Shown: positions 1 through 64,000 of the stretch, piece after piece
How the letters are laid out: each line of letters begins with the position of its first letter
Numbering within the stretch: the stretch's first letter is position 1
From: Rhodospirillaceae bacterium
GTDB taxonomy: Bacteria; Pseudomonadota; Alphaproteobacteria; Rhodospirillales; JABHCV01
Reading direction: 5' to 3'
Assembly: GCA_018662005.1 (NCBI GenBank)
Contig: JABJHA010000028.1
Coordinates: 1 to 64,000 of the forward strand
DNA length: 64,000 nt
Translations under genes and position numbers: made by a program
The notes under the pieces: generated by a model
Seen by the model: the letters and a program-made list of their open reading frames with translations, nothing else
What the model was told of the DNA's origin: nothing
The model's database searches: none

Positions 1-1527
1 CGACGAGGACAGTTCTTCGGCTGCCGAGGCTACCGTCTGAACGTTGGTCGAGGCTTCTTCGGAAGCCGCGGCCACCGCCGTCGCCTGGGTCGAGGTTTCT
101 TCGGAAATTGCCGTCATCGACTGGGCCGAGGACTGCAATTCGGTTGAAGCCGACGACACCGTTTCGACAACGCCGCCAACACTGGCCTGGAAGTCGTCGG
201 CCATTTGGTTCATCAGACGGGTTTTTTCCGCAGCAGCGCGTTTTTCCTGCTCCGCCGCCTCGGCTTCCATCTCCTTGACGCGGATGGCGTTTTCCTTAAA
301 GACCTGAACGGCAGCCGCCATTTCGCCGATCTCGTCGGTACGGTCCTGAGCCGGGATTTCGGCGTCCAGATCGCCGCCAGCCAGAACACCCATGGAGTCC
401 GTCATGCCGGCGATGGGGTTGGTAATGGAGCGCGAAAACAGGAAACCGATAATGCCGATGACGACAGCCACAATCAGCACCGCAATCAGCATCGCGTTGC
501 GCATATCGATTACCGGGATATCGACTTCCTCCATATCGATATTGGCGATTACCGCCCAGGTGACACCGACAAATTCCAGTGGCGCAGCCGCCATCAGGGT
601 CTCGTCACCGTGACGGTCTATCGTCACCAACATGCCGTCCTTTCCCGCCAGAGCGTTTTTGACGCCTTCGCTGTCGGCCTTGGTTTTAAGAATATCTGTC
701 TCGCCTTCCTTGGTGAAGCGCGAGGTTGTACGCATAAATCCATCTTTTCCGACGAGATAGGTCTCGCCGGTTTCGCCCATGCCTGTCGACTGCTGCATTA
801 TGGTATTCAGGCGATCAACGGGCATCTGGAATATCAACGTGCCATGTTTGCCGCCTTCATGGTCGAAAATAGGCGAGGCTATGAAACTGGCCGGGGCGTC
901 AGCGCTCGGTGCGTAGGCACGAAAATCCGTAAAGGCGACATAATCCAATTTGAAATTATCTTGAACCATACGCCAGACCGTAGCCAGATCCGTATCTTTC
1001 CACTCACCGTTTTTTAGATCCGTGGCGAAGTCCGCTTCCTTATAGACGGAATAAACGACGTTGCCGTCGTCATCGATCAGGAAAATATCGTAGTAACCTT
1101 TCGCCATTAAAAGCTCACGGAACCAGGGATGGTATTTGGCGTGAGCTTTGCTGTAGGCAGAATCATCCGGGGCCACGTCGAGCAAATGTTTGCTGCCGGC
1201 CGGGTTGGGGTTGTCATCAATGTACAGCTTTTGCAATTGACCTTTCTGATTGTTACCAAGATCAGCCCAGGCATCTTCAATCTCTTCAAGGGCATCAATC
1301 CCCATATGGTTTTCGGCAATCACCATGACATCGGCTTTGATGGCACCCAGATAATTTGTCAGTTCCGAAATACGACCATCATGGGCAGCGTCGATTTTTG
1401 CAAATGCCTCATCCTCAAGTGCGGATTCAGCCCTCGTAAAAGCGATAACGCCTGTTACAACAGCAGAGAAAATAGCCAGGACGACAACAACGATCGGCAG
1501 CTTGGCGGCAATCTTCAGGTTCAACAT
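1..1527 (-). CDS. methyl-accepting chemotaxis protein (3' part cut off by window edge)
   Basis: Transmembrane chemoreceptor that would pass ligand binding to CheA/CheW. The reverse strand reads open for 509 codons from ATG at 1527, which follows a GGAGT Shine-Dalgarno, down to base 1. The order seen is: N-terminal membrane segment (about residues 8-28), a long periplasmic region with dCache-like features (about 35-335), a second hydrophobic segment (about 342-362), a HAMP region, and the start of the coiled-coil signalling domain rich in Ala, Glu, Ser and Thr. The conserved hairpin tip that contacts CheA lies beyond the window. No che genes are adjacent. The ligand cannot be told from sequence. 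Confidence 0.9.
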
Positions 1528-1736
1528 TTTTTTTACTCCATTTTTAATTCATTGGGGATTGCCCAAGCACGGCTTCTCTCAATTGCAGTCACTCAAACCA
1601 ACACCTTTTCAACTTCTCTTCGCCCTTGATGTCACTGGACAGGCGATCCTACTTCCGACAAGACCAGTTGCGCCTTGACATGCGTCATTTAAGGAGAGGG
1701 AGGTAAAAGGACTTGAGGAGGTTAAAGGCTTGTCTT

Positions 1737-2810
<1,074 letters not shown>

Positions 2811-2816
2811 TCAACG

Positions 2817-3971
2817 TCACCGGGGCAATAAGGGCGGCTCGTCGATATTGACAAAAGTCTCGGCGATAAAGCCATTGAAGCTTGAGGTCATGGCGTTTGA
2901 ATAGGCGCCGGCCTGACCGATTTCAATCCAGTCACCTTCACGGATGCAGCTGGGGAGATTGATATGACCCGGAATGAAATCCGTTGAATCGCATGTTGGT
3001 CCGAAGATGGAAAAAGGCGTCATCTCACTTGAAACCGTTTCTCCTGGGCGGATCACCCGCATCGGCAATTCAATTCCGGCGGTCAGGGTTTCTGACAAAC
3101 TGTGGTAAACACCGTCATTAATATAAAGGGACTGCTCTTTTCGTAGCATGACCTGAACAACAAGGCTTGAGCCACTGGCGACAAGGCCGCGTCCGGGTTC
3201 GCACATCAGCACACAATCACCACGCAGATTGATCTCTTTTATCGTATCGGTGATGGCGGTGACGTATTCATCAAGTGGCGGTGGTTTGTCATCAACATAA
3301 TGAACAGGAAAACCGCCACCGACATCAAGGTAGTGGATGTCCACATCCGATTTATCATTAACCCGGCCCATAATGCGAATAGCCTCCGCAAACGCTTCGG
3401 GACTGCGGCATTGCGAGCCAACATGAAAAGCCAAACCCGGCTGGAAGCCTTCCTCGGCAACCCGGTTTAGAAGGGCAGGGGCATCCTCGACAGTGACACC
3501 GAACTTTTGCGACAGGTTGTAGGCGACATTGGCCGCTGGCGTTATCACCCGGACCAGACAGACCTTGCCGTCACCTCCGCCAATGGCATTGACGATTTTA
3601 TCGAGTTCCCTGTCATGATCGATAACGAAGTGATCGACCGAATAAACATCTTTGGCGGCAGCAATAGCGCTTGGTGATTTGACCGGATGCATGAAATAGC
3701 AGTCGCCTTGCGGGAAGTTTTCCCTGATCAGGGCGATTTCGGTTAGCGAAGCGGTATCGAAATGGCGAATGCCGGCCTCGAAAAGAGGGCCCAAAACATT
3801 AAGGTCAGGGTTACACTTGACCGCATACAGAACCCGCCCCGGAAAGGTATCAAGGAAGCGTTTGGCATTACGCTTCAACTCATCGGGGCGCAGGCAATGC
3901 ACCGGGTAGCCAGGTTTAAGCTCTTCGATCATCGCATCGACAGTGGGGAAGTGTTTTAGTGGCATCTGCAT
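2817..3971 (-). CDS. PLP-dependent ornithine/lysine-type decarboxylase (alanine-racemase fold)
   Basis: Predicted to decarboxylate ornithine, and perhaps lysine, to putrescine or cadaverine: fold-type III group IV decarboxylase, cytoplasmic homodimer. Visible motifs: PLP lysine K52 in YAVKCNP, FHVGSQ at 182-187, the glycine loop GGGFP near 218, EPGRG at 258-262 for phosphate binding, and the catalytic cysteine C327 in GPTCDSTD. At 384 residues it has the size of eukaryote-like ODC and the bacterial lysine/ornithine decarboxylases, not the 700-residue fold-I enzymes. Substrate choice between ornithine, lysine and diaminopimelate cannot be read reliably. ODC/LDC is favoured because the CDSTD motif and overall length fit better than LysA. 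Confidence 0.88.
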   Translation of the reverse strand: MQMPLKHFPTVDAMIEELKPGYPVHCLRPDELKRNAKRFLDTFPGRVLYAVKCNPDLNVLGPLFEAGIRHFDTASLTEIALIRENFPQGDCYFMHPVKSPSAIAAAKDVYSVDHFVIDHDRELDKIVNAIGGGDGKVCLVRVITPAANVAYNLSQKFGVTVEDAPALLNRVAEEGFQPGLAFHVGSQCRSPEAFAEAIRIMGRVNDKSDVDIHYLDVGGGFPVHYVDDKPPPLDEYVTAITDTIKEINLRGDCVLMCEPGRGLVASGSSLVVQVMLRKEQSLYINDGVYHSLSETLTAGIELPMRVIRPGETVSSEMTPFSIFGPTCDSTDFIPGHINLPSCIREGDWIEIGQAGAYSNAMTSSFNGFIAETFVNIDEPPLLPR

Positions 3972-4085
3972 CAGACTTTATATGGGGACAGGACAGTGCG
4001 ATTGGTGACACTATTACAAGGCCGCTGCAAGGACGATTTTTGAACCTGATCCTTTGACCTTGGGGATGTATTATACTAAGTTGAC

Positions 4086-4103
4086 GTTTACGTTAACGTA
4101 AAC
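4086..4103. promoter_or_regulatory. 18-bp perfect palindrome upstream of icmF, probable operator
   Basis: GTTTACGTTAACGTAAAC is a perfect inverted repeat ending 35 bp before the icmF start codon. It resembles the TTTACG..CGTAAA-type sites described for MerR-family regulators of branched-chain amino acid degradation (LiuR type), which would suit an isobutyryl-CoA mutase. The palindrome is seen directly; the regulator is inferred, and no such regulator gene is adjacent. Confidence 0.6.
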
Positions 4104-4138
4104 TTGATTGAGACCTCGATTTTTCAGGAGTTAAGGCC

Positions 4139-7100
4139 GTGCCGGATGACGCCGTCTTGCAGAAATCCCCGACAAAAAAACCGGATATGACAATCCCGCC
4201 GCGCTTTATTACCGCCGCCAGCCTGTTTGATGGCCATGACGCGGCGATTAACATCATGCGCAGGATTCTACAGGCGCAGGGTGCTGAGGTTATTCACCTG
4301 GGCCATAATCGTTCCGTCGATGAAGTTGTAACCGCCGCTGTTGAAGAAGACGCAGACGCCATTGCGGTCAGTTCTTACCAGGGCGGTCATGTTGAATACT
4401 TCAAGTATATGGTTGAACTGCTGGCCGAAAAGGGACGCCCGGACATTCATGTGTTTGGCGGTGGAGGGGGTGTCATCACGCCTGAAGAAATGGCCGAATT
4501 GAACGATTACGGGGTCAATCGGCTGTACTCTCCTGAAGATGGCCGTCGCATGGGCCTGGAAGGCATGATCGTTGATATGATCGAGCGGACCGGGCAAAAA
4601 AAGGGACCGGCCCGTTCCCCTGATCTGGATGCTTTGGCGGATGGTGATCCAGCTGCCCTGGCTTTGATTATCACCGCACTCGAAAACAGTACGCTCGATG
4701 ATGCTGTGGCCCGAAAGCTTGAAAAACTGGCTGAAAACCATGCTTCTGTGCCGGTGTTGGGTATTACCGGAACCGGTGGGGCCGGGAAATCATCACTGAC
4801 GGACGAAGTGATCCGCCGTTTTCGGCTTTATTCAGCAGAACCCCGCATTGCCGTTGTCGCCGTCGATCCTTCGCGCCGCAAAACCGGTGGGGCGCTTTTG
4901 GGTGACCGCATTCGTATGAACGCCATTTCCGGCGACAATATTTACATGCGCTCGCTGGCCACCCGCGGAGGCGGCAGTGAAGTACCAGAAAGTCTTCCGG
5001 CAATCGTTGGGGCCTGCAAGGCCGCCGGTTTTGACCTCGTTATCATTGAAACCCCCGGCATCGGCCAGGGTGACGCTGGCATCGTTGGCATGGCTGATTT
5101 ATCACTTTATGTGATGACCCCGGAGTTCGGCGCAGCCAGCCAACTTGAAAAGATCGATATGCTCGACTTTGCCGATGTCGTCGCAGTCAATAAACTGGAC
5201 CGCAAGGGTGGTCTTGACGCCATAAGGGATGTCCGCAAACAGGTGCAGCGCAATCGACAGGCCTTTAGCGAAGACGCCGATCAGATGCCGGTCTTCGGCA
5301 CGATTGCTTCCCGGTTTAATGATGCCGGAATTACTGCGTTATATCAAGAGATTACCCGTCAATTCTCAAAAAATGGTTTAACGAAATTTCCCTCAACAAG
5401 CGAGCCGGTCAGTAGCCGGATATCGGAGCCCGGTGACGCCATTGTGCCGCCTGAACGTCAGCGTTATTTGGCTGAAATTGCCGAAACCGTGCGCGGTTAT
5501 CACGACGATGTGGAAAAGCAGGTGATCATTGCCCGTGAGCGACAACAGTTACTGGCTTCAAAAGACATGCTGGGTGGAGACAGCGTTGATCTGGACAAAT
5601 TGATCAACGCCCGTGACGACATGCTGGATCCAAGAGCCGCTAAACTTCTCGAAGAATGGCCGGCGCTCAAGCAAAATTACCGGGGCGAAGAACTGATAAC
5701 GGAAGTTCGTGGCAAGGAAATCCATACCACATTAACCCGCGAAAGCCTGTCCGGCAGCCTTATCCCGCGCGTTTCCCTGCCTGATTTTGTTGATCAGGGC
5801 GAAATTTTGAAATGGCGGATGCGCGAGAATTTACCGGGTCACTTCCCCTACACAGCCGGAGTGTTCCCTTTCAAACGGGCGGGCGAAGATCCAACCCGGA
5901 TGTTTGCCGGTGAAGGCGACGCCAAGCGCACCAACCAGCGCTTTAAGTATTTATCTGCTCATTCCGAAGCCAAGCGCCTATCGACAGCCTTTGATTCGGT
6001 GACTCTCTACGGTTTCAACCCGGACGAACGCCCGGATATTTATGGCAAAGTCGGCAATTCCGGCGTCTCCATCGCAACATTGGATGACATGAAGGAACTC
6101 TATGACGGGTTCGACCTTTGCCAGTCTTCGACATCCGTGTCGATGACGATTAACGGCCCGGCCCCGACCATTCTGGCGTTGTTTCTGAACACCGCCATGG
6201 ACCAGCAAATTGATCGCTTCACCGCGGACAAGAGCAGGGCGCCTGATGCCTCTGAAGAAAAGGAAATCCGCGCCTGGGTCCATGAAAACGTTCGCGGTAC
6301 CGTTCAGGCCGATATCCTGAAAGAGGACCAGGGTCAGAATACCTGTATTTTCTCGACTGAATTCGCCCTGAAAATGATGGCTGACATTCAAGAATACTTC
6401 GTTGAAAACCGGGTCAGGAACTTCTATTCGGTGTCCATATCCGGCTATCACATCGCCGAAGCCGGGGCCAATCCAATCTCGCAACTGGCCTTTACCCTGT
6501 CAAATGGCTTCACTTACGTGGAAACCTACCTTGCACGGGGCATGAATATTGATGATTTCGCCCCTAATTTGTCGTTTTTCTTCTCCAATGGCATGGACCC
6601 GGAATACGCCGTCATGGGCCGGGTGGCGCGCCGTATATGGGCGACGGCCATGCGTGATCGTTACGGGGCGAACGAACGCTCGCAGAAACTGAAATATCAT
6701 GTTCAGACGTCCGGCCGTTCCCTGCATGCCCAGGAAATGTCCTTTAACGACATCCGCACCACCTTGCAGGCGTTGATTGGCATCTATGATAACTGCAACT
6801 CCCTGCACACAAACGCCCATGATGAAGCCTTTACGACGCCAACAGAAGACAGCGTCCGCCGGGCACTGGCAATCCAGATGATCATCAATCGGGAATGGGG
6901 TCTGGCGATGAACGAAAATCCCAATCAAGGGGCATTTGTCATCGACGAGCTCACCGACCTTGTCGAAGAGGCCGTGTTGCAGGAGTTTGAGCGCATTTCA
7001 GAGCGTGGTGGTGTTTTGGGAGCCATGGAAACCGGCTACCAGCGCGGCAAAATACAGGATGAATCCCTGTACTACGAGACCAAAAAGCACGATGGCTCGT

Positions 7101-7393
7101 ACCCCATCGTTGGCGTCAACACCTTCACCAATCCCAACGAAGATGAAGCCGTTATCACGCCTGACCTGGCGCGCTCCACAGATGCCGAAAAGAAGAGTCA
7201 AATCAAACGCCTGCGTGGTTTCCAAAAGGCAAACGCAAAAACCTCCACTGACATGCTGGCGCGCCTGAAGTCAGCGGCCACAAACAACGAAAACGTCTTC
7301 GCGGTGCTCGTTGAGGCAGCCCGCCATTGCTCCCTTGGCGACATTACCGAGGCCCTGTTTGAAGCCGGTGGGCAATACCGTCGCAATATGTAG
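4139..7393 (+). CDS. icmF: fused isobutyryl-CoA mutase (IcmF) with built-in G-protein chaperone
   Basis: Adenosylcobalamin-dependent interconversion of isobutyryl-CoA and n-butyryl-CoA (or a related branched acyl-CoA). The 1084 residues carry three parts in IcmF order: an N-terminal B12-binding domain (about 22-150, with DGHDAA at 31-36 providing the cobalt-ligand histidine H33), a MeaI-type GTPase (Walker A GTGGAGKS at 211-218, VNKLDRKGG as the guanine-specificity loop), and the C-terminal TIM-barrel mutase (about 540-1084). The GTPase loads and protects the cofactor in the family. The start is GTG at 4139, preceded by CAGGAGTTAAGGCC; no ATG fits as well. A palindromic operator candidate lies just upstream. 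Selectivity between isobutyryl-, isovaleryl- and pivalyl-CoA cannot be decided here. Confidence 0.95.
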
Positions 7394-7440
7394 TTCCTCT
7401 AACGGGTGACATCTTAAATCCATTGGGTTTATATAAGCCC

Positions 7441-7668
7441 ATGAACACTCATAAAAAACATGGCGTCGAAGTCCTGGTCGAGTTGCACTACACCGCCGGG
7501 CGTGCGGTCCGGGTCGTCGCCATCGATCCGGTTACCGGGACAGAAGTCACCATGGTCGGCGATGCAAAGCGCAGTGAAGCCGAATTAAAGCGTTTGGCGG
7601 CGAACAAGCTGATGTATGTGCTCAACAAAAAGAAAAATGCCGAAAAGCCGGAAGGCGACCTTTTCTAG
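7441..7668 (+). CDS. small conserved-looking hypothetical protein
   Basis: This 75-residue product is not recognised. It has a beta-rich first half (GVEVLVELHYTAGR, VRVVAIDPVTGTEV) followed by a basic, Lys-rich helix ending KKKNAEKPEGD. There are no cysteines, signal peptide or membrane segment. The ATG at 7441 has a poor ribosome site; a TTG at 7423 would add six residues and sits behind GGGTGA, so the start is uncertain. It lies 47 bp after icmF and about 130 bp before rpiB on the same strand. Confidence 0.6.
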   Translation: MNTHKKHGVEVLVELHYTAGRAVRVVAIDPVTGTEVTMVGDAKRSEAELKRLAANKLMYVLNKKKNAEKPEGDLF

Positions 7669-7797
7669 CAAAACAATATGTATTTACCTGCGCTTGTGCT
7701 TGTGGTTTGTTGGCAACGGGTGCGGATATGTGGTACGTTTAAAAATCCTGGGAATAACCCATTCGTTTTTGATCTTGTCTGAGTGCAAGGGGCCTTT

Positions 7798-8238
7798 ATG
7801 TCTTCTGAAACCATCGCCATTGCCAGCGACCATGCTGGCTTCGATTTGAAAAGTGAACTGAAACAGGTCCTGTCCGAGCTTGGTTTTGCGGCTCTTGATC
7901 TGGGAGCCGATAACAAGGACTCCGTTGATTATCCGGATTTCGGTTACGCCATGGCAGGGGCGCTGAAGCAAGGCGAGGCGACCCGCGGCATTCTGGTATG
8001 TGGAAGCGGCATCGGTATTTCCATCGCTGCAAACCGCCATCCGGTTATCCGCGCCGCCCTGATCCATGATGCACTGGGAGCAAAAATGTCCCGCCTTCAC
8101 AATGATGCCAATGTCATCGTCTTCGGTGGCCGCATGATTGGCCCGGACCTGGCACAGGACTGTCTTAAAGTATTTCTGGAAACTGAATTCGAGGGCGGGC
8201 GCCATGCCCGGCGGGTCGACAAACTTTCAAATCCATAA
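7798..8238 (+). CDS. rpiB: ribose-5-phosphate isomerase B
   Basis: Interconverts ribose-5-phosphate and ribulose-5-phosphate in the pentose phosphate pathway. The 146 residues match the RpiB/LacAB family: ASDHAGF at 9-15 supplies the substrate-binding Asp/His, and ILVCGSGIGIS (C68) carries the catalytic cysteine loop. ATG at 7798 is chosen because it follows CAAGGGGCC at good spacing; an upstream GTG at 7783 would overlap that ribosome site. glyA follows 33 bp downstream, a common pairing in alphaproteobacteria. Confidence 0.94.
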   Translation: MSSETIAIASDHAGFDLKSELKQVLSELGFAALDLGADNKDSVDYPDFGYAMAGALKQGEATRGILVCGSGIGISIAANRHPVIRAALIHDALGAKMSRLHNDANVIVFGGRMIGPDLAQDCLKVFLETEFEGGRHARRVDKLSNP

Positions 8239-8271
8239 ACAATAGTTTTTTCTCAATCAGGGGGGTCGCCA

Positions 8272-9582
8272 ATGTCTGGCGCAGACAATTCATATTCTTC
8301 TCAATATCAAGAAAACTTCTTCACTCAATCGCTGGCCGAACGTGACCTTGATCTGATGGCTTCCATCAGGGATGAACTGGGGCGTCAGCAAGACCAGATT
8401 GAGCTGATCGCTTCCGAAAACATCGTTTCGCGTGCCGTCATGGAAGCTCAGAGTTCTGTAATGACCAACAAATATGCCGAAGGTTATCCCGGCAGGCGTT
8501 ACTATGGTGGCTGCGAGTATGTCGATGTCGCCGAAAACCTCGCCATCGAGCGTGCCAAGGAACTTTTCGGCTGTGACTTTGCCAACGTTCAACCGCATTC
8601 CGGCTGTCAAGCCAATGGCGCCGTGATGCTGGCCCTGTTGCAACCGGGCGACACAATATTGGGCATGTCGCTGGCGGCCGGAGGGCACTTGACCCACGGT
8701 GCGCCGCCTGCCCAGTCCGGTAAGTGGTTTAACGCCATTCAATATGGCGTCAGCCGTGATGATTCCCAGGTCGATTTCGATGAAGTTGAAAAACTGGCCA
8801 AAGAACATAATCCGAAGCTGGTTATCGTCGGCGGGTCTGCCTACCCTCGAACCCTCGACTTTGCCCGCTTCCGGGCTATTTGCGATGAAGTCGGGGCAGT
8901 GATGATGGTCGATATGGCGCATTTTGCCGGTCTGGTTGCGACGGGCCTTCACCCATCGCCCATTGGCATCGCCGACGTGGTCACCACAACCACCCATAAA
9001 ACCCTGCGAGGTCCCCGCGGCGGCATGGTTCTGACGAATGATGAGGCTATTGCCAAGAAGATCAACTCGGCAGTCTTTCCGGGCCTTCAGGGTGGCCCGT
9101 TGATGCATACAATCGCCGCAAAGGCGGTTGCCTTTGGCGAAGCCCTGCAGCCGGAGTTCACAGAGTATTCGAGGGCCGTCGTCGAAAATGCCCGGGTTCT
9201 TGCCGAAACTCTGATTGAGCGGGGACTTGATATCGTCTCAGGCGGTACCGATACCCACCTGATGCTGGTTGACCTTCGACCCAAGGGATTGAACGGTCGG
9301 GACGCTGAGCACAGCCTGGACCGGGCCCGCATGACCTGTAACAAGAACGGCATTCCTTTTGATCCTGAAAAACCGATGGTGACATCCGGTATTCGTCTGG
9401 GCACACCTGCTGGCACGACCCGCGGTTTCGGTGCAGATGAATTCCGCCAGATTGGCAACCTGATCGGTGATGTCCTTGATGGCCTGGCCTCGTCCTCCAA
9501 CGATAATTCATCAGTTGAAGCCGAGGCTGCCGAAAAAGTCCTGACCCTGTGCCAAAACTTCCCGATCTACCGGAATATTTAA
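8272..9582 (+). CDS. glyA: serine hydroxymethyltransferase
   Basis: PLP enzyme that converts serine and tetrahydrofolate to glycine and 5,10-methylene-THF, the main one-carbon source. The 436 residues fit the family. The PLP lysine is K243 in [14 protein letters not shown]. The substrate-entry segment [11 protein letters not shown] and the ASENIVS motif are also present. ATG at 8272 sits behind AGGGGGG. It is first in a same-strand series with nrdR, ribD, ribE, ribB, ribH, nusB and thiL, with mostly short gaps. Confidence 0.97.
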
Positions 9583-9594
9583 AGGAGACCAGCG

Positions 9595-10050
9595 ATGAGA
9601 TGTCCATTTTGCGGTAGCGAAGACACCCAGGTTAAAGATTCCCGCCCGACAGAAGAAAACGCGACCATTCGTCGGCGCCGATACTGCCCGTCCTGCGGGT
9701 CGCGCTTCACGACATTTGAGCGGGTTCAATTGCGCGAACTGACTGTCGTCAAAAAGGACGGCGAAAAAGCCCCATTTGATCGTGACAAGGTCATGCGGTC
9801 CTTGAAAATCGCCCTGCGTAAGCGACCGGTCGATAACGAGAAGATTGAGCGCGTCGTCAATGGCATTCAGCGTCGCCTGGAAACTCTGGGCGAGACTGAA
9901 ATTCCAACCAAGGTCGTCGGCGAGATGATCATGGATAACCTTCATGATCTCGATCAGGTGGCCTACGTGCGGTTCGCCTCTGTTTACCGGAATTTCCGCG
10001 AAACAAAAGACTTTGAAGAATTTATCGGTGAACTGGGTGACGAAAACTAG
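9595..10050 (+). CDS. nrdR: ribonucleotide reductase repressor NrdR
   Basis: Zinc-finger/ATP-cone repressor that binds NrdR boxes upstream of ribonucleotide reductase genes and senses ATP/dATP. At 151 residues it has the standard length. Zinc ligands C3, C6, C31 and C34 are visible ([16 protein letters not shown]), followed by the RRRR-type basic segment and the ATP-cone (about 49-139). It starts 12 bp after glyA behind AAAGGAGA. The glyA-nrdR-rib order is conserved across many alphaproteobacteria. Confidence 0.97.
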
Positions 10051-10080
10051 GCTGACGGGTGGTGCAGACAGGAGTCTGTG

Positions 10081-11190
10081 ATGAACTCTCCAGATAGCGA
10101 TACCCTCCACATGCAAGCGGCGCTGACCCTTGCGGCCCGGGGCCTTGGCCGGGTTGCGCCAAATCCTGCTGTTGGCTGTGTCATTGTTGGGGCTGATGGC
10201 GCTGTCGTCGGTCGCGGTTGGACCCAACCCGGCGGACGCCCCCATGCAGAAACAGAAGCGATCGGTCGTGCCGGTGATCAATGTGCTGGCGCTACAGCCT
10301 ACGTCACCCTTGAGCCATGTGACCATCGTGGCAAAACTCCACCGTGCTCGGTGGCCTTGATCGATGTCGGTATCAAGCGCGTGGTTATCGCCTGTGAAGA
10401 TCCCGATCCCAGGGTGGCAGGGAAGGGCGCGAAACGCCTGATAGATAACGGGGTAGAAGTTGTTCAGGGTATTTTTGAAACCGAAGCCCAGGCCCTGAAT
10501 GCCGGTTTTATGACCCGCCTTTCCAAAGGGCGGCCTTTGTTTACGCTCAAATCGGCGACCACGTTGGATGGGCGTATTGCTACCCGTACCGGCCATAGCA
10601 AGTGGATAACAGGTGTGGAAGCGCGGGCTGCTGGTCACATGTTGCGCGCCCGTCATGATGCCATCATGATCGGCATCGGTACGGCTTTGGCCGATGATCC
10701 TTCCTTAAGTTGCCGTCTGCCGGGTATGGAGGCATTCTCGCCAACCCGGATCATTGCCGATAGTTCACTTCAATTGCCGACCTCAAGCACGATGGTCGAA
10801 ACCGCCGCTGACATCCCGACGATCATCATCGCGGGCAAGGGGGCTGAAAAAGGCAAAATCAAAGAACTAAAGAATAAATCCGTCAAAGTGATCGAGGTTA
10901 AAGCATCCGTCTCTGGTCATCCGGCCCCGGATGCCATGGCTGAGGCATTGGCAGGGGAAGGACTGAACAGCGTTTTGATTGAGGGCGGCGGCAAGTTGGC
11001 GGGTGCATTTATGCAAGCAGGACTGGTTGACCGTCTGGCCTGGTTTCATGCTGCAAAACTAATTGGTGGTGATGGTGTTCCCTCGGTCGCCGCATTTGGT
11101 GTAGAAAACCTTCCTGACGCACCGTCTTTTACCCGCACCTCTTTGAAAACGTGCGGTGAAGATGTTTTTGAAACTTACGAACGTAGATAA
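10081..11190 (+). CDS. ribD: bifunctional riboflavin deaminase/reductase RibD
   Basis: Second and third steps of riboflavin synthesis: deamination of the pyrimidine intermediate by the N-terminal domain, then reduction of the ribosyl side chain by the C-terminal domain. The zinc motif is H55-A-E57 with PC80 and C89 (EPCDHRGKTPPC). The reductase domain occupies about 150-369. ATG at 10081 is chosen, 6 bp after AGGAG; the adjoining GTG at 10078 is too close to the ribosome site. The start context AGACAGGAG and the 30-bp gap from nrdR leave no room for an FMN riboswitch. Confidence 0.96.
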   Translation: MNSPDSDTLHMQAALTLAARGLGRVAPNPAVGCVIVGADGAVVGRGWTQPGGRPHAETEAIGRAGDQCAGATAYVTLEPCDHRGKTPPCSVALIDVGIKRVVIACEDPDPRVAGKGAKRLIDNGVEVVQGIFETEAQALNAGFMTRLSKGRPLFTLKSATTLDGRIATRTGHSKWITGVEARAAGHMLRARHDAIMIGIGTALADDPSLSCRLPGMEAFSPTRIIADSSLQLPTSSTMVETAADIPTIIIAGKGAEKGKIKELKNKSVKVIEVKASVSGHPAPDAMAEALAGEGLNSVLIEGGGKLAGAFMQAGLVDRLAWFHAAKLIGGDGVPSVAAFGVENLPDAPSFTRTSLKTCGEDVFETYERR

Positions 11191-11195
11191 AAACC

Positions 11196-11795
11196 ATGTT
11201 TACCGGCATCATCACAGACATCGGAACTGTCCGCTCACTTGTTAAAACAGGCGACACCCGCATTGAAATCAGCACGGCCTTTAATGTCGCCTCTATTAAT
11301 ATCGGTGCGTCTATTTGCTGTAGCGGCGCTTGCATGACCGTCACCCAGCGCGACGAGGACTGGTTTGCTGTCGAGGCTTCGGCCGAGACTCTGTCTAAAA
11401 CAGTTTTGGGTTCCTGGAAACAGGGAACCAGGATCAACCTTGAAAGGGCGCTTAAGGCCGGTGACGAAATGGGCGGCCATATCGTATCGGGTCACGTGGA
11501 TGGAACAGCGACGCTTGTTGATCTCAAAAGTGAAGGCGATTCACGCCGTCTCAGTTTTCAGACAAGCGATGAATTGAAGGGCTTTATAGCCCCGAAAGGA
11601 TCGGTCACCCTTGACGGTGTCTCCCTTACGGTCAATGAAGTGCAAGACGATACCTTTGGCGTCAACCTGATCGCCCATACCCAGAAAGAAACAACATTTG
11701 GCAATATTTCACCGGGCGACACCGTCAATGTGGAAATAGATATGCTGGCGCGGTATGTTGCGCGGCTTCTCGAAATCGAACAAACAAAGGACTAA
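11196..11795 (+). CDS. ribE: riboflavin synthase, alpha chain
   Basis: Dismutates two 6,7-dimethyl-8-ribityllumazine molecules to riboflavin. The 199 residues form two lumazine-binding repeats: repeat 1 opens with MFTGII at residue 1, and repeat 2 starts near 98 (GHIVSGHVDG). The SLTVNEV motif is intact. It starts 5 bp after ribD, consistent with translational coupling. Confidence 0.96.
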   Translation: MFTGIITDIGTVRSLVKTGDTRIEISTAFNVASINIGASICCSGACMTVTQRDEDWFAVEASAETLSKTVLGSWKQGTRINLERALKAGDEMGGHIVSGHVDGTATLVDLKSEGDSRRLSFQTSDELKGFIAPKGSVTLDGVSLTVNEVQDDTFGVNLIAHTQKETTFGNISPGDTVNVEIDMLARYVARLLEIEQTKD

Positions 11796-11804
11796 GCCAA
11801 AACC

Positions 11805-12920
11805 GTGCCCCATTCAAAGAACCTGTCACCCGCTGAAGATTTAATTGAAGACGCCCGAAATGGCAGGATGTTCATTCTGGTTGATGACGAAGAACGCGAA
11901 AATGAAGGCGATCTTGTTATTCCGGCCCAGATGGCGACGCCAGAGGCGATCAACTTCATGGCCAAGTACGGGCGCGGTCTTATTTGCCTGACCCTGACAC
12001 CTGAACGCATTGCCGAACTGAAGCTGCCGGCGATGCCCCGTCATAATGATTCACGTCATCAAACCGCCTTTACGGTTTCCATTGAGGCGCGCGAAGGAGT
12101 GACCACCGGGATTTCCGCATCCGACCGTGCCCGTACGGTTGCCGTTGCCATTGATCCGACCAAGGGTGTTAATGATATCGCCAGCCCCGGACATGTCTTC
12201 CCGCTGGAAGCCCGTGCCGGTGGTGTGCTTGTTCGCGCAGGGCATACAGAGGCCGCCGTTGATGTATCCCGGCTGGCGGGACTTAACCCGTCAGGGGTGA
12301 TTTGTGAAATCATGAACGAAGACGGGACCATGGCGCGGATGCCGGACCTTGTGAAGTTCGCCCAGCATCATGAATTGAAAATCGGCACCATTGCCGATCT
12401 GATCGCCTACCGGCTTAAAAATGATCGCCTGATCGAGCGGACGCTGGAAACATCTTTCAGCAGTAATCACGGCGGCGAATTCAAAATGGCGGTCTACGTC
12501 AATAACATTGCCTATGCCGAACACATTGCCCTGATTAAAGGGGATGTTTCTGATGGTCAGCCGGTTCCGGTCCGTATGCACGCCTTGAATGTTCTTGATG
12601 ATGTGCTTTCCGATACCATGTCGGGCAAGGCCGATGAATTACACCGGGCCATGGAAATGATTGCCGATGAAGGGCGGGGCGTTATCGTCCTGATCCGTGA
12701 ACCACAGCCAACCAGCCTGTCTGACAGGGTTCGTCACAAGTTGGGCGAGGAAGTGAATTCAGGCAGTGAACTTCGCGATTACGGGGTCGGCGCGCAAATT
12801 TTGCTTGATCTTGGAATCAAGGATATGATTCTGCTGTCCAATACCCAACGCAACATTGTTGGCCTGGAAGGGTATGGTCTTAGCGTTATCGAGCAGCGGG
12901 CCATTCCGCACAAAGCCTAA
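11805..12920 (+). CDS. ribB: 3,4-dihydroxy-2-butanone-4-phosphate synthase fused to a degenerate GTP cyclohydrolase II-like domain (RibBX type)
   Basis: The N-terminal half (about 1-205) is a DHBP synthase that makes the four-carbon unit of riboflavin from ribulose-5-phosphate; [11 protein letters not shown] (28-37) and GHTEAAVDV are intact. The C-terminal half (about 215-371) has the GCH-II fold, but the zinc-binding cysteine cluster usually found after the VRVHSE-type motif is absent: [12 protein letters not shown] continues without any Cys. GTP cyclohydrolase activity is therefore not expected. Such hybrids are known in alphaproteobacteria, so a separate RibA should lie elsewhere in the genome. 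The start is GTG at 11805, 9 bp after ribE; ribH follows. Confidence 0.93.
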
Positions 12921-12938
12921 GCGATAAGGAATTTTCTG

Positions 12939-13403
12939 ATGTCTGAAACACCAAGCGTCCTGATCGTCGAGGGCCGCTTCTACGATGATATCGCTGATGA
13001 ACTGGCCCGCGGTGCTGCCGCCGTTCTTGATGAAGCAGGCATGAACTATGAGCGACTTGCGGTGCCCGGTGCTTTTGAAGTCCCCCAGGCTATTCGCTTC
13101 GCCATCCGCTCCATGGAAATCGGATCGGCAATGAGCCGCTATGCCGGGTTTATCGGTTTCGGCTGTGTGATCAGGGGTGAGACAAGTCATTATGATTATG
13201 TCTGTCAGGAATCAACACGGGCGCTTATGGACATCGCCATGAAATACAGCGTTGCCCTGGGTTACGGTATTTTGACCGTTGAAAACCGGGATCAGGCGTG
13301 GGAGCGGGCTGACGTCAGCAAAAAGAACAAGGGTGGCGATGTCGCCAGCGCTTGCTTGAGGATGATGGACGTTAAAAAACACTTCCGTCTTGTGCCGCGA
13401 TGA
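12939..13403 (+). CDS. ribH: 6,7-dimethyl-8-ribityllumazine synthase
   Basis: Penultimate riboflavin step, joining the RibB and RibD products; the family forms pentamers or 60-mer capsids. The 154 residues include the substrate loop VPGAFEVP (42-49), IRGETSHYDYV with catalytic H84, and GILTVEN. ATG at 12939 lies behind AAGGAA. Its last four bases overlap the nusB start, giving coupled translation. Confidence 0.97.
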   Translation: MSETPSVLIVEGRFYDDIADELARGAAAVLDEAGMNYERLAVPGAFEVPQAIRFAIRSMEIGSAMSRYAGFIGFGCVIRGETSHYDYVCQESTRALMDIAMKYSVALGYGILTVENRDQAWERADVSKKNKGGDVASACLRMMDVKKHFRLVPR

Positions 13404-13903
13404 ATGCTGCGACCGAAGAAGAAAAAACCAACCCGGAAATCGACCGTTCGTCAGCCAGACTTGTCGCCGTACAAGCCCTTTATGAAATAGATATGACGGG
13501 TATCGACGCCGACCCCGTTTTGGATGAATTCCTTCGCCAACGCTGGAAATCTGCGTTGGCTATGGCCACCGAAGGGGAAGAAGATTTGCCTGAAATGGCT
13601 GCCCCTGACGGCGTTTTGCTGGCTGAACTTGTTCGTGGGGTCACAGAAAAATGCAGTGAACTGGACGGCATCATCGGTCCATCCCTGTCAGATGATTGGA
13701 GCGTCGAGCGCCTTGAAGTGATCTTACGGGCAATCCTGCGAGCCGGAACATTCGAGTTACTTGCCATGGGCGAGGTTCCGGCGCGGGTGGTCATCAACGA
13801 ATACGTCAATGTGGCGAAAGCCTTTTTTGACGATAACAAACCGGCTCTGGTAAATGGCGTACTTGATAAAATAGCCAGGGTGCTGCGGGCGATGGAATTT
13901 TAA
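13400..13903 (+). CDS. nusB: transcription antitermination factor NusB
   Basis: RNA-binding partner of NusE (S10) in rRNA antitermination. The 167-residue, all-helical product has the family signatures SARLVAVQALYEIDMTG near the N-terminus and ARVVINEYVNVAKAF in the C-terminal half. It overlaps ribH by 4 bp (ATGA) and is followed 1 bp later by thiL. The ribH-nusB-thiL order is widely conserved. Confidence 0.96.
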   Translation: MNAATEEEKTNPEIDRSSARLVAVQALYEIDMTGIDADPVLDEFLRQRWKSALAMATEGEEDLPEMAAPDGVLLAELVRGVTEKCSELDGIIGPSLSDDWSVERLEVILRAILRAGTFELLAMGEVPARVVINEYVNVAKAFFDDNKPALVNGVLDKIARVLRAMEF

Positions 13904-13904
13904 A

Positions 13905-14909
13905 GTGAATGACAGGCCCGGCGAATTTGATCTGATCGGGAAGTACTTCAAACCCCTGGCAAGCGCTGAAAGCGGAGCCGGGGAATTGTCCAATGACGCC
14001 GCCGTGCTGTCGCCGAAACAAGGACATCGCCTCGTCGTTACAATGGATACGCTGGTTTCCGGTGTTCATTTTCTTGAATTCACACCACCTCATTTCATTG
14101 CCGCCAAGACCTTGCGGGTCAATCTTTCGGACCTTGCAGCAATGGGCGCAGAGCCGGCCTGGTACACATTGTCCCTGTCCTTGCCCAGTGGTGGCGATGG
14201 CATCTATGGGGACGACTGGCTCGACAGCTTCGCCCAGGCCCTGCAGGTGGAACAGGCGATCTACGGCATTACTCTGGTCGGCGGCGACACTGTAGCCACG
14301 CCGGGGCCTCTGTCCTTGAGCATCACCGCCATGGGATGGGTCAAAACCGGTCAGGACATGAAACGATCAAACGCCAAGCCGGGTGACATAATCTACGTCA
14401 GCGGCCAGATCGGCGATGCGACACTTGGACTGGCGGCTGTTCAGGGGGATTTCTCTGAATTGGAACCTTCGAGTCTTGAAATCCTCACCGAGCGTCATCA
14501 CCGCCCGCAACCGAGGCTTGACCTTGGCCAGCGGTTATTCGGACTGGCCAGCGCCGCGATAGATATATCCGACGGACTGGTACAGGATTTGGGGCATATT
14601 TGCCTGTCCTCGAAAGTCACCGCCACAATTCAGGCTGCTGATATTCCCTTGTCGAGGGTCGGGCAGGGGGTAGTTGAAGATGATCCCGACTTGTTGACGG
14701 TCATGATGTCGGGTGGTGATGACTATGAATTGCTTTTTTGTGTGCCGCCAGAGCGACAAAATTCCGTCGCCAGCGTTGCCGAGGAATTGAACCTTCCCCT
14801 GACCCGGGTTGGTGTCGTCGATGAAGTCGGCGAAGGCAATACGGTCAAGGTGATGAACGCGTCAGGTCAGGAAATCAAAATGCCTGCACCTGGTTATCGG
14901 CATTTTTGA
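13905..14909 (+). CDS. thiL: thiamine-monophosphate kinase
   Basis: Phosphorylates thiamine monophosphate to the cofactor thiamine diphosphate. The 334 residues fit the PurM-like kinase fold: GDDAAVL-type motif (LSNDAAVLSP), MDTLVSGVHF, KTLRVNLSDLAAMGAEP and SGGDDYELLF are all present. The start is GTG at 13905, one base after nusB, so it is likely translationally coupled. Confidence 0.95.
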   Translation: MNDRPGEFDLIGKYFKPLASAESGAGELSNDAAVLSPKQGHRLVVTMDTLVSGVHFLEFTPPHFIAAKTLRVNLSDLAAMGAEPAWYTLSLSLPSGGDGIYGDDWLDSFAQALQVEQAIYGITLVGGDTVATPGPLSLSITAMGWVKTGQDMKRSNAKPGDIIYVSGQIGDATLGLAAVQGDFSELEPSSLEILTERHHRPQPRLDLGQRLFGLASAAIDISDGLVQDLGHICLSSKVTATIQAADIPLSRVGQGVVEDDPDLLTVMMSGGDDYELLFCVPPERQNSVASVAEELNLPLTRVGVVDEVGEGNTVKVMNASGQEIKMPAPGYRHF

Positions 14910-15008
14910 TTAATTTAACGAACGCTTCCACATTTGAGGGGGACACGATAAGGTTTCACACAAGGTTTTTTGAGCGAATAATATTGTTGTTTGAGGACTG
15001 CTTGCGTT

Positions 15009-15470
15009 ATGGACATCAAAAAAGTTGTCATTATTTTCTCCGTTTTTCTGATGCTTTCGGGCGGAACGGTCAGTGTTTTAAAATTTCTTCAAATTGGCCC
15101 GTTTGAACAGGTCAGTGAAGAAGATTTAAAAGCTGAGGAAGAGGCCATCCCCGATGTGCCGCCCGTCGTTATCGCAATGGATGATTTATATATTTCCATT
15201 TTAGCCGAAGACAGGGTCGCCGCCACGGTGATGATAAAATTGAATTTGGAAGTGATCGGTAAGGAAAACGAAGAGAAGGTCACAAAACTTCTGCCACGCC
15301 TGGGCGACTCTTTTTTCAAGGATCTTTACGTCTTTATCCCGCGCGTCATTCGTCGTCAAAATAAACTCAATACGGACATTCTGACCGAACGCCTGATGAT
15401 GATTGGTGAGAAGGTGATGGGGCCCAATGTCATAAACAATGTCATTATTGAAGAAGTCAACGAACGTTGA
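15009..15470 (+). CDS. membrane-anchored protein with weak FliL-like character
   Basis: The 153-residue product has an N-terminal membrane anchor (about 5-24) with no signal cleavage site, a short acidic linker (EEDLKAEEEAIPD), then an alpha/beta domain. The pattern resembles the FliL/stomatin-like fold: paired strands around 60-85, a long helix with LLPRLGDSFFKDL, and a final strand NVIIEEV. No flagellar gene is nearby, so a flagellar role is not supported. ATG at 15009 is preferred over an upstream TTG because GAGGAC lies before it. The gene is AT-richer than its neighbours, and 285 bp of AT-rich DNA separate it from hppA. Confidence 0.7.
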   Translation: MDIKKVVIIFSVFLMLSGGTVSVLKFLQIGPFEQVSEEDLKAEEEAIPDVPPVVIAMDDLYISILAEDRVAATVMIKLNLEVIGKENEEKVTKLLPRLGDSFFKDLYVFIPRVIRRQNKLNTDILTERLMMIGEKVMGPNVINNVIIEEVNER

Positions 15471-15755
15471 TTTTGTCAAAACACTAATATGAAGTCCCTA
15501 AAACAATCCCTAAAGTAGATGTAGCCGGCAAAATGCCCGTTAATTAAAAATATCTAATATTCAAGGCATTTCAGTCAGTTAATTGCTTTTGATTGTTTGA
15601 AATTTTAATTATTTTCCTTTCCGGGACGGCTTTACAAGTGCCCGGTTGCTTTGGAAACTCGATTCTGTCATTTTCCCCCTGAATTTTTTGTGTGTCCCCT
15701 GATTCTCTTACCCTTGAGAAGCCTGGGACTGTCCATCAAACGAGGTATGTAAAGC

Positions 15756-17849
15756 ATGTCGAACGTCTATACTTTAATCATTGCCGGTGGCGTTATTGCG
15801 CTTCTTTACGGCGTTTATGCCATTCGTTCCGTTCTGGCCGCACCGGCTGGTACCGACCGAATGCAGGAAATTGCCAGCGCCATTCAGGAAGGCGCACGCG
15901 CCTACCTGAACCGTCAATATTCGGCCATTGCCATGGTCGGTGTCGTTATCGGCATTTTGCTGGGTCTTAAGCTGGGGCTTCTGGTCGCCGTTGGTTTCTT
16001 CATTGGCGCCATTCTTTCGGGACTGGCCGGTTATGTTGGCATGAACGTTTCGGTTCGCGCCAACGTCCGTACCGCCGAAGCCGCGCGCAGCGTTGGTCTT
16101 GCCGGTGGCTTGGACATTGCTTTCAAGTCCGGGGCCATCACCGGTATGCTGGTTGTCGGTCTGGCTCTGCTGGGCCTGGCTGGTTACTACATGGTGCTTC
16201 TAAACATGGGCCTGGGTGATACACCTGAAGGGATGCGGCATTTGCTTGAGGCCCTTGTCGCCCTTGGCTTTGGCGCTTCACTGATTTCAATCTTCGCCCG
16301 GTTGGGTGGCGGCATCTTCACCAAGGGTGCGGATGTCGGTGCTGACCTTGTCGGTAAAATTGAAGCCGGTATTCCAGAAGATGATCCGCGTAACCCGGGT
16401 GTTATTGCCGATAACGTTGGCGACAACGTTGGCGATTGCGCCGGTATGGCCGCCGACCTTTTTGAAACCTACGCTGTGACCATGGTTGGCACCATGTTGC
16501 TGGCCGCTATCTTCTTCACTGGTCAGGCTCAGCAAACGATGATGGCCTTTCCGCTGGTTATTGGTGCGGTCTGTATCCTGGGTTCGGTGATCGCCACATG
16601 GTTCGTCAAGCTTGGTGCTTCCAACAACATCATGGGGGCGCTTTACAAAGGGTTCATCGCCAGCATGGTGATTTCCGCCATCCTGATTGCCGGTATTATC
16701 AGCTGGATGTTTGGCTTTGATGCCACGTTCACTGCAGCAGGACGCTCCATCACTGGTATGGATTTGTTCCTAAGTGCTCTGACGGGCCTGGTCGTTACCG
16801 GGCTGATCGTCTGGATCACTGAATATTACACCGGCACAGAACACCGTCCGGTTAAAAGTGTTGCTGCGGCTTCTGAAACCGGGGACGCAACCAACATTAT
16901 TCAGGGCCTGGCGATTTCCATGGAATCGACGGCGCTGCCGGTTATTGTTATCTGTGGCGGCATTATTTCAGCATTCCTGACAGCCGGTCTGTTTGGCCTG
17001 GCCATCGCCGCAACAACGATGCTGGCCCTGGCTGGTATGGTTGTCGCGTTGGATGCTTTCGGTCCGGTTACCGATAATGCAGGTGGCATTGCCGAAATGG
17101 CTGAACTTCCCGAGGAAGTCCGCAAGACGACTGACGCATTGGACGCCGTTGGCAATACAACCAAAGCCGTCACCAAAGGCTACGCCATTGGTTCGGCCGG
17201 TTTTGCCGCCCTGGTCCTGTTCGCCGCGTATACCGAGGACCTCAAACACTACTTCCCCGATGTCAACGTCACCTTCAACCTGCAAGACCCGTTTGTCGTT
17301 GTCGGCCTGTTCATTGGTGGCCTATTGCCATTCCTGTTCGGTTCCATGGGAATGATGGCCGTTGGTCGCGCGGGTGGCGAACTGGTGGTTGAAATCCGCC
17401 GTCAGTTCAGGGAAATTCCCGGTATTATGGAAGGCACAGGCAAGCCGGAATACGGTAAATGTGTCGACATGCTGACCAAGACCGCGATCAAGGAAATGAT
17501 TGTTCCTTCATTGCTGCCGGTTCTGGCCCCGGTCGTCATCTATTTCGTCATAATGCCTATTGCTGGTCAGGGAGCCGCCTTTACGGCCCTTGGTGCGATG
17601 CTGCTGGGTTCCATCGTCACCGGGCTTTTCGTCGCTATCTCGATGACATCAGGTGGCGGTGCGTGGGATAACGCCAAGAAGTACATCGAAGATGGCAACC
17701 ACGGCGGCAAGGGCTCAGACGCCCACAAGGCTGCGGTTACTGGTGATACCGTCGGTGATCCCTACAAGGATACCGCAGGTCCAGCCATTAACCCGATGAT
17801 CAAGATCATCAACATTGTGGCCATTCTGATGCTGGCAATTCTGTCCTAA
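15756..17849 (+). CDS. hppA: H+-translocating membrane pyrophosphatase (K+-independent type)
   Basis: Couples pyrophosphate hydrolysis to proton export across the inner membrane. The 697-residue, about 16-helix protein has the pyrophosphate-binding motifs [22 protein letters not shown] and [19 protein letters not shown]. The [10 protein letters not shown] segment has Lys at 470 and Thr at 473; K+-dependent members carry Ala at the first of these, so this should be the K+-independent subclass. ATG at 15756 follows GAGGTATGTAAAGC. A strong intrinsic terminator follows the stop, so it is probably monocistronic. The upstream 285 bp presumably holds its promoter, but I could not pick out a convincing -10/-35. 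Confidence 0.97.
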
Positions 17850-17876
17850 TTCAGAAGACCATCATTACAAATTAAA

Positions 17877-17909
17877 GTCCCCGGAGGGTTCGCCTTCTGG
17901 GGACTTTTT
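17877..17909 (+). terminator. rho-independent terminator after hppA
   Basis: The 12-bp stem GTCCCCGGAGGG/CCTTCTGGGGAC (two G-T pairs) closes a TTCG tetraloop at 17889-17892 and is followed by five T. It lies 28 bp after the hppA stop. Confidence 0.93.
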
Positions 17910-17927
17910 ATGACTTGATTTTGTGCC

Positions 17928-18362
17928 TTAGTTGAAGCGGCCCAGGTTTCCGAACAACTGATCTATCAGGGTGAATTCGTTGCCGGCGGTTGGCGTTTTG
18001 CGATCAATGGGCTGGATCTTTTTGCCGTTTTCCGCCGTAAGGGTTTCGATCGTCGTGACAAATCCTTCCTCGTCGAATTTCAGGATAAGGACTTTTCTCT
18101 CTTTGACCTCGGGCTCGAAGAAGGCAAGGGTTTCGGTCCGTTGGGAGATATAGAACCAGGTCTCCTGATCAAAAACGGCAATGGTGGACGGGGTTCCGAG
18201 AATTTCCTTGATTTCAGCGCGTGATTGTTCGCCCGGCACGATCTCGCTTAGGCGTTCCGGGTCAGGCAAATTGCCGCGCACGTCAATCTTCGGTGTACAG
18301 GCGCCAAGTAGCGCCATCAGGCAAAAGGAAAATAAAAGCTTTGAAGGTTTTGATATCGACAT
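17928..18362 (-). CDS. bamE: outer-membrane assembly lipoprotein BamE/SmpA family
   Basis: Small lipoprotein subunit of the BAM complex that inserts beta-barrel proteins. From ATG at 18362 (after GGGGG at suitable distance) the 144-residue product has a lipoprotein signal ending LLGAC (Cys at about residue 22), then the SmpA/OmlA domain with SRAEIKEILGTPS, WFYIS and LILKFDEEG. Longer reading frames upstream lack a sensible signal peptide. It is convergent with hppA, and divergent from the cytochrome bc1 chaperone gene with 111 bp between starts. Confidence 0.93.
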   Translation of the reverse strand: MSISKPSKLLFSFCLMALLGACTPKIDVRGNLPDPERLSEIVPGEQSRAEIKEILGTPSTIAVFDQETWFYISQRTETLAFFEPEVKERKVLILKFDEEGFVTTIETLTAENGKKIQPIDRKTPTAGNEFTLIDQLFGNLGRFN

Positions 18363-18473
18363 TATTACTTGGCCCCCGTTAAGGCAGAGGGTGCGTCTAT
18401 ACTGCATCAGATACCTATTAGTACATGATAAAACACAGCAATCGAAGTCTGTTATCAAAAGTCAGATATTAAA

Positions 18474-19025
18474 ATGAACATCCTGAAGAATTTTTTCTCT
18501 TTTTCCCGCGAGAAAGAAACCGCCCATAAGATGTATCAAATCATCGTCGAGCAGGCGCGGTTGCCTGTCTTTTACAAAGACCTTGGCGTTGCCGACACCT
18601 TCGACGGACGTTTTGATATGATCTCCCTGCATATGATTATTGTCATCCGTCGTTTGAAATCTGACGTTGAGCAAACCCGTAAACTGTCTCAGGCCCTGTT
18701 TGATTACATGTTCGACGATATCGACCTGAACCTGCGTGAAATGGGAATAGGGGACATGGGAGTGCTCGTCAGGGTCAAGAAGATGGCCAAAGCCTTTTAT
18801 GGCCGCCTTGAATCTTACGATCAGGGACTTTCACAGGACGATGATACGAATTTGGCGTCAGCCCTTGAACGCAACCTGTTTCGCGAAAATGAGACGACGC
18901 CGAAGAATCTGGCTCTTTTCGTCGCCTATATGCGCCGTGAGGCTGCCCGTCTGGATGCCTGTACAGTCGATGCCCTGATGAAAGGCGAGCTTCAATTTAG
19001 TCCGCCATCGGGATTGGAGGCATGA
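18474..19025 (+). CDS. ubiquinol-cytochrome c chaperone (Cbp3 family)
   Basis: Assembly factor family for the cytochrome bc1 complex, related to mitochondrial Cbp3/UQCC1. The 183-residue protein has the family hallmarks: an early helix AHKMYQIIVEQARLPVFYKDLG, FDMISLHMIIVIRRL, the repeated LFDYMFDDIDLNLREMGIGDMGV segment and MAKAFYGRLESYDQGL. There is no signal or membrane segment, so it acts in the cytoplasm. Its stop overlaps the yceD start by four bases (ATGA). Confidence 0.93.
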   Translation: MNILKNFFSFSREKETAHKMYQIIVEQARLPVFYKDLGVADTFDGRFDMISLHMIIVIRRLKSDVEQTRKLSQALFDYMFDDIDLNLREMGIGDMGVLVRVKKMAKAFYGRLESYDQGLSQDDDTNLASALERNLFRENETTPKNLALFVAYMRREAARLDACTVDALMKGELQFSPPSGLEA

Positions 19026-19585
19026 ATAAAGCGATGGATATAAAACCGGAATTCAGCTTTTTCATCAACTGCGAGACAGTGAAGGAAGCCGAAAAAACTT
19101 ATCATATCGAAGCCAGTAACGACGAACGCAAAGCGCTTGCCAAACGTCTCGATCTGTTGAGCCTGGACAGCCTGAAGGTTAACGCTGTCGTGTCCAGGCA
19201 ATCATCAGATCTGGTGCACGTTTCGTGTGATTGCAGTGCAGATTATATCCAGGCTTGCGTTGTTTCTTCCAAGCCATTGAAAAATCATTATGATTTTACT
19301 TTTGAGCGCACATTTAGCGCTACAGCTAAAGCTTATTTTGGCAGTGACGTTGAACCCGATGAAGAGGAGAGGGGGCTTGATGAGGAGATTCCCGAGCCGC
19401 CGGATACAATGACCGACGGTGGTTTTGATCTTGGCGAAAGCGTCGCCGAACAGCTATTATTGGAGATTGATCCCTTTCCACGTGCCGATGATGCTGTCTT
19501 CAATGATTTATCGAGCGCCGGGGACGATGATGGTACACAGAGGGCTAATCCGTTTGCCGTCCTTGAACAGCTGAAAAAGAAATAA
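19022..19585 (+). CDS. yceD: YceD/DUF177 family 23S rRNA accumulation protein
   Basis: Family linked to large-subunit rRNA synthesis or processing and almost always encoded just before rpmF, as here. The 187 residues have two conserved cysteines (HVSCDCSADYIQACV), a strongly acidic stretch (EPDEEERGLDEEIPE) and the ending NPFAVLEQLKKK typical of the family C-terminus. It is coupled to the upstream chaperone gene by a 4-bp overlap; rpmF lies 90 bp downstream. Confidence 0.92.
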   Translation: MNKAMDIKPEFSFFINCETVKEAEKTYHIEASNDERKALAKRLDLLSLDSLKVNAVVSRQSSDLVHVSCDCSADYIQACVVSSKPLKNHYDFTFERTFSATAKAYFGSDVEPDEEERGLDEEIPEPPDTMTDGGFDLGESVAEQLLLEIDPFPRADDAVFNDLSSAGDDDGTQRANPFAVLEQLKKK

Positions 19586-19675
19586 AATTTATCTGTGATG
19601 CAGCTTGCCCCGGGGGCATTTATTGTATAAGAAACACCGCTTCGCTCTATGTAAGCGCAACCGAGAGAACTGATT

Positions 19676-19861
19676 ATGGCCGTCCCTAAAAAGAAAATTT
19701 CAAAATCGCGTCGCAACATGCGCCGTTCCCATGACGCGCTTAAGGGCGCGAGCTATGAGGAATGCTCTGAATGCGGCGAATTAAAGCGCCCGCATCACGT
19801 TTGCGCATCTTGTGGTCAATACAAAGGCCGTGAAGTCATGGAAGCTGGTGACGCCGCCTAA
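19676..19861 (+). CDS. rpmF: 50S ribosomal protein L32 (zinc-binding form)
   Basis: The 61-residue ribosomal protein has the usual [23 protein letters not shown]-terminus. Four cysteines, C30, C33, C43 and C46 (CSEC, CASC), form the zinc ribbon, so this is the C+ paralogue. It is preceded by GAGAAC and lies between yceD and plsX, the classical order. Confidence 0.97.
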
Positions 19862-19913
19862 TCCTGTATAGGATTAGTTCCTGGTTTTCTGGTCACTACA
19901 CAAGGACTTTTCT

Positions 19914-20960
19914 GTGAGTACGCGTAATTTAACGCTTTCACTTGACGCCATGGGTGGTGATAACGCCCCGGGTATGGTGGTGGATGGCATCAGCCTTGCG
20001 CTTGCGCGTATGCCGCATGTTGATTTCCTGCTGTTCGGTGACGAGAAACAATTAATCCCGCTATTGGATAAAACACCATCCGTACGGGAAGTTTGTCAGG
20101 TTCGTCATACCGAAGATACCGTTTCCAACGATGAAAAGGCCGGCGTCGCCCTGCGTTCCGGTCGTAATTCAAGCATGCGTCTGGCCATTAACGCGGTCAA
20201 TGATGGCGAAGCCGCAGGAATCGTATCGGCTGGCAATACCGGCGCCTTGATGGCGATGGCGAAATTTGTCCTGAAAACCCTTCCCGGTATTGATCGCCCG
20301 GCGATCGCTAAAAACTTCCCGACCATGCACGGCGACTGCATCATTTTGGACCTGGGCGCCAATGTTCAGTGCGACGCCGATAATCTTGTCCAGTTTGCCG
20401 TCATGGGTGAAGCTTACGCGCGCAAGGTGTTGGGTATAGAGCAACCGTCCATCGGTATCCTCAACATCGGTTCCGAAGATGTCAAAGGTCATGAACAACT
20501 GCAACATGCGGCGGCCATGCTTCAGGAAATCAATCTTCCCATCCGCTTCCACGGTTTTGTTGAAGGTGACGATATTACCAAGGGTACGGTTGACGTTGTC
20601 GTCACAGACGGCTTCACCGGCAATATCGCCCTGAAAACAGCGGAAGGCACTGCCCGCATGTTCAGTACCTTCCTGAAAGAAGCCATGATGGGCTCACTTT
20701 CCTCCAGGATCGGGGCCTTGCTGGCAAAAAATTCTCTATCAAAGTTCAAGGACCGGATCGATCCCCGGCGCTATAACGGCGCCATGTTTCTTGGTTTAAA
20801 CGGGATTTGCATCAAGAGCCACGGCGGCACCGATGCTTTTGGATTCGCCAATGCCCTCGATGTCGCGGTCGAACTGATATCCGATGACCTCAACGATGTT
20901 ATTAAGGAAGACCTCTCTCATCTGGATGAGTTACATCCTGAGGCCTTAAGCAATTCATGA
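19914..20960 (+). CDS. plsX: phosphate acyltransferase PlsX
   Basis: Converts acyl-ACP to acyl-phosphate for glycerol-3-phosphate acylation by PlsY in phospholipid synthesis. The 348 residues start with the [13 protein letters not shown] family motif, and [10 protein letters not shown] and [14 protein letters not shown] are present. The start is GTG at 19914 behind AAGGAC. Its stop overlaps the fabH start by 4 bp. Confidence 0.97.
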
Positions 20961-21913
20961 CGATACATTCACGGATCACTGGTACCGGTTCATACCTTCC
21001 CGAACGAATTGTCACCAATGCCGAGTTGGCGAAGAGCGTCGATACCTCCGATGAGTGGATCGTCGAACGCACCGGTATTCGCCAACGTCATATTGCCGCC
21101 GATGACGAAACAACGGCCAATATTGCTTATCAGGCAGCACTTCGCGCCCTTGATGCCGCTGCTATCAGCATTGCCGAAATCGACCTTATCGTGCTGGCTA
21201 CAGCGACACCTGACAACACCTTCCCATCGACGGCGACCAAGGTTCAGTCCTTACTTGGCATGACCCATGGGGCGGCCTTTGATATTCAGGCTGTCTGTTC
21301 GGGTTTTATCTACGCCCTCGCAACCGCTGACAATTTCATCAAGGCCGGGCAGGCGGAACGGGTTTTGGTTATTGGTGCTGAAACATTTTCGCGCATTCTC
21401 GACTGGGAAGATCGTACAACCTGTGTGTTGTTTGGTGACGGCGGCGGTGCTGTCGTCCTGGAAAAATCCGAAAAAGAAGGCGTTCTTTCTACGCACCTTC
21501 ATTCAGATGGCCGCTACGGCAATTTGCTTTATGTAGACGGCGGGCCCTCAACAACCCAGAGCGTTGGTCATTTACGGATGTCGGGCCGTGAGGTTTTTCG
21601 TCATGCTGTGGTCAATTTGGCCAATGTGGTCGATGAAGCCCTGGCTGCCAACGACTATCAACGTTCAGATATTGACTGGCTGGTTCCCCATCAGGCCAAC
21701 CTGCGTATCCTTACGGGTACGGCTCGCAAGCTGGGCCTTGGTGAAGACAGGATTGTGATTACCGTCGACAAGCACGCCAACACTTCTGCCGCATCCATTC
21801 CGTTGGCCCTGGACGAAGCCGTCCGCGATGGCCGCGTACAGGAAGGACAACTTGTACTGATGGAAGCCATGGGTGGTGGCTTCACTTGGGGCGCCGCTCT
21901 GGTCCGCTGGTAG
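20957..21913 (+). CDS. fabH: beta-ketoacyl-ACP synthase III
   Basis: Starts fatty acid synthesis by condensing acetyl-CoA with malonyl-ACP. The thiolase-fold catalytic triad is visible: C114 (AVCSGF), H245 (PHQANLR) and N275 (HANTSAAS). The 318 residues match the family. It is translationally coupled to plsX by an ATGA overlap. Confidence 0.97.
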
Positions 21914-22018
21914 ATAACACCAACAAAATTAGTCACTTCCCGGCATCCCTTTGATATTGACGGATTTCTTCGGGAGCGATAACCTCTCCATCTCATTTGC
22001 CAATTAGGATTGAGCAAG

Positions 22019-22318
22019 ATGTCCGGAAAAACAATTACACGTGCACAGTTAGGTGAATCGGTCTATCAGGAAGTTGGTTTGTCTCGAAGTGAGTCAGCTG
22101 ATCTTCTTGAATCAGTCCTGACCCATGTTTCTGATGCGCTGGCTCGTGGCGAGACCGTTAAAATATCGTCCTTTGGCAGTTTTTCCGTTCGTCAAAAAGG
22201 GCAACGTATCGGCCGCAATCCGAAAACCGGAGAGGAAGTTCCGATCCTGCCGCGTAAAGTTCTCGTCTTCCGTCCTTCCCAGGTTTTAAAGAACCGGATC
22301 AATAACAAAGGTCCTTAA
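22019..22318 (+). CDS. ihfA: integration host factor alpha subunit
   Basis: DNA-bending HU/IHF-family protein, heterodimer partner of IhfB. The 99-residue product has the DNA-binding arm [18 protein letters not shown] and the [12 protein letters not shown] motif. ATG at 22019 is preferred over the in-frame TTG at 22010. It follows fabH by about 105 bp and precedes the MerR gene by 25 bp, the order usual in proteobacteria. Confidence 0.95.
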
Positions 22319-22343
22319 AACTTCTTAAGTAAAGAACGCTTCC

Positions 22344-22712
22344 ATGGCAAAATCGAGTTCCGCCTTCAGAACCATCAGTGAAGTCGCTGAGGAACTTGAC
22401 CTTCCCCAGCACGTTCTTCGATTTTGGGAATCCAAATTTAACGCGATTAAGCCCATGAAGCGCGGTGGTGGCCGTCGTTATTACCGTCCCCAGGACATTG
22501 ATATTCTGCGCCGTATTCGGGATCTTCTTTATGATGACGGATACACCATCAAGGGGGTGCAGAAACTGTTCAGGGAAGGTGGCAAGGACAGCGTCAAAGA
22601 GAGCAAATCAAAAAGCTCTGAAAGCGCGCCAGGCAAAGACACCAAAGTCCAGAAGGAACTAAAATCAATCCTTGGCGAGCTTGAAGACATTCGTTCTCTT
22701 GTGGGTGCGTAA
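22344..22712 (+). CDS. MerR-family transcriptional regulator
   Basis: A 122-residue regulator with an N-terminal winged helix: [23 protein letters not shown], then the [20 protein letters not shown] wing. A Lys/Ser-rich linker ([16 protein letters not shown]) leads to a short helix. There is no cysteine-based metal site, and its gene sits after ihfA as the conserved unassigned MerR protein does in many proteobacteria. The effector is unknown. Confidence 0.9.
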
Positions 22713-22793
22713 ACAACTCCATTTGCCCCGTTGCACCCTATCGCCAGCACCCTTATAGTGCGGCCTCTGCCGATTGGCGAGAACCAGAATTAT

Positions 22794-22870
22794 CGGAGCG
22801 TGGCGCAGTCTGGTAGCGCACTACACTGGGGGTGTAGGGGTCGTAGGTTCAAATCCTATCGCTCCGACCA
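22794..22870 (+). tRNA. tRNA-Pro (GGG)
   Basis: Acceptor stem CGGAGCG/CGCTCCG, D-arm GGCGCAGTCTGGTAGCGC, anticodon stem CTACA/TGTAG with loop CTGGGGG (anticodon GGG at 22828-22830), T-arm with GGTTCAAATCC, and an encoded CCA at 22868-22870. Confidence 0.97.
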
Positions 22871-22877
22871 AATGACG

Positions 22878-22910
22878 AAAGGATCAGCCTTAATGGGCTG
22901 GTCCTTTTTT
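22878..22910 (+). terminator. rho-independent terminator after tRNA-Pro
   Basis: Stem AAAGGATCAGCC/GGCTGGTCCTTT (one T-G pair) with a six-base loop, running into six T. It begins 7 bp after the tRNA CCA end. Confidence 0.92.
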
Positions 22911-23024
22911 CATATTTAAAAAAGGCTGGGGATTTATCGAAGATAAATATTTACTGGGAACGGATACCGGTTATCATTATTTTACTCTCTTGAATTGAAC
23001 CGTATTGGACAGGTCCCGTAACCA

Positions 23025-23471
23025 ATGACGTCAGCCGAAGACCAGTTAAAGACCTTATTACAAGTCGCCGAAGGTAAATTTGATGGCCTGACCCAGGAAA
23101 ATTTGGGCCTTCAGCTTGAATTGGATGCCCTGAGGAAAGAAAATCAGGATCTTTCCCAGTCTTTCTTTGATTTGATGGACGCACAAAAGCTTGAGTCCGA
23201 ACAGATGGTTCAGTTGACCGAACAAATCTGGGCATTGGAGGAAGCGCTCGCGCTTTCCCGTGAAAAGGCCATGGAGCAAATGGATATTATGAAAACCAAG
23301 TTCAACTCCATGAACGATTACATGAAAGACACGCTGGAAGCGGCTTCTCAAAACGCTTCGCGCATTGAATTGGCGGCGCGCGTTTATGAAATGAGCCAGA
23401 AAACCCAACTCGACGATATTGACCAACAAGTTGCTGATTTTAATGATCAGCTTAAATCGGGAAAACTGTAA
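23025..23471 (+). CDS. coiled-coil hypothetical protein
   Basis: The 148-residue protein is predicted to be almost all helical with heptad-like Leu/Met spacing (LEEALALSREKAMEQMDIM) and is rich in Glu, Gln and Met. It has no Cys, signal peptide or membrane segment, and I do not recognise the family. It sits 42 bp upstream of the AOR-family gene on the same strand and probably shares its transcript, but a functional link is only an inference. Confidence 0.75.
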   Translation: MTSAEDQLKTLLQVAEGKFDGLTQENLGLQLELDALRKENQDLSQSFFDLMDAQKLESEQMVQLTEQIWALEEALALSREKAMEQMDIMKTKFNSMNDYMKDTLEAASQNASRIELAARVYEMSQKTQLDDIDQQVADFNDQLKSGKL

Positions 23472-23513
23472 CAACCCGAAGAGAAAATTCTCTAACGGGC
23501 AAGGAGAAGCCTC

Positions 23514-25334
23514 ATGTCATGGCAAGGTAAAGTTTTGCGCGTCAATTTGACCGCAGGCACCTGTGAAGGTGAAGAATTGAATATGGATTGGGCCTTCGGT
23601 TTTCTTGGTCAACGCGGTCTTGGGACCAAATATATGATGGCCGAAAGTGATCCTGCGGCCGACCCGCTTTCCCCGGGAAACAACCTTATTTTCGCCACCG
23701 GACCACTGACTGGAACACCGGCCTCAACGGGTGGGCGTTATTCGGTCATTACCAAAGGGGCGCTTGGCGGGGTCATCGCGTGTTCTAATTCAGGTGGCCA
23801 CTTTGGCGCCGAGTTAAAAAACGCCGGCTGGGATATGGTTATTTTCGAGGGCCGTTCTGAAAAACCCGTCTACCTTTTCATCGATGATGACGAAGCCCAG
23901 CTCCTTGATGCATCTGAAATTTGGGGGAAGTCTGTTTGGGAAACTGAACCGGCGATCAAATCCATGCATCAGGACCCGGAAATCAAAATCGCCTCCATCG
24001 GCGTCGCCGGTGAGAAGATGGTGCGTTTCGCCTGTGTCGTTAATGACCTTGACCGGGCCGCCGGGCGCTCTGGCGTGGGTGCGGTGATGGGCTCCAAGCA
24101 GCTGAAAGCTATTGCTGTGAAGGGAAACAAGGGGATCGGGGTCAAGGATATGGCAGCGTTTCTTGCCGCTGCGGCTGTCTCAAACAAACGCATCGCCGAT
24201 GATGACGAGGCCAAGGGTTTGACCGAAGACGGTACCATGTCGATGATGAATGTCACCAATTCCTATGGTTCTTTACCAACCCGCAATAATCGCGAATTGC
24301 AATTTGACGGTATTGATACGGTCAACCTTCAGGCCATGAAAGCACCCAGAAAAAGCGATGGAAAAACCAATCTGAAAACCAACAAGGCCTGCTTTGCCTG
24401 CACAATCGGTTGCGGACGGGTCGCGCAAATGGACCCGGATCATTTTTCTCTTTCCGAACGCAAGAATTTCCCGACCGTGTCGGGCGGCCTTGAATACGAA
24501 TCCGGCTACTCACTTGGGCCTATGGTCGGCGTCGATGATATTGAGGCTGCGACCTACGCCAATTACGTTTGTAACGAACAGGGCATGGACCCGATTTCAT
24601 TTGGGGCGACCCTGTCTGCCGCTATGGAACTGTTTGAAACCGGCGCGATTACCCAAAAGGAAACCGGTGGTATCAATCTTAAATTCGGTTCAGCCGAAGC
24701 TTTGGTGAAGATGGTTGAACTAACCGGCCGCGGCGAAGGATTTGGCGAAGAACTGGGGATGGGTTCGACCCGCCTGTGTGAAAAATACGGCCATCCGGAA
24801 TTCTCCATGGCCGTTAAGGGTCAGGAAATTCCCGGTTACGACGGACGCGCTATGCAGGGAATGGGCCTGGCCTACGCCACGTCCAACCGTGGTGCATGCC
24901 ATCTTAGGGCAAGCACCTACGGCGATGATTTTGAGCACATTCGCCCAGAGGGAAAAGCCAAGGTCGTCGTGGATACCCAAAATGATGCCAGTACAACGGA
25001 TTCCGCCGGAATTTGTCAGTTTCCAGGTTATAGCATGGAGGAAATATCGGCCTTGCTGTCGGCTGCCTGCGAGGGCGATTGGTCAGAAGAAAACCTTGCT
25101 GTCGTTGGCGAGCGCATCTGGAATCTTGAAAAACAGTTCAACCTTGCTGCCGGATTAACCATGGCCGACGACACCTTGCCGGAACGTATGCTCAAGGAAC
25201 CAGCCCCAAGCGGTGCTGCAAAGGGCCGGGTTTGTGAGTTGGACAAAATGCTGCCCGAATATTACGAATTGCGTGGCTGGGATAAAAAAGGCGAACCGAC
25301 AAAGAAAACCCTGACCCGGCTATCACTGGACTAA
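23514..25334 (+). CDS. aldehyde:ferredoxin oxidoreductase family tungstoenzyme
   Basis: Tungsten-bispyranopterin/[4Fe-4S] enzyme family that oxidises aldehydes to acids or runs in reverse. The 606 residues match AOR length. The cluster cysteines C293, C296 and C300 (CFACTIGC) and the distal C501 (AGICQF) are present, as are the N-terminal pterin segment (GQRGLGTKYM, GRYSVITKG, NSGGHFGAEL) and DLDRAAGRSGVGAVMGSK. ATG at 23514 follows AAGGAGAAGCC. No ferredoxin-like or FAD subunit is adjacent, so the electron partner is unknown. A MoaD/ThiS-like gene follows 13 bp downstream. The substrate cannot be deduced. Confidence 0.93.
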   Translation: MSWQGKVLRVNLTAGTCEGEELNMDWAFGFLGQRGLGTKYMMAESDPAADPLSPGNNLIFATGPLTGTPASTGGRYSVITKGALGGVIACSNSGGHFGAELKNAGWDMVIFEGRSEKPVYLFIDDDEAQLLDASEIWGKSVWETEPAIKSMHQDPEIKIASIGVAGEKMVRFACVVNDLDRAAGRSGVGAVMGSKQLKAIAVKGNKGIGVKDMAAFLAAAAVSNKRIADDDEAKGLTEDGTMSMMNVTNSYGSLPTRNNRELQFDGIDTVNLQAMKAPRKSDGKTNLKTNKACFACTIGCGRVAQMDPDHFSLSERKNFPTVSGGLEYESGYSLGPMVGVDDIEAATYANYVCNEQGMDPISFGATLSAAMELFETGAITQKETGGINLKFGSAEALVKMVELTGRGEGFGEELGMGSTRLCEKYGHPEFSMAVKGQEIPGYDGRAMQGMGLAYATSNRGACHLRASTYGDDFEHIRPEGKAKVVVDTQNDASTTDSAGICQFPGYSMEEISALLSAACEGDWSEENLAVVGERIWNLEKQFNLAAGLTMADDTLPERMLKEPAPSGAAKGRVCELDKMLPEYYELRGWDKKGEPTKKTLTRLSLD

Positions 25335-25347
25335 AGCAAGTCCGGAA

Positions 25348-25590
25348 ATGAAAATTCATCTTCATTTCATCGCCCTGCGGATGCCCGAACTGCCAACTGA
25401 AGGCAAGGACGAACTTGAACTCAAGGAGGGCGCGAGCCTTTCCGATGCTCTTGATATGCTGGGGGTTAGCGATATCAATTCCTATATGACGCTGGTCAAT
25501 GAGACGTCAATTCCCGCAACCGAGCGCGCAACAACCGTTCTCGTTGAAGGTGATACCCTGACCCTGTTTTCCCCGATCAAGGGCGGATAG
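25348..25590 (+). CDS. MoaD/ThiS-family small sulfur-carrier-like protein
   Basis: The 80-residue beta-grasp protein ends in Gly-Gly (SPIKGG), as needed for adenylation and thiocarboxylation. LKEGASLSDALDMLGV matches the MoaD helix region. Placed directly after the AOR-type gene, it is plausibly dedicated to tungstopterin assembly or to the enzyme itself. It is 13 bp after the AOR gene and 3 bp before the transporter, so one operon is likely. Confidence 0.85.
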   Translation: MKIHLHFIALRMPELPTEGKDELELKEGASLSDALDMLGVSDINSYMTLVNETSIPATERATTVLVEGDTLTLFSPIKGG

Positions 25591-25593
25591 GCA

Positions 25594-26544
25594 GTGAATT
25601 CCCAGAGCGACGGCGAGCGAGCCGTCCTGACCGGCATCCTGCTGATCGTGCTGTCCATGTCGATTGTCCCCCTCATGGATGGTTTGGCCAAGGTGTTGAG
25701 TGCCCGCTACCCGGTCGTTGAGATCGTCTGGGCGCGATATTTCTTTCACCTGTTATATCTTCTGCCCATTGTCGTCGTTCGCTTTGGTGCCTCGGCATTA
25801 ATTCCGCGTCACCCGTTATTGCAAATATTCCGCGGCGGATTGTTGCTGATCTCGACATTTTTATTTTTTGCCGCCATCGCCCAAATGCCAATTGCCGACG
25901 CCCTTGCACTGGTTTTTATTTCCCCCCTCATCGTAACGGCCTTGTCGCCGGTGCTCCTGGGTGAACAGGTTGGGTCCAGGCGTTGGGCTGCTGTATGGAC
26001 GGGTTTTATTGGCGCCCTGATCATCATTCGGCCCGGATTTATATCTATCGATACAGGCACTGTTTTGGCTCTTGCCGCAGGGATTATCTATGCCTTTTAT
26101 ATGATTGCGACCCGAAAACTTTCCGGAACCTCACCACCCCTTGTCACCCTTACTTATACGGCCCTTCTCGGGGCCGTGGTAACAAGTGCCATCGTCCCAT
26201 TTCAATGGATTATGCCCGGGGCGTTTGATTTTTTGTTGATGGCGGCAATGGGACTTTGCGCGGCGGCTGGTCACTTCCTGCTGATTAAAGCCTTCGAGTA
26301 TGCGCCGGCATCGGTGTTGGCACCCTTTGGCTATTCGGAAATTGTCATGGCGACCATCATTGGATTTGTCATCTTTGGGGACTTTCCCGATACGTGGACC
26401 TGGTTTGGTATTGCCGTCATTATCAGCAGTGGTATTTATGTTTCAATTCGTGAGCGACGCTTCAATAAGTCCACCGCATCTGTTCCCGCCCAGGGACCGT
26501 TCCCGGATATAGCAAAAAAGGCCGCCGCCGATGCTGATCAATGA
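25594..26544 (+). CDS. EamA/DMT-superfamily permease
   Basis: Inner-membrane permease of 316 residues with about ten hydrophobic segments arranged as two EamA repeats. The first repeat ends with a GEQVGSRRWAAVWTGFIGALIIIRP-type block and the second with a FGDFPDTWTWFGIAVIISSG block. The start is GTG at 25594, 3 bp after the MoaD-like gene. Substrate unknown; it could export a product of the upstream oxidoreductase, but nothing in the sequence proves it. Confidence 0.88.
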   Translation: MNSQSDGERAVLTGILLIVLSMSIVPLMDGLAKVLSARYPVVEIVWARYFFHLLYLLPIVVVRFGASALIPRHPLLQIFRGGLLLISTFLFFAAIAQMPIADALALVFISPLIVTALSPVLLGEQVGSRRWAAVWTGFIGALIIIRPGFISIDTGTVLALAAGIIYAFYMIATRKLSGTSPPLVTLTYTALLGAVVTSAIVPFQWIMPGAFDFLLMAAMGLCAAAGHFLLIKAFEYAPASVLAPFGYSEIVMATIIGFVIFGDFPDTWTWFGIAVIISSGIYVSIRERRFNKSTASVPAQGPFPDIAKKAAADADQ

Positions 26545-26686
26545 ATTGAGAGTTGGCCGCAGAATTCATGGAATTTATATAGGGTCAAAATTTATTCAAA
26601 CAATTCATTGCACGCTTGTAAGCCACCCTGAAATAGGGAATGCTCTGAAATAACAAAGATTTAAAGATAATAAAGAGGGCTGTTTT

Positions 26687-27031
26687 ATGTCTGAGAATGA
26701 CGACTATAAAGATCTGTTAAAGCAAAAACATTTCCTTGGCGAGGTTGAGCAAGCCATTCGTTTCGCCAATACCGAGTTGATCCACAAACAGATTCCAATT
26801 CTGAACAAGGACACGATCCTTGCTTTCGCCGTTCAGGTTGGAAAATTGCGGGCTAACTATCTGGAAGCAGCCTTCAAGGTTGGCCTCAACGAAAGCGGCA
26901 GTGCGCCGGAGGCCGACGTTATCGACGACATTAAAAGAAAGCGTGAATTGTTTGAAGTCGCACGCGATGCTTTTGAAGCCTTGCGTGACGCCATCGAGAA
27001 GGGCTACGTCGATATTGATATTGTAGATTAA
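26687..27031 (+). CDS. small helical hypothetical protein
   Basis: A 114-residue cytoplasmic protein with no Cys, predicted to be all helix. The segments FLGEVEQAIRFANTELIHKQIPIL and AFAVQVGKLRANYLEAAFKVG suggest a conserved core. It starts after AAAGAGGGCTG. Its stop overlaps by 4 bp the stop of the convergent STAS gene. I do not recognise the family. Confidence 0.72.
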   Translation: MSENDDYKDLLKQKHFLGEVEQAIRFANTELIHKQIPILNKDTILAFAVQVGKLRANYLEAAFKVGLNESGSAPEADVIDDIKRKRELFEVARDAFEALRDAIEKGYVDIDIVD

Positions 27032-27354
27032 CGCTTAAGAGCGGCTTCAAGAGTCTCTTCTATATCAAAAACCGTTTCCAACCGGGCCAGATTAAAGACC
27101 CGCATCACCGAGGGATTGATTGAGGCAATGGTGAAATCCTTGCCTTTTTTACGGGCATTCTGAAACGCTTCGAGCAGACTGGCGATACCGGAACTGTCAA
27201 TCAGTTCAACCCCCGACAGATCGACGACGATGGAACGACCCTGCGGTGCGCTTTCCATCAATATGGTCCTGACATCTCCCGAAAATTCCAAATCAATATC
27301 GCCGCTAAAGGAAATGATGACAGTGTCACTTTCGGTCCAGACTTTATGTTTCAT
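27028..27354 (-). CDS. STAS-domain anti-anti-sigma factor-like protein
   Basis: A 108-residue single STAS domain of the SpoIIAA/RsbV type. VVDLSGVELIDSSGIASLLEAF places the phosphorylatable serine at S54/S55. Partners in the family are a HATPase serine kinase (SpoIIAB/RsbW-like) and a PP2C phosphatase; neither is in this window. Role in partner switching is inferred from the motif only. Confidence 0.88.
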   Translation of the reverse strand: MKHKVWTESDTVIISFSGDIDLEFSGDVRTILMESAPQGRSIVVDLSGVELIDSSGIASLLEAFQNARKKGKDFTIASINPSVMRVFNLARLETVFDIEETLEAALKR

Positions 27355-27415
27355 CTTGTTACCTTGATCGGTTCACTATCGAAACAGACAACTGCAAATG
27401 CAGTCGAAGCAGGCG

Positions 27416-27661
27416 TTAATTAACAAGGGCACGACCAGCATCGGTTAATTTACAAATCAGCCAGTCTGGCTTCAAGGGATTGGCAAACCATGGCTCAGCC
27501 CAGCCATGTTCAATACAACTTTTGACGGTACGTTCACTGACCTTGCGGCCATTGTTATCAAAAAGCGGGAGTTTTCCAGCGGGTTGATCGCAACCACGCC
27601 GAAGCCAGCGTAATTGCTGCTCGGTTGCCTTGCTGTTGGTTGCCTTTGGCTTTTTGGCCAT
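27416..27661 (-). CDS. small basic hypothetical protein
   Basis: An 81-residue Lys/Arg-rich protein. EQQLRWLRRG, SERTVKSCIEHGWAEPW and ICKLTDAGRALV resemble a winged-helix DNA-binding pattern (the last strand-helix is like the LTDKG segment of MarR-type wings). The family is not recognised. It is read from ATG at 27661, 52 bp downstream of the ispDF stop on the same strand. Confidence 0.65.
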   Translation of the reverse strand: MAKKPKATNSKATEQQLRWLRRGCDQPAGKLPLFDNNGRKVSERTVKSCIEHGWAEPWFANPLKPDWLICKLTDAGRALVN

Positions 27662-27713
27662 TATTATGCCCCCTGATCATTATCAGACATTATGCTACGG
27701 CACTTCTACACAA

Positions 27714-28877
27714 TCAGGCAAGGCAGGGGGTTTTCACGGTGGCTACCGCCTGTGCGGCAATACCTTCCTTACGGCCGGTAAATCCCAGTTGTTCTGTCGT
27801 CGTCGCCTTGATGGAAATGCGCTGTTGTTGAATGCCGAGCACAGTGGCGGTGGCTTCGCGCATGGCCTTCCGATGGGGGCCGATTTTCGGGTCTTCGCAA
27901 ATAATGGTGATATCCACATTGACGATTTCGCCACCACCCATGTTGATCAAATCATGGGCATGGGCAAGAAATAAATCCGAAGATGCATCCTTCCACCGGG
28001 TATCGCCGGGTGGGAAATGACTGCCGATATCTTCTGCGCCAATGGCCCCAAGCAGGGCATCGGTCAGGGCATGAAAGGCGACATCGGCATCGGAATGCCC
28101 GTCCAGGGCGAAGCTGTGGGGGATGTTGACACCGCACAAAGTGACCTGATCACCTTTACAAAAACGGTGGACATCGAAGCCTGTGCCCGTTCGATATTCC
28201 ATATCCGTCAGATTTTGCTCAGCCAATTTCAAGTCATCCATTGTTGTTATTTTAACGTTTTCTGCGTTGCCCAAAACAAGTTCGACAGCCAGGCCGGCAT
28301 TTTCGGCAACCGCTGCGTCGTCGGTCATTGAATCCGGTTCGCAATTTTTGTGGGCTTCAAAAATATCGACAAAATGAAAACCTTGTGGTGTCTGGGCTCG
28401 CCAAAGACCTGCTCTGTCGAGGGTTGTTTTAACAAACCCGTCATCGCTGCTTTTTAGCGTGTCATGGACGGGCAGGGCAGCGATGGCTCCTTTTGAGTTC
28501 CCTAATGCGTCAATCACCCGATCGATAATGTCGCTGGAGACAAATGGCCTGGCCGCATCGTGAATGAGCACAAGCTCGGGGGCCATGGCTGTTAAACTTT
28601 CCAGTCCAAGACAAACCGATTGCTGGCGGCTAGGTCCGCCAAATACTGGCTCCAGCAAATCGGGTAAATCCCCGCAGGCAAGGGCGGCGTCATATAAATC
28701 CCTGTCATCCGGGTGAATGACAGCGCGCACAGCCGTAATTTGCGGATGCCCGGTAAAGGCGTTCAGGGTGCGCCAGATCACCGGATATCCGCCAACAGAG
28801 CTATATTGTTTGGGCACTTCACTGCCGAAACGATGGCCGCGACCCGCACCAACCACAAGGGCGATACAACCGCTCAT
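27714..28877 (-). CDS. ispDF: bifunctional IspD/IspF of the MEP isoprenoid pathway
   Basis: The N-terminal domain (about 1-225) is the MEP cytidylyltransferase (VVGAGRGHRFGSEVPKQY nucleotide motif). The C-terminal domain (about 229-387) is MECDP synthase (GTGFDVHRF, GHSDADVAFHALTDALLGAIGAEDIGSHFP zinc site). The fusion is common in alphaproteobacteria; IspE is not in the window. The start MSGCIALVVGAG at 28877 is preferred over a further upstream start that adds 23 residues unlike the family. Confidence 0.95.
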   Translation of the reverse strand: MSGCIALVVGAGRGHRFGSEVPKQYSSVGGYPVIWRTLNAFTGHPQITAVRAVIHPDDRDLYDAALACGDLPDLLEPVFGGPSRQQSVCLGLESLTAMAPELVLIHDAARPFVSSDIIDRVIDALGNSKGAIAALPVHDTLKSSDDGFVKTTLDRAGLWRAQTPQGFHFVDIFEAHKNCEPDSMTDDAAVAENAGLAVELVLGNAENVKITTMDDLKLAEQNLTDMEYRTGTGFDVHRFCKGDQVTLCGVNIPHSFALDGHSDADVAFHALTDALLGAIGAEDIGSHFPPGDTRWKDASSDLFLAHAHDLINMGGGEIVNVDITIICEDPKIGPHRKAMREATATVLGIQQQRISIKATTTEQLGFTGRKEGIAAQAVATVKTPCLA

Positions 28878-28979
28878 ATCAATCCCGCAACAAATAGCAT
28901 AAAATTTCTGTCCAAAGGGGTCACCGAAGTGCTCTAATTTGCACACGTGTTACTACATTATAAAGGTAAAATTCCAGCC

Positions 28980-29798
28980 ATGATGGAAGAATTTCTGTTT
29001 AGCCTGTCCGCCTTTGCGGCCCTGTTGCCTTCCGCCTTTGTCGCCCTGAAGCGACGTCAGGCCGGGCGTGGTGATGAGGGCAGGGACGCTACCTTCTGGC
29101 TGACACTGGCCGTCGCCGTTGCAGGGCCCCTTGTTTGGGTCATCGTCAAGATGTCCGGTGCCTGGCAAACCGGCTTGTCGACGACATTATGGGTAACCAT
29201 TGCCGCCTCGATGATGATCTTTGCCGTCCTTACCGTCCTCAATGACAAGGCCTGGCGACTGACGCCACTGCTTATCCCGTATATGGCTGTGCTGGCTGTT
29301 TTCGCTATTGTCTGGCAGCAGGCGCCTGTCGCCCGACCGCTGATGGACAAGCCGGGTGGCTGGATTGAAGCGCATATCCTGGTTTCCGTCGCCACTTACG
29401 CCCTGGTCACCATTGCTGCGGTCGCTGCATTGGCCGCCTTTCTTCAGGAGCGCGCACTGAAAACCAAACATCCAACACCCCTGACCCGCATGTTGCCATC
29501 CGTCGCCGAAAGTGAAAGCCTTTTGGTGCGTTTGTTGATTGTCGGCGAAGTGGTGCTGGGGCTGGGACTGGTCACCGGAATGGCGACCCAGTATCAGGAA
29601 ACCGGTCACTTTTTAACCTGGGACCACAAAGCGATCCTGTCGTTGACGTCTTTCGCTGTTATCGGCGTTTTGCTTGCTGCTCATTTCATCAGTGGAGTCC
29701 GGGGACGTCGGGTGACCCGTATCGTGCTGCTTGCTTACCTTCTACTGACGTTGGGGTATCCGGGTGTCAAATTTGTCACCGATGTATTGATCGGCTGA
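28980..29798 (+). CDS. CcsA/YpjD-like cytochrome c assembly family membrane protein
   Basis: A 272-residue polytopic protein with about eight hydrophobic segments and the conserved CcsA-domain histidines: WIEAHILVSVATYAL, LTWDHKAIL and AAHFISGVRGRR. This is the short YpjD-type member, not the full CcsA/CcmF system. Heme-handling is the family role; the specific role here is not known. ATG at 28980 is chosen; a GTG at 28947 is possible but gives an unlikely N-terminus. It is divergent from ispDF. Confidence 0.85.
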   Translation: MMEEFLFSLSAFAALLPSAFVALKRRQAGRGDEGRDATFWLTLAVAVAGPLVWVIVKMSGAWQTGLSTTLWVTIAASMMIFAVLTVLNDKAWRLTPLLIPYMAVLAVFAIVWQQAPVARPLMDKPGGWIEAHILVSVATYALVTIAAVAALAAFLQERALKTKHPTPLTRMLPSVAESESLLVRLLIVGEVVLGLGLVTGMATQYQETGHFLTWDHKAILSLTSFAVIGVLLAAHFISGVRGRRVTRIVLLAYLLLTLGYPGVKFVTDVLIG

Positions 29799-29913
29799 TT
29801 TTTTTCCCTTCAAACCCTATTTTCGTTGCTTTTTTGCCACATATGCACAATAAACAGGCATCTTATTTGGGTGTTTGGCCACTGTGCCATTAAAAGAGTA
29901 AAAAGTCCGCAAA

Positions 29914-30900
29914 ATGAGCATCTCTATCGGTAACGTCATCATCGATGATCCGGTTATTCTGGCCCCTATGTCCGGGGTCAGTGATTTGCCGTTTCGCCGC
30001 CAGGTCAAACGTTGTGGCGCCGGGTTGGTGGTGTCAGAAATGATTGCCAGCAAGGCGATGGTTCGAGCCGCCAGAAAAACCCTTAAAATGTCGACCTCAT
30101 GCAGTGATGAATTGCCGATGGCTGTTCAGTTGGCAGGTTGTGAGCCCGAGATTGTCGCCGAGGCGGCGAAACTGAATCAGGACCGGGGCGCCGCTATCAT
30201 CGATATCAACATGGGCTGCCCGGTCAAGAAGGTGGTTAAGGGAGAAGCCGGTTCGGCATTAATGCGTGACGAGGTTCTGGCCGGGAAAATTCTCGAGACC
30301 GTGGTCAAAGCGGTCGATATTCCAGTCACCCTGAAGATGCGAACCGGCTGGGACACAGACAGTCGAAACGCACCGAAACTGGCAAAAATCGCCGAAGACT
30401 GCGGTATCAAGGCGGTCACCGTCCATGGACGCACCCGCAACCAGTTTTACAAGGGTAAAGCCGATTGGCCGTTTATCGCCAAGGTTAAGGAAGCCGTATC
30501 AATCCCTGTTATCGGTAATGGCGACGTCACCACCCTGAACGATGCCAAAACCCTGTTAGAGCAGTCAGGCGCTGATGGCGTCATGATTGGCCGGGGCACT
30601 TATGGTCGGCCGTGGTTTCCGGGGCAGGTTATTCATTTCCTGAAAACCGGCGAGGAACTTGCCGACCCCTGTCTTGAGAACCAACTTGCCATCCTGCTGG
30701 ATCATTACACCGAAATCCTCTCCCATTACGGCAGTTATGCGGGCATTCGCATCGCCCGCAAGCATATTGGCTGGTATTCAAAAGGCTTGCCGGGATCGGC
30801 AGATTTCCGCGCTCTGGTCATGGCGGGAACAGATGAAAACCGGGTGATTGATATGATCAAACAGTTTTACCTGCCATTGATTGATTTGAAGGCGGCGTAA
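29914..30900 (+). CDS. dusB: tRNA-dihydrouridine synthase B (NifR3)
   Basis: FMN enzyme reducing uridines in the tRNA D-loop. The 328-residue TIM-barrel protein has [14 protein letters not shown] near the N-terminus and catalytic C102 in [10 protein letters not shown], with [16 protein letters not shown] and the GDV loop. It heads the nifR3-ntrB-ntrC-ntrY-ntrX series typical of alphaproteobacteria. One base separates it from ntrB. Confidence 0.96.
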
Positions 30901-30901
30901 A

Positions 30902-32023
30902 ATGGGCAAAACGGCTTCACTGGTGGCTGCATCTGGTGAACCCGGCCAGCCCGATTTTGAAACCATCCTTAATGCCCTGGCATCAAGCATCGCCATCATC
31001 GACATCGATAACACGATCAGCTACGTCAACAATGCCAGTGAGCAGTTCTTTCAAGGCAGCGCGTCACATCTGGTGGGGCTGCCTATTGACACCCTGATCC
31101 CCGCAGACAGCCCAATTCTCAGCCTTTTGCAACAGGTCAGAAGCAGTGGCACAGCGGTTTCCGAATACGGGTTGCCCCTTGAAACGCCACGCATTGGCAA
31201 ACGCTTGGTTAACATTCACGCCAGTTTAATGCCGGAAAACACGACATCGGTTGTTCTGGCCATACAGGAACGCTCCATAGCGGATACCATTGATCGCCAT
31301 CTTACCCATCGGGGGGCCGCCCGTTCGGTATCTGCAATGGCGGCGATGTTGGCTCACGAGGTTAAAAATCCGCTTTCGGGCATCCGGGGTGCAGCACAGT
31401 TGCTGGAATCAAATGTCATGGAAGCTGACAAGGAACTTGCCCGCCTGATACGCGACGAAGCTGATCGGATCGTCGCCCTGGTTGATCGCATGGATATCTT
31501 CACAGATGGCGTTCCCCTTGATTATCAAGCAGTGAATATTCATCAGGTTCTCGATCGGGTACGAAAACTGGGCGAAAGCGGTTTTGCACAACATGTCCGC
31601 TTTGTTGAAAACTACGACCCGTCACTGCCAGCGGTTTTAGGCAACAGGGATCAATTGGTGCAGGTCTTCCTGAATTTAATCAAGAACGCAGCGGAAGCGA
31701 CAACTCAGAACGGTGGCGAAATTGTCCTGACAACGGCCTACCAGCATGGTTTCCGGTTTGCCGTACCGGGCAGCAATTCCAGGGTCCATCTTCCGCTGAT
31801 GGTCAGCGTTCAGGATAACGGTGAGGGAATACCGGAAGAAAATCGCAGATATCTGTTCGATCCCTTTGTCACCACCAAACCCAAGGGTTCCGGGCTTGGC
31901 TTGGCGCTGGTTGCTAAAATTATCGACGATCACGGCGGTATTGTTGAACTCGACAGCCATCCTTCGCGAACGGTTTTCAGGGTGATGCTGCCGACCGATA
32001 CGTCGCAAACAGGTGAAGGTTAA
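30902..32023 (+). CDS. ntrB: nitrogen regulation sensor histidine kinase NtrB
   Basis: Kinase/phosphatase for NtrC, controlled by PII proteins in the family. The 373 residues contain an N-terminal PAS domain (about 20-130), the phospho-acceptor H152 in [10 protein letters not shown], and a HATPase domain with [15 protein letters not shown] and GSGLGLALV. No membrane segment, so soluble as expected. Downstream ntrC begins 2 bp after its stop. Confidence 0.96.
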
Positions 32024-32024
32024 G

Positions 32025-33488
32025 ATGACAGGCCAAACGATCCTTGTCGCAGATGATGATGCGGCAATCCGCACGGTTCTGATCCAGGCCTTTGGCCGGG
32101 CCGGGTATGAAGTGCGGGCGGCTGGAAATGCTGCAACTTTATGGCGCTGGGTTAGTGATGGCGATGGTGATCTTGTTATCACTGATGTCGTCATGCCTGA
32201 TGAGAATGGCCTCGATCTCATCCCGCGCATTCGTAAAATTCGCCCGGAACTTAAAATCATCGTCATGAGCGCCCAAAACACCATGTTGACGGCCCTAAAA
32301 GCGACCGAACGCGGTGCCTTTGAATATCTTCCAAAACCATTTGATTTGAATGTGTTGCTGTCGGTTGTTAAGCAAGCACTTGAAGAACCAAAAGAACGTC
32401 TCGATGAATTCCCCAGCGAAGCTAAAGCTGATTCCCCGGGTGAGAGTGATGGCGAAAGCATTCCCCTGATTGGCCGCTCGCCGGCCATGCAGGAAATATA
32501 TCGCACGCTGGCACGACTGATGGGGACAGACTTGTCCGTATTGATTACAGGTGAATCAGGTACCGGCAAGGAATTGGTTGCCCGTGCTTTGCATGACTAC
32601 GGCAAGAGGCGGCTCAGCCCCTTTGTCGCCATTAACATGGCGGCGATCCCGCGTGACCTTATTGAGAGTGAACTTTTCGGTCATGAAAAGGGCGCTTTTA
32701 CCGGTGCTGTCCAACGGGGAAGCGGCCGTTTTGAACAGGCCGAAGGGGGAACCTTGTTTCTGGACGAGATTGGTGACATGCCGCCCGAAGCACAAACACG
32801 TTTGCTCCGGGTTTTGCAAGAAGGTGAATACACCACCGTTGGCGGACGCACCCCCATTCGCACCAACGTGCGTATTATCGCCGCCACCCACCATGATCTT
32901 AAACTGTTGATAAGACAGGGTTTATTTCGAGAGGATTTGTACTTCCGTTTAAATGTCGTCCCGATCAGACTGCCGGCATTGCGGGCCCGTACAGAAGATA
33001 TAGCTGAGCTGGTCCAGCACTTTTTAAACCTGACAGCGGCGGAAGGATTGCCCCGTAAAGTTATCGATCCTCAAGCCATGGAACGGCTTAAATCTTATCG
33101 CTGGCCGGGAAATGTGCGGGAGCTGGAAAATATGGTCCAGCGTCTGGGCGCCTTGTATTCCCAGGAAGTCATCGGCATTGATGTGATCGAGGCCGAACTG
33201 GCCGATACATCGTCGCTGACTTCTGACTACACAGAAGGGACCGATGGCCTGTCGGGTACCGTCGAGCAACAATTGAATACCTATTTTTCAGCCCATGGCA
33301 GCAGTCTGCCTGCTGCAGGACTCTATGACCGGGTGCTCAGGGAAGTTGAACGCCCCTTGATTACCCTTACCTTGCAAGCAACCCGTGGTAATCAGGTGAA
33401 GGCCGCTGATGTCCTTGGTTTGAACCGGAATACATTACGAAAGAAGATCCGTGAACTCGATATAGCGGTCGTCAGAGGGGCCAAATGA
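32025..33488 (+). CDS. ntrC: nitrogen regulation response regulator NtrC
   Basis: Sigma-54 enhancer-binding activator of nitrogen-assimilation genes. From ATG at 32025 (after GGTGAAGG) the 487 residues give a receiver with phospho-acceptor D54 (VITDVVMP), an AAA+ domain (Walker A GESGTGKE, the intact sigma-54 loop GAFTGA, Walker B LFLDEIGD) and a C-terminal Fis-type helix-turn-helix ([20 protein letters not shown]). A GTG at 32013 overlapping ntrB is the alternative start. It overlaps ntrY by 4 bp. Confidence 0.96.
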
Positions 33489-35761
33489 CGAGCCAGACAA
33501 AATCCAGTGACAGCTTGATCATAAAAACCAGATTGCTGTGGCGACGTCTGGGAATGAGCCGCAAGCTGGCTATTGCCCTGGTCGCAATGGCGGTCGCTTC
33601 GGGGTTGGCAACCGTCGCCACCATGACTGGTTGGCAGGACACCCCCGACCCTGATCCGCAAATTGTTCTGGCGCTGCTCTATACCGACGCTGTCTTGTTG
33701 CTGTTGTTGGGTGTTGTTGTCGCCCGGCGGTTGGTGTCGATCTGGGCTGAACGGCGGCGCGGGCAGGCAGGATCCGGTTTGCACACGCGGCTGGTGTTGA
33801 TGTTTGGCCTGGTTGCTGCGGCCCCGGCCATCCTGGTTGCCATTTTTTCAGTGGTGTTTCTGAATTTTGGTATTCAGACATGGTTCAGCGACAAGATTAA
33901 AACCGCCCTTGAGGCATCCCATGCGGTTGGTATTTCGTATCTGCATGAACATCAGCAAAACATTCGCGCCGATGTCTTGGCGACCGCCAATGATTTGAAC
34001 AACGAAGCGGCTGCGCTGATGCGTAACCGACGCCAGTTCAACAATTACCTGACCCGTCAGGCAGAAATTCGTGGTTTTCAGGAGGCCCTGGTGATTGACG
34101 GAAATGGCCGCATTCTCGCAAGGTCCATGTTTAGTCAATCGCTGGAGTTTGACCTGATGCCCAAGGAGGCCATGAACCAGGCCTCCAGGGGGCGCATCGT
34201 CGTTCTTAATATCAAGGAAGACAGGGTTCGCGCCATCGTCAAACTAGACGGCTTCGTCGATGCATATTTTCTGGCAGGACGTTTTGTTGACCCGCAAGTT
34301 CTCGAATATATTGAAAACACCGCTGGCGCCGTCGATAAATACAAAAGCCTGGAAAAAAATCAGGAAGGCATTCAAATCACCTTCGTGATGATTTTCGGCG
34401 TCGTTGCGTTGTTGTTGCTGATGGTCGCCGTCTGGGTTGGCTTAACCCTTGCCGGAAAGATGTCGCGGCCTATTTCCCGCCTTATTTCTGCCTCCGAGCG
34501 GGTCTCGGACGGTGAATTGGGGGCCCGCGTCGAGGAAACTGCCGGTACCGATGAAATCAGTTCGCTGGGTCGGGCATTCAATAAAATGACATCGCAGTTG
34601 CAGACACAGCAGCGAGGCCTGATTGAAGCCAACCGCCAGCTTGATGAAAGAATGCGCTTCACCGAAACTGTTCTCAGTGGCGTATCTGCCGGGGTTATTG
34701 GCCTGGATAATGAAGGACGTATTCATCTGCCTAACCGAATTGCATCGGAATTGCTGGGATACAAACTTGAAAATGTTATCGGGCAGCCTTTGGCGACTGT
34801 TATTCCGGAATTTAACGAGCTTTTGGAAAAAAGCATCAAGCGTCCCGACAGGCTTTTCTCTGATGAAATCAAAATTGAAAGGGAAGGGCACGTCATCACC
34901 CTGCTGGTCAATATCGCGGGTGAAAAGCTGGGTGACGAAACCCTTGGCTACGTCGTTACTTTCGATGATGTGACGGAATTGTTATCGGCCCAACGCAAGG
35001 CTGCCTGGGCAGATGTCGCAAGGCGCATCGCCCACGAAATCAAGAACCCGCTCACGCCAATCCAGCTTTCGGCTGAACGCTTGCAGCGCAAATACCTGAA
35101 GCAAATTGATACAGACCCGGAAACTTTTTCCAGCTGTACCGAAACAATCATTCGCCAGGTTGAGGAAATTGGTCGCATGGTTGATGAGTTTTCTTCCTTT
35201 GCCCGAATGCCCCAAGCGACCTTGAGGGAGGAAAATTTATCCGATATTTGCCGTCAGGCCGTCTCGTTGGAGCGCCACCGTCATCCGGAAATTGATTACC
35301 AACTGGAAGTCCCCGAAGGCCCGGTAAGTTTACGCTGCGACAGCAGTCAAATCGGTCAGGCCCTGACCAATTTGTTAAAGAACGCAGCAGAGTCCGTGTC
35401 CTCTCGCTTTAATTGCGATACCCGGGACGGGGAAATACGCTGCTCCATAGCCGAAATAACCCACAACAAGGATGATGAAACCCTTGCCGTCATCATTAAT
35501 GATAACGGGATGGGATTGCCCAAATCCGAACGTCAAAAACTGACTGAACCATATGTTACAAGTCGTGAAGGCGGAACCGGACTTGGTCTTGCCATTGTAA
35601 AAAAGATTATGGAAGACCACAGCGGGGAAATTCTGCTTGCTGATAGCAAGGATGGCGGGGCGATGATTACATTGTTATTCCATCAGTCCGAAGAGGCCGA
35701 AGATGAAAATGATGTTGATCCAATGAAGAGTGCAACCGGGGTTATGACCAATGTCTCTTGA
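33485..35761 (+). CDS. ntrY: nitrogen regulation sensor histidine kinase NtrY
   Basis: Membrane sensor kinase partner of NtrX. The 758 residues show four N-terminal membrane segments before about residue 310 with an extracytoplasmic stretch between, then HAMP (near 330-380), PAS (about 390-500), phospho-acceptor H517 in [18 protein letters not shown], and a HATPase domain with [17 protein letters not shown] and [10 protein letters not shown]. The signal sensed (nitrogen or redox in various species) cannot be told from sequence. It overlaps ntrX by 11 bp. Confidence 0.96.
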
Positions 35762-37163
35762 AATCATGATCGTTGATGACGAAGCGGATATTCGGGAATT
35801 AACCGCCGGTATTCTGGAAGATGAGGGCTACCTGACCCGAAAGGCCGCCAGCAGTGACGAAGCGCTTGCCGCCATCGCCACCCGCAGGCCAAGCCTGGTG
35901 CTTCTGGATATCTGGCTGCAGGGCAGTGCCCTCGATGGCATTGAAATTCTTTCCCACATCCAAGCTGAATATCCGGGCCTGCCGGTGGTTATGATGAGCG
36001 GTCACGGCAATATCGAAACGGCGGTTACGGCGATCAATCTTGGGGCTTATGACTTCATCGAAAAACCGTTTAATTCTGACAGACTCCTGTTGATTACGGC
36101 GCGCGCCCTTGAAGCATCACGCCTGCGTCGGGAAAACGAGGAACTGCGACAAAGGGCAGGGACCGAAAACGAACTGATTGGCAAATCCACTGCCATAAAC
36201 CAGGTCCGCCAGGCCCTCGACAGAGTAGCCCCGGCCAATTCAAGAGTTTTGATTTCCGGGCCAGCGGGCTCGGGCAAAGAAGTCGCGGCCCGTCTGCTTC
36301 ATAAAATGTCCGGTCGTTCGGGTGGACCCTTTGTCGTCCTCAATTGCGCCTCCATGGCCCCGGAAAAGGTTGAAATGGAATTATTCGGGCTTGAGGCGTC
36401 AGATGACGATACGGCCGCCCGCAAGACAGGTACGTTTGAAGCCGCCCACAACGGAACCTTGTTGCTCGATGAAGTCGGCGATATGCCCCTTGAAACGCAA
36501 GGCAAAATCGTGCGTGTCCTGCAGGAACAAATTTTTGAACGCATCGGCGGCACGACAAAGGTAGAGGTGGATGTCCGTGTCGTCGCCTCGACAAGCCGTG
36601 ACCTGAGTGAGGAAATGGCAAGCGGCAACTTCCGTGAAGACCTGTTTTATCGATTGAGTGTCGTTCCCATTGAACTGCCACCCTTGAGCGCCCGCATAGA
36701 CGATATAGCCCCGCTGGCAGAACACTTTATTGCCCGTGCAGCAGGGAATTCAGGACGTTCACCCAGAACTCTGGCCCTGGACGCCATCGCCGCCTTGCAG
36801 GCCTATTCGTGGCCCGGAAATGTCAGGGAACTTAAGAATATTATCGAGCGACTGCTGATCATGGCCCCCGAAAATGATGAAGAAGCCATGGGAATGGATA
36901 TTCTTCCGCCAGAAATCAGTGGCAGGAATTCTGAAATCACTAGTGAAACCGTTGAAAGTATCAATGGAATCATGGGCCTACCTTTGCGAAAGGCGCGTGA
37001 GGCTTTTGAAAGAGAATACCTGAATTCACAAGTCAGCCGTTTTGGCGGCAATATTTCGCGGACAGCCACTTTTGTCGGAATGGAGCGCTCGGCCTTGCAT
37101 CGAAAATTAAAAACACTAGGTATTGATACCGCTGGCAGAACCGGTCAGGCTTCTGATGGATAG
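35751..37163 (+). CDS. ntrX: response regulator NtrX
   Basis: Partner of NtrY. The 470 residues comprise a receiver with D53 (LVLLDIWLQG), an AAA+ domain with Walker A GPAGSGKE and Walker B LLLDEVGD, and a C-terminal Fis-like HTH (RTATFVGMERSALHRKLKTLG). Where sigma-54 activators carry GAFTGA, this protein reads DDTAARKTGTFEAA: the loop is lost. NtrX of this class is therefore not expected to drive sigma-54 open-complex formation in the usual way and may act through sigma-70 promoters. Confidence 0.95.
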   Translation: MSLEIMIVDDEADIRELTAGILEDEGYLTRKAASSDEALAAIATRRPSLVLLDIWLQGSALDGIEILSHIQAEYPGLPVVMMSGHGNIETAVTAINLGAYDFIEKPFNSDRLLLITARALEASRLRRENEELRQRAGTENELIGKSTAINQVRQALDRVAPANSRVLISGPAGSGKEVAARLLHKMSGRSGGPFVVLNCASMAPEKVEMELFGLEASDDDTAARKTGTFEAAHNGTLLLDEVGDMPLETQGKIVRVLQEQIFERIGGTTKVEVDVRVVASTSRDLSEEMASGNFREDLFYRLSVVPIELPPLSARIDDIAPLAEHFIARAAGNSGRSPRTLALDAIAALQAYSWPGNVRELKNIIERLLIMAPENDEEAMGMDILPPEISGRNSEITSETVESINGIMGLPLRKAREAFEREYLNSQVSRFGGNISRTATFVGMERSALHRKLKTLGIDTAGRTGQASDG

Positions 37164-37184
37164 CCGGGAAGGGAATCTTATACG

Positions 37185-38561
37185 ATGAAAGTCATAGTTT
37201 GCGGCGCGGGCCAGGTTGGTTCCAGTATCGCTCGCCAGTTATCTATGGAAAACAACGATGTCACCATCGTTGATCAATCCTCAAAGCTGGTTTCGCAAAT
37301 TACCGATACCCTTGATGTTCAGGGTGTTGTTGGGCATGCCTCGCGCCCGGATGTTCTGGAAAGCGCCGGCGCGGAAGATGCCGACATGATCATCGCCGTC
37401 ACCTACGCCGATGAAGTCAATATGGTTGCCTGTCAGGTTGCCCATTCCCTGTTTGATGTACCAACCAAGATCGCCCGGGTACGCCACCAAAGTTACCTGA
37501 TGCCGATTTGGGCCAATCTGTTTTCCCGTGATCACATGCCCATCGACGTCATCATTTCACCGGAAATTGAAGTCGCCCACGCCGTCACCCGCCGTTTGCA
37601 GGTTCCTGGCGCTTTTGAAATGATCCCCATGTGCGACGATAAGGTACGGCTGCTTGGTGTTCGCTGTAACGATGATTGCCCGCTTGTTCATACGCCGCTT
37701 CGCCAATTGACCCAGCTATTCCCCGACCTGAATATCGTCATTGTCGGCCTGATGCGTGAAAACGCACCCATTGTGCCAACCGGTGATGACCAGATGCTGC
37801 CCGGTGACGAGGTCTATTTTGTCGTCGATACGGAACATTTGCCACGCGCCATGGCCGCCTTTGGCCATGAAGAATCAGAAGCCCGTCGATTACTGATTTT
37901 CGGGGCCGGAAACATAGGCCTGTTTCTTGCCCAGCAACTGGAAAGGGAATTCCCCTGGGTCAGGGCGAAATTGATTGAGAGCGACCTGAGCAGAGCTGAA
38001 GCCGTTGCAGGACAGTTGGAAAAGACTGTCGTTCTGCACGGTGATGTGCTGGACCCTGAAATCCTTGAAGAAGCCAACGCCGGAGCCGCCGAAACGGTGG
38101 TTTCGGTCACCAACGATGATGAAACCAATATTCTGGCCTCTCTGCTGGCCAAGCGTCACGGTGCCAAACGCGCCATCACCTTGATCAATAAAATTTCCTA
38201 TGAACCCCTGGTAGCGCCATTAGGTATTGATGTGGTGGTCAGCCCGCGCAACATTACGGTCTCGACGATCCTGCAACAGGTCAGGCGCGGGCGCATTCAT
38301 TCCGTTCATACTCTGCGCGAGGGTTTCGGTGAGTTAATTGAGGCCGAAGCACTGGAAACATCGCCCCTGGTCAATACGGCCCTTAAGGATGTCAATCTTC
38401 CGGCCGGAGTTCTGCTCGGTGCTATTGTTCGTGATACGGAAATCATAACGCCGCGTGGCAATACGGTTGTTCAGGTCGGCGACCGTGTGGTTTTGTTTGC
38501 GGCACCTGATCAGGTTCGCAATGTTGAAAAAATGTTTTCTGTCCAACTTGAATTTTTCTAA
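37185..38561 (+). CDS. trkA: Trk system potassium uptake regulatory protein TrkA
   Basis: Cytoplasmic peripheral gating subunit for TrkH/TrkG potassium channels. The 458 residues hold two RCK units, each a Rossmann NAD-binding domain (CGAGQVGSSIAR at about 5-16; FGAGNIGLFLAQ at about 237) followed by a TrkA-C domain. No trkH is in the window. It follows ntrX by 21 bp, the usual alphaproteobacterial order. Confidence 0.96.
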   Translation: MKVIVCGAGQVGSSIARQLSMENNDVTIVDQSSKLVSQITDTLDVQGVVGHASRPDVLESAGAEDADMIIAVTYADEVNMVACQVAHSLFDVPTKIARVRHQSYLMPIWANLFSRDHMPIDVIISPEIEVAHAVTRRLQVPGAFEMIPMCDDKVRLLGVRCNDDCPLVHTPLRQLTQLFPDLNIVIVGLMRENAPIVPTGDDQMLPGDEVYFVVDTEHLPRAMAAFGHEESEARRLLIFGAGNIGLFLAQQLEREFPWVRAKLIESDLSRAEAVAGQLEKTVVLHGDVLDPEILEEANAGAAETVVSVTNDDETNILASLLAKRHGAKRAITLINKISYEPLVAPLGIDVVVSPRNITVSTILQQVRRGRIHSVHTLREGFGELIEAEALETSPLVNTALKDVNLPAGVLLGAIVRDTEIITPRGNTVVQVGDRVVLFAAPDQVRNVEKMFSVQLEFF

Positions 38562-38574
38562 AGGTAGCAAATCC

Positions 38575-39432
38575 ATGTCACGCATCGCTTACGTTAACGG
38601 ACAGTACGTCCCGCACCTTTCCGCCGCTGTCCATATCGAGGATCGTGGCTATCAGTTTTCCGACGGTGTCTACGAAGTCATTGCCATCCATCATGGCAAA
38701 CTAATTGATATGGACGGCCATATGGAACGCTTGACCCGGTCTTTAAGCGAGCTTGAAATCGCCTGGCCGGTTGGTCCGCGCTCCCTTGATATGATTATCC
38801 GTCAGGTCATCAGGCGAAACCGCATTCGTGACGGCATTGTCTATTTGCAAATTACCCGCGGCGTCGCCCCGCGCAATCACGCTTATCCGGCCCACCATGA
38901 CAGCGCCCTTGTTGTTACGGCCAAGCGCTTTCCGCCCTTTGATTTTGACGCCGCCAACAAAGGGGTTGATGTCATCACGACACCTGAAATTCGCTGGCAG
39001 CGCCGCGATATCAAAACCGTATCCCTGCTTGGCAATTGCATGGCCAAGGAGAAAGCGGCCCGCGCCGGTGCCTATGAAGCCTGGTTTGTCGAGGACGACG
39101 GCATGGTCACCGAAGGAACAGCTTCCAATGCCTGGATCGTCACAGCGGAAGGTAAATTGGTCACCCGAAACACCAGCAATTCGATCCTTAACGGTATCAC
39201 CCGCCTGTCGGTCCTGAAAATCGCGGGGGAGTATGGCGTTGAATTTGTTGAACGTGCTTTCTCGCTTGAAGAAGCCAAGTCAGCGAAGGAAGCCTTTGTC
39301 AGTTCGACCACCTCATTCGTTAAACCGGTCCTTCACATTGATGGCGACCCGGTTGGTGATGGAAAAGTCGGCGCGCTTTCGGCAAAACTGCTGGCCTATT
39401 ACGGTGAGCACATGAAGGCGCAGGCAGCGTGA
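38575..39432 (+). CDS. dat: D-amino acid aminotransferase (class IV)
   Basis: PLP transaminase exchanging D-alanine and 2-oxoglutarate/D-glutamate, supplying D-glutamate for peptidoglycan. The 285-residue product from ATG at 38575 (after AAAGGTAGC) has the PLP lysine K147 in RDIKTVSLLGNCMAK, diagnostic RGVAPRNHAYP, and EGTASNAWIV. Branched-chain aminotransferase is the close alternative; the SLLGN pattern after the lysine favours Dat. It overlaps the HAD gene by 4 bp. Confidence 0.9.
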   Translation: MSRIAYVNGQYVPHLSAAVHIEDRGYQFSDGVYEVIAIHHGKLIDMDGHMERLTRSLSELEIAWPVGPRSLDMIIRQVIRRNRIRDGIVYLQITRGVAPRNHAYPAHHDSALVVTAKRFPPFDFDAANKGVDVITTPEIRWQRRDIKTVSLLGNCMAKEKAARAGAYEAWFVEDDGMVTEGTASNAWIVTAEGKLVTRNTSNSILNGITRLSVLKIAGEYGVEFVERAFSLEEAKSAKEAFVSSTTSFVKPVLHIDGDPVGDGKVGALSAKLLAYYGEHMKAQAA

Positions 39433-40100
39433 GCCCAGTCGTCGTAAGCGCTTTACAAAAACCCGAAGCCATCCTTTTTGACTGGGACAACACCCTGGTC
39501 GATAGCTGGGCGATTATTTTCGATGCCCTGAACTTCACCTTGAATGCTTTCGATAAAGAACCCTGGACCATGTCCCAGGTCCGCGAACGGGTTCGTAAAT
39601 CCTTGCGTGACAGCTTCCCGACCTTGTTCGGTGATGATTGGGAAAAAGCCGCGGACGTCTTCTACGCCCGCTTTGATGATATTCACCTGACGATGATCAG
39701 TCCTTTTGACGGGGCGGCCGAGATGCTTGCTGACTTGTCGGGACGTGGCATTTACCTAGGCGTTGTCAGCAACAAGCGCGGCGCATACCTGCGTAAAGAA
39801 GCCAGTCATTTGGGCTGGGACAGGCATTTTGCTAAATTGGTCGGGGCCACAGATGCCAGCAATGACAAACCGGCAACGGACCCGGTCGAACTGGCTTTGT
39901 CGGGCACACCCCACAAACGTGGTGGCCAGGTATGGTTTGTCGGCGACGCGGACATTGACATGGAATGCGCCTTCAATGCTGAACTGGCGCCGGTTTTATT
40001 ACGCCGGGAAGCTCCCGAGCCTCAGGAATTTAACGATTTTCAACCGCTCTGCCACCTTGAGAACTGTCTGGCACTTTCCAAATTGGTCGAAAATATGTAA
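39429..40100 (+). CDS. HAD-superfamily phosphatase (Gph-like)
   Basis: A 223-residue HAD hydrolase. Motif I FDWDNTLVDSW supplies nucleophile D18 and D20; motif II lies in VVSNKRG; motif IV FVGDADIDMECA. A helical cap domain occupies about 30-95. It is like phosphoglycolate phosphatase but the substrate is uncertain. The start is GTG, overlapping dat by 4 bp, which suggests co-translation. Confidence 0.88.
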   Translation: MSPVVVSALQKPEAILFDWDNTLVDSWAIIFDALNFTLNAFDKEPWTMSQVRERVRKSLRDSFPTLFGDDWEKAADVFYARFDDIHLTMISPFDGAAEMLADLSGRGIYLGVVSNKRGAYLRKEASHLGWDRHFAKLVGATDASNDKPATDPVELALSGTPHKRGGQVWFVGDADIDMECAFNAELAPVLLRREAPEPQEFNDFQPLCHLENCLALSKLVENM

Positions 40101-40213
40101 TATTATGATGCATCCGGGGCTGGTTAGCACTGGAGGCGTTGACAAGCAGGGAATACAAAACATTCCGCCCAAGTAAAGGCGGATAAAATAATAAGAAAAA
40201 AGGGGTTACGATC

Positions 40214-40459
40214 ATGTCACCCGAAAAGACCCAAAACGTCCAAGATGTTTTTCTGAACCACATAAGAAAAAACAAAACACCCGTCACAGTCTTTCTTGTT
40301 AATGGCGTGAAACTGCAGGGCATTGTCACCTGGTTTGACAATTTCTCGGTTCTTTTGCGTCGCGACGGGCATACGCAACTCGTCTACAAGCATGCCATTT
40401 CAACAGTCATGCCTTCCGAGCCCGTACAGTTGTTCGAGCCGGAAAAAGACGAAGAATAA
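40214..40459 (+). CDS. hfq: RNA chaperone Hfq
   Basis: Hexameric Sm-like protein that pairs small RNAs with mRNAs. The 81 residues include Sm1 ([25 protein letters not shown]) and Sm2 (YKHAIST). Preceded by AAAAGGGG. A TTGACA hexamer at about 40139 could be part of its promoter, but I could not assign a matching -10. hflX follows 13 bp downstream. Confidence 0.97.
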
Positions 40460-40472
40460 GTAAACGACGCAC

Positions 40473-41828
40473 TTGACCAATTCGACCAAGGATCCGGCGT
40501 CCTTAAGGGGCACTGAAAAAGTCAGGACAGAGCGTTGTCTTGTCATCCACCCGCTTATTAAAGGCCCCGGAACGAATACCCGCGACCCGGCCGCACGATT
40601 GGAAGAAATCGTCGGACTGGCGTTGGCTATTGACGTCAGCGTTGTTCACGCCGATATCGTCACCCTGAACCGCATTAAACCTTCAACGCTGATGGGAAAA
40701 GGCACGCTGGCCAGTATTGCGACCATTATATCCGGGCACGTACCAGGAAACCGCGATCCGGGTACGGGCGCCATTGATATTGCCGTTTTTGATATAGCCT
40801 TAAGCCCGATCCAGCAACGCAACCTTGAGCGCGAGCTGAATTGCAAGGTGATCGACCGAACCGGGCTTATCCTTGAAATTTTCGGTGATCGGGCTCGTAC
40901 CCGGGAAGGCCGCCTGCAAGTTGAGCTTGCCGCCCTGACTTATCAACGCTCGCGCCTTGTCAGAAGCTGGACTCACCTTGAAAGGCAACGCGGTGGCGCC
41001 GGTTTCATGGGCGGGCCGGGTGAAACCCAGATTGAAACGGATCGCCGGCAAATCGACAAACGCCTGACCCGTTTGCGTCGCGATCTTAAAGAAGTCAAAC
41101 GAACCCGCGACCTGCACCGCAAAGCCCGGCGGCGAACGCCTTATCCCATCGTTGCCCTTGTCGGCTATACAAACGCCGGTAAATCGACTTTGTTCAACCG
41201 CCTGACCGATGCCAATGTCGATGCCCAGGACCAGTTGTTTGCGACCCTGGACCCGACCATGCGCGGGATTGATCTTAGGTCAGGGCGGTCCCTTATTTTA
41301 TCGGACACGGTTGGTTTCATTTCCGACTTGCCACACGAACTGGTTACCGCCTTCCACGCGACCCTGGAAGAAGTGACCGAAGCGGATATTGTCATCCATG
41401 TTCGTGACGCCGCCCATCCGGATACGGGTGCGCAAAAGAAGGATGTCCTGAAAGTCCTGGCAACGCTTGGCTTAAATGATAATGGGGATAAAACCGACAA
41501 GAAATTTATCGAAGTTCTCAACAAGATAGATGCCGTCGAAACTGATGATCTGGTCATTCTAAAAACCAAGGCAGAAAGGGCAGGCGGCCCGGTTGTTAAC
41601 GTATCAGCGTTAACCGGTGAGGGGTGTTCGGCACTGCTACATACAATCGATGAATTGCTGGCGCTTTCCACATCGACCCATGCCATTGATGTTCAATCGG
41701 CTGATGGCGCAACTCTTTCCTGGCTCTATGATCATGGTGAGGTTATTGAACGCATGGACGATGATGACGGTGTGCATGTGAAAGTCAGGCTCGATGAAGC
41801 CAACTGGGCCCGCTTCGAGCGTCGTTAA
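40473..41828 (+). CDS. hflX: ribosome-associated GTPase HflX
   Basis: GTPase that splits stalled or heat-damaged ribosomes in the family. The 451 residues comprise the HflX N-terminal domain with the glycine-rich GGAGFMGGPGETQIETDRR segment, and the G domain with Walker A GYTNAGKST, DTVGFI and NKID. The start appears to be TTG at 40473; the segment after it is poorly conserved, so the exact N-terminus is uncertain. hfq-hflX is a conserved pair. Confidence 0.95.
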   Translation: MTNSTKDPASLRGTEKVRTERCLVIHPLIKGPGTNTRDPAARLEEIVGLALAIDVSVVHADIVTLNRIKPSTLMGKGTLASIATIISGHVPGNRDPGTGAIDIAVFDIALSPIQQRNLERELNCKVIDRTGLILEIFGDRARTREGRLQVELAALTYQRSRLVRSWTHLERQRGGAGFMGGPGETQIETDRRQIDKRLTRLRRDLKEVKRTRDLHRKARRRTPYPIVALVGYTNAGKSTLFNRLTDANVDAQDQLFATLDPTMRGIDLRSGRSLILSDTVGFISDLPHELVTAFHATLEEVTEADIVIHVRDAAHPDTGAQKKDVLKVLATLGLNDNGDKTDKKFIEVLNKIDAVETDDLVILKTKAERAGGPVVNVSALTGEGCSALLHTIDELLALSTSTHAIDVQSADGATLSWLYDHGEVIERMDDDDGVHVKVRLDEANWARFERR

Positions 41829-41845
41829 CCGGGGGTTGTTGGGTA

Positions 41846-42655
41846 ATGCTTCCAAATACTGAAATCGTATCCCAGATTATTACCGAGACGGCGAAAGCCC
41901 TGATAACACCACGTTTTCAACAACTCAATGAATCTGACGTGCGTGAAAAATCTCCCGGCGATCTGGTTACCATTGCTGATGTGGAGGCGGAAAAACGTCT
42001 TGAAGCAGAATTAACGGCGCTTGTCCCGGGATCCCTGGTTGTCGGCGAGGAAGAGGCCGAGGATTTCCCCAGCGTCCTTGACCGCATAAACCAGGACGCG
42101 CCAGTTTGGGTACTTGACCCGCTGGATGGCACCCGCAATTTCGCCCACGGGCGCGAACCCTTCGCTGTCATCGTCGCGTACTGCCAGGGTGGCGAGACCC
42201 TGATGGGCTGGATACACGATCCCATGACAGGTGAAACCGTGTGGGCAGCAAAGGGGCAGGGGTGTTGGAGTGGAAGCAACCGCTTGACCATAGCTAATGC
42301 GGAACCGGTTGATGAAATGAAAGGCTCACTCAGTCCCAACGTCGCCAAGCGCCTGAAATCTGTCAACGGTGCACCAACACAAATAAACCGGGTCGGCTGT
42401 GTTGGCCGCGACTACATGGACTTGGCACTGGGGCGATTGGACTTCGCCCGCTACGCATACCGGCTGAAACCTTGGGATCATGCCGCCGGGGTGTTGATCC
42501 ACGCAGAAGCAGGGGGCGTCAATCGTTTGCTCAAGGCCGGACGGGATTATCACCCTGACTTGAACCCGATGGATGCCCAAAGCACGGGTGAAACGCTGAT
42601 AATGGCTCCAAATTTGATGACCCTTGAATGTCTCCGCGAGTTGCTAGACGAATAG
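41846..42655 (+). CDS. inositol monophosphatase family protein
   Basis: A 269-residue lithium-sensitive phosphatase-fold enzyme. Metal motif 1 is split as GEEEAED (47-ish) and WVLDPLDGTRNFAHG; motif 2 is WDHAAGVLIHAEAGG. Substrate could be inositol-1-phosphate, 3'(2'),5'-bisphosphonucleotides or fructose-1,6-bisphosphate; the sequence does not settle it. It lies 17 bp after hflX on the same strand. Confidence 0.9.
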   Translation: MLPNTEIVSQIITETAKALITPRFQQLNESDVREKSPGDLVTIADVEAEKRLEAELTALVPGSLVVGEEEAEDFPSVLDRINQDAPVWVLDPLDGTRNFAHGREPFAVIVAYCQGGETLMGWIHDPMTGETVWAAKGQGCWSGSNRLTIANAEPVDEMKGSLSPNVAKRLKSVNGAPTQINRVGCVGRDYMDLALGRLDFARYAYRLKPWDHAAGVLIHAEAGGVNRLLKAGRDYHPDLNPMDAQSTGETLIMAPNLMTLECLRELLDE

Positions 42656-42752
42656 AAACGTTTCACCATGCGGAAAACCAGTCCGTAAAAGTTGATCGGA
42701 CTTTGCCAGTGGCTTAAACAAAGGCAACTGAATTTTATAAAGGAACAGGATT

Positions 42753-43625
42753 ATGGCGTCGAAAAAATTAGCTTTCATCGGTCTTGGTGTTATGGGCTAT
42801 CCGATGGCAGGTCATTTGGCCAAAGCCGGACACGATGTCACCGTTTACAATCGCACCACCGCCAAGGCTGAAGCCTGGAGCAAGGAATTCGGTGGCTCTT
42901 TCGCCGAAACCCCGGTCCAGGCTGCCGAAGGTTGCGAAATTGTTTTCGCCTGCGTCGGCAATGATGATGATCTGCGCAGCGTCACCTTTGGTGAAGACGG
43001 AATCCTTGCCGGCATGGACGAAGGCTCTATTTTTGTCGACCACACCACGGCTTCGGCTGATGTGGCGCGGGAAGTCTACGCCGCCGCAAAAGAAATGAAC
43101 AAACGCTTCCTTGATGGCCCGGTTTCAGGTGGCCAGGCGGGAGCCGAAAACGGACAGCTGACAATCATGCTGGGTGGTGATGAAGATGCTTTTGATGCGA
43201 CCAGTGACATTATGGAAGCCTACGGCAAAGCCGTCACCCTTATGGGAGATGCAGGGGCAGGCCAACTAACCAAGATGGTCAATCAGATCTGTATCGCAGG
43301 ACTTGTTCAGGGGCTTTCCGAAGGCTTGAACTTTGCCAGCGAAGCGGGGCTTGATGTCAAGCGGGTGGTCGATGTCATTTCCAAGGGCGCTGCCCAGTCA
43401 TGGCAAATGGAAAATCGGGCCTATACAATGGCTGACGATGAATTCGATTTCGGCTTCGCTGTCGACTGGATGCGCAAAGACTTGGGCATCTGCATGAACG
43501 AAGCCGGTAATAATGGCGCCAAACTACCCGTGACAAAGATCGTTGCCGGTTATTATGAGCAGATAGCCGAACGCGGCGGTAACCGTTGGGACACCTCGAG
43601 TTTGATCCGCCTGTTGAAGGATTAA
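42753..43625 (+). CDS. beta-hydroxyacid dehydrogenase (3-hydroxyisobutyrate/tartronate semialdehyde reductase family)
   Basis: NAD(P)-dependent oxidoreductase of 290 residues. Rossmann motif GLGVMGYPMAGHL at about 10-22, substrate motif DGPVSGGQAGAENGQLTIM, and catalytic K174 in LTKMVNQ. Members act on 3-hydroxyisobutyrate, tartronate semialdehyde or succinic semialdehyde; not resolved here. Arg (YNRT, about 34) after the second strand suggests NADP preference. Its stop overlaps by 4 bp the stop of the convergent methyltransferase gene. Confidence 0.92.
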   Translation: MASKKLAFIGLGVMGYPMAGHLAKAGHDVTVYNRTTAKAEAWSKEFGGSFAETPVQAAEGCEIVFACVGNDDDLRSVTFGEDGILAGMDEGSIFVDHTTASADVAREVYAAAKEMNKRFLDGPVSGGQAGAENGQLTIMLGGDEDAFDATSDIMEAYGKAVTLMGDAGAGQLTKMVNQICIAGLVQGLSEGLNFASEAGLDVKRVVDVISKGAAQSWQMENRAYTMADDEFDFGFAVDWMRKDLGICMNEAGNNGAKLPVTKIVAGYYEQIAERGGNRWDTSSLIRLLKD

Positions 43626-44407
43626 GCGGGCTTCGTCATCACCAGTTCGATTGTGTGGGCGTCAAAGCCGCCAGCGATTTCACGGGTTTTCTCGCTGTTG
43701 CTGCCTGAAAAATAATCGAAGGACCTGATTTCCGTGATGTCGGTAAATCCGGCTGCGGCAAACAGGGCGATATATTGATCCTTCAATGACGCGCCAACCA
43801 CGCATTCCGCCCACAGTTCCGGGTCGGATTTGCATTGTTCTGAAATCGCCTTGTCGACGACAATATCGGCCAGTTGAACCTTGCCGCCTGGCTTCAGTAC
43901 GCGAAAGATTTCGGCAAAACTCTTGGCCTTGTCAGGAATCAGGTTGAGAACACCGTTCGAGGTCACCACATCGACGCTTTCATCGGGCAGCGGGATGTCT
44001 TCCGCCTCGCCAGCCAACGTCGATACGTTTTTAGCGCCTGAGCTATCAATATTGTCTTGTAGTTTGTTAAGCATTGCCGGGGTCATATCCAGGCCATGCA
44101 CGTGACCTTCTTCGCCAACGGCAAGACCGGCAATCAGGCTGTCTGTACCAGCCCCGGAGCCAATGTCGAGAACGATGTCTCCATGTTTGATCACCTCTGC
44201 CGCATGGGGATAGCCGACACCGGCAAAACTTTCCATTGCCGTTGTTGAAATTTGATCCAGCAATGGGTCGGGATAACCAACAAACCGGCAGGCGTCGCGC
44301 CCGGTCGGGAAGTGGAATTCCTTGTCAGGATTGCGCGCTACATCGGTATACATCACCTTAACGGCGGCGATGATGAATTCTCGTTTATCGGATAGTACGG
44401 CGACCAT
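43622..44407 (-). CDS. SAM-dependent methyltransferase, ArsM-like paralogue 1
   Basis: Class I methyltransferase of 261 residues: SAM motif I VLDIGSGAGTDS, motif II GLDMTPAML, and FRVLKPGGKVQLADIVV. The layout follows arsenite methyltransferase ArsM, but the usual SLGCGNP-type cysteine segment reads SFAGVGYPHA and the usual SNCV reads SNGV; a Cys remains in WAECVVGA. Arsenic is thus not a safe substrate call. N-terminal YTDVARNPDKEFHFPTGR matches the second paralogue at 45477-46274. It is third gene of the sigma/anti-sigma operon, 36 bp after the anti-sigma gene, and starts behind GGGGGGAG. Confidence 0.85.
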   Translation of the reverse strand: MVAVLSDKREFIIAAVKVMYTDVARNPDKEFHFPTGRDACRFVGYPDPLLDQISTTAMESFAGVGYPHAAEVIKHGDIVLDIGSGAGTDSLIAGLAVGEEGHVHGLDMTPAMLNKLQDNIDSSGAKNVSTLAGEAEDIPLPDESVDVVTSNGVLNLIPDKAKSFAEIFRVLKPGGKVQLADIVVDKAISEQCKSDPELWAECVVGASLKDQYIALFAAAGFTDITEIRSFDYFSGSNSEKTREIAGGFDAHTIELVMTKPA

Positions 44408-44443
44408 TATTATCTCCCCCCGGAGAAAATTATTCAGCCAATA

Positions 44444-44695
44444 TTAAAAATCTTTAAGCAAGCCATCAATTTTGTTTTTCAGGCTATCAGGAACTGCTTC
44501 GCTGTTGGCGTTCTTAATGCGTTTTTTCAACACACGTTCAAAATCGGCCCGCGAATAACAGCCCCGACAAGTTTGCAAGTGGGCATCAATCTGAGCCTGT
44601 TTCTCGGCGTTGACCTCGCCATTAAGAAACTCAATCAAATGCGCAAGGACATCCTCGCAGCTGATCTTGTCTGAATGATCATGTTTATCAGTCAT
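44444..44695 (-). CDS. RsrA-like zinc-binding anti-sigma factor
   Basis: An 83-residue protein of the zinc-associated anti-sigma type. The metal/redox ligands are spaced C13-x25-H39-x3-C43-x2-C46 (SCEDVLAHL, DAHLQTCRGC), the arrangement of actinobacterial RsrA, which releases its sigma factor when the cysteines form a disulfide. FLNGEV and DSLKNKIDGLL also match that family. It overlaps the sigma gene by 8 bp on the same strand, which fixes its partner. Redox control is inferred from the motif. Mycothiol dependence should not be assumed in a proteobacterium. Confidence 0.88.
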   Translation of the reverse strand: MTDKHDHSDKISCEDVLAHLIEFLNGEVNAEKQAQIDAHLQTCRGCYSRADFERVLKKRIKNANSEAVPDSLKNKIDGLLKDF

Positions 44696-45335
44696 GGCTT
44701 ATACCTTCCTGATTGGATTGAGGACGAATTCCGGCGTCCATGGCTTCTTGCCATAGTGCTTTTTGCAGCTTCGATCTAGCCCGTTTAAGGCGGGAACGAA
44801 TGGTGCCGATTGGCACATCCATGATTTCGGCTGTTTCTTCGTAAGAAAACCCCTGAACCTCAATGAGCATGACGACGGTTTTGAATTCGTCTGACAGGGC
44901 GTTAATGGCATTATCGATTTCTTCGCGCAGCAGGTTGTTGACGAAGGTTTGCTCCGGGTTATCCCACCACAACAGAAAAGGCTGGTGAAGGGATTCAAAG
45001 AGTGAGAACTGCTCGTCATCATCTTCGCCGGGTTCTTCCACGTACGGGACTGTTTCGCCTTCAGTCTTTTGCTTGCGGTACGAGGATATAAAGGTGTTTG
45101 TGAGGATACGGAAAATCCAGGCGCGAAAACGATCCCGCTGCTCAAGCTTGGCGAACGCGGCCCAGGCCTTGCTGACGGTTTCGGCGACCAAGTCTTCGGC
45201 GGTGTCGGGATTACGAGACAAACGCAGCGCGGTATTGTAGAGCGACTCCATGTGTTTGGTAATTTCACGCGAGAAAAACTCCCGATCTGTCAGGTTGTCA
45301 GCCAGTGTTAATACTCCCCATATACAAGGAGCCAA
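44688..45335 (-). CDS. ECF sigma factor, SigR-like (ECF12-type)
   Basis: A 215-residue sigma-70 family member with only region 2 (about 27-90: LYNTALRLSRNPDTAEDLVAE..WIFRILTNTFISSYRK) and region 4 (about 135-195: YEETAEIMDVPIGTIRSRLKRA). The LTNTFISSYRK run is a mark of the SigR/ECF12 group. The start is uncertain: TTG at 45335 has no ribosome site nearby, whereas a CTG at 45305 lies 8 nt after GGGGAG and gives a natural N-terminus; no ATG occurs before residue 29. A candidate self-recognised promoter GGAAC-16-CGTC lies at 45366-45390. Confidence 0.92.
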   Translation of the reverse strand: MAPCIWGVLTLADNLTDREFFSREITKHMESLYNTALRLSRNPDTAEDLVAETVSKAWAAFAKLEQRDRFRAWIFRILTNTFISSYRKQKTEGETVPYVEEPGEDDDEQFSLFESLHQPFLLWWDNPEQTFVNNLLREEIDNAINALSDEFKTVVMLIEVQGFSYEETAEIMDVPIGTIRSRLKRARSKLQKALWQEAMDAGIRPQSNQEGISHD

Positions 45336-45365
45336 CGATAAGAAAACCGACTCCTCTTATAGATT

Positions 45366-45390
45366 GACGCAAAACGCAAAAAATAGTTCC
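45366..45390 (-). promoter_or_regulatory. candidate ECF-type promoter of the sigma/anti-sigma/methyltransferase operon
   Basis: Read on the minus strand: -35 GGAAC at 45390-45386, exactly 16 nt spacer, -10 CGTC at 45369-45366. The start site would fall near 45358, upstream of the sigma gene. The identical pair with identical spacing occurs before the dsrE-like gene. Confidence 0.7.
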
Positions 45391-45421
45391 CAAAAAAGAT
45401 GATTTTTTCGGAACTATTTTT
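45379..45421 (-). terminator. long hairpin after methyltransferase 2, overlapping the sigma promoter
   Basis: Twelve-base arms AAAAATAGTTCC (45379-45390) and GGAACTATTTTT (45410-45421), then a C-C mismatch and an inner A6/T6 stem closing a GATGA loop. With T-runs on both strands it could terminate in either direction. It lies 56 bp beyond the methyltransferase-2 stop. Confidence 0.75.
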
Positions 45422-45476
45422 ATTTATTAAAGAAAACAAGAGAGTAGAGGGTATCTACTCCCTTGTTTTTGATCAA

Positions 45477-46274
45477 TCAGGATGGTTTTACAGCCAACAG
45501 AGAGATCGCTTTGACGCCCCATTTATCGGCAGCGCCGGTGGCGTTGTCGGAAATGAATTCATAAGGCATCGGCTCTACGGTAACCACATGCAGTCCGCTA
45601 AGCTTGATGGCCTTGCAATAATCGTCTTCCTGCATGGCCCCGCCAATGCAAGCGGCCCACAAGTCGGCATTACAGGAAACACCTTCGGGCAATGGTTTTT
45701 CGCTGACGATATCGGAAATGGCAAGGCGTCCGCCGGGCTTGAGAATACGGGCGATTTCCGAGAAAACTTCGGCCTTGTCCGGCGAGAGATTGAAAACACC
45801 GTTACTGATAACGGCGTCGTAGCTGGCGTCGGCCGCCGGCAAATCCTCTATATAGGATTTAACGTAGTCGATATTTGTGAAACCGGCTTCATCACGCAAG
45901 GCTGCTGCCTTGGCGCGTTGGGCGTCTGTCATGTCGATACCGGTGACGGAACCTGTATCGCCAACGTGCAGAGAAGCGATGAAGGTATCGGTGCCTGATC
46001 CACTACCCAAATCAATGACGCTTTCGCCCTGCTTCAGTTTCGCCAGGTGAAAATAGTAACCGACACCGGCAAATGATTTAATGGCGTCGGCCGGAATTTT
46101 GTCCAGGTCGGCAGGCTTGTAACCCAGGCGTTCGCATAACGCCCGGCCCATTTCAAAGTGAAACTCTCCATCAGGGTTTTCGGCGACACGCTGGTACATG
46201 TCTTTAACCTGATTTTCCAGAGATTCCCGATCAACGTTCTGATCGATAAAATTATGTGCTGTGGCGTTTTGCAT
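45477..46274 (-). CDS. SAM-dependent methyltransferase, ArsM-like paralogue 2
   Basis: A 265-residue class I methyltransferase closely related to the product of 43622-44407. Motif I VIDLGSGSGTDTF, motif II GIDMTDAQR, SNGVFNLSPDK, ARILKPGGRLAISDIV. As in paralogue 1, the ArsM SNC cysteine is Gly and the glycine-cysteine-glycine segment reads SFAGVGYYF; cysteines kept are ALCERLGYK (N-terminal), VSCNADLW and ACIGGA, all with counterparts in paralogue 1, plus DDYCKA. The substrate is unknown. It follows the dsrE-like gene by 68 bp on the same strand and probably shares its promoter. Confidence 0.85.
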   Translation of the reverse strand: MQNATAHNFIDQNVDRESLENQVKDMYQRVAENPDGEFHFEMGRALCERLGYKPADLDKIPADAIKSFAGVGYYFHLAKLKQGESVIDLGSGSGTDTFIASLHVGDTGSVTGIDMTDAQRAKAAALRDEAGFTNIDYVKSYIEDLPAADASYDAVISNGVFNLSPDKAEVFSEIARILKPGGRLAISDIVSEKPLPEGVSCNADLWAACIGGAMQEDDYCKAIKLSGLHVVTVEPMPYEFISDNATGAADKWGVKAISLLAVKPS

Positions 46275-46342
46275 AACTGTCTTCCTTAATACTTGGGGGT
46301 GAGCAACCGGGCTTACCAGTTGCTCACCATGTGTGTACGGAT

Positions 46343-46702
46343 TTAGATAAGAATCTGTGCGCCTTCGCTAACGAAACCGATGGTGCGGGCTGCACCGGCG
46401 ATTTCAGCACCAGATACCAGATCATCTTCGCTAATGCCGCGAGATTTGGCGCATACCGGGCATACCCAGATCTGACCGCCATTTTCCTGATAAGCGCCCA
46501 GCAGTTCGCTAAGCGGCGGATAACCTTCGGCCTGTTTGTCGGTGGCGCCATCTTTTGTCACAAGATCGACCGATGATGCGGTCAGGAACATTGCGGTTTC
46601 GTTATCCATGGCGGCAGAGGCGCTGCCAACGATAAAGGCGACGGATGCACGTTCCAGATCTTCATTGCCGTAGGTGCAGTTGACGAGATATTTGTTGCTC
46701 AT
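46343..46702 (-). CDS. DsrE-family small protein with CxxC motif
   Basis: A 119-residue single-domain protein of the DsrE/DsrF-like fold: an N-terminal strand YLVNCTYG, FIVGSASAAMDNETAMFLTASSV typical of the family, and C81-P-V-C84 in IWVCPVC where sulfur-relay members carry reactive cysteine. ATG at 46702 follows AGGAAG; longer frames upstream run across the promoter. It is the first gene of an operon with methyltransferase 2. A role in thiol or sulfur transfer is a family-based inference. Confidence 0.86.
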   Translation of the reverse strand: MSNKYLVNCTYGNEDLERASVAFIVGSASAAMDNETAMFLTASSVDLVTKDGATDKQAEGYPPLSELLGAYQENGGQIWVCPVCAKSRGISEDDLVSGAEIAGAARTIGFVSEGAQILI

Positions 46703-46767
46703 GATAGTTAGCTTCCTGTGTTGTCTGTTCGGAGGTCCCGCCGTTATTCGGCGTCCCCAACCATTCA

Positions 46768-46792
46768 GACGGTTGCTGAGCAAAAAAGTTCC
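46768..46792 (-). promoter_or_regulatory. candidate ECF-type promoter of the dsrE-like/methyltransferase operon
   Basis: Minus strand: GGGAAC with -35 core GGAAC at 46792-46788, 16 nt spacer, -10 CGTC at 46771-46768. The start site would lie near 46760, about 58 nt before the dsrE-like ATG. It matches the motif before the sigma operon base for base in both boxes and in spacing. Confidence 0.7.
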
Positions 46793-46812
46793 CGGACCGG
46801 GAAAACTTTTTT
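46782..46812 (-). terminator. terminator of the mazG-lipoprotein operon, overlapping the dsrE promoter
   Basis: Arms AAAAAAGTT (46782-46790) with CCCG (46791-46794), paired to CGGG (46798-46801) and AACTTTTTT (46804-46812), with a two-A bulge. Read on the minus strand it is a GC stem ending in six T, 39 bp after the lipoprotein stop. Confidence 0.8.
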
Positions 46813-46850
46813 AATTTTATTGAAAATAATGGGAGGAGGGGGCTTTCAAA

Positions 46851-47471
46851 CTAGCGTAAATTGAACGACAGCTTGGGCGAGGGGTCAAATGGTGACGTGA
46901 TAACCCATATGTAAGTTTTCTTGCGACCTTCGCCGTCTTTCACCTTGTTGGCGTTGTGAGAGATGACCTTGGCATCGGTAATCACTTTCAAGGAACCCTG
47001 AAAGCCAAGACCTAAATCGATCATGCGCTGGGCATTGAGTTTGGATATGGGTGTTCCCCGAATGGAGACAATTTGTTTGCTTTTGACATAACTGATCGAC
47101 AGCAAGTTTTCATTGCGGCGCAGGAAGCTGACCATCTTAGATTTTAAAATATCACCCTGTTTTTCCCATTTGATCCGGAAATGACCTTTTTTGAAATATT
47201 CAAACAGCTTGGTGGAACTGTCGCGCATCAGATCATTTTTAAGGCGCTCAACCCGCTCCGCTTCCTCTTTCGGGCTGATGTGATCCTTGACCACTTTATT
47301 AAACAGGTTCATTTCGGCCATATAACCTTCAAAGGTGATTTTGTAAAAACCGGCGCGACCAACCTCGATTTCAGCGTCAAAGCTGGCCGGAATGTAACAA
47401 CCGCTTATAGGCACGATGAGGAGGGCGGTAAAAAGTAATATTTTTAGTCTTTTCAAAAAGTTAGACCTCAT
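46851..47471 (-). CDS. putative lipoprotein of unknown function
   Basis: A 206-residue protein with a basic N-terminus, hydrophobic stretch and lipobox ISGC giving a mature Cys25. The mature part is basic and predicted alpha/beta (EVGRAGFYKITFEGYMAEMNL), without recognised motifs. Its start overlaps the end of mazG by 11 bp on the same strand, so it is likely co-transcribed; a strong hairpin terminator follows it. Confidence 0.75.
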   Translation of the reverse strand: MRSNFLKRLKILLFTALLIVPISGCYIPASFDAEIEVGRAGFYKITFEGYMAEMNLFNKVVKDHISPKEEAERVERLKNDLMRDSSTKLFEYFKKGHFRIKWEKQGDILKSKMVSFLRRNENLLSISYVKSKQIVSIRGTPISKLNAQRMIDLGLGFQGSLKVITDAKVISHNANKVKDGEGRKKTYIWVITSPFDPSPKLSFNLR

Positions 47472-48273
47472 TTTCCACCTTCGCCCGGTCCCAAAGTGCG
47501 TCCATTTCCTCCAGATTAGAGGTTTCCGGCGTTTTGCCTTCGGCTGCCAGCATAACCTCTATGGCCTTGAAACGGCGCTCAAACTTGGCATTTCCGTGGC
47601 GCAAGGCCGTTTCCGGATCAATATCAAGTTTGCGGGCCAGATTGACGCAGGTAAACAACAAATCACCCAATTCATCCTGCAAGCGGTCTTTACCCGCACC
47701 CGCTGCCATTTCAATGGCCATTTCCCGGGATTCTTCATCAAACTTGGCAAGCACGTCAGATGCCTGATGCCAGTCAAAACCGATTCGGGCGGCGCGTTTT
47801 TGCAGTTTCAGGGCGCGGGTGAGGGCGGGCAATCCGGGTGTCACACCTTCAAGGGCACTATGAAGCGCTGTCTTGTTACTCTTTTCCTTACGTTCATCCG
47901 CCTTCAGACTCTCCCATGAACGGGTTTGTGCTTCTGTTGTTTTGATGTCCGCATCACCAAAAACATGCGGGTGGCGACGCACCAGTTTGTTACAGATGGC
48001 ATCGGCGACGTCATCAAAGGAGAAGAGGGCGTCTTCTTCGGCCATACGCGCATGAAAAACGACTTGCAGTAACAAATCACCCAATTCATCGACCAGGGCA
48101 GGCATGTCGTTTTGTTCGATGGCCTCGGCGACTTCGTAGGCTTCTTCGATTGTGTGTGGCGCAATACTGGCGAATGTCTGTTCAACATCCCACGGACAGC
48201 CTTTTTCAGGATCGCGCAACAAGGCCATGATGCTGATCAGCCGCTTGATCGGTTCTTCTGGTGTTGAACTCAT
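47461..48273 (-). CDS. mazG: nucleoside triphosphate pyrophosphohydrolase MazG
   Basis: All-alpha NTP pyrophosphatase that hydrolyses (d)NTPs to NMP and PPi. The 270 residues hold two MazG units; the first has CPWDVEQTF, HTIEEAYEVAEAI and DELGDLLLQVVFHARMAEE, the second DELGDLLFTCVNLAR. ATG at 48273 (after GAAGGATCGAAG) is chosen over a GTG 24 bp upstream. Confidence 0.95.
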   Translation of the reverse strand: MSSTPEEPIKRLISIMALLRDPEKGCPWDVEQTFASIAPHTIEEAYEVAEAIEQNDMPALVDELGDLLLQVVFHARMAEEDALFSFDDVADAICNKLVRRHPHVFGDADIKTTEAQTRSWESLKADERKEKSNKTALHSALEGVTPGLPALTRALKLQKRAARIGFDWHQASDVLAKFDEESREMAIEMAAGAGKDRLQDELGDLLFTCVNLARKLDIDPETALRHGNAKFERRFKAIEVMLAAEGKTPETSNLEEMDALWDRAKVENEV

Positions 48274-48577
48274 CTTCGATCCTTCAAATTCAAACACACC
48301 TTAGCCGTCGCTTTTAAAGACGGGAAGGGATCATTCCCCAGGCCCCATATTTGATCTTTTCGGCCCCCTTTAGCAATCCGATGACAACATTCTAAATCGC
48401 ATAATGTATATTATGGCAAATTTGATGTTATGATTTATTTTCAATTACTTATGTGGTGCTTAAGAATCATATACTTGATTTTGAAAGTCGTGCAACAGCA
48501 CCACTGAGATCATTATGGGCGGCGCTGTTCGAGGACTGGCCAACCTGCCCTCACAGTTCAATTGGTGGGAAGAAAAA
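48274..48577. other. 304-bp intergenic region without a recognisable gene
   Basis: It separates the mazG start from the MBL-protein stop. About 48390-48490 is AT-rich. An inverted repeat GTGGTGCT (48453-48460)/AGCACCAC (48497-48504) with a 36-nt loop is present but has no T-run. The mazG promoter is presumably here; no clear boxes were found. Confidence 0.6.
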
Positions 48578-49351
48578 TCAGGCTTCGAGAATCATTCCGT
48601 CGAAGGCGGGTTCGACATGATCTGGAAGTCTTTTGTTCAATGTGTCGTAATCGAACCCGTAACCCAAATGGGAAAGCACCCCTCGTCTTGGGTCGATCCG
48701 ATCAATCCAACCCAGCGCCTTGTCCACATGGGCGTGGGTTGGATGCGGATGATCGATTAAGGTTCCGATGATCCACGTATCGACTCCCTTTAAAATTTCA
48801 AAGGCACGATCCGGCAATTCAACCACGTCGGTGGTATAGGCAATCGGTCCAAAGCGAAATCCCAGGGTGTCACAAAATCCATGATCCTGTGTAAAGACCT
48901 GAATGTCGATGTCGCCAATGCCCAACGCGTCGCCATCATTCAATTCATGCGGAACGAGCGTTGGCTTGTAATACATGTCGGCATTTTCCGCCAAAGGCTC
49001 CAAAACATAGCCAAAACGCTCATCAATGACGCGCAAAGTATCCGCATCGGCGTAAACATCAATGGCAGCATTCATTTCCCGGTTGATTTGGCGTAAATCA
49101 TCGATTCCATGCAGATGATCGGCGTGATAATGGGTAAAAAGCACAGAATCCAGTCGCTTTACGTCCGCATTCAGTAATTGTTGGCGTAAATCGGGCGAGG
49201 TATCGACGAGAAGGCAGGTATCACCGTTTTCCACCAGTATGGACGGCCTGAGGCGACTATTTTTCGGGTTGTTCGGATCACATTTCCCCCAGCCGCGGCC
49301 AACAGCGGGGGTGCCGCTGGAACCGCCACACCCCAGAATGGTCACCTTCAT
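48578..49351 (-). CDS. metallo-beta-lactamase fold hydrolase (PhnP-like)
   Basis: A 257-residue MBL-fold phosphodiesterase-type protein. The start MKVTILGCGGSSGTPAVGRGWGKCD and metal motif HYHADHLHG match the PhnP/RNase Z-like cyclic-phosphate phosphodiesterase group. TQDHG and TDVVELPD supply further ligands. No phosphonate genes are near. Its ATG overlaps the tatD stop by 4 bp. Confidence 0.9.
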   Translation of the reverse strand: MKVTILGCGGSSGTPAVGRGWGKCDPNNPKNSRLRPSILVENGDTCLLVDTSPDLRQQLLNADVKRLDSVLFTHYHADHLHGIDDLRQINREMNAAIDVYADADTLRVIDERFGYVLEPLAENADMYYKPTLVPHELNDGDALGIGDIDIQVFTQDHGFCDTLGFRFGPIAYTTDVVELPDRAFEILKGVDTWIIGTLIDHPHPTHAHVDKALGWIDRIDPRRGVLSHLGYGFDYDTLNKRLPDHVEPAFDGMILEA

Positions 49352-50136
49352 GTTGAAGGGGCCTTGTTGGCTTTTGAAAACAGGGAGAAAAAGTTGTCGG
49401 TTGTGACTTTTGCCACTTCATCAAGGCTTAAGCCTTTGATTTCAGCTATTTTTTCGGCTGTATGGCGAGTAAAGGCCGGTTCGTTGCGCTTGCCGCGCCG
49501 GGGCACCGGCGCCAGATACGGGGCGTCGGTCTCAACCAGCAAGCGCTCCAGCGGCACGTCCCTGACAATTGCCCGTAGCTCATCGGCAGTTTTAAAAGTG
49601 ACAATTCCGGAAATGGAAAGATACAGGCCCAGCTCCAAAGCCGTATCGGCCAGCTTGCGGGAACTGGAAAAGCAGTGAAGAAGGCCGGTGAACGCCCCCT
49701 TCCCCATCTCTTCGACAAGAATTTCAGCCATCTCATCATCGGCGTCTCGTGTATGGACGACCAAGGGTAAACCGATCTCGCGGGACGCCTCGATATGGGC
49801 CCGGAACTGGCGTTTTTGAATATCGCGGGGACTTTTGTCGTAATAGAAATCAAGCCCGGTCTCGCCGAATCCGATGACCTTGTCATCAACTGCCATCCTG
49901 ATCAGGTGCTCAGCCGTTATTTCGGGTTCCTTATCTGCATTGTGGGGGTGGATGCCGACCGTGCAGTAAATATTTTCGTAGCGTTTGGCGACTGCCAGCA
50001 CCTGTTCAAACTTTGTCACATATGTACAAATGGAAAGCATGTGATTGACGCCTACGTCAGCAGCGCGCTCAACAATATTTTCCATATCGTCGGCAAATTC
50101 GGGGAAATCCAAATGACAGTGGCTGTCTACGAGCAT
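49348..50136 (-). CDS. tatD: TatD-family metal-dependent hydrolase/DNase
   Basis: A 262-residue TIM-barrel hydrolase. Metal ligands in VDSHCHLDFP, GETGLDFYYD, VVHTRDAD, LLHCFSSS and ETDAPYLAPVPRRGKRNEP. The metG-tatD-MBL order is common in alphaproteobacteria; here a small membrane-protein gene intervenes. Family members are 3'-5' DNases. Confidence 0.93.
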   Translation of the reverse strand: MLVDSHCHLDFPEFADDMENIVERAADVGVNHMLSICTYVTKFEQVLAVAKRYENIYCTVGIHPHNADKEPEITAEHLIRMAVDDKVIGFGETGLDFYYDKSPRDIQKRQFRAHIEASREIGLPLVVHTRDADDEMAEILVEEMGKGAFTGLLHCFSSSRKLADTALELGLYLSISGIVTFKTADELRAIVRDVPLERLLVETDAPYLAPVPRRGKRNEPAFTRHTAEKIAEIKGLSLDEVAKVTTDNFFSLFSKANKAPST

Positions 50137-50223
50137 GTTCTAAGGCCAAGCTTGAAAATTATAAGATATTGTTTTTAAAGCCAATTTTTATAACTGTCAT
50201 CACTATAGTTCAGCTTTGCGGGC

Positions 50224-50265
50224 AAAAAAGCGGCACCGCCAGACATGGGGGGAATTGGCGGCGCC
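50224..50265 (-). terminator. rho-independent terminator after the 38-residue membrane protein
   Basis: On the minus strand the stem GGCGCCGCCA/TGGCGGTGCC (one G-T pair) encloses a 14-nt loop and is followed by GC and six T. It lies 27 bp beyond the small-protein stop and separates it from tatD. Confidence 0.88.
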
Positions 50266-50291
50266 AAAGGGCGAAACGAATTCGTCAGTTT

Positions 50292-50408
50292 TTAAGAAGC
50301 GGGCGTCGTCGGAATAACTCCTGCGGCGTATGCTATTAAGACCAATATCACCATCAGACCAACGACACCGACCGTCCACAAATAAGTCTTCTTATCGTCT
50401 TGGGTCAT
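50292..50408 (-). CDS. 38-residue single-span membrane protein (small protein)
   Basis: ATG at 50408 follows TGGAGGTGACG, a near-perfect ribosome site. The product begins MTQDDKKTYLWTVG, has one hydrophobic helix (VGVVGLMVILVLIAYAAGV, about residues 13-31) and ends IPTTPAS. The acidic/basic N-terminus and lone span suggest a small inner-membrane protein. It has its own strong terminator. I know no named family for it; function unknown. Confidence 0.75.
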   Translation of the reverse strand: MTQDDKKTYLWTVGVVGLMVILVLIAYAAGVIPTTPAS

Positions 50409-50534
50409 CGTCACCTCCACTAACAATCAAAGCCGCGCGGCAAGATATAAAGGAGGCGCCTCAATGGTTAAACCATAGCACAAAAGTCGGATTTTTGGAA
50501 TGGCGCAGATAATGGGGCTTAATTCTCGCCGAAT

Positions 50535-52085
50535 TCAGCCCTCATCCTCGACAAACCTGGGGAAGACACCTTCGGGTTTCGGCAACACGGTGCCGGGGAC
50601 CAGACTGTTGCCTTCAGCAAGAAAGGAAAACGAACGTTTCTCATGATCAATCACCAACTGATCAAGCATTCGGGCCATGGCATCTGGCATAAAGGGCTGT
50701 AATACTAGAGCGATCCGGCGGATACATTCGCTCAGCACATAAAGAACCGTGGCCATGCGTTCCGGGTCTTCATTTTTTAACTTCCACGGCGCCTGGCTGT
50801 CCACATAACCATTGGCGGCGCGAATGACCACCCACACGGTTTCCAGTGCTTCATGAAAAGATTGCCGGTCGATGGCGTCACGAAGTTGTTCAAGCAACTG
50901 GCCCGCAGCGTCCAGTAAACGGTCATCGTCATCGGTAAAATCACCATGATCAGGGACCACCCCATTACAATTCTTGGCGACCATGGACAGGACCCGCTGG
51001 GCCAGATTGCCTAGATCATTGGCCAATTCGCCATTCATACGGTTGATCATGGCCTGGTGCGAGAAATCGCCGTCATTTCCAAAGGGAACTTCCCTGAGCA
51101 GGAAGTAACGGACCTGATCGAGGCCGTATCTGGCGACAAGATCATGAGGGTCGATCACATTGCCCAACGACTTCGATATCTTCTGGCCTTCATTTGTCCA
51201 CCAGCCGTGGGCGTAAACCCGTTTTGGCGCTTCAAGTCCTGCGGCGAGCAGAAAAGCCGGCCAATAAACGGCGTGAAACCGCAGAATGTCCTTGCCGACC
51301 ATGTGCAGATCGCAGGGCCAGTAGGTGGCGTACTCACCGCTTTCTGTTTCCGGATAACCGACACCGGTGATGTAGTTGGTCAAGGCGTCCAGCCACACGT
51401 ACATAATGTGTTTATCGTCACCGGGCACCGGGATGCCCCAATTAAAGGTGGTTCGTGATACGGAAAGATCCCGAAGCCCACCTTTGACAAAACTGAGAAC
51501 CTCATTGCGTCGTGTTTGGGGGGCTATGAAATCAGGGTTGGCGTCATAAAATTCCAGCAGCTTATCGCCCCACTGGGAAAGCCTGAAGAAGTAACTTGGT
51601 TCTTCGACCCATTCGACTTCGGCTCCCGAAGGGGCAATTTTCTTGCCATCAGGGTCGTCAGTCAGTTCCCCTTCCCCGTAAAAGGCTTCATCGCGAACCG
51701 CGTACCAGCCTGAATAGCTGTCCAGATATATCTCGTCATTTTCCATCAACCTTTGCCACAAGTCCTGAACGGAATGTTTATGGCGGGCTTCGGTGGTGCG
51801 GATAAAATCATCGTGGGTGAAGTTCATCAAATCGGCAAGTTCGCGGAAGTTTTGCGAGACCTTGTCGGTAAACGCCTTGGGGTCGATACCTGCGGCAAGG
51901 GCTGATTTTTCCACCTTTTGGCCGTGCTCGTCGGTGCCGGTCAAAAACTTGACGTCAAAACCGTCCAGTCGCTTGAAGCGAGCGAGCACATCACAGGCCA
52001 GTGTCGTATAGGCATGGCCGATGTGCGGGGCATCGTTGACATAATAAATCGGCGTCGTCACGTAATAGGGCTTAATTGAACTCAC
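50535..52085 (-). CDS. metG: methionyl-tRNA synthetase
   Basis: Class I aminoacyl-tRNA synthetase. The 516-residue protein has HIGH as HIGH in DAPHIGHAYT (near 20) and KISKS in KISKSLGNVID. It lacks the four-cysteine zinc insert and the C-terminal dimer domain, so it is the short form used by many alphaproteobacteria. ATG at 52085 follows TGGAGTGAG; holB ends 12 bp upstream. Confidence 0.97.
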   Translation of the reverse strand: MSSIKPYYVTTPIYYVNDAPHIGHAYTTLACDVLARFKRLDGFDVKFLTGTDEHGQKVEKSALAAGIDPKAFTDKVSQNFRELADLMNFTHDDFIRTTEARHKHSVQDLWQRLMENDEIYLDSYSGWYAVRDEAFYGEGELTDDPDGKKIAPSGAEVEWVEEPSYFFRLSQWGDKLLEFYDANPDFIAPQTRRNEVLSFVKGGLRDLSVSRTTFNWGIPVPGDDKHIMYVWLDALTNYITGVGYPETESGEYATYWPCDLHMVGKDILRFHAVYWPAFLLAAGLEAPKRVYAHGWWTNEGQKISKSLGNVIDPHDLVARYGLDQVRYFLLREVPFGNDGDFSHQAMINRMNGELANDLGNLAQRVLSMVAKNCNGVVPDHGDFTDDDDRLLDAAGQLLEQLRDAIDRQSFHEALETVWVVIRAANGYVDSQAPWKLKNEDPERMATVLYVLSECIRRIALVLQPFMPDAMARMLDQLVIDHEKRSFSFLAEGNSLVPGTVLPKPEGVFPRFVEDEG

Positions 52086-52097
52086 TCCACAGAAAAT

Positions 52098-53219
52098 CTA
52101 GCCTTGCGCTGCTTTTTCAAGGGCCAGGAAGATCGTAATGATCATTTGTCGCCGGTCCATGTTGATGGCGTCGGTTCGGGCCAGCAGATGGTTGATCTTG
52201 TCCCATACCTCCAGCCAGCTTGCAAGGGAACTGGCCGCAGCAAGCCGGTTATTTAGAACCGCCTCGACGCTGCTCATACCCTGATCACCACGCGAAACAG
52301 ACAGGATCATCCGTCCTAGCCATCCCAAAAGGAGGTCGGCAAAGGTTTGAAACGCCGTATCGGCACCGGCGCGGCCCAGTTTTCCTGCTAGTGCGTGAAG
52401 AACTGCTACATCAAGATGTGGAAGCGTTTCAAGTAGGGCTATCAGGTCTTTATATAGTTCCAGCCCGCCTTCTTCTTCAAGATCAAGGGCGCGCCCAATA
52501 CTGCCTTCGGCCAGGCGCGCCAACGCCACAGCATCATCAGGGGATATGCCCGGATGATGTTCGCTCAACATACCGGTGACGACGGCTTCATCCAAAGCGG
52601 ACAGTGTCAGTTTGCGACAACGCGAGCGGATCGTGGGCAGCAAGCGGCCAGGGTTATGACTGACGAGTAGGAGAATTGCCTTTGCCGGCGGTTCTTCAAG
52701 AACTTTCAGGACAGCATTGGCGGCGTTGCGGTTCATTTCCTCGGCACTGTCGATAACCACCACGCGCCACCCCTCTTCGGCGGCCGACAGGGACATAAAC
52801 GAGCCTATGGAACGCACATCATCAACAACGATTTCGGTTTTGTACTTGCCTTTCTTTTCGTCAAATTGCCGCTCGATTGCCTTCAGGTCCGCGTGAGCAC
52901 CGGCGGCGACGCGGTTGTAAACAGGATCATCGATGGAAACATCTAAACTGCTCAAGTCATCTTTGGGAAGTTCACCGCCAAACAATCCATTGTCGGCACT
53001 TGCGCCGCCACCCTTGGCAAGCAGGAACCGGGCGAAGCGATAAGCCAGCGTTGCCTTGCCGATCCCCTTGGGTCCGCACAGGAGCCAGGCATGGGCGAGG
53101 CGTCCGGAATTAAAGGCATCAAGCAGAACTTTTTCTGCCTGATCATGGCCACGAAGATCGCTGTTTTTTCGCGGGTGCGGAACCCCCTCTTCTTCATCGG
53201 CCAAGACTTGAGCATTCAT
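52098..53219 (-). CDS. holB: DNA polymerase III delta' subunit
   Basis: Clamp-loader subunit of 373 residues. AAA+ Walker A LLCGPKGIGKATLAYRFARF, sensor region LVSHNPGRLLPTIRSRC (SRC motif) are intact. The zinc-finger cysteines of the delta' N-terminus are not obvious. It overlaps tmk by 4 bp; tmk-holB-metG-tatD is the usual order. Confidence 0.94.
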   Translation of the reverse strand: MNAQVLADEEEGVPHPRKNSDLRGHDQAEKVLLDAFNSGRLAHAWLLCGPKGIGKATLAYRFARFLLAKGGGASADNGLFGGELPKDDLSSLDVSIDDPVYNRVAAGAHADLKAIERQFDEKKGKYKTEIVVDDVRSIGSFMSLSAAEEGWRVVVIDSAEEMNRNAANAVLKVLEEPPAKAILLLVSHNPGRLLPTIRSRCRKLTLSALDEAVVTGMLSEHHPGISPDDAVALARLAEGSIGRALDLEEEGGLELYKDLIALLETLPHLDVAVLHALAGKLGRAGADTAFQTFADLLLGWLGRMILSVSRGDQGMSSVEAVLNNRLAAASSLASWLEVWDKINHLLARTDAINMDRRQMIITIFLALEKAAQG

Positions 53220-53863
53220 GACAAAGGCACCGACAAGCGTTCACTTACAATGGCGCGGATTGCCGCCGCAATCTGCTCAATGGGGGCAGAGGCATCAATA
53301 ACGACACAGCGCTCTGGCTCGTCATTGGCTATTTGCAAAAATCCCTGACGCAGTCGATCATGAAAATCATGGCCCATACGCTCATAACGGTCTTCGCCCT
53401 GTCCCCTTGCACCGGCGCGCTCAAGCCCAACCTCGAGATCCAGATCAAAGATAATCGTCAGGTCAGGTTTAAAATCACCCAGTACGGCAGAGCCCAGCTT
53501 ATTGATAGCCCCGCGCTTAACGCCATGACCAAAGCCCTGATAGGCCATTGTCGAGTCGGCGAAGCGATCCGAAATCACCCACTGCCCTTTCTCAAGGGCG
53601 GGATACACGGTTTTATCCAAATGTTCGGCGCGGGCAGCGTAGTTGAGCAAGGCCTCGCTCATTGGGGTCCAGCGATTGGTCGCGCCGTTAACAAGAAGGT
53701 TGCGGATTTCTTCGGCGCCGGGCGCACCGCCGGGCTCGCGGGTGCTGATAACATCAACCCCGGCGTCTGCCAAAGCAGTGGCCAGCAAAGCGACCTGGGT
53801 CGATTTACCGGTGCCTTCGCCGCCTTCAAATGTAATGAACCTGCCCTTGGACACCCCTTGCAA
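53216..53863 (-). CDS. tmk: thymidylate kinase
   Basis: Phosphorylates dTMP to dTDP. The 215 residues have P-loop FEGGEGTGKSTQ, REPGGAPGAEEIRNLL and DRFADSTMAYQG (DR[YF] motif), plus the lid segment RAGARGQGEDRYE. It lies between dacC and holB on the minus strand, 9 bp after the former. Confidence 0.96.
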   Translation of the reverse strand: MQGVSKGRFITFEGGEGTGKSTQVALLATALADAGVDVISTREPGGAPGAEEIRNLLVNGATNRWTPMSEALLNYAARAEHLDKTVYPALEKGQWVISDRFADSTMAYQGFGHGVKRGAINKLGSAVLGDFKPDLTIIFDLDLEVGLERAGARGQGEDRYERMGHDFHDRLRQGFLQIANDEPERCVVIDASAPIEQIAAAIRAIVSERLSVPLS

Positions 53864-53872
53864 ACTCCCCGT

Positions 53873-55024
53873 TCAATCTGAACCGCCAAACAGAATGTAG
53901 TTGAAAGCCGCCATCAGACGGCCGATCAATCCCAGTTGTTCAACATCGGCTGCGGCGACCAGGGGAACCTCCACCGTCTTCTCGCCAGGGGCCGTGACGC
54001 TCAGGGTTGCAAGCATATCACCTTTTTTGACCGGTGCCGGTATCGGTCCCTGATAATTAATTTTTACTTTCATTTCCCGACGCGCTTTCTTGTGCAGCGT
54101 CAGCTTCAGTTCGTTTTCAATCATCAAGGAAACGGAGGGTTCCGTTCCAAGCCAGACAGCGGCTTCCTCGACGATTTCACCGGCCCCTAAAAGGGCATAA
54201 TTGCCAAATTCACGAAACCCCCACTCGAGCAGTCTTTCGGGTTCGCGGGAACGTTCCTTCTTTGATGTCAGCCCGTTTACCACCAGTACCAGACGACGAT
54301 CACCTCTAACCGCCGAAGCGGTCAGTCCATAGCCAGAGTCCTGGGTATGGCCCGTCTTCAATCCATCCGCGCCCATGTCCTTGTAGATCAAAGGGTTGCG
54401 GTTGTTTTGTTTAATGCCGTTGTAGACGAAGCTCTTTTCGGAATAGTAGTGATAATATTCTGGGAACTGCTCAATCATCAATTTCGCCAGGATCGCCAAA
54501 TCCTTAGGCGACATCATGTGTTCCGGGTGCGGCCAACCGGTTGAGTTTTTGAAAATGCTGGCGCTTAAGCCGATTTCGCGGGCATGGGCTGTCATTTCCT
54601 CTGCGAAGGCTTCTTCGGAGCCCGAAATTCCTTCGGCTATGACGATGCAGGCGTCATTGCCAGACTGAACAATAATGCCACGGACAAGGTCTTCGATGCG
54701 GACCCGCTTGCCCGGCACCAGAAACATGGTTGAACTGCCGCTCTTGGCGCCACCTTTACGCCAGGCGTTTTCGCTGACTGAAAATTTATCCTCAAGTGAC
54801 AAGCGACCATCACGAAGCCTCTCAAAGACCATGTACAGTGTCATCAACTTGCTCATGGAGGCAGGCGCCATCGGAACGTTGGCGTCCTTTTCAAACAGCA
54901 CAGCCCCGGTTTCCGCGTCCATCAGAACGACTTGTTTAGCAAGTGTTTCAACGGCCTGGGCCGAGGAAATGCAAAGAAAAGTCAGGGCGGCAATGGCAGC
55001 AGCGCGGAGATGAGAGGACAACAT
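53873..55024 (-). CDS. D-alanyl-D-alanine carboxypeptidase (DacA/PBP5 family)
   Basis: Trims the terminal D-Ala of peptidoglycan pentapeptides. Signal peptide about 1-24 (AQA cleavage), then the penicillin-binding motifs S56-M-S-K59, S121-G-N123 and K223-T-G225, followed by a PBP5_C beta domain (about 290-360) and a short C-terminal amphipathic anchor. The 383 residues match the family. It clusters with rlpA and mltB, forming a cell-wall group. Confidence 0.95.
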   Translation of the reverse strand: MLSSHLRAAAIAALTFLCISSAQAVETLAKQVVLMDAETGAVLFEKDANVPMAPASMSKLMTLYMVFERLRDGRLSLEDKFSVSENAWRKGGAKSGSSTMFLVPGKRVRIEDLVRGIIVQSGNDACIVIAEGISGSEEAFAEEMTAHAREIGLSASIFKNSTGWPHPEHMMSPKDLAILAKLMIEQFPEYYHYYSEKSFVYNGIKQNNRNPLIYKDMGADGLKTGHTQDSGYGLTASAVRGDRRLVLVVNGLTSKKERSREPERLLEWGFREFGNYALLGAGEIVEEAAVWLGTEPSVSLMIENELKLTLHKKARREMKVKINYQGPIPAPVKKGDMLATLSVTAPGEKTVEVPLVAAADVEQLGLIGRLMAAFNYILFGGSD

Positions 55025-55060
55025 TGTCAGGTAAATTCCGTTAAAAAGTACAGCAGAGCA

Positions 55061-56053
55061 TCAATCAACGATGGTTCTGGCATCGGTATAACCCGACGCG
55101 ATGACTTGCTCAAGCATATGATCTGCGTCAGCAATCGATTTGATCGGTCCGACCCTGACCCGAAACAGGTCACGGCCATTTACCAACACCGGTGAGACCT
55201 TGACTGATCCCAGACTGGATAAAATAGCCCGCACCCTGTTGGCATTGTCAAAGTTGGCGAACGCCCCGGCTTGTATAAAAATGTTGGTTTGCACCGGCAC
55301 CGGCTCAAGCGTTACCTTTTCGCTTACCGCAGATGCCACCACTTGTTCGGGTTCGACAACCGGTGCTGGTTCGGGAGTGGATACCGGGGTCGGGCTGATT
55401 TGCTCATTGCTGCCAATCACAGGCAAAGTCTGACTGCTGACTTTAGGCTTGGGCAAACTGTCGACGGTAATGGGGGTGCCGATTTCCGCCAATTCGGCAT
55501 CACCTTTAAGGCGGCGGGCCAATGCCCGGCTTTCGTCTGCCAGTATACGTACCCGAATGCTCGCTGTTCCCTGTTTTTGGAACCCAAGCAATTGCGCGGC
55601 GCGACGCGAAAGATCAAGAATCCTGCCATGGGCGTAGGGGCCACGGTCATTAATGCGGACATTCAGGGTGCGGCCATTTCCCAAATTGGTGACCCGTACA
55701 ATACTGGGTAAAGGTAAAGTCCGGTGGGCCGCGGAAATTCCATTCATATCGTAAATTTCACCGTTGGCCGTTTTGCGGCCATGAAATTTTGTCCCGTACC
55801 AGGAACCGATACCGGTTTCATCGTATTCAAAATTTTCCTTCGGATAATACCAAACGCCCTTGATTTGATAGGGATTGCCAATCTTGTACTTGCCAAAGAT
55901 GGTTCTTTTCTCGGCGTCGCTTTTCTTCGATACCTGCTTAACCGTCTGGGCGATGAACTGGGTTTCTGCACAAGCCCCAAGCAATGTTGAAGCGGCAATG
56001 ACAATCGCCAAACCAGGCATAAATCGATTAAAAAAAGCCCGGTGCGGGATCAT
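55061..56053 (-). CDS. rlpA: RlpA-like septal/rare lipoprotein A with SPOR domain
   Basis: A 330-residue lipoprotein: signal and lipobox LLGAC (Cys28), a double-psi beta barrel domain (about 80-170: GIGSWYGTKFHGRKTANGEIYDM, RINDRGPYAHGRILDLS), a Pro/Val/Glu-rich linker, and a C-terminal SPOR domain (about 250-330) that binds denuded glycan at the septum. RlpA of some species is a lytic transglycosylase specific for such strands. Upstream lies a small inverted repeat CCACAC/GTGTGG (56091-56108). Confidence 0.94.
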   Translation of the reverse strand: MIPHRAFFNRFMPGLAIVIAASTLLGACAETQFIAQTVKQVSKKSDAEKRTIFGKYKIGNPYQIKGVWYYPKENFEYDETGIGSWYGTKFHGRKTANGEIYDMNGISAAHRTLPLPSIVRVTNLGNGRTLNVRINDRGPYAHGRILDLSRRAAQLLGFQKQGTASIRVRILADESRALARRLKGDAELAEIGTPITVDSLPKPKVSSQTLPVIGSNEQISPTPVSTPEPAPVVEPEQVVASAVSEKVTLEPVPVQTNIFIQAGAFANFDNANRVRAILSSLGSVKVSPVLVNGRDLFRVRVGPIKSIADADHMLEQVIASGYTDARTIVD

Positions 56054-56139
56054 GGCAGACCGCCCTCATTATGGGGTGAATAAATGCAAACCACACGATA
56101 TGGTGTGGGAGTAAACTTAGTATTAAAAGATTTGGCTTT

Positions 56140-57165
56140 CTAACTGCCGCCAATCCGGTCGGCAAGAGTGCCAACCGCAACGGCGAAATAGGTCGATCTG
56201 TTCCATTTCAGGATCGTTCGGTAATTGTTGTAGATCATGTATGCGGCACTTCCAGGACCTTCGGTATAAACAATAGACGCCTTCAAGTCTCGGGCAGGAA
56301 GAGCGCTACCGTCGGCTCTCAGAACACCCAGCGCACCCCATTCAGCGATGGGTTTGATAATTTTGAGACCCACCATCTCAGGATTGAACCCGGCCGGTAA
56401 GGTCACCGCCCTGCCCCACGTCTGATCGCCTTTCCAGCCGGAACGGGACAGGTAATTCGCAGCCGAGCCAAAGACATCGGCTTTTGTGCTCCATATATCC
56501 TTGCGACCATCACCGTTGTAATCTATGGCGAAGTTAAGGAAGGACGAGGGCATAAACTGGCACTGGCCCATGGCCCCGGCCCACGATCCAACCATATCTT
56601 TGGCTTTGATGTGGTCACCGTTAAGAATTTTCAGGGCGTTCATGAGCTCCTTACGGAAGTATTTGCTGCGCCGACCGTCATGGGCAAGGGTCGCCAGAGC
56701 TGGTATCAGTTTGAAACCGCCTGTAACACGACCAAAATCCGTCTCGATACCCCAGAAAGCGACGATAAAGCGCGGCTGAACACCAAATTTCTTGCCGACT
56801 TCCTCAAGCAAGGCTTTGTTTTCAGCCAGTTTTTTACGACCTTTCTGGACCCGGGAATTAGGCACGACGCGGGTCATGTACTGGGCAAACGTCAGCGAGA
56901 ATTCCGGTTGCTTGCGATCAAGCTCGATAACCCGGGGGATTTGTTTGACGCCATCCAGGGCAGAAGCCAGGATTTCCTCACGAATACCATTGCCGGAAGC
57001 CTCGGCGCGAAGCTCCACCAGCCATTTTTTAAAGGCAACGGGATCGACAGGGGCTTTAGATGGGTCATCTGCGGTTTCATGAGCGAAAGCATGGCCAACA
57101 GCCGTCAGATAAAAAAGCGCAGCCGCCAATACACCAGCCGCACTTTTTAACGTTTTAAAATTCAT
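56140..57165 (-). CDS. lytic murein transglycosylase (MltB family)
   Basis: A 341-residue periplasmic enzyme cleaving peptidoglycan to 1,6-anhydromuropeptides. Signal peptide 1-28 (GHAFA); catalytic E141 in FWGIETDFGRVTGG; AMGQCQFMPSSFLNFA and YNGDGRKDIW match the SLT_2/MltB group. No lipobox Cys, so a soluble variant. Preceded in the run by the DUF218 gene and followed by rlpA. Confidence 0.93.
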   Translation of the reverse strand: MNFKTLKSAAGVLAAALFYLTAVGHAFAHETADDPSKAPVDPVAFKKWLVELRAEASGNGIREEILASALDGVKQIPRVIELDRKQPEFSLTFAQYMTRVVPNSRVQKGRKKLAENKALLEEVGKKFGVQPRFIVAFWGIETDFGRVTGGFKLIPALATLAHDGRRSKYFRKELMNALKILNGDHIKAKDMVGSWAGAMGQCQFMPSSFLNFAIDYNGDGRKDIWSTKADVFGSAANYLSRSGWKGDQTWGRAVTLPAGFNPEMVGLKIIKPIAEWGALGVLRADGSALPARDLKASIVYTEGPGSAAYMIYNNYRTILKWNRSTYFAVAVGTLADRIGGS

Positions 57166-57244
57166 GATGGCCTACCCTAGTTTGCACGAATCGCATCAAC
57201 AAACTATGGCAATCCTTATGCATCAGGGCAATGGCGAAAAGCTT

Positions 57245-58042
57245 CTATGAATCGGGGCCGGGAAACAGGGAATCCGTTTTATCTGTCAGCCTGTAAAAAA
57301 TAAGACCCAACCATTCATGAATGGCCTGTGACAGAAGTCCGTAACCGCCGATCAGATTGAAAGTCAGCGTAAAAAGAAACTCGTTTGTGAATTGGAAGTC
57401 GACAGGATAGGGCAACGCCTTCCATCCAACCTGTCTGAAGATACCAACCGTACGCGGCATATGGAAAGCCGATGTGATCAATATCCATGTCTCGGCAGGG
57501 TCAGGATTGACCAGTTGTTTGGACATCACGGCATTTTCGTAAGTGTTGCGGGACTGGTTTTCAATTTGCACTCTGTTTATATCGACACCCAGACCTTCCA
57601 GTAACGGCCCAACAGCATCACCTTCTTTAATGTCTTGTGTGAGCAATTTCCCGGAACCACTTGTAAACACGAGCTTTGCATTTGGATATTTTTTTGAAAG
57701 GGAGGCAAATTCTGTCAACCTTTCGACCGCCCCGCCGATCGATATCTGGCCGCGTGATTTGGTCACGACTTCATCAACAACACCACCCAAAACAATAATG
57801 CCATCGACCTTTTCCGGCAGTTGATGAACAACGGGAAAACGGTTTTCCAGGACGATTATCAAATTCACGCCAATGGGAACAACCGCAACGATTAATGACA
57901 AGACTGCAGCAATGGCAAGCAACCTGCGGCCCAGTTTGTCGCGTCGCCGAAAAACAAGCGCTGCCCCCAGGCAAAGCACGATCAGCAGCACATTTCCGGG
58001 ATTTGCAAAGAACCAGAATATTTTCGACAAATAGAAAAACAT
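57245..58042 (-). CDS. YdcF-like DUF218 membrane protein
   Basis: A 265-residue protein with two N-terminal membrane spans (about 2-28, 38-60), then the DUF218 domain: GIIVLGGVVDE, RLTEFASLSKKYPNAKLVFTSGSG, ENQSRNTYENA and ILITSAFHMPRTVG. The family includes ElyC/SanA envelope-linked proteins. Function not settled; its neighbours are cell-wall genes. Confidence 0.88.
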   Translation of the reverse strand: MFFYLSKIFWFFANPGNVLLIVLCLGAALVFRRRDKLGRRLLAIAAVLSLIVAVVPIGVNLIIVLENRFPVVHQLPEKVDGIIVLGGVVDEVVTKSRGQISIGGAVERLTEFASLSKKYPNAKLVFTSGSGKLLTQDIKEGDAVGPLLEGLGVDINRVQIENQSRNTYENAVMSKQLVNPDPAETWILITSAFHMPRTVGIFRQVGWKALPYPVDFQFTNEFLFTLTFNLIGGYGLLSQAIHEWLGLIFYRLTDKTDSLFPGPDS

Positions 58043-58098
58043 CAGCGGTGATACCCCATTTGTGCCTTATAAATCAAGTTAAGGCATTGATATCACGT

Positions 58099-58506
58099 CT
58101 ATTCCCGCGCCCCTGCCTGCTCTAACCGATCAATAATTTCACGGTAGATAGTGCGATACCCCTGGCCGCCGTCCATATCGAAAAAGGCCAATTTCTGGCG
58201 CGCCTTGGCGAGGGCCGTTTGGCCAACTTCATCACGCTCATTGATGCTGACGCCCTGATGTAAAAGGATTTTGACAATATCCAGGCTTGCCCCGTCGGTT
58301 GCCGTGATGAGGGGTGTTTGTTTAAGCGCATCGCGGCAATTCAGGTCGGCGCCATGATCCAGAAGTTCTGAAAGCTCGTCGGGTTCGTCGAGAAAGGCAG
58401 CGGCGTGCAAATCAGCGCAAGTGGCATGATGGGCCATGGCTGCATTCGGGGTGAGTAAACTCCCAGCTAAAAACAGAGCACTCATAAACCTGTTGTTGAT
58501 AAACAT
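58099..58506 (-). CDS. exported ankyrin-repeat protein
   Basis: A 135-residue protein with a signal peptide (about 1-25, AMA cleavage) and two or three ankyrin repeats: LSELLDHGADLNCRDALKQTPLI, IVKILLHQGVSINERDEVGQTAL. Likely periplasmic. Two cysteines, C31 and C57 in the full-length numbering, could pair. Partner unknown. Confidence 0.82.
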   Translation of the reverse strand: MFINNRFMSALFLAGSLLTPNAAMAHHATCADLHAAAFLDEPDELSELLDHGADLNCRDALKQTPLITATDGASLDIVKILLHQGVSINERDEVGQTALAKARQKLAFFDMDGGQGYRTIYREIIDRLEQAGARE

Positions 58507-58601
58507 GGGTAAACGATATAGCGATGATAGCGCGCTGGCAAATCACGAAGAGATGAAGACCCGGAGCACGCCTTTTTATCCTCTTCTTTTGGTCAACGTC
58601 G

Positions 58602-59480
58602 ATGCAGCAGCCCAACACTTATAGCCGCGGAATTATGATGTCCGGTGCAGGAATGATCCTCCTTAGTCCTGATGGCCTGTTGTTGCGTCTGGTCGGCGAT
58701 GCATCCACATGGACCGTACTTTTTTACCGCACAGCCTTTACGGCCTTAACCATGGCCATCATTCTGATGATAAGGGAACGCCAGGACTTTTCCGCAATTT
58801 GGCGCGGTTTTGGTCGTGCCGGATGGATTTCTACCTTTCTTATGGCGGCCAGCAGCCTGTCTTTTGTCGGCGCTATTTCCAATACGTCTGTCGCCAATAC
58901 CCTGGTTTTGGTGGCGACGATGCCCTTTTTCAGTGCTGTCCTCGGCTGGATTTTGATCGGCGAAACCGTCAAACCCCGAACCTGGATTTCGATCTTGCTC
59001 GCCCTTGGCGGTATCGGGATTATTTTTTCAGGCTCATTTGGTGGTGGAAACTTGAGCGGGGATTTGATGGCCATTGGCACGGCTTTCCTGCAGGGCCTGA
59101 ACCTGATCGTCATAAGAAAGGCAAAAGATAGATCCGTGACCATGCCGGCGCTCTGCTTATCGGGCATCCTCGCCGCCCTGGTCGTCCTGCCCCTGTCCCA
59201 GCCAATGACTGTTTCAACACCCGACTTCATGCTTTTAATGTTGATGGGGCTTTTTGTGGTTCCGGTTTCGCTGGTTCTTTTCCTGAGTGGAGCCAGATAC
59301 GCCCCGGCTGCTGAAATCGCCCTGTTGTCGCTGGTCGAAACCGTTCTTGGCCCCTTCTGGGCCTGGCTTGGTGTGGGGGAAGAACCAACCATAAACGCCA
59401 TAATCGGTGGTGCTGTCGTTATCGTTGCCGTGGCAATGAATGCCCTGATAGGAATGCGGAACAGCCATCGTGCCGGGTAA
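58602..59480 (+). CDS. EamA/DMT-family permease
   Basis: A 292-residue inner-membrane protein with ten predicted helices in two EamA repeats. GETVKPRTWISILLALGGIGIIF and GVGEEPTINAIIGGAVVIVAV close the repeats. Substrate unknown. It overlaps the rarD-like gene by 11 bp, so the two are co-translated. Confidence 0.88.
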   Translation: MQQPNTYSRGIMMSGAGMILLSPDGLLLRLVGDASTWTVLFYRTAFTALTMAIILMIRERQDFSAIWRGFGRAGWISTFLMAASSLSFVGAISNTSVANTLVLVATMPFFSAVLGWILIGETVKPRTWISILLALGGIGIIFSGSFGGGNLSGDLMAIGTAFLQGLNLIVIRKAKDRSVTMPALCLSGILAALVVLPLSQPMTVSTPDFMLLMLMGLFVVPVSLVLFLSGARYAPAAEIALLSLVETVLGPFWAWLGVGEEPTINAIIGGAVVIVAVAMNALIGMRNSHRAG

Positions 59481-60366
59481 TAACAATAAAGATCAGGGAT
59501 TTGCTGGCGGCGTGGCGGCACTAACGTCCTTTAGCGTTTTGGGCACTTATCCGCTTTATTTCAAGATGTTTTCCCATATTTCGGCTTTTGAAGTATTGGC
59601 TCATCGTATTTTGTGGACCGTTGTCCTGCTTGGGTTGTTTATCCTGTTGAGCCGTCGCGTCCAACATGTTCGGGCTGTTTTGGCCAACAGGAAGCTTCTC
59701 GTAACACTGTTGTTAAGTTCCCTGCTGGTGTCTCTCAATTGGCTGGTTTTTATCTGGGCTGTCACCCACGATATGGTGCTTGAATCAAGTTTGGGTTATT
59801 TCATCAACCCGTTGTTCAGCGTCGCCCTTGGCATGATATTCCTGAAAGAAAAACTACGCTTTTGGCAATGGATCGCCGTCGGCCTGTCGGTGGTCGGGGT
59901 CGCCAACCTTATCGGCCAACTGGGCACAGTGCCCTGGATTGCGCTATCGGTCGCCTTTTTATTCGGCTTTTACGGGTTGATACGGAAAGTCGCTGTCGTT
60001 GACGCCTTTAGCGGACTTTTCATCGAGACGACGCTCATTTTGCCGCCCATTCTGGCCTACCTGATCTACATCGGCGTACAGGGTACAGGCTCTTTTGGTT
60101 CTTCGGATTTAACATTCGATGTTTTGCTGATACTCCTGGGCGCGATGACAGCAATACCGTTGATTCTGTTCGCCACTGCGGCAAGAAGACTACGCCTGTC
60201 GACGCTTGGGTTCTTCCAGTATATCGCCCCAAGCGCTCATTTTATGTTTGCGGTGTTCCTCTATAACGAACCCTTCACCTTCGCCCACCAGATAACCTTC
60301 GGCATGATCTGGACGGCCCTGGCGATTTACACGCTTGATACCATCGTCGCCCGCCGCAAAACTTAA
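59470..60366 (+). CDS. rarD: RarD-type permease
   Basis: A 298-residue DMT-superfamily member with the RarD signatures SFSVLGTYPLYFKMFSHISAFEVLAHRILW, LNWLVFIWAV and ESSLGYFINPLFSVALGMIFLKE. About ten membrane segments. GTG start at 59470 within the previous gene. It converges on dpaL with one base between the stops. Confidence 0.92.
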   Translation: MPGNNNKDQGFAGGVAALTSFSVLGTYPLYFKMFSHISAFEVLAHRILWTVVLLGLFILLSRRVQHVRAVLANRKLLVTLLLSSLLVSLNWLVFIWAVTHDMVLESSLGYFINPLFSVALGMIFLKEKLRFWQWIAVGLSVVGVANLIGQLGTVPWIALSVAFLFGFYGLIRKVAVVDAFSGLFIETTLILPPILAYLIYIGVQGTGSFGSSDLTFDVLLILLGAMTAIPLILFATAARRLRLSTLGFFQYIAPSAHFMFAVFLYNEPFTFAHQITFGMIWTALAIYTLDTIVARRKT

Positions 60367-60367
60367 A

Positions 60368-61588
60368 TCACCTGACATCACGGGCACTGCGCCCGACAAT
60401 ATTCTCATAGACTTCGGCGTCGCTGGCCCCTTCCGAACCGATAATCAGAACCCGTGAGCCCTGATTAATGCCAAGCGCGTCAGCAAGGGCAGGATCTTCA
60501 CCAGCGGCCAGTAATGCCGCCAGTCCGGCAACGGCGGACTCCCCGGCGACAACAGCCGGGTCACCATCCTCGCCACCGGCAAGCAGTCGCATGACCGGGC
60601 CGACAACATCATCACCAAGGATGATAAAATCATCAGCGCCGGTGGCCAGAATATCCCAGGCAATCAATGAAACTTCGCCGCAGGCCAGTCCCGCCATGAC
60701 GGTTTCAAGATCACCGGTGGCAGGTCTTGGCGCTCCGGCAAGGGCGCTTTGATACAGGCAATCCGCCCGGTCCGGCTCGACAACGATAAATCGCGGACGC
60801 TCGTCCGCCAGGGTTTCCCACAAATGACCACAAACAGCCGCCGCCAGTCCCCCTACTCCGCCCTGAACAAAAATATGGCTGGGAAGACTGCCGTCAGGAT
60901 ACTGGTTCAAGATTTCATCGACCATCACGGTGTAGCCCTGCATGACATCACGCGGAACATCCAGATAACCTTCGTAGGAGGTGTCAGAGACCACAAACCA
61001 GCCATGTTCGGCGGCATCGGCGGCAATTTCGCGGACCGTATGATCATAGTCCCCGTCCAGGCGCAGAACGTCGGCCCCGTAAGCCTCCATCGCCTTTTTG
61101 CGTCCTTCGCTGACCCCCGAATGAATATAGATTTTACAATGACAGCCGAATGTTTGCGCCCCCCAGGCGACGGAACGGCCATGATTACCATCTGTCGCAC
61201 AGGCAACTGTCACGGTGTTGGTGATGTCGCTATACTGACCGTTTGTCAGCCCTTCTATGGTTGGGTTCAATTGAGGATCGCTTTTCCTGATAAAATCCAT
61301 CAGAAGGCGTTCAACGGCATAAGCCCCGCCGAGCGCCTTGAAACTGTCCAGGCCAAAACGAAATCCATCGTCCTTGTAATGCAGGCTGGCGACGCCAATT
61401 TTCCGGGCCAGGCCTTGAAGACTGTGCAGGGGCGTCGCGGCATATCCGGGCCAGGAAGAAATATCGGCCATCGCTTCAGCAAAGCTCTGCCTGTTGATAA
61501 CGCTCAAAGCAGGCTCGCCGTAACGGGTTTCCCGGGAAGCAGCCATGCCATTGTGATGAACACGTAAAGAACCGTACAAGGGAGTCAT
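60368..61588 (-). CDS. dpaL: diaminopropionate ammonia-lyase
   Basis: PLP enzyme (fold type II) converting 2,3-diaminopropionate to pyruvate and ammonia. The 406 residues have K84 in FGLDSFKALGGAYA as Schiff-base lysine, ATDGNHGRSVAWGA, and the glycine-rich phosphate loop GGVGGLAAAV. Start ATG at 61588 follows GAGGCG. An isolated catabolic gene: no regulator is adjacent. Confidence 0.92.
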   Translation of the reverse strand: MTPLYGSLRVHHNGMAASRETRYGEPALSVINRQSFAEAMADISSWPGYAATPLHSLQGLARKIGVASLHYKDDGFRFGLDSFKALGGAYAVERLLMDFIRKSDPQLNPTIEGLTNGQYSDITNTVTVACATDGNHGRSVAWGAQTFGCHCKIYIHSGVSEGRKKAMEAYGADVLRLDGDYDHTVREIAADAAEHGWFVVSDTSYEGYLDVPRDVMQGYTVMVDEILNQYPDGSLPSHIFVQGGVGGLAAAVCGHLWETLADERPRFIVVEPDRADCLYQSALAGAPRPATGDLETVMAGLACGEVSLIAWDILATGADDFIILGDDVVGPVMRLLAGGEDGDPAVVAGESAVAGLAALLAAGEDPALADALGINQGSRVLIIGSEGASDAEVYENIVGRSARDVR

Positions 61589-61741
61589 TTTATCGCCTCA
61601 GTTTGATCAATGCGGGGAGTATTTCACGGGCTTGCCAACCTTCCAAGTGATCTGACGTTTATTTTTCGTTAAGGGTTGATCGTGATAATACAAGGGTCAG
61701 CTTTAGAATTAAGGCAACAAACCCAGAAAGGGGATAAGACC
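61589..61741. other. intergenic region between dpaL and the small ORF
   Basis: It should contain divergent promoters for dpaL and the 41-residue ORF. No clear boxes could be assigned. Confidence 0.5.
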
Positions 61742-61867
61742 ATGTCCAAGCAACCAATTGTTTCTGGTATCGCCCGCATTTCAAGACGGATCGCCCGTGC
61801 CTTCGGCTACAGGTTCGATCATCCGGTTGAAGTTATTGTCGGCTTTCCGCCGGGTATGTTCCGTTAA
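61742..61867 (+). CDS. 41-residue basic small protein
   Basis: ATG at 61742 is preceded by AAAGGGGATAAGACC, a strong ribosome site. The product is basic, with an amphipathic stretch (IARISRRIARAFGYR) and a Pro/Gly-rich end (VGFPPGMFR). It has no membrane span or cysteine. Not recognised; it lies just before tRNA-Ser and the integrated element. Confidence 0.55.
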   Translation: MSKQPIVSGIARISRRIARAFGYRFDHPVEVIVGFPPGMFR

Positions 61868-61957
61868 TTTACATTCGCCTGTTTTGCGAATTGCAGAAGA
61901 CCGCACGACCAGTGTATAAGCATCCGCCGGGCGCAGTTATCTGCGCCTGACAAATGC

Positions 61958-62047
61958 GGATGGGTGGCCGAGCGGTTGAAGGCACTGGTCTTGAAAACCA
62001 GCAAGGGTGAAAGCTCTTCGTGGGTTCGAATCCCACCCCATCCGCCA
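61958..62047 (+). tRNA. tRNA-Ser (TGA)
   Basis: Acceptor GGATGGG/CCCATCC, class II structure with long variable arm (GCAAGGGTGAAAGCTCTTC), anticodon stem CTGGT/ACCAG with loop CTTGAAA (anticodon TGA at 61992-61994), T-arm GTGGGTTCGAATCCCAC, discriminator G and encoded CCA. Its 3' end is the likely integration target of the recombinase next door. Confidence 0.97.
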
Positions 62048-62109
62048 AGTTCCTCTAAGTGCTTGGCAACAATATAACCATCTGATTTCTAACCTATTTC
62101 TGTTCCAAC

Positions 62110-62130
62110 TGGTACACCGTTGTGGTACAC
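62110..62130 (+). repeat. TGGTACAC direct repeats upstream of the integrase
   Basis: TGGTACAC occurs at 62110-62117 and 62123-62130, 13 bp start-to-start, so they lie just over one helical turn apart and 7 bp before the integrase ATG. Position suits an operator or a recombinase arm-type site. Confidence 0.6.
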
Positions 62131-62137
62131 TACTGGG

Positions 62138-63856
62138 ATGGAACCCATGCCTAAGCCAACAGGATTACTCAAACGCGGGAACCGCTATTATGCGCGGAAG
62201 AAAGTTCCTGTCGATCTTGCCCCTTCTATGGGAGCGCAGGAAATCAAACGCAGTCTTAAAACATCAGACTATCGCGAGGCATGCAGACAACTGCCACTGG
62301 CCCTTGCGAAAATAGAAGCCACTTTCACCGAAGCAAGACGAAAACTTTTATCTCACCCCGCCACGCACTTGTCGGACCCCGAAATTCATCAACTCGCATT
62401 GCTTTGGTTTCACGGTTACGAGCAACAATCGCGAGATAAAGGGTTGAGGCTCAATTTCGATCCCAGTGAGATTGATGATATTATTCATATTCTTGAAATC
62501 GATGAATATGATTTGCGTCAGTCCACTAACCCGAACACCCTTGCTTGGGTGCAGAAAAACGCTAATGAATTTTTGCAGTATCAGAACGTCTCACTAGATA
62601 GCACTGGACGGGAGTACGAGTTGTTTTGTTCGTACATCAACAGGGCAATGATCGAAAGTGTCCGACGCTCCAAAGACAGGTGCTTGGGGGAATCCGGCAT
62701 TGAATCATACGACCAAGCTTTTGCTGCTGTTAATGCGGATGCACCTAAACCAGAACTTCCGCAGAGACTAGAAATCACTCTAGGGGAACTCGTAATACGC
62801 TATGGAAATGACCCGGCTAGGGATGGGGTAACCCAGAAGACGAAAGACGGTTATGTGATCATATTTCGGGCCTTAGTGGAACTTTTAGGTGCCGATAAAC
62901 CCGTCAGGGAAATTACGCGAGAGGATTGTCGAAATGTTCGGGACATTTTGACTACACTTCCCCCAAACGCAGGAAAGAGATTTCCTGCCCTCACCCTCAA
63001 AGAAGCTGCTAATCAGGCGGATGTTTTAGGACTCCCTTCTATCAAGGTCACAACTGCAAATAGCTACCTCAACAATTTGAGTGCATTGTTTAAATTCGCT
63101 CACGACGAGGAATACGCTGAATCCAATCCGGCTATCAATCTTTCCGCTGGACGCCCGAAGGATAGAGAGAAAGATCGAAGACTTCCTTTTAGCATCGAGC
63201 AATTAAATCTCATTTTCCAAGCACCGATCTATACTGGATGCAAGAATGATCAGGCCAACTACGCACAACCGGGGCCACATGTCATTCGGCGAGGCCGCTT
63301 TTGGGTTCCCCTACTCTCCCTGTTTCATGGACTACGTTTAAACGAAGCATGTCAGCTACTTGTTGACGATGTGGAGGTGATTGACGATGTGCCTGTCCTG
63401 CACATTCGTGAAGATGAAGAAACCGGGAATCGATTAAAATCAAAAGCTGGCGAGCGGATTATCCCGGTTCACCCCGAATGTCTGAAGATGGGATTTATTA
63501 ATTTTGTAAAAGGGCAACGTGAAGCAGAAGAAAAAAGGTTGTTTTCGGAACTCACGAAGGGACGCAAAGGCTACTATTCTGATCCTTTCCAAAAGTGGTT
63601 TAGGAGATTTTTAGATAAAACTGGCGCACTTGCCCCAAAGACGAGTTTTCATAGCTTCAGACATAATTTTTGCGATGCGATGAGAGAGGCTGATATCCCT
63701 GAAGAGAGGCAGGATGCTCTTGGAGGGTGGGAGAGTTCCGGAAGTACAAGAAAGGTGTATGGCAGTAAATTTACCCCTGCTACGCTTCATTCTGAAATTT
63801 CAAAAGTGAAATATAGAGGTCTTTCTTTATCCCGCCTGTATTTGAATAAGAGTTAA
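62138..63856 (+). CDS. tyrosine recombinase (phage/island integrase)
   Basis: Site-specific recombinase of 572 residues from ATG at 62138 (ATG at 62147 is also possible). An N-terminal DUF6538-like start (LLKRGNRYYARKKVPVDLA), a core-binding SAM-like region (about 210-330), then the catalytic domain: R400 in HGLRLNEA, H505-x-x-R508 in HSFRHNF, GGWES in place of the second histidine (Trp is allowed), and nucleophile Y541 in KVYGS. It is the likely integrase acting at tRNA-Ser. Confidence 0.93.
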   Translation: MEPMPKPTGLLKRGNRYYARKKVPVDLAPSMGAQEIKRSLKTSDYREACRQLPLALAKIEATFTEARRKLLSHPATHLSDPEIHQLALLWFHGYEQQSRDKGLRLNFDPSEIDDIIHILEIDEYDLRQSTNPNTLAWVQKNANEFLQYQNVSLDSTGREYELFCSYINRAMIESVRRSKDRCLGESGIESYDQAFAAVNADAPKPELPQRLEITLGELVIRYGNDPARDGVTQKTKDGYVIIFRALVELLGADKPVREITREDCRNVRDILTTLPPNAGKRFPALTLKEAANQADVLGLPSIKVTTANSYLNNLSALFKFAHDEEYAESNPAINLSAGRPKDREKDRRLPFSIEQLNLIFQAPIYTGCKNDQANYAQPGPHVIRRGRFWVPLLSLFHGLRLNEACQLLVDDVEVIDDVPVLHIREDEETGNRLKSKAGERIIPVHPECLKMGFINFVKGQREAEEKRLFSELTKGRKGYYSDPFQKWFRRFLDKTGALAPKTSFHSFRHNFCDAMREADIPEERQDALGGWESSGSTRKVYGSKFTPATLHSEISKVKYRGLSLSRLYLNKS

Positions 63857-63884
63857 GGTGGCAAATCCGACTTATTTTGCTACC
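63857..63884. repeat. imperfect inverted repeat after the integrase
   Basis: GGTGGCAAA (63857-63865) pairs with TTTGCTACC (63876-63884) with one mismatch. It begins directly after the stop codon. No T-run follows, so a terminator is doubtful. Confidence 0.4.
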
Positions 63885-63944
63885 CTGACCCTACAAGAAA
63901 AGGCCATGGATATGGGTGCAGGCTCAACTTAGTGGGAGGCGGTT

Positions 63945-64000
63945 GTGATCAAAAAAGGTTCTCGCTCACCAATTATATTAAACAAACATATTGATATCGG
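63945..64000 (+). CDS. possible 5' end of a further element gene (cut by window)
   Basis: A GTG at 63945 follows GGGAGGCGGTT and stays open to the window end, coding for 18 residues (VIKKGSRSP...). Only the ribosome site supports it. Confidence 0.3.
   Translation, partial: MIKKGSRSPIILNKHIDI

Follow-up and report, generated by a model that had tools for sequence, protein, structure and literature searches.

A recurrent ECF sigma/zinc antisigma gene cluster with ArsM-related methyltransferases and a DsrE-like protein, a possible thiol or sulfur stress switch

The window (the whole 64,000-nt stretch of DNA analysed, from a Rhodospirillaceae bacterium) contains five genes on the minus strand, organised in two operons, DsrE-MT1 and sigma-antisigma-MT2. 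Each operon is preceded by the sequence GGGAAC-N17-GTC (46793–46768 and 45391–45366, respectively). The features, in the order of transcription, are the following:

46768–46793, minus strand: P1, the ECF promoter predicted for the DsrE-MT1 operon (GGGAAC-N17-GTC), read in the sequence; it also fits the strict pattern described below, and relatives have the same motif ahead of the first gene of the module.
46343–46702, minus strand: DsrE-like protein, 119 aa, with a CPVC motif (PF02635, 65.4 bits).
45477–46274, minus strand: MT1, ArsM-related methyltransferase, 265 aa, matching ArsM-type models and included in a 15-row MT1 clade.
45366–45391, minus strand: P2, the ECF promoter predicted for the sigma operon (GGGAAC-N17-GTC), read in the sequence, with the motif also found in relatives.
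44688–45335, minus strand: ECF sigma factor of 215 aa, counted from a TTG whose role as start codon is uncertain, with Leu183 in the recognition helix, identified by profile, structure and tree comparisons.
44444–44695, minus strand: cytosolic zinc-type antisigma factor, 83 aa (PF13490; below the cut-off of TIGR03988; best solved match RsrA).
43622–44407, minus strand: MT2, ArsM-related methyltransferase, 261 aa, matching ArsM-type models and included in a 36-row MT2 clade.

An earlier note on this DNA had described the five genes, and every element that it listed was found in place, including the LTNTFISSYRK run of the sigma factor, the 8-bp overlap of its gene with that of the antisigma, the two methyltransferases and the CxxC DsrE-like protein; the two promoter sites were absent from that note. 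Since a common ECF-type promoter is predicted at both operons, the sigma factor probably controls its own operon and all three effectors. Inverted repeats over both window promoters were considered as operators and rejected: a repeat of at least 6 bases occurs at only 6 of 56 sites, both window sites included, and we therefore regard the repeats as incidental, probably terminator arms.

The sigma factor is recognisable with the SigH/SigR model TIGR02947, although its score (145 bits) is far under the cut-off of 251.55. SigH is its best solved match (119 bits), which makes SigR-like a fair label. Nevertheless, the module sigmas form a clade of 49 rows in the sigma tree (95/88) with three SigH rows falling elsewhere, and a true SigH coexists with the module sigma in all three actinobacterial genomes examined. 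As judged from these comparisons, the protein is SigR-like yet not SigR, and its assignment to the SigR/ECF12 group is not supported. The antisigma matches PF13490 and its best solved match is RsrA (30.3 bits); with the RsrA model TIGR03988 it is recognisable but below the cut-off (55.9 versus 62.5 bits). It has the Cys-x25-His-x3-Cys-x2-Cys spacing of RsrA-type zinc antisigmas, as first read in the window, and the residues involved (C13, H39, C43 and C46) are kept in the 55 aligned antisigma rows. According to PMC7406223, the zinc of antisigmas of this kind may have a structural role only, which counts against the thiol/sulfur-stress reading preferred below.

We examined the recurrence of the cluster in a core set of 52 of the 82 scanned loci, leaving out L095, L097, L099 and L101, which lie outside the sigma-tree clade, and the 26 less similar loci L102–L127; no methyltransferase or DsrE match above 100 bits occurs in any of the 30 excluded loci. 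The antisigma gene adjoins that of the sigma in 51 of the 52 core loci, from several phyla, and 49 contain a methyltransferase or DsrE gene: MT2 lies downstream in 36, DsrE is present in 25 and MT1 in 15 (on the same strand in 12 and divergent in three). The rows include near-copies (such as L053/L056, L065/L067 and L061/L064), so that these locus counts are not fully independent. One of the carriers, Aromatoleum tolulyticum (L065), is in culture. The neighbours, whose free variation would have pointed to chance, have instead a gene order and promoter motifs that are conserved across phyla, though MT1, DsrE and even MT2 are missing from some lineages. Because the same arrangement recurs across phyla, the association of sigma, methyltransferases and DsrE is, on this comparative evidence, more than chance. 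This conservation supports the earlier proposal that the sigma factor and its zinc antisigma form a compact module, whose probable outputs are the methyltransferases and DsrE. The system was presented as alphaproteobacterial, and it does occur there, but the module extends beyond, to several phyla. No description of this gene set was found in the papers searched; the sigma group may already bear a number in the published ECF classification.

Two types of motif precede the modules, without crossover: GGAAC-CGTC is found ahead of 32 of the 36 MT-type modules (it is missing at L062, L063, L072 and L094), and GGGACC-CGTC ahead of all 13 DsrE-only modules. The GGGAAC motif was taken from the window and then tested elsewhere, whereas GGGACC was spotted by eye and then counted, its 13/13 being post hoc. 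In the upstream intervals scanned there were 37 (MT-type) and 19 (DsrE-only) motif hits, against 1.44 and 0.14 expected from the rest of the loci, and the reversed-motif controls yielded one hit each. The type of motif covaries with residue 183 in the recognition helix of the sigma factor, which is Leu in 34/34 sequences, with GGGAAC, and Met in 15/15, with GGGACC; L050, L096 and L100, with split frames, are absent from this comparison and from the sigma tree.

Genome-wide, the loose pattern GGGAAC-N16-18-GTC was useless, with 68 hits in the genome of the window organism versus 172 for the reversed control. With the strict pattern GGAACYTTTT-N11-12-CGTC, 9 of the 13 hits in nine genomes were at modules, and the four elsewhere, equal in number to the control, are not claimed as regulon members. 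Sites outside the modules did not exceed the reversed-pattern controls in any of three scans, this strict one included (4 versus 4, 11 versus 24 and 2 versus 2). One off-module strict hit precedes a 250-aa orphan in the genome of the window organism, without Pfam or NCBIfam match; the others are located between convergent genes, before a MATE gene in G004, and in G422.

The DsrE-like protein belongs to the PF02635 family (65.4 bits, gathering score 22.7); the DsrE2 model gives it no more than 26 bits, against a cut-off of 210. Its CPVC motif corresponds to C81/C84, and the CxxC is invariant in the 25 module copies, window included. Both methyltransferases are recognisable with the ArsM subfamily model NF008823 but remain below its cut-off of 263 (MT2, 207.8 bits; MT1, 214.9 bits), and their domains can be aligned with the ArsM structure 5evj (111.4 and 107.3 bits). 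Of the three cysteines that bind arsenite in ArsM, two are replaced by Val64 and Gly152 in all 51 aligned copies, and the third, C202, is kept in the 49 copies without a gap at that position. The label ArsM-like thus stands as regards homology only, and the loss of two cysteines makes arsenite an unlikely substrate.

From the cluster, its conservation and motifs, the sigma-motif covariation, the cysteines of antisigma and DsrE and the loss of ArsM cysteines, all comparison-based, we infer promoter activity, signal, zinc/disulfide mechanism and substrate as follows. The small cytosolic zinc antisigma would hold its ECF sigma until the C13/H39/C43/C46 site is attacked by a signal that reacts with thiols. 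The likeliest such signal is reactive sulfur (sulfide, persulfide, polysulfide or methanethiol) or the disulfide stress that accompanies it. The freed sigma would then read GGGAAC-N17-GTC promoters at its own operon and at DsrE-MT1, whose products would include a CxxC DsrE-type sulfur carrier and, with MT2, two ArsM-derived methyltransferases. Given the loss of two of the three arsenite cysteines, these enzymes probably S-methylate sulfide or another thiol. We tentatively prefer this reading, an autoregulated switch for thiol or sulfur stress that acts through sulfur transfer and S-methylation, at a confidence just short of even.

The sigma and antisigma find their best solved matches in SigH and RsrA, and the module could instead respond to oxidative or electrophile stress in general, like SigR-RsrA, its methyltransferases acting on some other small molecule (for instance a quinone, a metabolite or an electrophile) and its DsrE protein serving redox repair; that MT2 relatives on two haloarchaeal plasmids adjoin OsmC genes would also fit. 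However, no wide regulon is visible, the off-module hits being at control level, and sulfur genes sit behind the same motifs, which makes this explanation rather unlikely. In favour of the preferred sulfur reading, orthologous rhodanese genes are directly behind a site in two genomes, and a second DsrE-like gene follows the antisigma gene in four loci. MddA, a methanethiol methyltransferase (325 bits, cut-off 270), lies behind a module-type site in one genome, although such a site is upstream of MddA in only one of the 10 loci examined (12 were found; L194 and L199 are not among the 10). Six of the 49 module genomes have an MddA above the cut-off, and that of the window organism is not one of them. 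These MddA counts weigh against the preferred reading, as do the control-level numbers of off-module sites and the four MT-type loci without a motif. H2S, MeSH and H2O2 reportedly induce Mdd genes (PMC12904073); in the literature searched, control of these genes by a sigma/antisigma pair did not turn up.

The homology to ArsM would also suit metal or metalloid resistance, in which arsenic, mercury, selenium or tellurium species are methylated and the thiol-zinc site of the antisigma detects the metal. In seven alphaproteobacterial loci, MT2 carries a MerC-like tail (31.4 bits, cut-off 27.6, in the one locus compared with Pfam), which fits this possibility better than the sulfur reading. Nonetheless, the replacement of two ArsM cysteines in 51/51 copies and the lack of annotated ars or mer genes within about 8 kb of the one annotated plasmid module examined render it improbable. 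Finally, the sigma is absent from 3/3 same-genus and 1/2 same-family genomes of the window organism, as if an ordinary ECF sigma lay beside unrelated methyltransferase genes by local accident, but the same order of genes and the same motifs recur in several phyla, which speaks so strongly against it that we give it almost no credence.

The preferred thiol/sulfur-stress reading can be extended to a horizontally spread sigma/antisigma family, not encountered in the literature searched, that would act as a dedicated reactive-sulfur sensor, where DsrE would deliver sulfur and ArsM-derived enzymes no longer binding arsenite would S-methylate it, in two lineages with orthogonal -35 specificities (GGGAAC/Leu183 and GGGACC/Met183). 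This is a possibility that we put at about one in three; the two lineages coexist in two genomes. If true, a regulator would have been found for bacterial sulfide or thiol methylation, together with a new enzyme branch through which marine and soil bacteria could make volatile methylated sulfur. The lineages would provide two natural sigma-promoter systems, distinguished by a single -35 base and a few residues of the sigma factor, and the gene set is small enough for transfer to a laboratory strain and direct testing.

The module shares features with several known systems. As in DsrE/DsrF-like sulfur carriers, its DsrE protein belongs to PF02635, has a solved relative (3mc3) and contains invariant cysteines, but it is a low-scoring CxxC variant on the DsrE2 model and is encoded by a single gene, the gene list of the window operon showing no other of the DsrE type. 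The methyltransferase domains align with structures of the arsenite methyltransferase ArsM (PRK11873/NF008823), from which they differ in scoring below the model cut-off and in having Val and Gly at two cysteine positions, with only C202 kept. A similar output is proposed for the Mdd S-methyltransferases (MddA, MddH, MddM1 and MddM2), with one MddA gene behind a module-type promoter, whereas the window enzymes are in an ArsM-related branch, in an analysis that covered MddA among the Mdd enzymes. The closest resemblance in solved structures is to the actinobacterial SigR-RsrA and SigH-RshA pairs (ECF12), with overlapping genes and the same zinc/thiol residue pattern; yet both window proteins are under the family-model cut-offs, the sigma is in a separate clade, and the module has a small dedicated gene set as opposed to the large SigR regulon.

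The module lies on the minus strand of the window between 46793 and 43622, in this order:

Minus strand, starting the series at 46793: promoter-like site
Minus strand, next: DsrE-like gene, encoding a protein with a CPVC motif
45477-46274, minus strand: MT1, an ArsM-related methyltransferase gene
Minus strand, next: second promoter-like site
44688-45335, minus strand: ECF sigma factor gene
44444-44695, minus strand: gene for an RsrA-like, zinc-type antisigma factor of 83 residues
43622-44407, minus strand: MT2, a second ArsM-related methyltransferase gene

This is the arrangement read by the earlier note as a sigma/antisigma pair with paralogous methyltransferases and DsrE in two same-strand operons; the sigma and antisigma genes overlap by 8 bp. 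Pfam and NCBIfam back each gene assignment; no NCBIfam score reaches the cut-off set for the closest named family. MT2 meets a convergent gene resembling hydroxyisobutyrate dehydrogenase (42753-43625, named by eye), their stops overlapping by 4 bp (43622-43625).

The window's assembly comprises 53 contigs. At E 1e-10 the sigma factor was missing from all three genomes of the same genus (one just 67 % complete) and from one of two others of the family; at 1e-25 it was found in two of 385 genomes sampled from the class, one being the window's own. The 80 loci retained of 166 relatives in a scan of named genomes represent many phyla. Because this patchy presence is combined with a wide reach, horizontal transfer or frequent loss is suggested.

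We scanned 82 relatives' loci with profiles seeded by the window genes; the following counts concern the 52 core loci. The antisigma gene adjoins sigma in 51 and a methyltransferase or DsrE gene is present in 49, an association beyond chance. MT2 is downstream of sigma on the same strand in 36, an MT1-type gene is upstream in 12 and divergent in three, and DsrE occurs in 25, in 13 of them, mainly gamma- and betaproteobacterial, without a methyltransferase; eight loci hold all five genes. A branch with 100/99 support parts MT1 from MT2 in the methyltransferase tree, and the pair is therefore old. We are highly confident that the module is real, old and widespread, a regulatory unit with outputs of its own that is predicted to control its own expression; our literature searches found no published description of it. 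Separately, a third, distinct SAM methyltransferase lies near the module in L045, L058, L062, L063 and L072 (265-539 bits to the L045 copy), and a cupin gene precedes sigma on the same strand in L062, L063, L072 and Chelatococcus plasmid pCO-6 (L153:7124-7567).

The two window sites, GGGAACTTTTTTGCTCAGCAACCGTC and GGGAACTATTTTTTGCGTTTTGCGTC, have both elements in common, spaced by 17 bases in each. The bare pattern GGGAAC-N16-18-GTC is unremarkable in the window's genome (68 matches vs. 172 for the reversed control), and the weight of these sites comes from their conservation in relatives rather than from rarity. The 108 upstream regions of module genes add up to 23,760 bases, and 31 of them contain GGAAC-N15-17-CGTC, with about 1.4 expected from 78 matches in 1,327,714 bases, the 31 included. 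Within 1.7 kb upstream of sigma, GGAAC[CT]-CGTC was found in 32 of 36 loci with methyltransferases (not in L062, L063, L072 and L094) and GGGACC[CT]-CGTC in 13 of 13 DsrE-only loci, both together in none. These final motifs were observed 37 and 19 times vs. 1.44 and 0.14 expected from rates elsewhere in the loci, and once each when reversed. In the recognition helix of sigma, position 183 is Leu in 34/34 rows of the methyltransferase type vs. Met in 15/15 of the DsrE type (counting L060 and L076, without detected DsrE or methyltransferase), and position 176 is mainly Val/Ile vs. Pro; both module types coexist in G436 (L082, L092) and G433 (L059, L078). This covariation of motif and residue 183 is the best evidence that sigma would read the predicted sites. 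The -35 elements of both window promoters lie within one arm of an inverted repeat (45387-45424; 46783-46813), which most relatives do not keep. On contig C20 of the window's own genome, an orphan of 250 residues (L134:684-1436, minus strand), without matches in Pfam and NCBIfam, starts ca. 65 nt downstream of a near-identical motif.

Genome searches with the motifs return mainly modules. Sites outside them numbered four in nine genomes (reversed control, four); the methyltransferase-type motif gave two elsewhere in 11 genomes (control, two), and the DsrE-type motif, in 12 genomes, had 17 of 28 matches at modules and 11 elsewhere (control, 24). As a set these extra sites do not exceed chance, and the weight therefore falls on the genes behind a few. 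Rhodanese orthologs directly follow a site in G433 and G441, in the latter right after the antisigma gene. G441 also has two genes for DUF6356 membrane proteins behind sites; one of them adjoins an MddA-like gene, which scores below the cut-off (231 bits) and stops short of the site. In Thiogranum (G449) a site starts 166 nt upstream of the gene for methanethiol S-methyltransferase MddA (325 bits, cut-off 270). The membrane protein encoded between DsrE and sigma in G004, a genome of the window's family, turns up again beside MT2 of the Thiogranum module and close to an MddA-like gene of module genome G442. In L076, L081, L086 and L089 the gene after antisigma is a second DsrE-like one. Against these clues, an upstream site was present at one of ten examined MddA loci, and MddA exceeds its cut-off in six of 49 module genomes, the window's not among them. 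A small protein of ca. 72 residues (L165, L189, L197), resembling a heavy-metal-associated domain by eye (L165 copy, no Pfam matches), is encoded beside MddA genes and DUF6356.

PMC12904073 reports that H2S and methanethiol are S-methylated by Mdd enzymes and that both compounds induce mdd genes, H2O2 doing so for mddM1 and mddM2. Our best reading of the remaining evidence, tentative for the chain as a whole, is that reactive sulfur would be the signal and S-methylation the output. CxxC is invariant in DsrE (25/25).

MT1 and MT2 align with ArsM structures (5evj; 111.4 and 107.3 bits). ArsM binds arsenite by three cysteines; the module enzymes differ in that two of these, in FWGCG and SNCV, are replaced by Val and Gly in 51/51 copies, C202 being retained in all 49 having that stretch. 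The C-terminal membrane tail of MT2 is homologous to that of L045 in seven alphaproteobacterial loci (L045, L052, L054, L062, L063, L068, L072); the L045 tail (gene at 6931-8148), from the sole copy run against Pfam, matches MerC (31.4 bits, cut-off 27.6). An MT2 relative directly follows an OsmC-family gene on two haloarchaeal plasmids (L154, L200).

Mycobacterial SigH is the top solved-structure match of sigma (119 bits). Membership of sigma in SigR/ECF12 was not supported: it scores 145 bits against the SigH/SigR model (cut-off 251.55), three actinobacterial genomes carry a true SigH (355-383 bits) and a separate module sigma (107-123 bits), and SigH falls outside the 49-row module clade (95/88 support). 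Judged by sequence, sigma is close to SigR, yet not SigR. According to PMC7406223, every class I antisigma of ECF12 comes from actinobacteria, and the few proteobacterial ECF12s lack one nearby, a description at odds with this module; the paper also warns that zinc in such antisigmas may be structural. The module antisigma resembles RsrA, its top solved-structure match (30.3 bits), whose residues are kept in 55/55 rows. By homology, the pair is likely a thiol/zinc switch.
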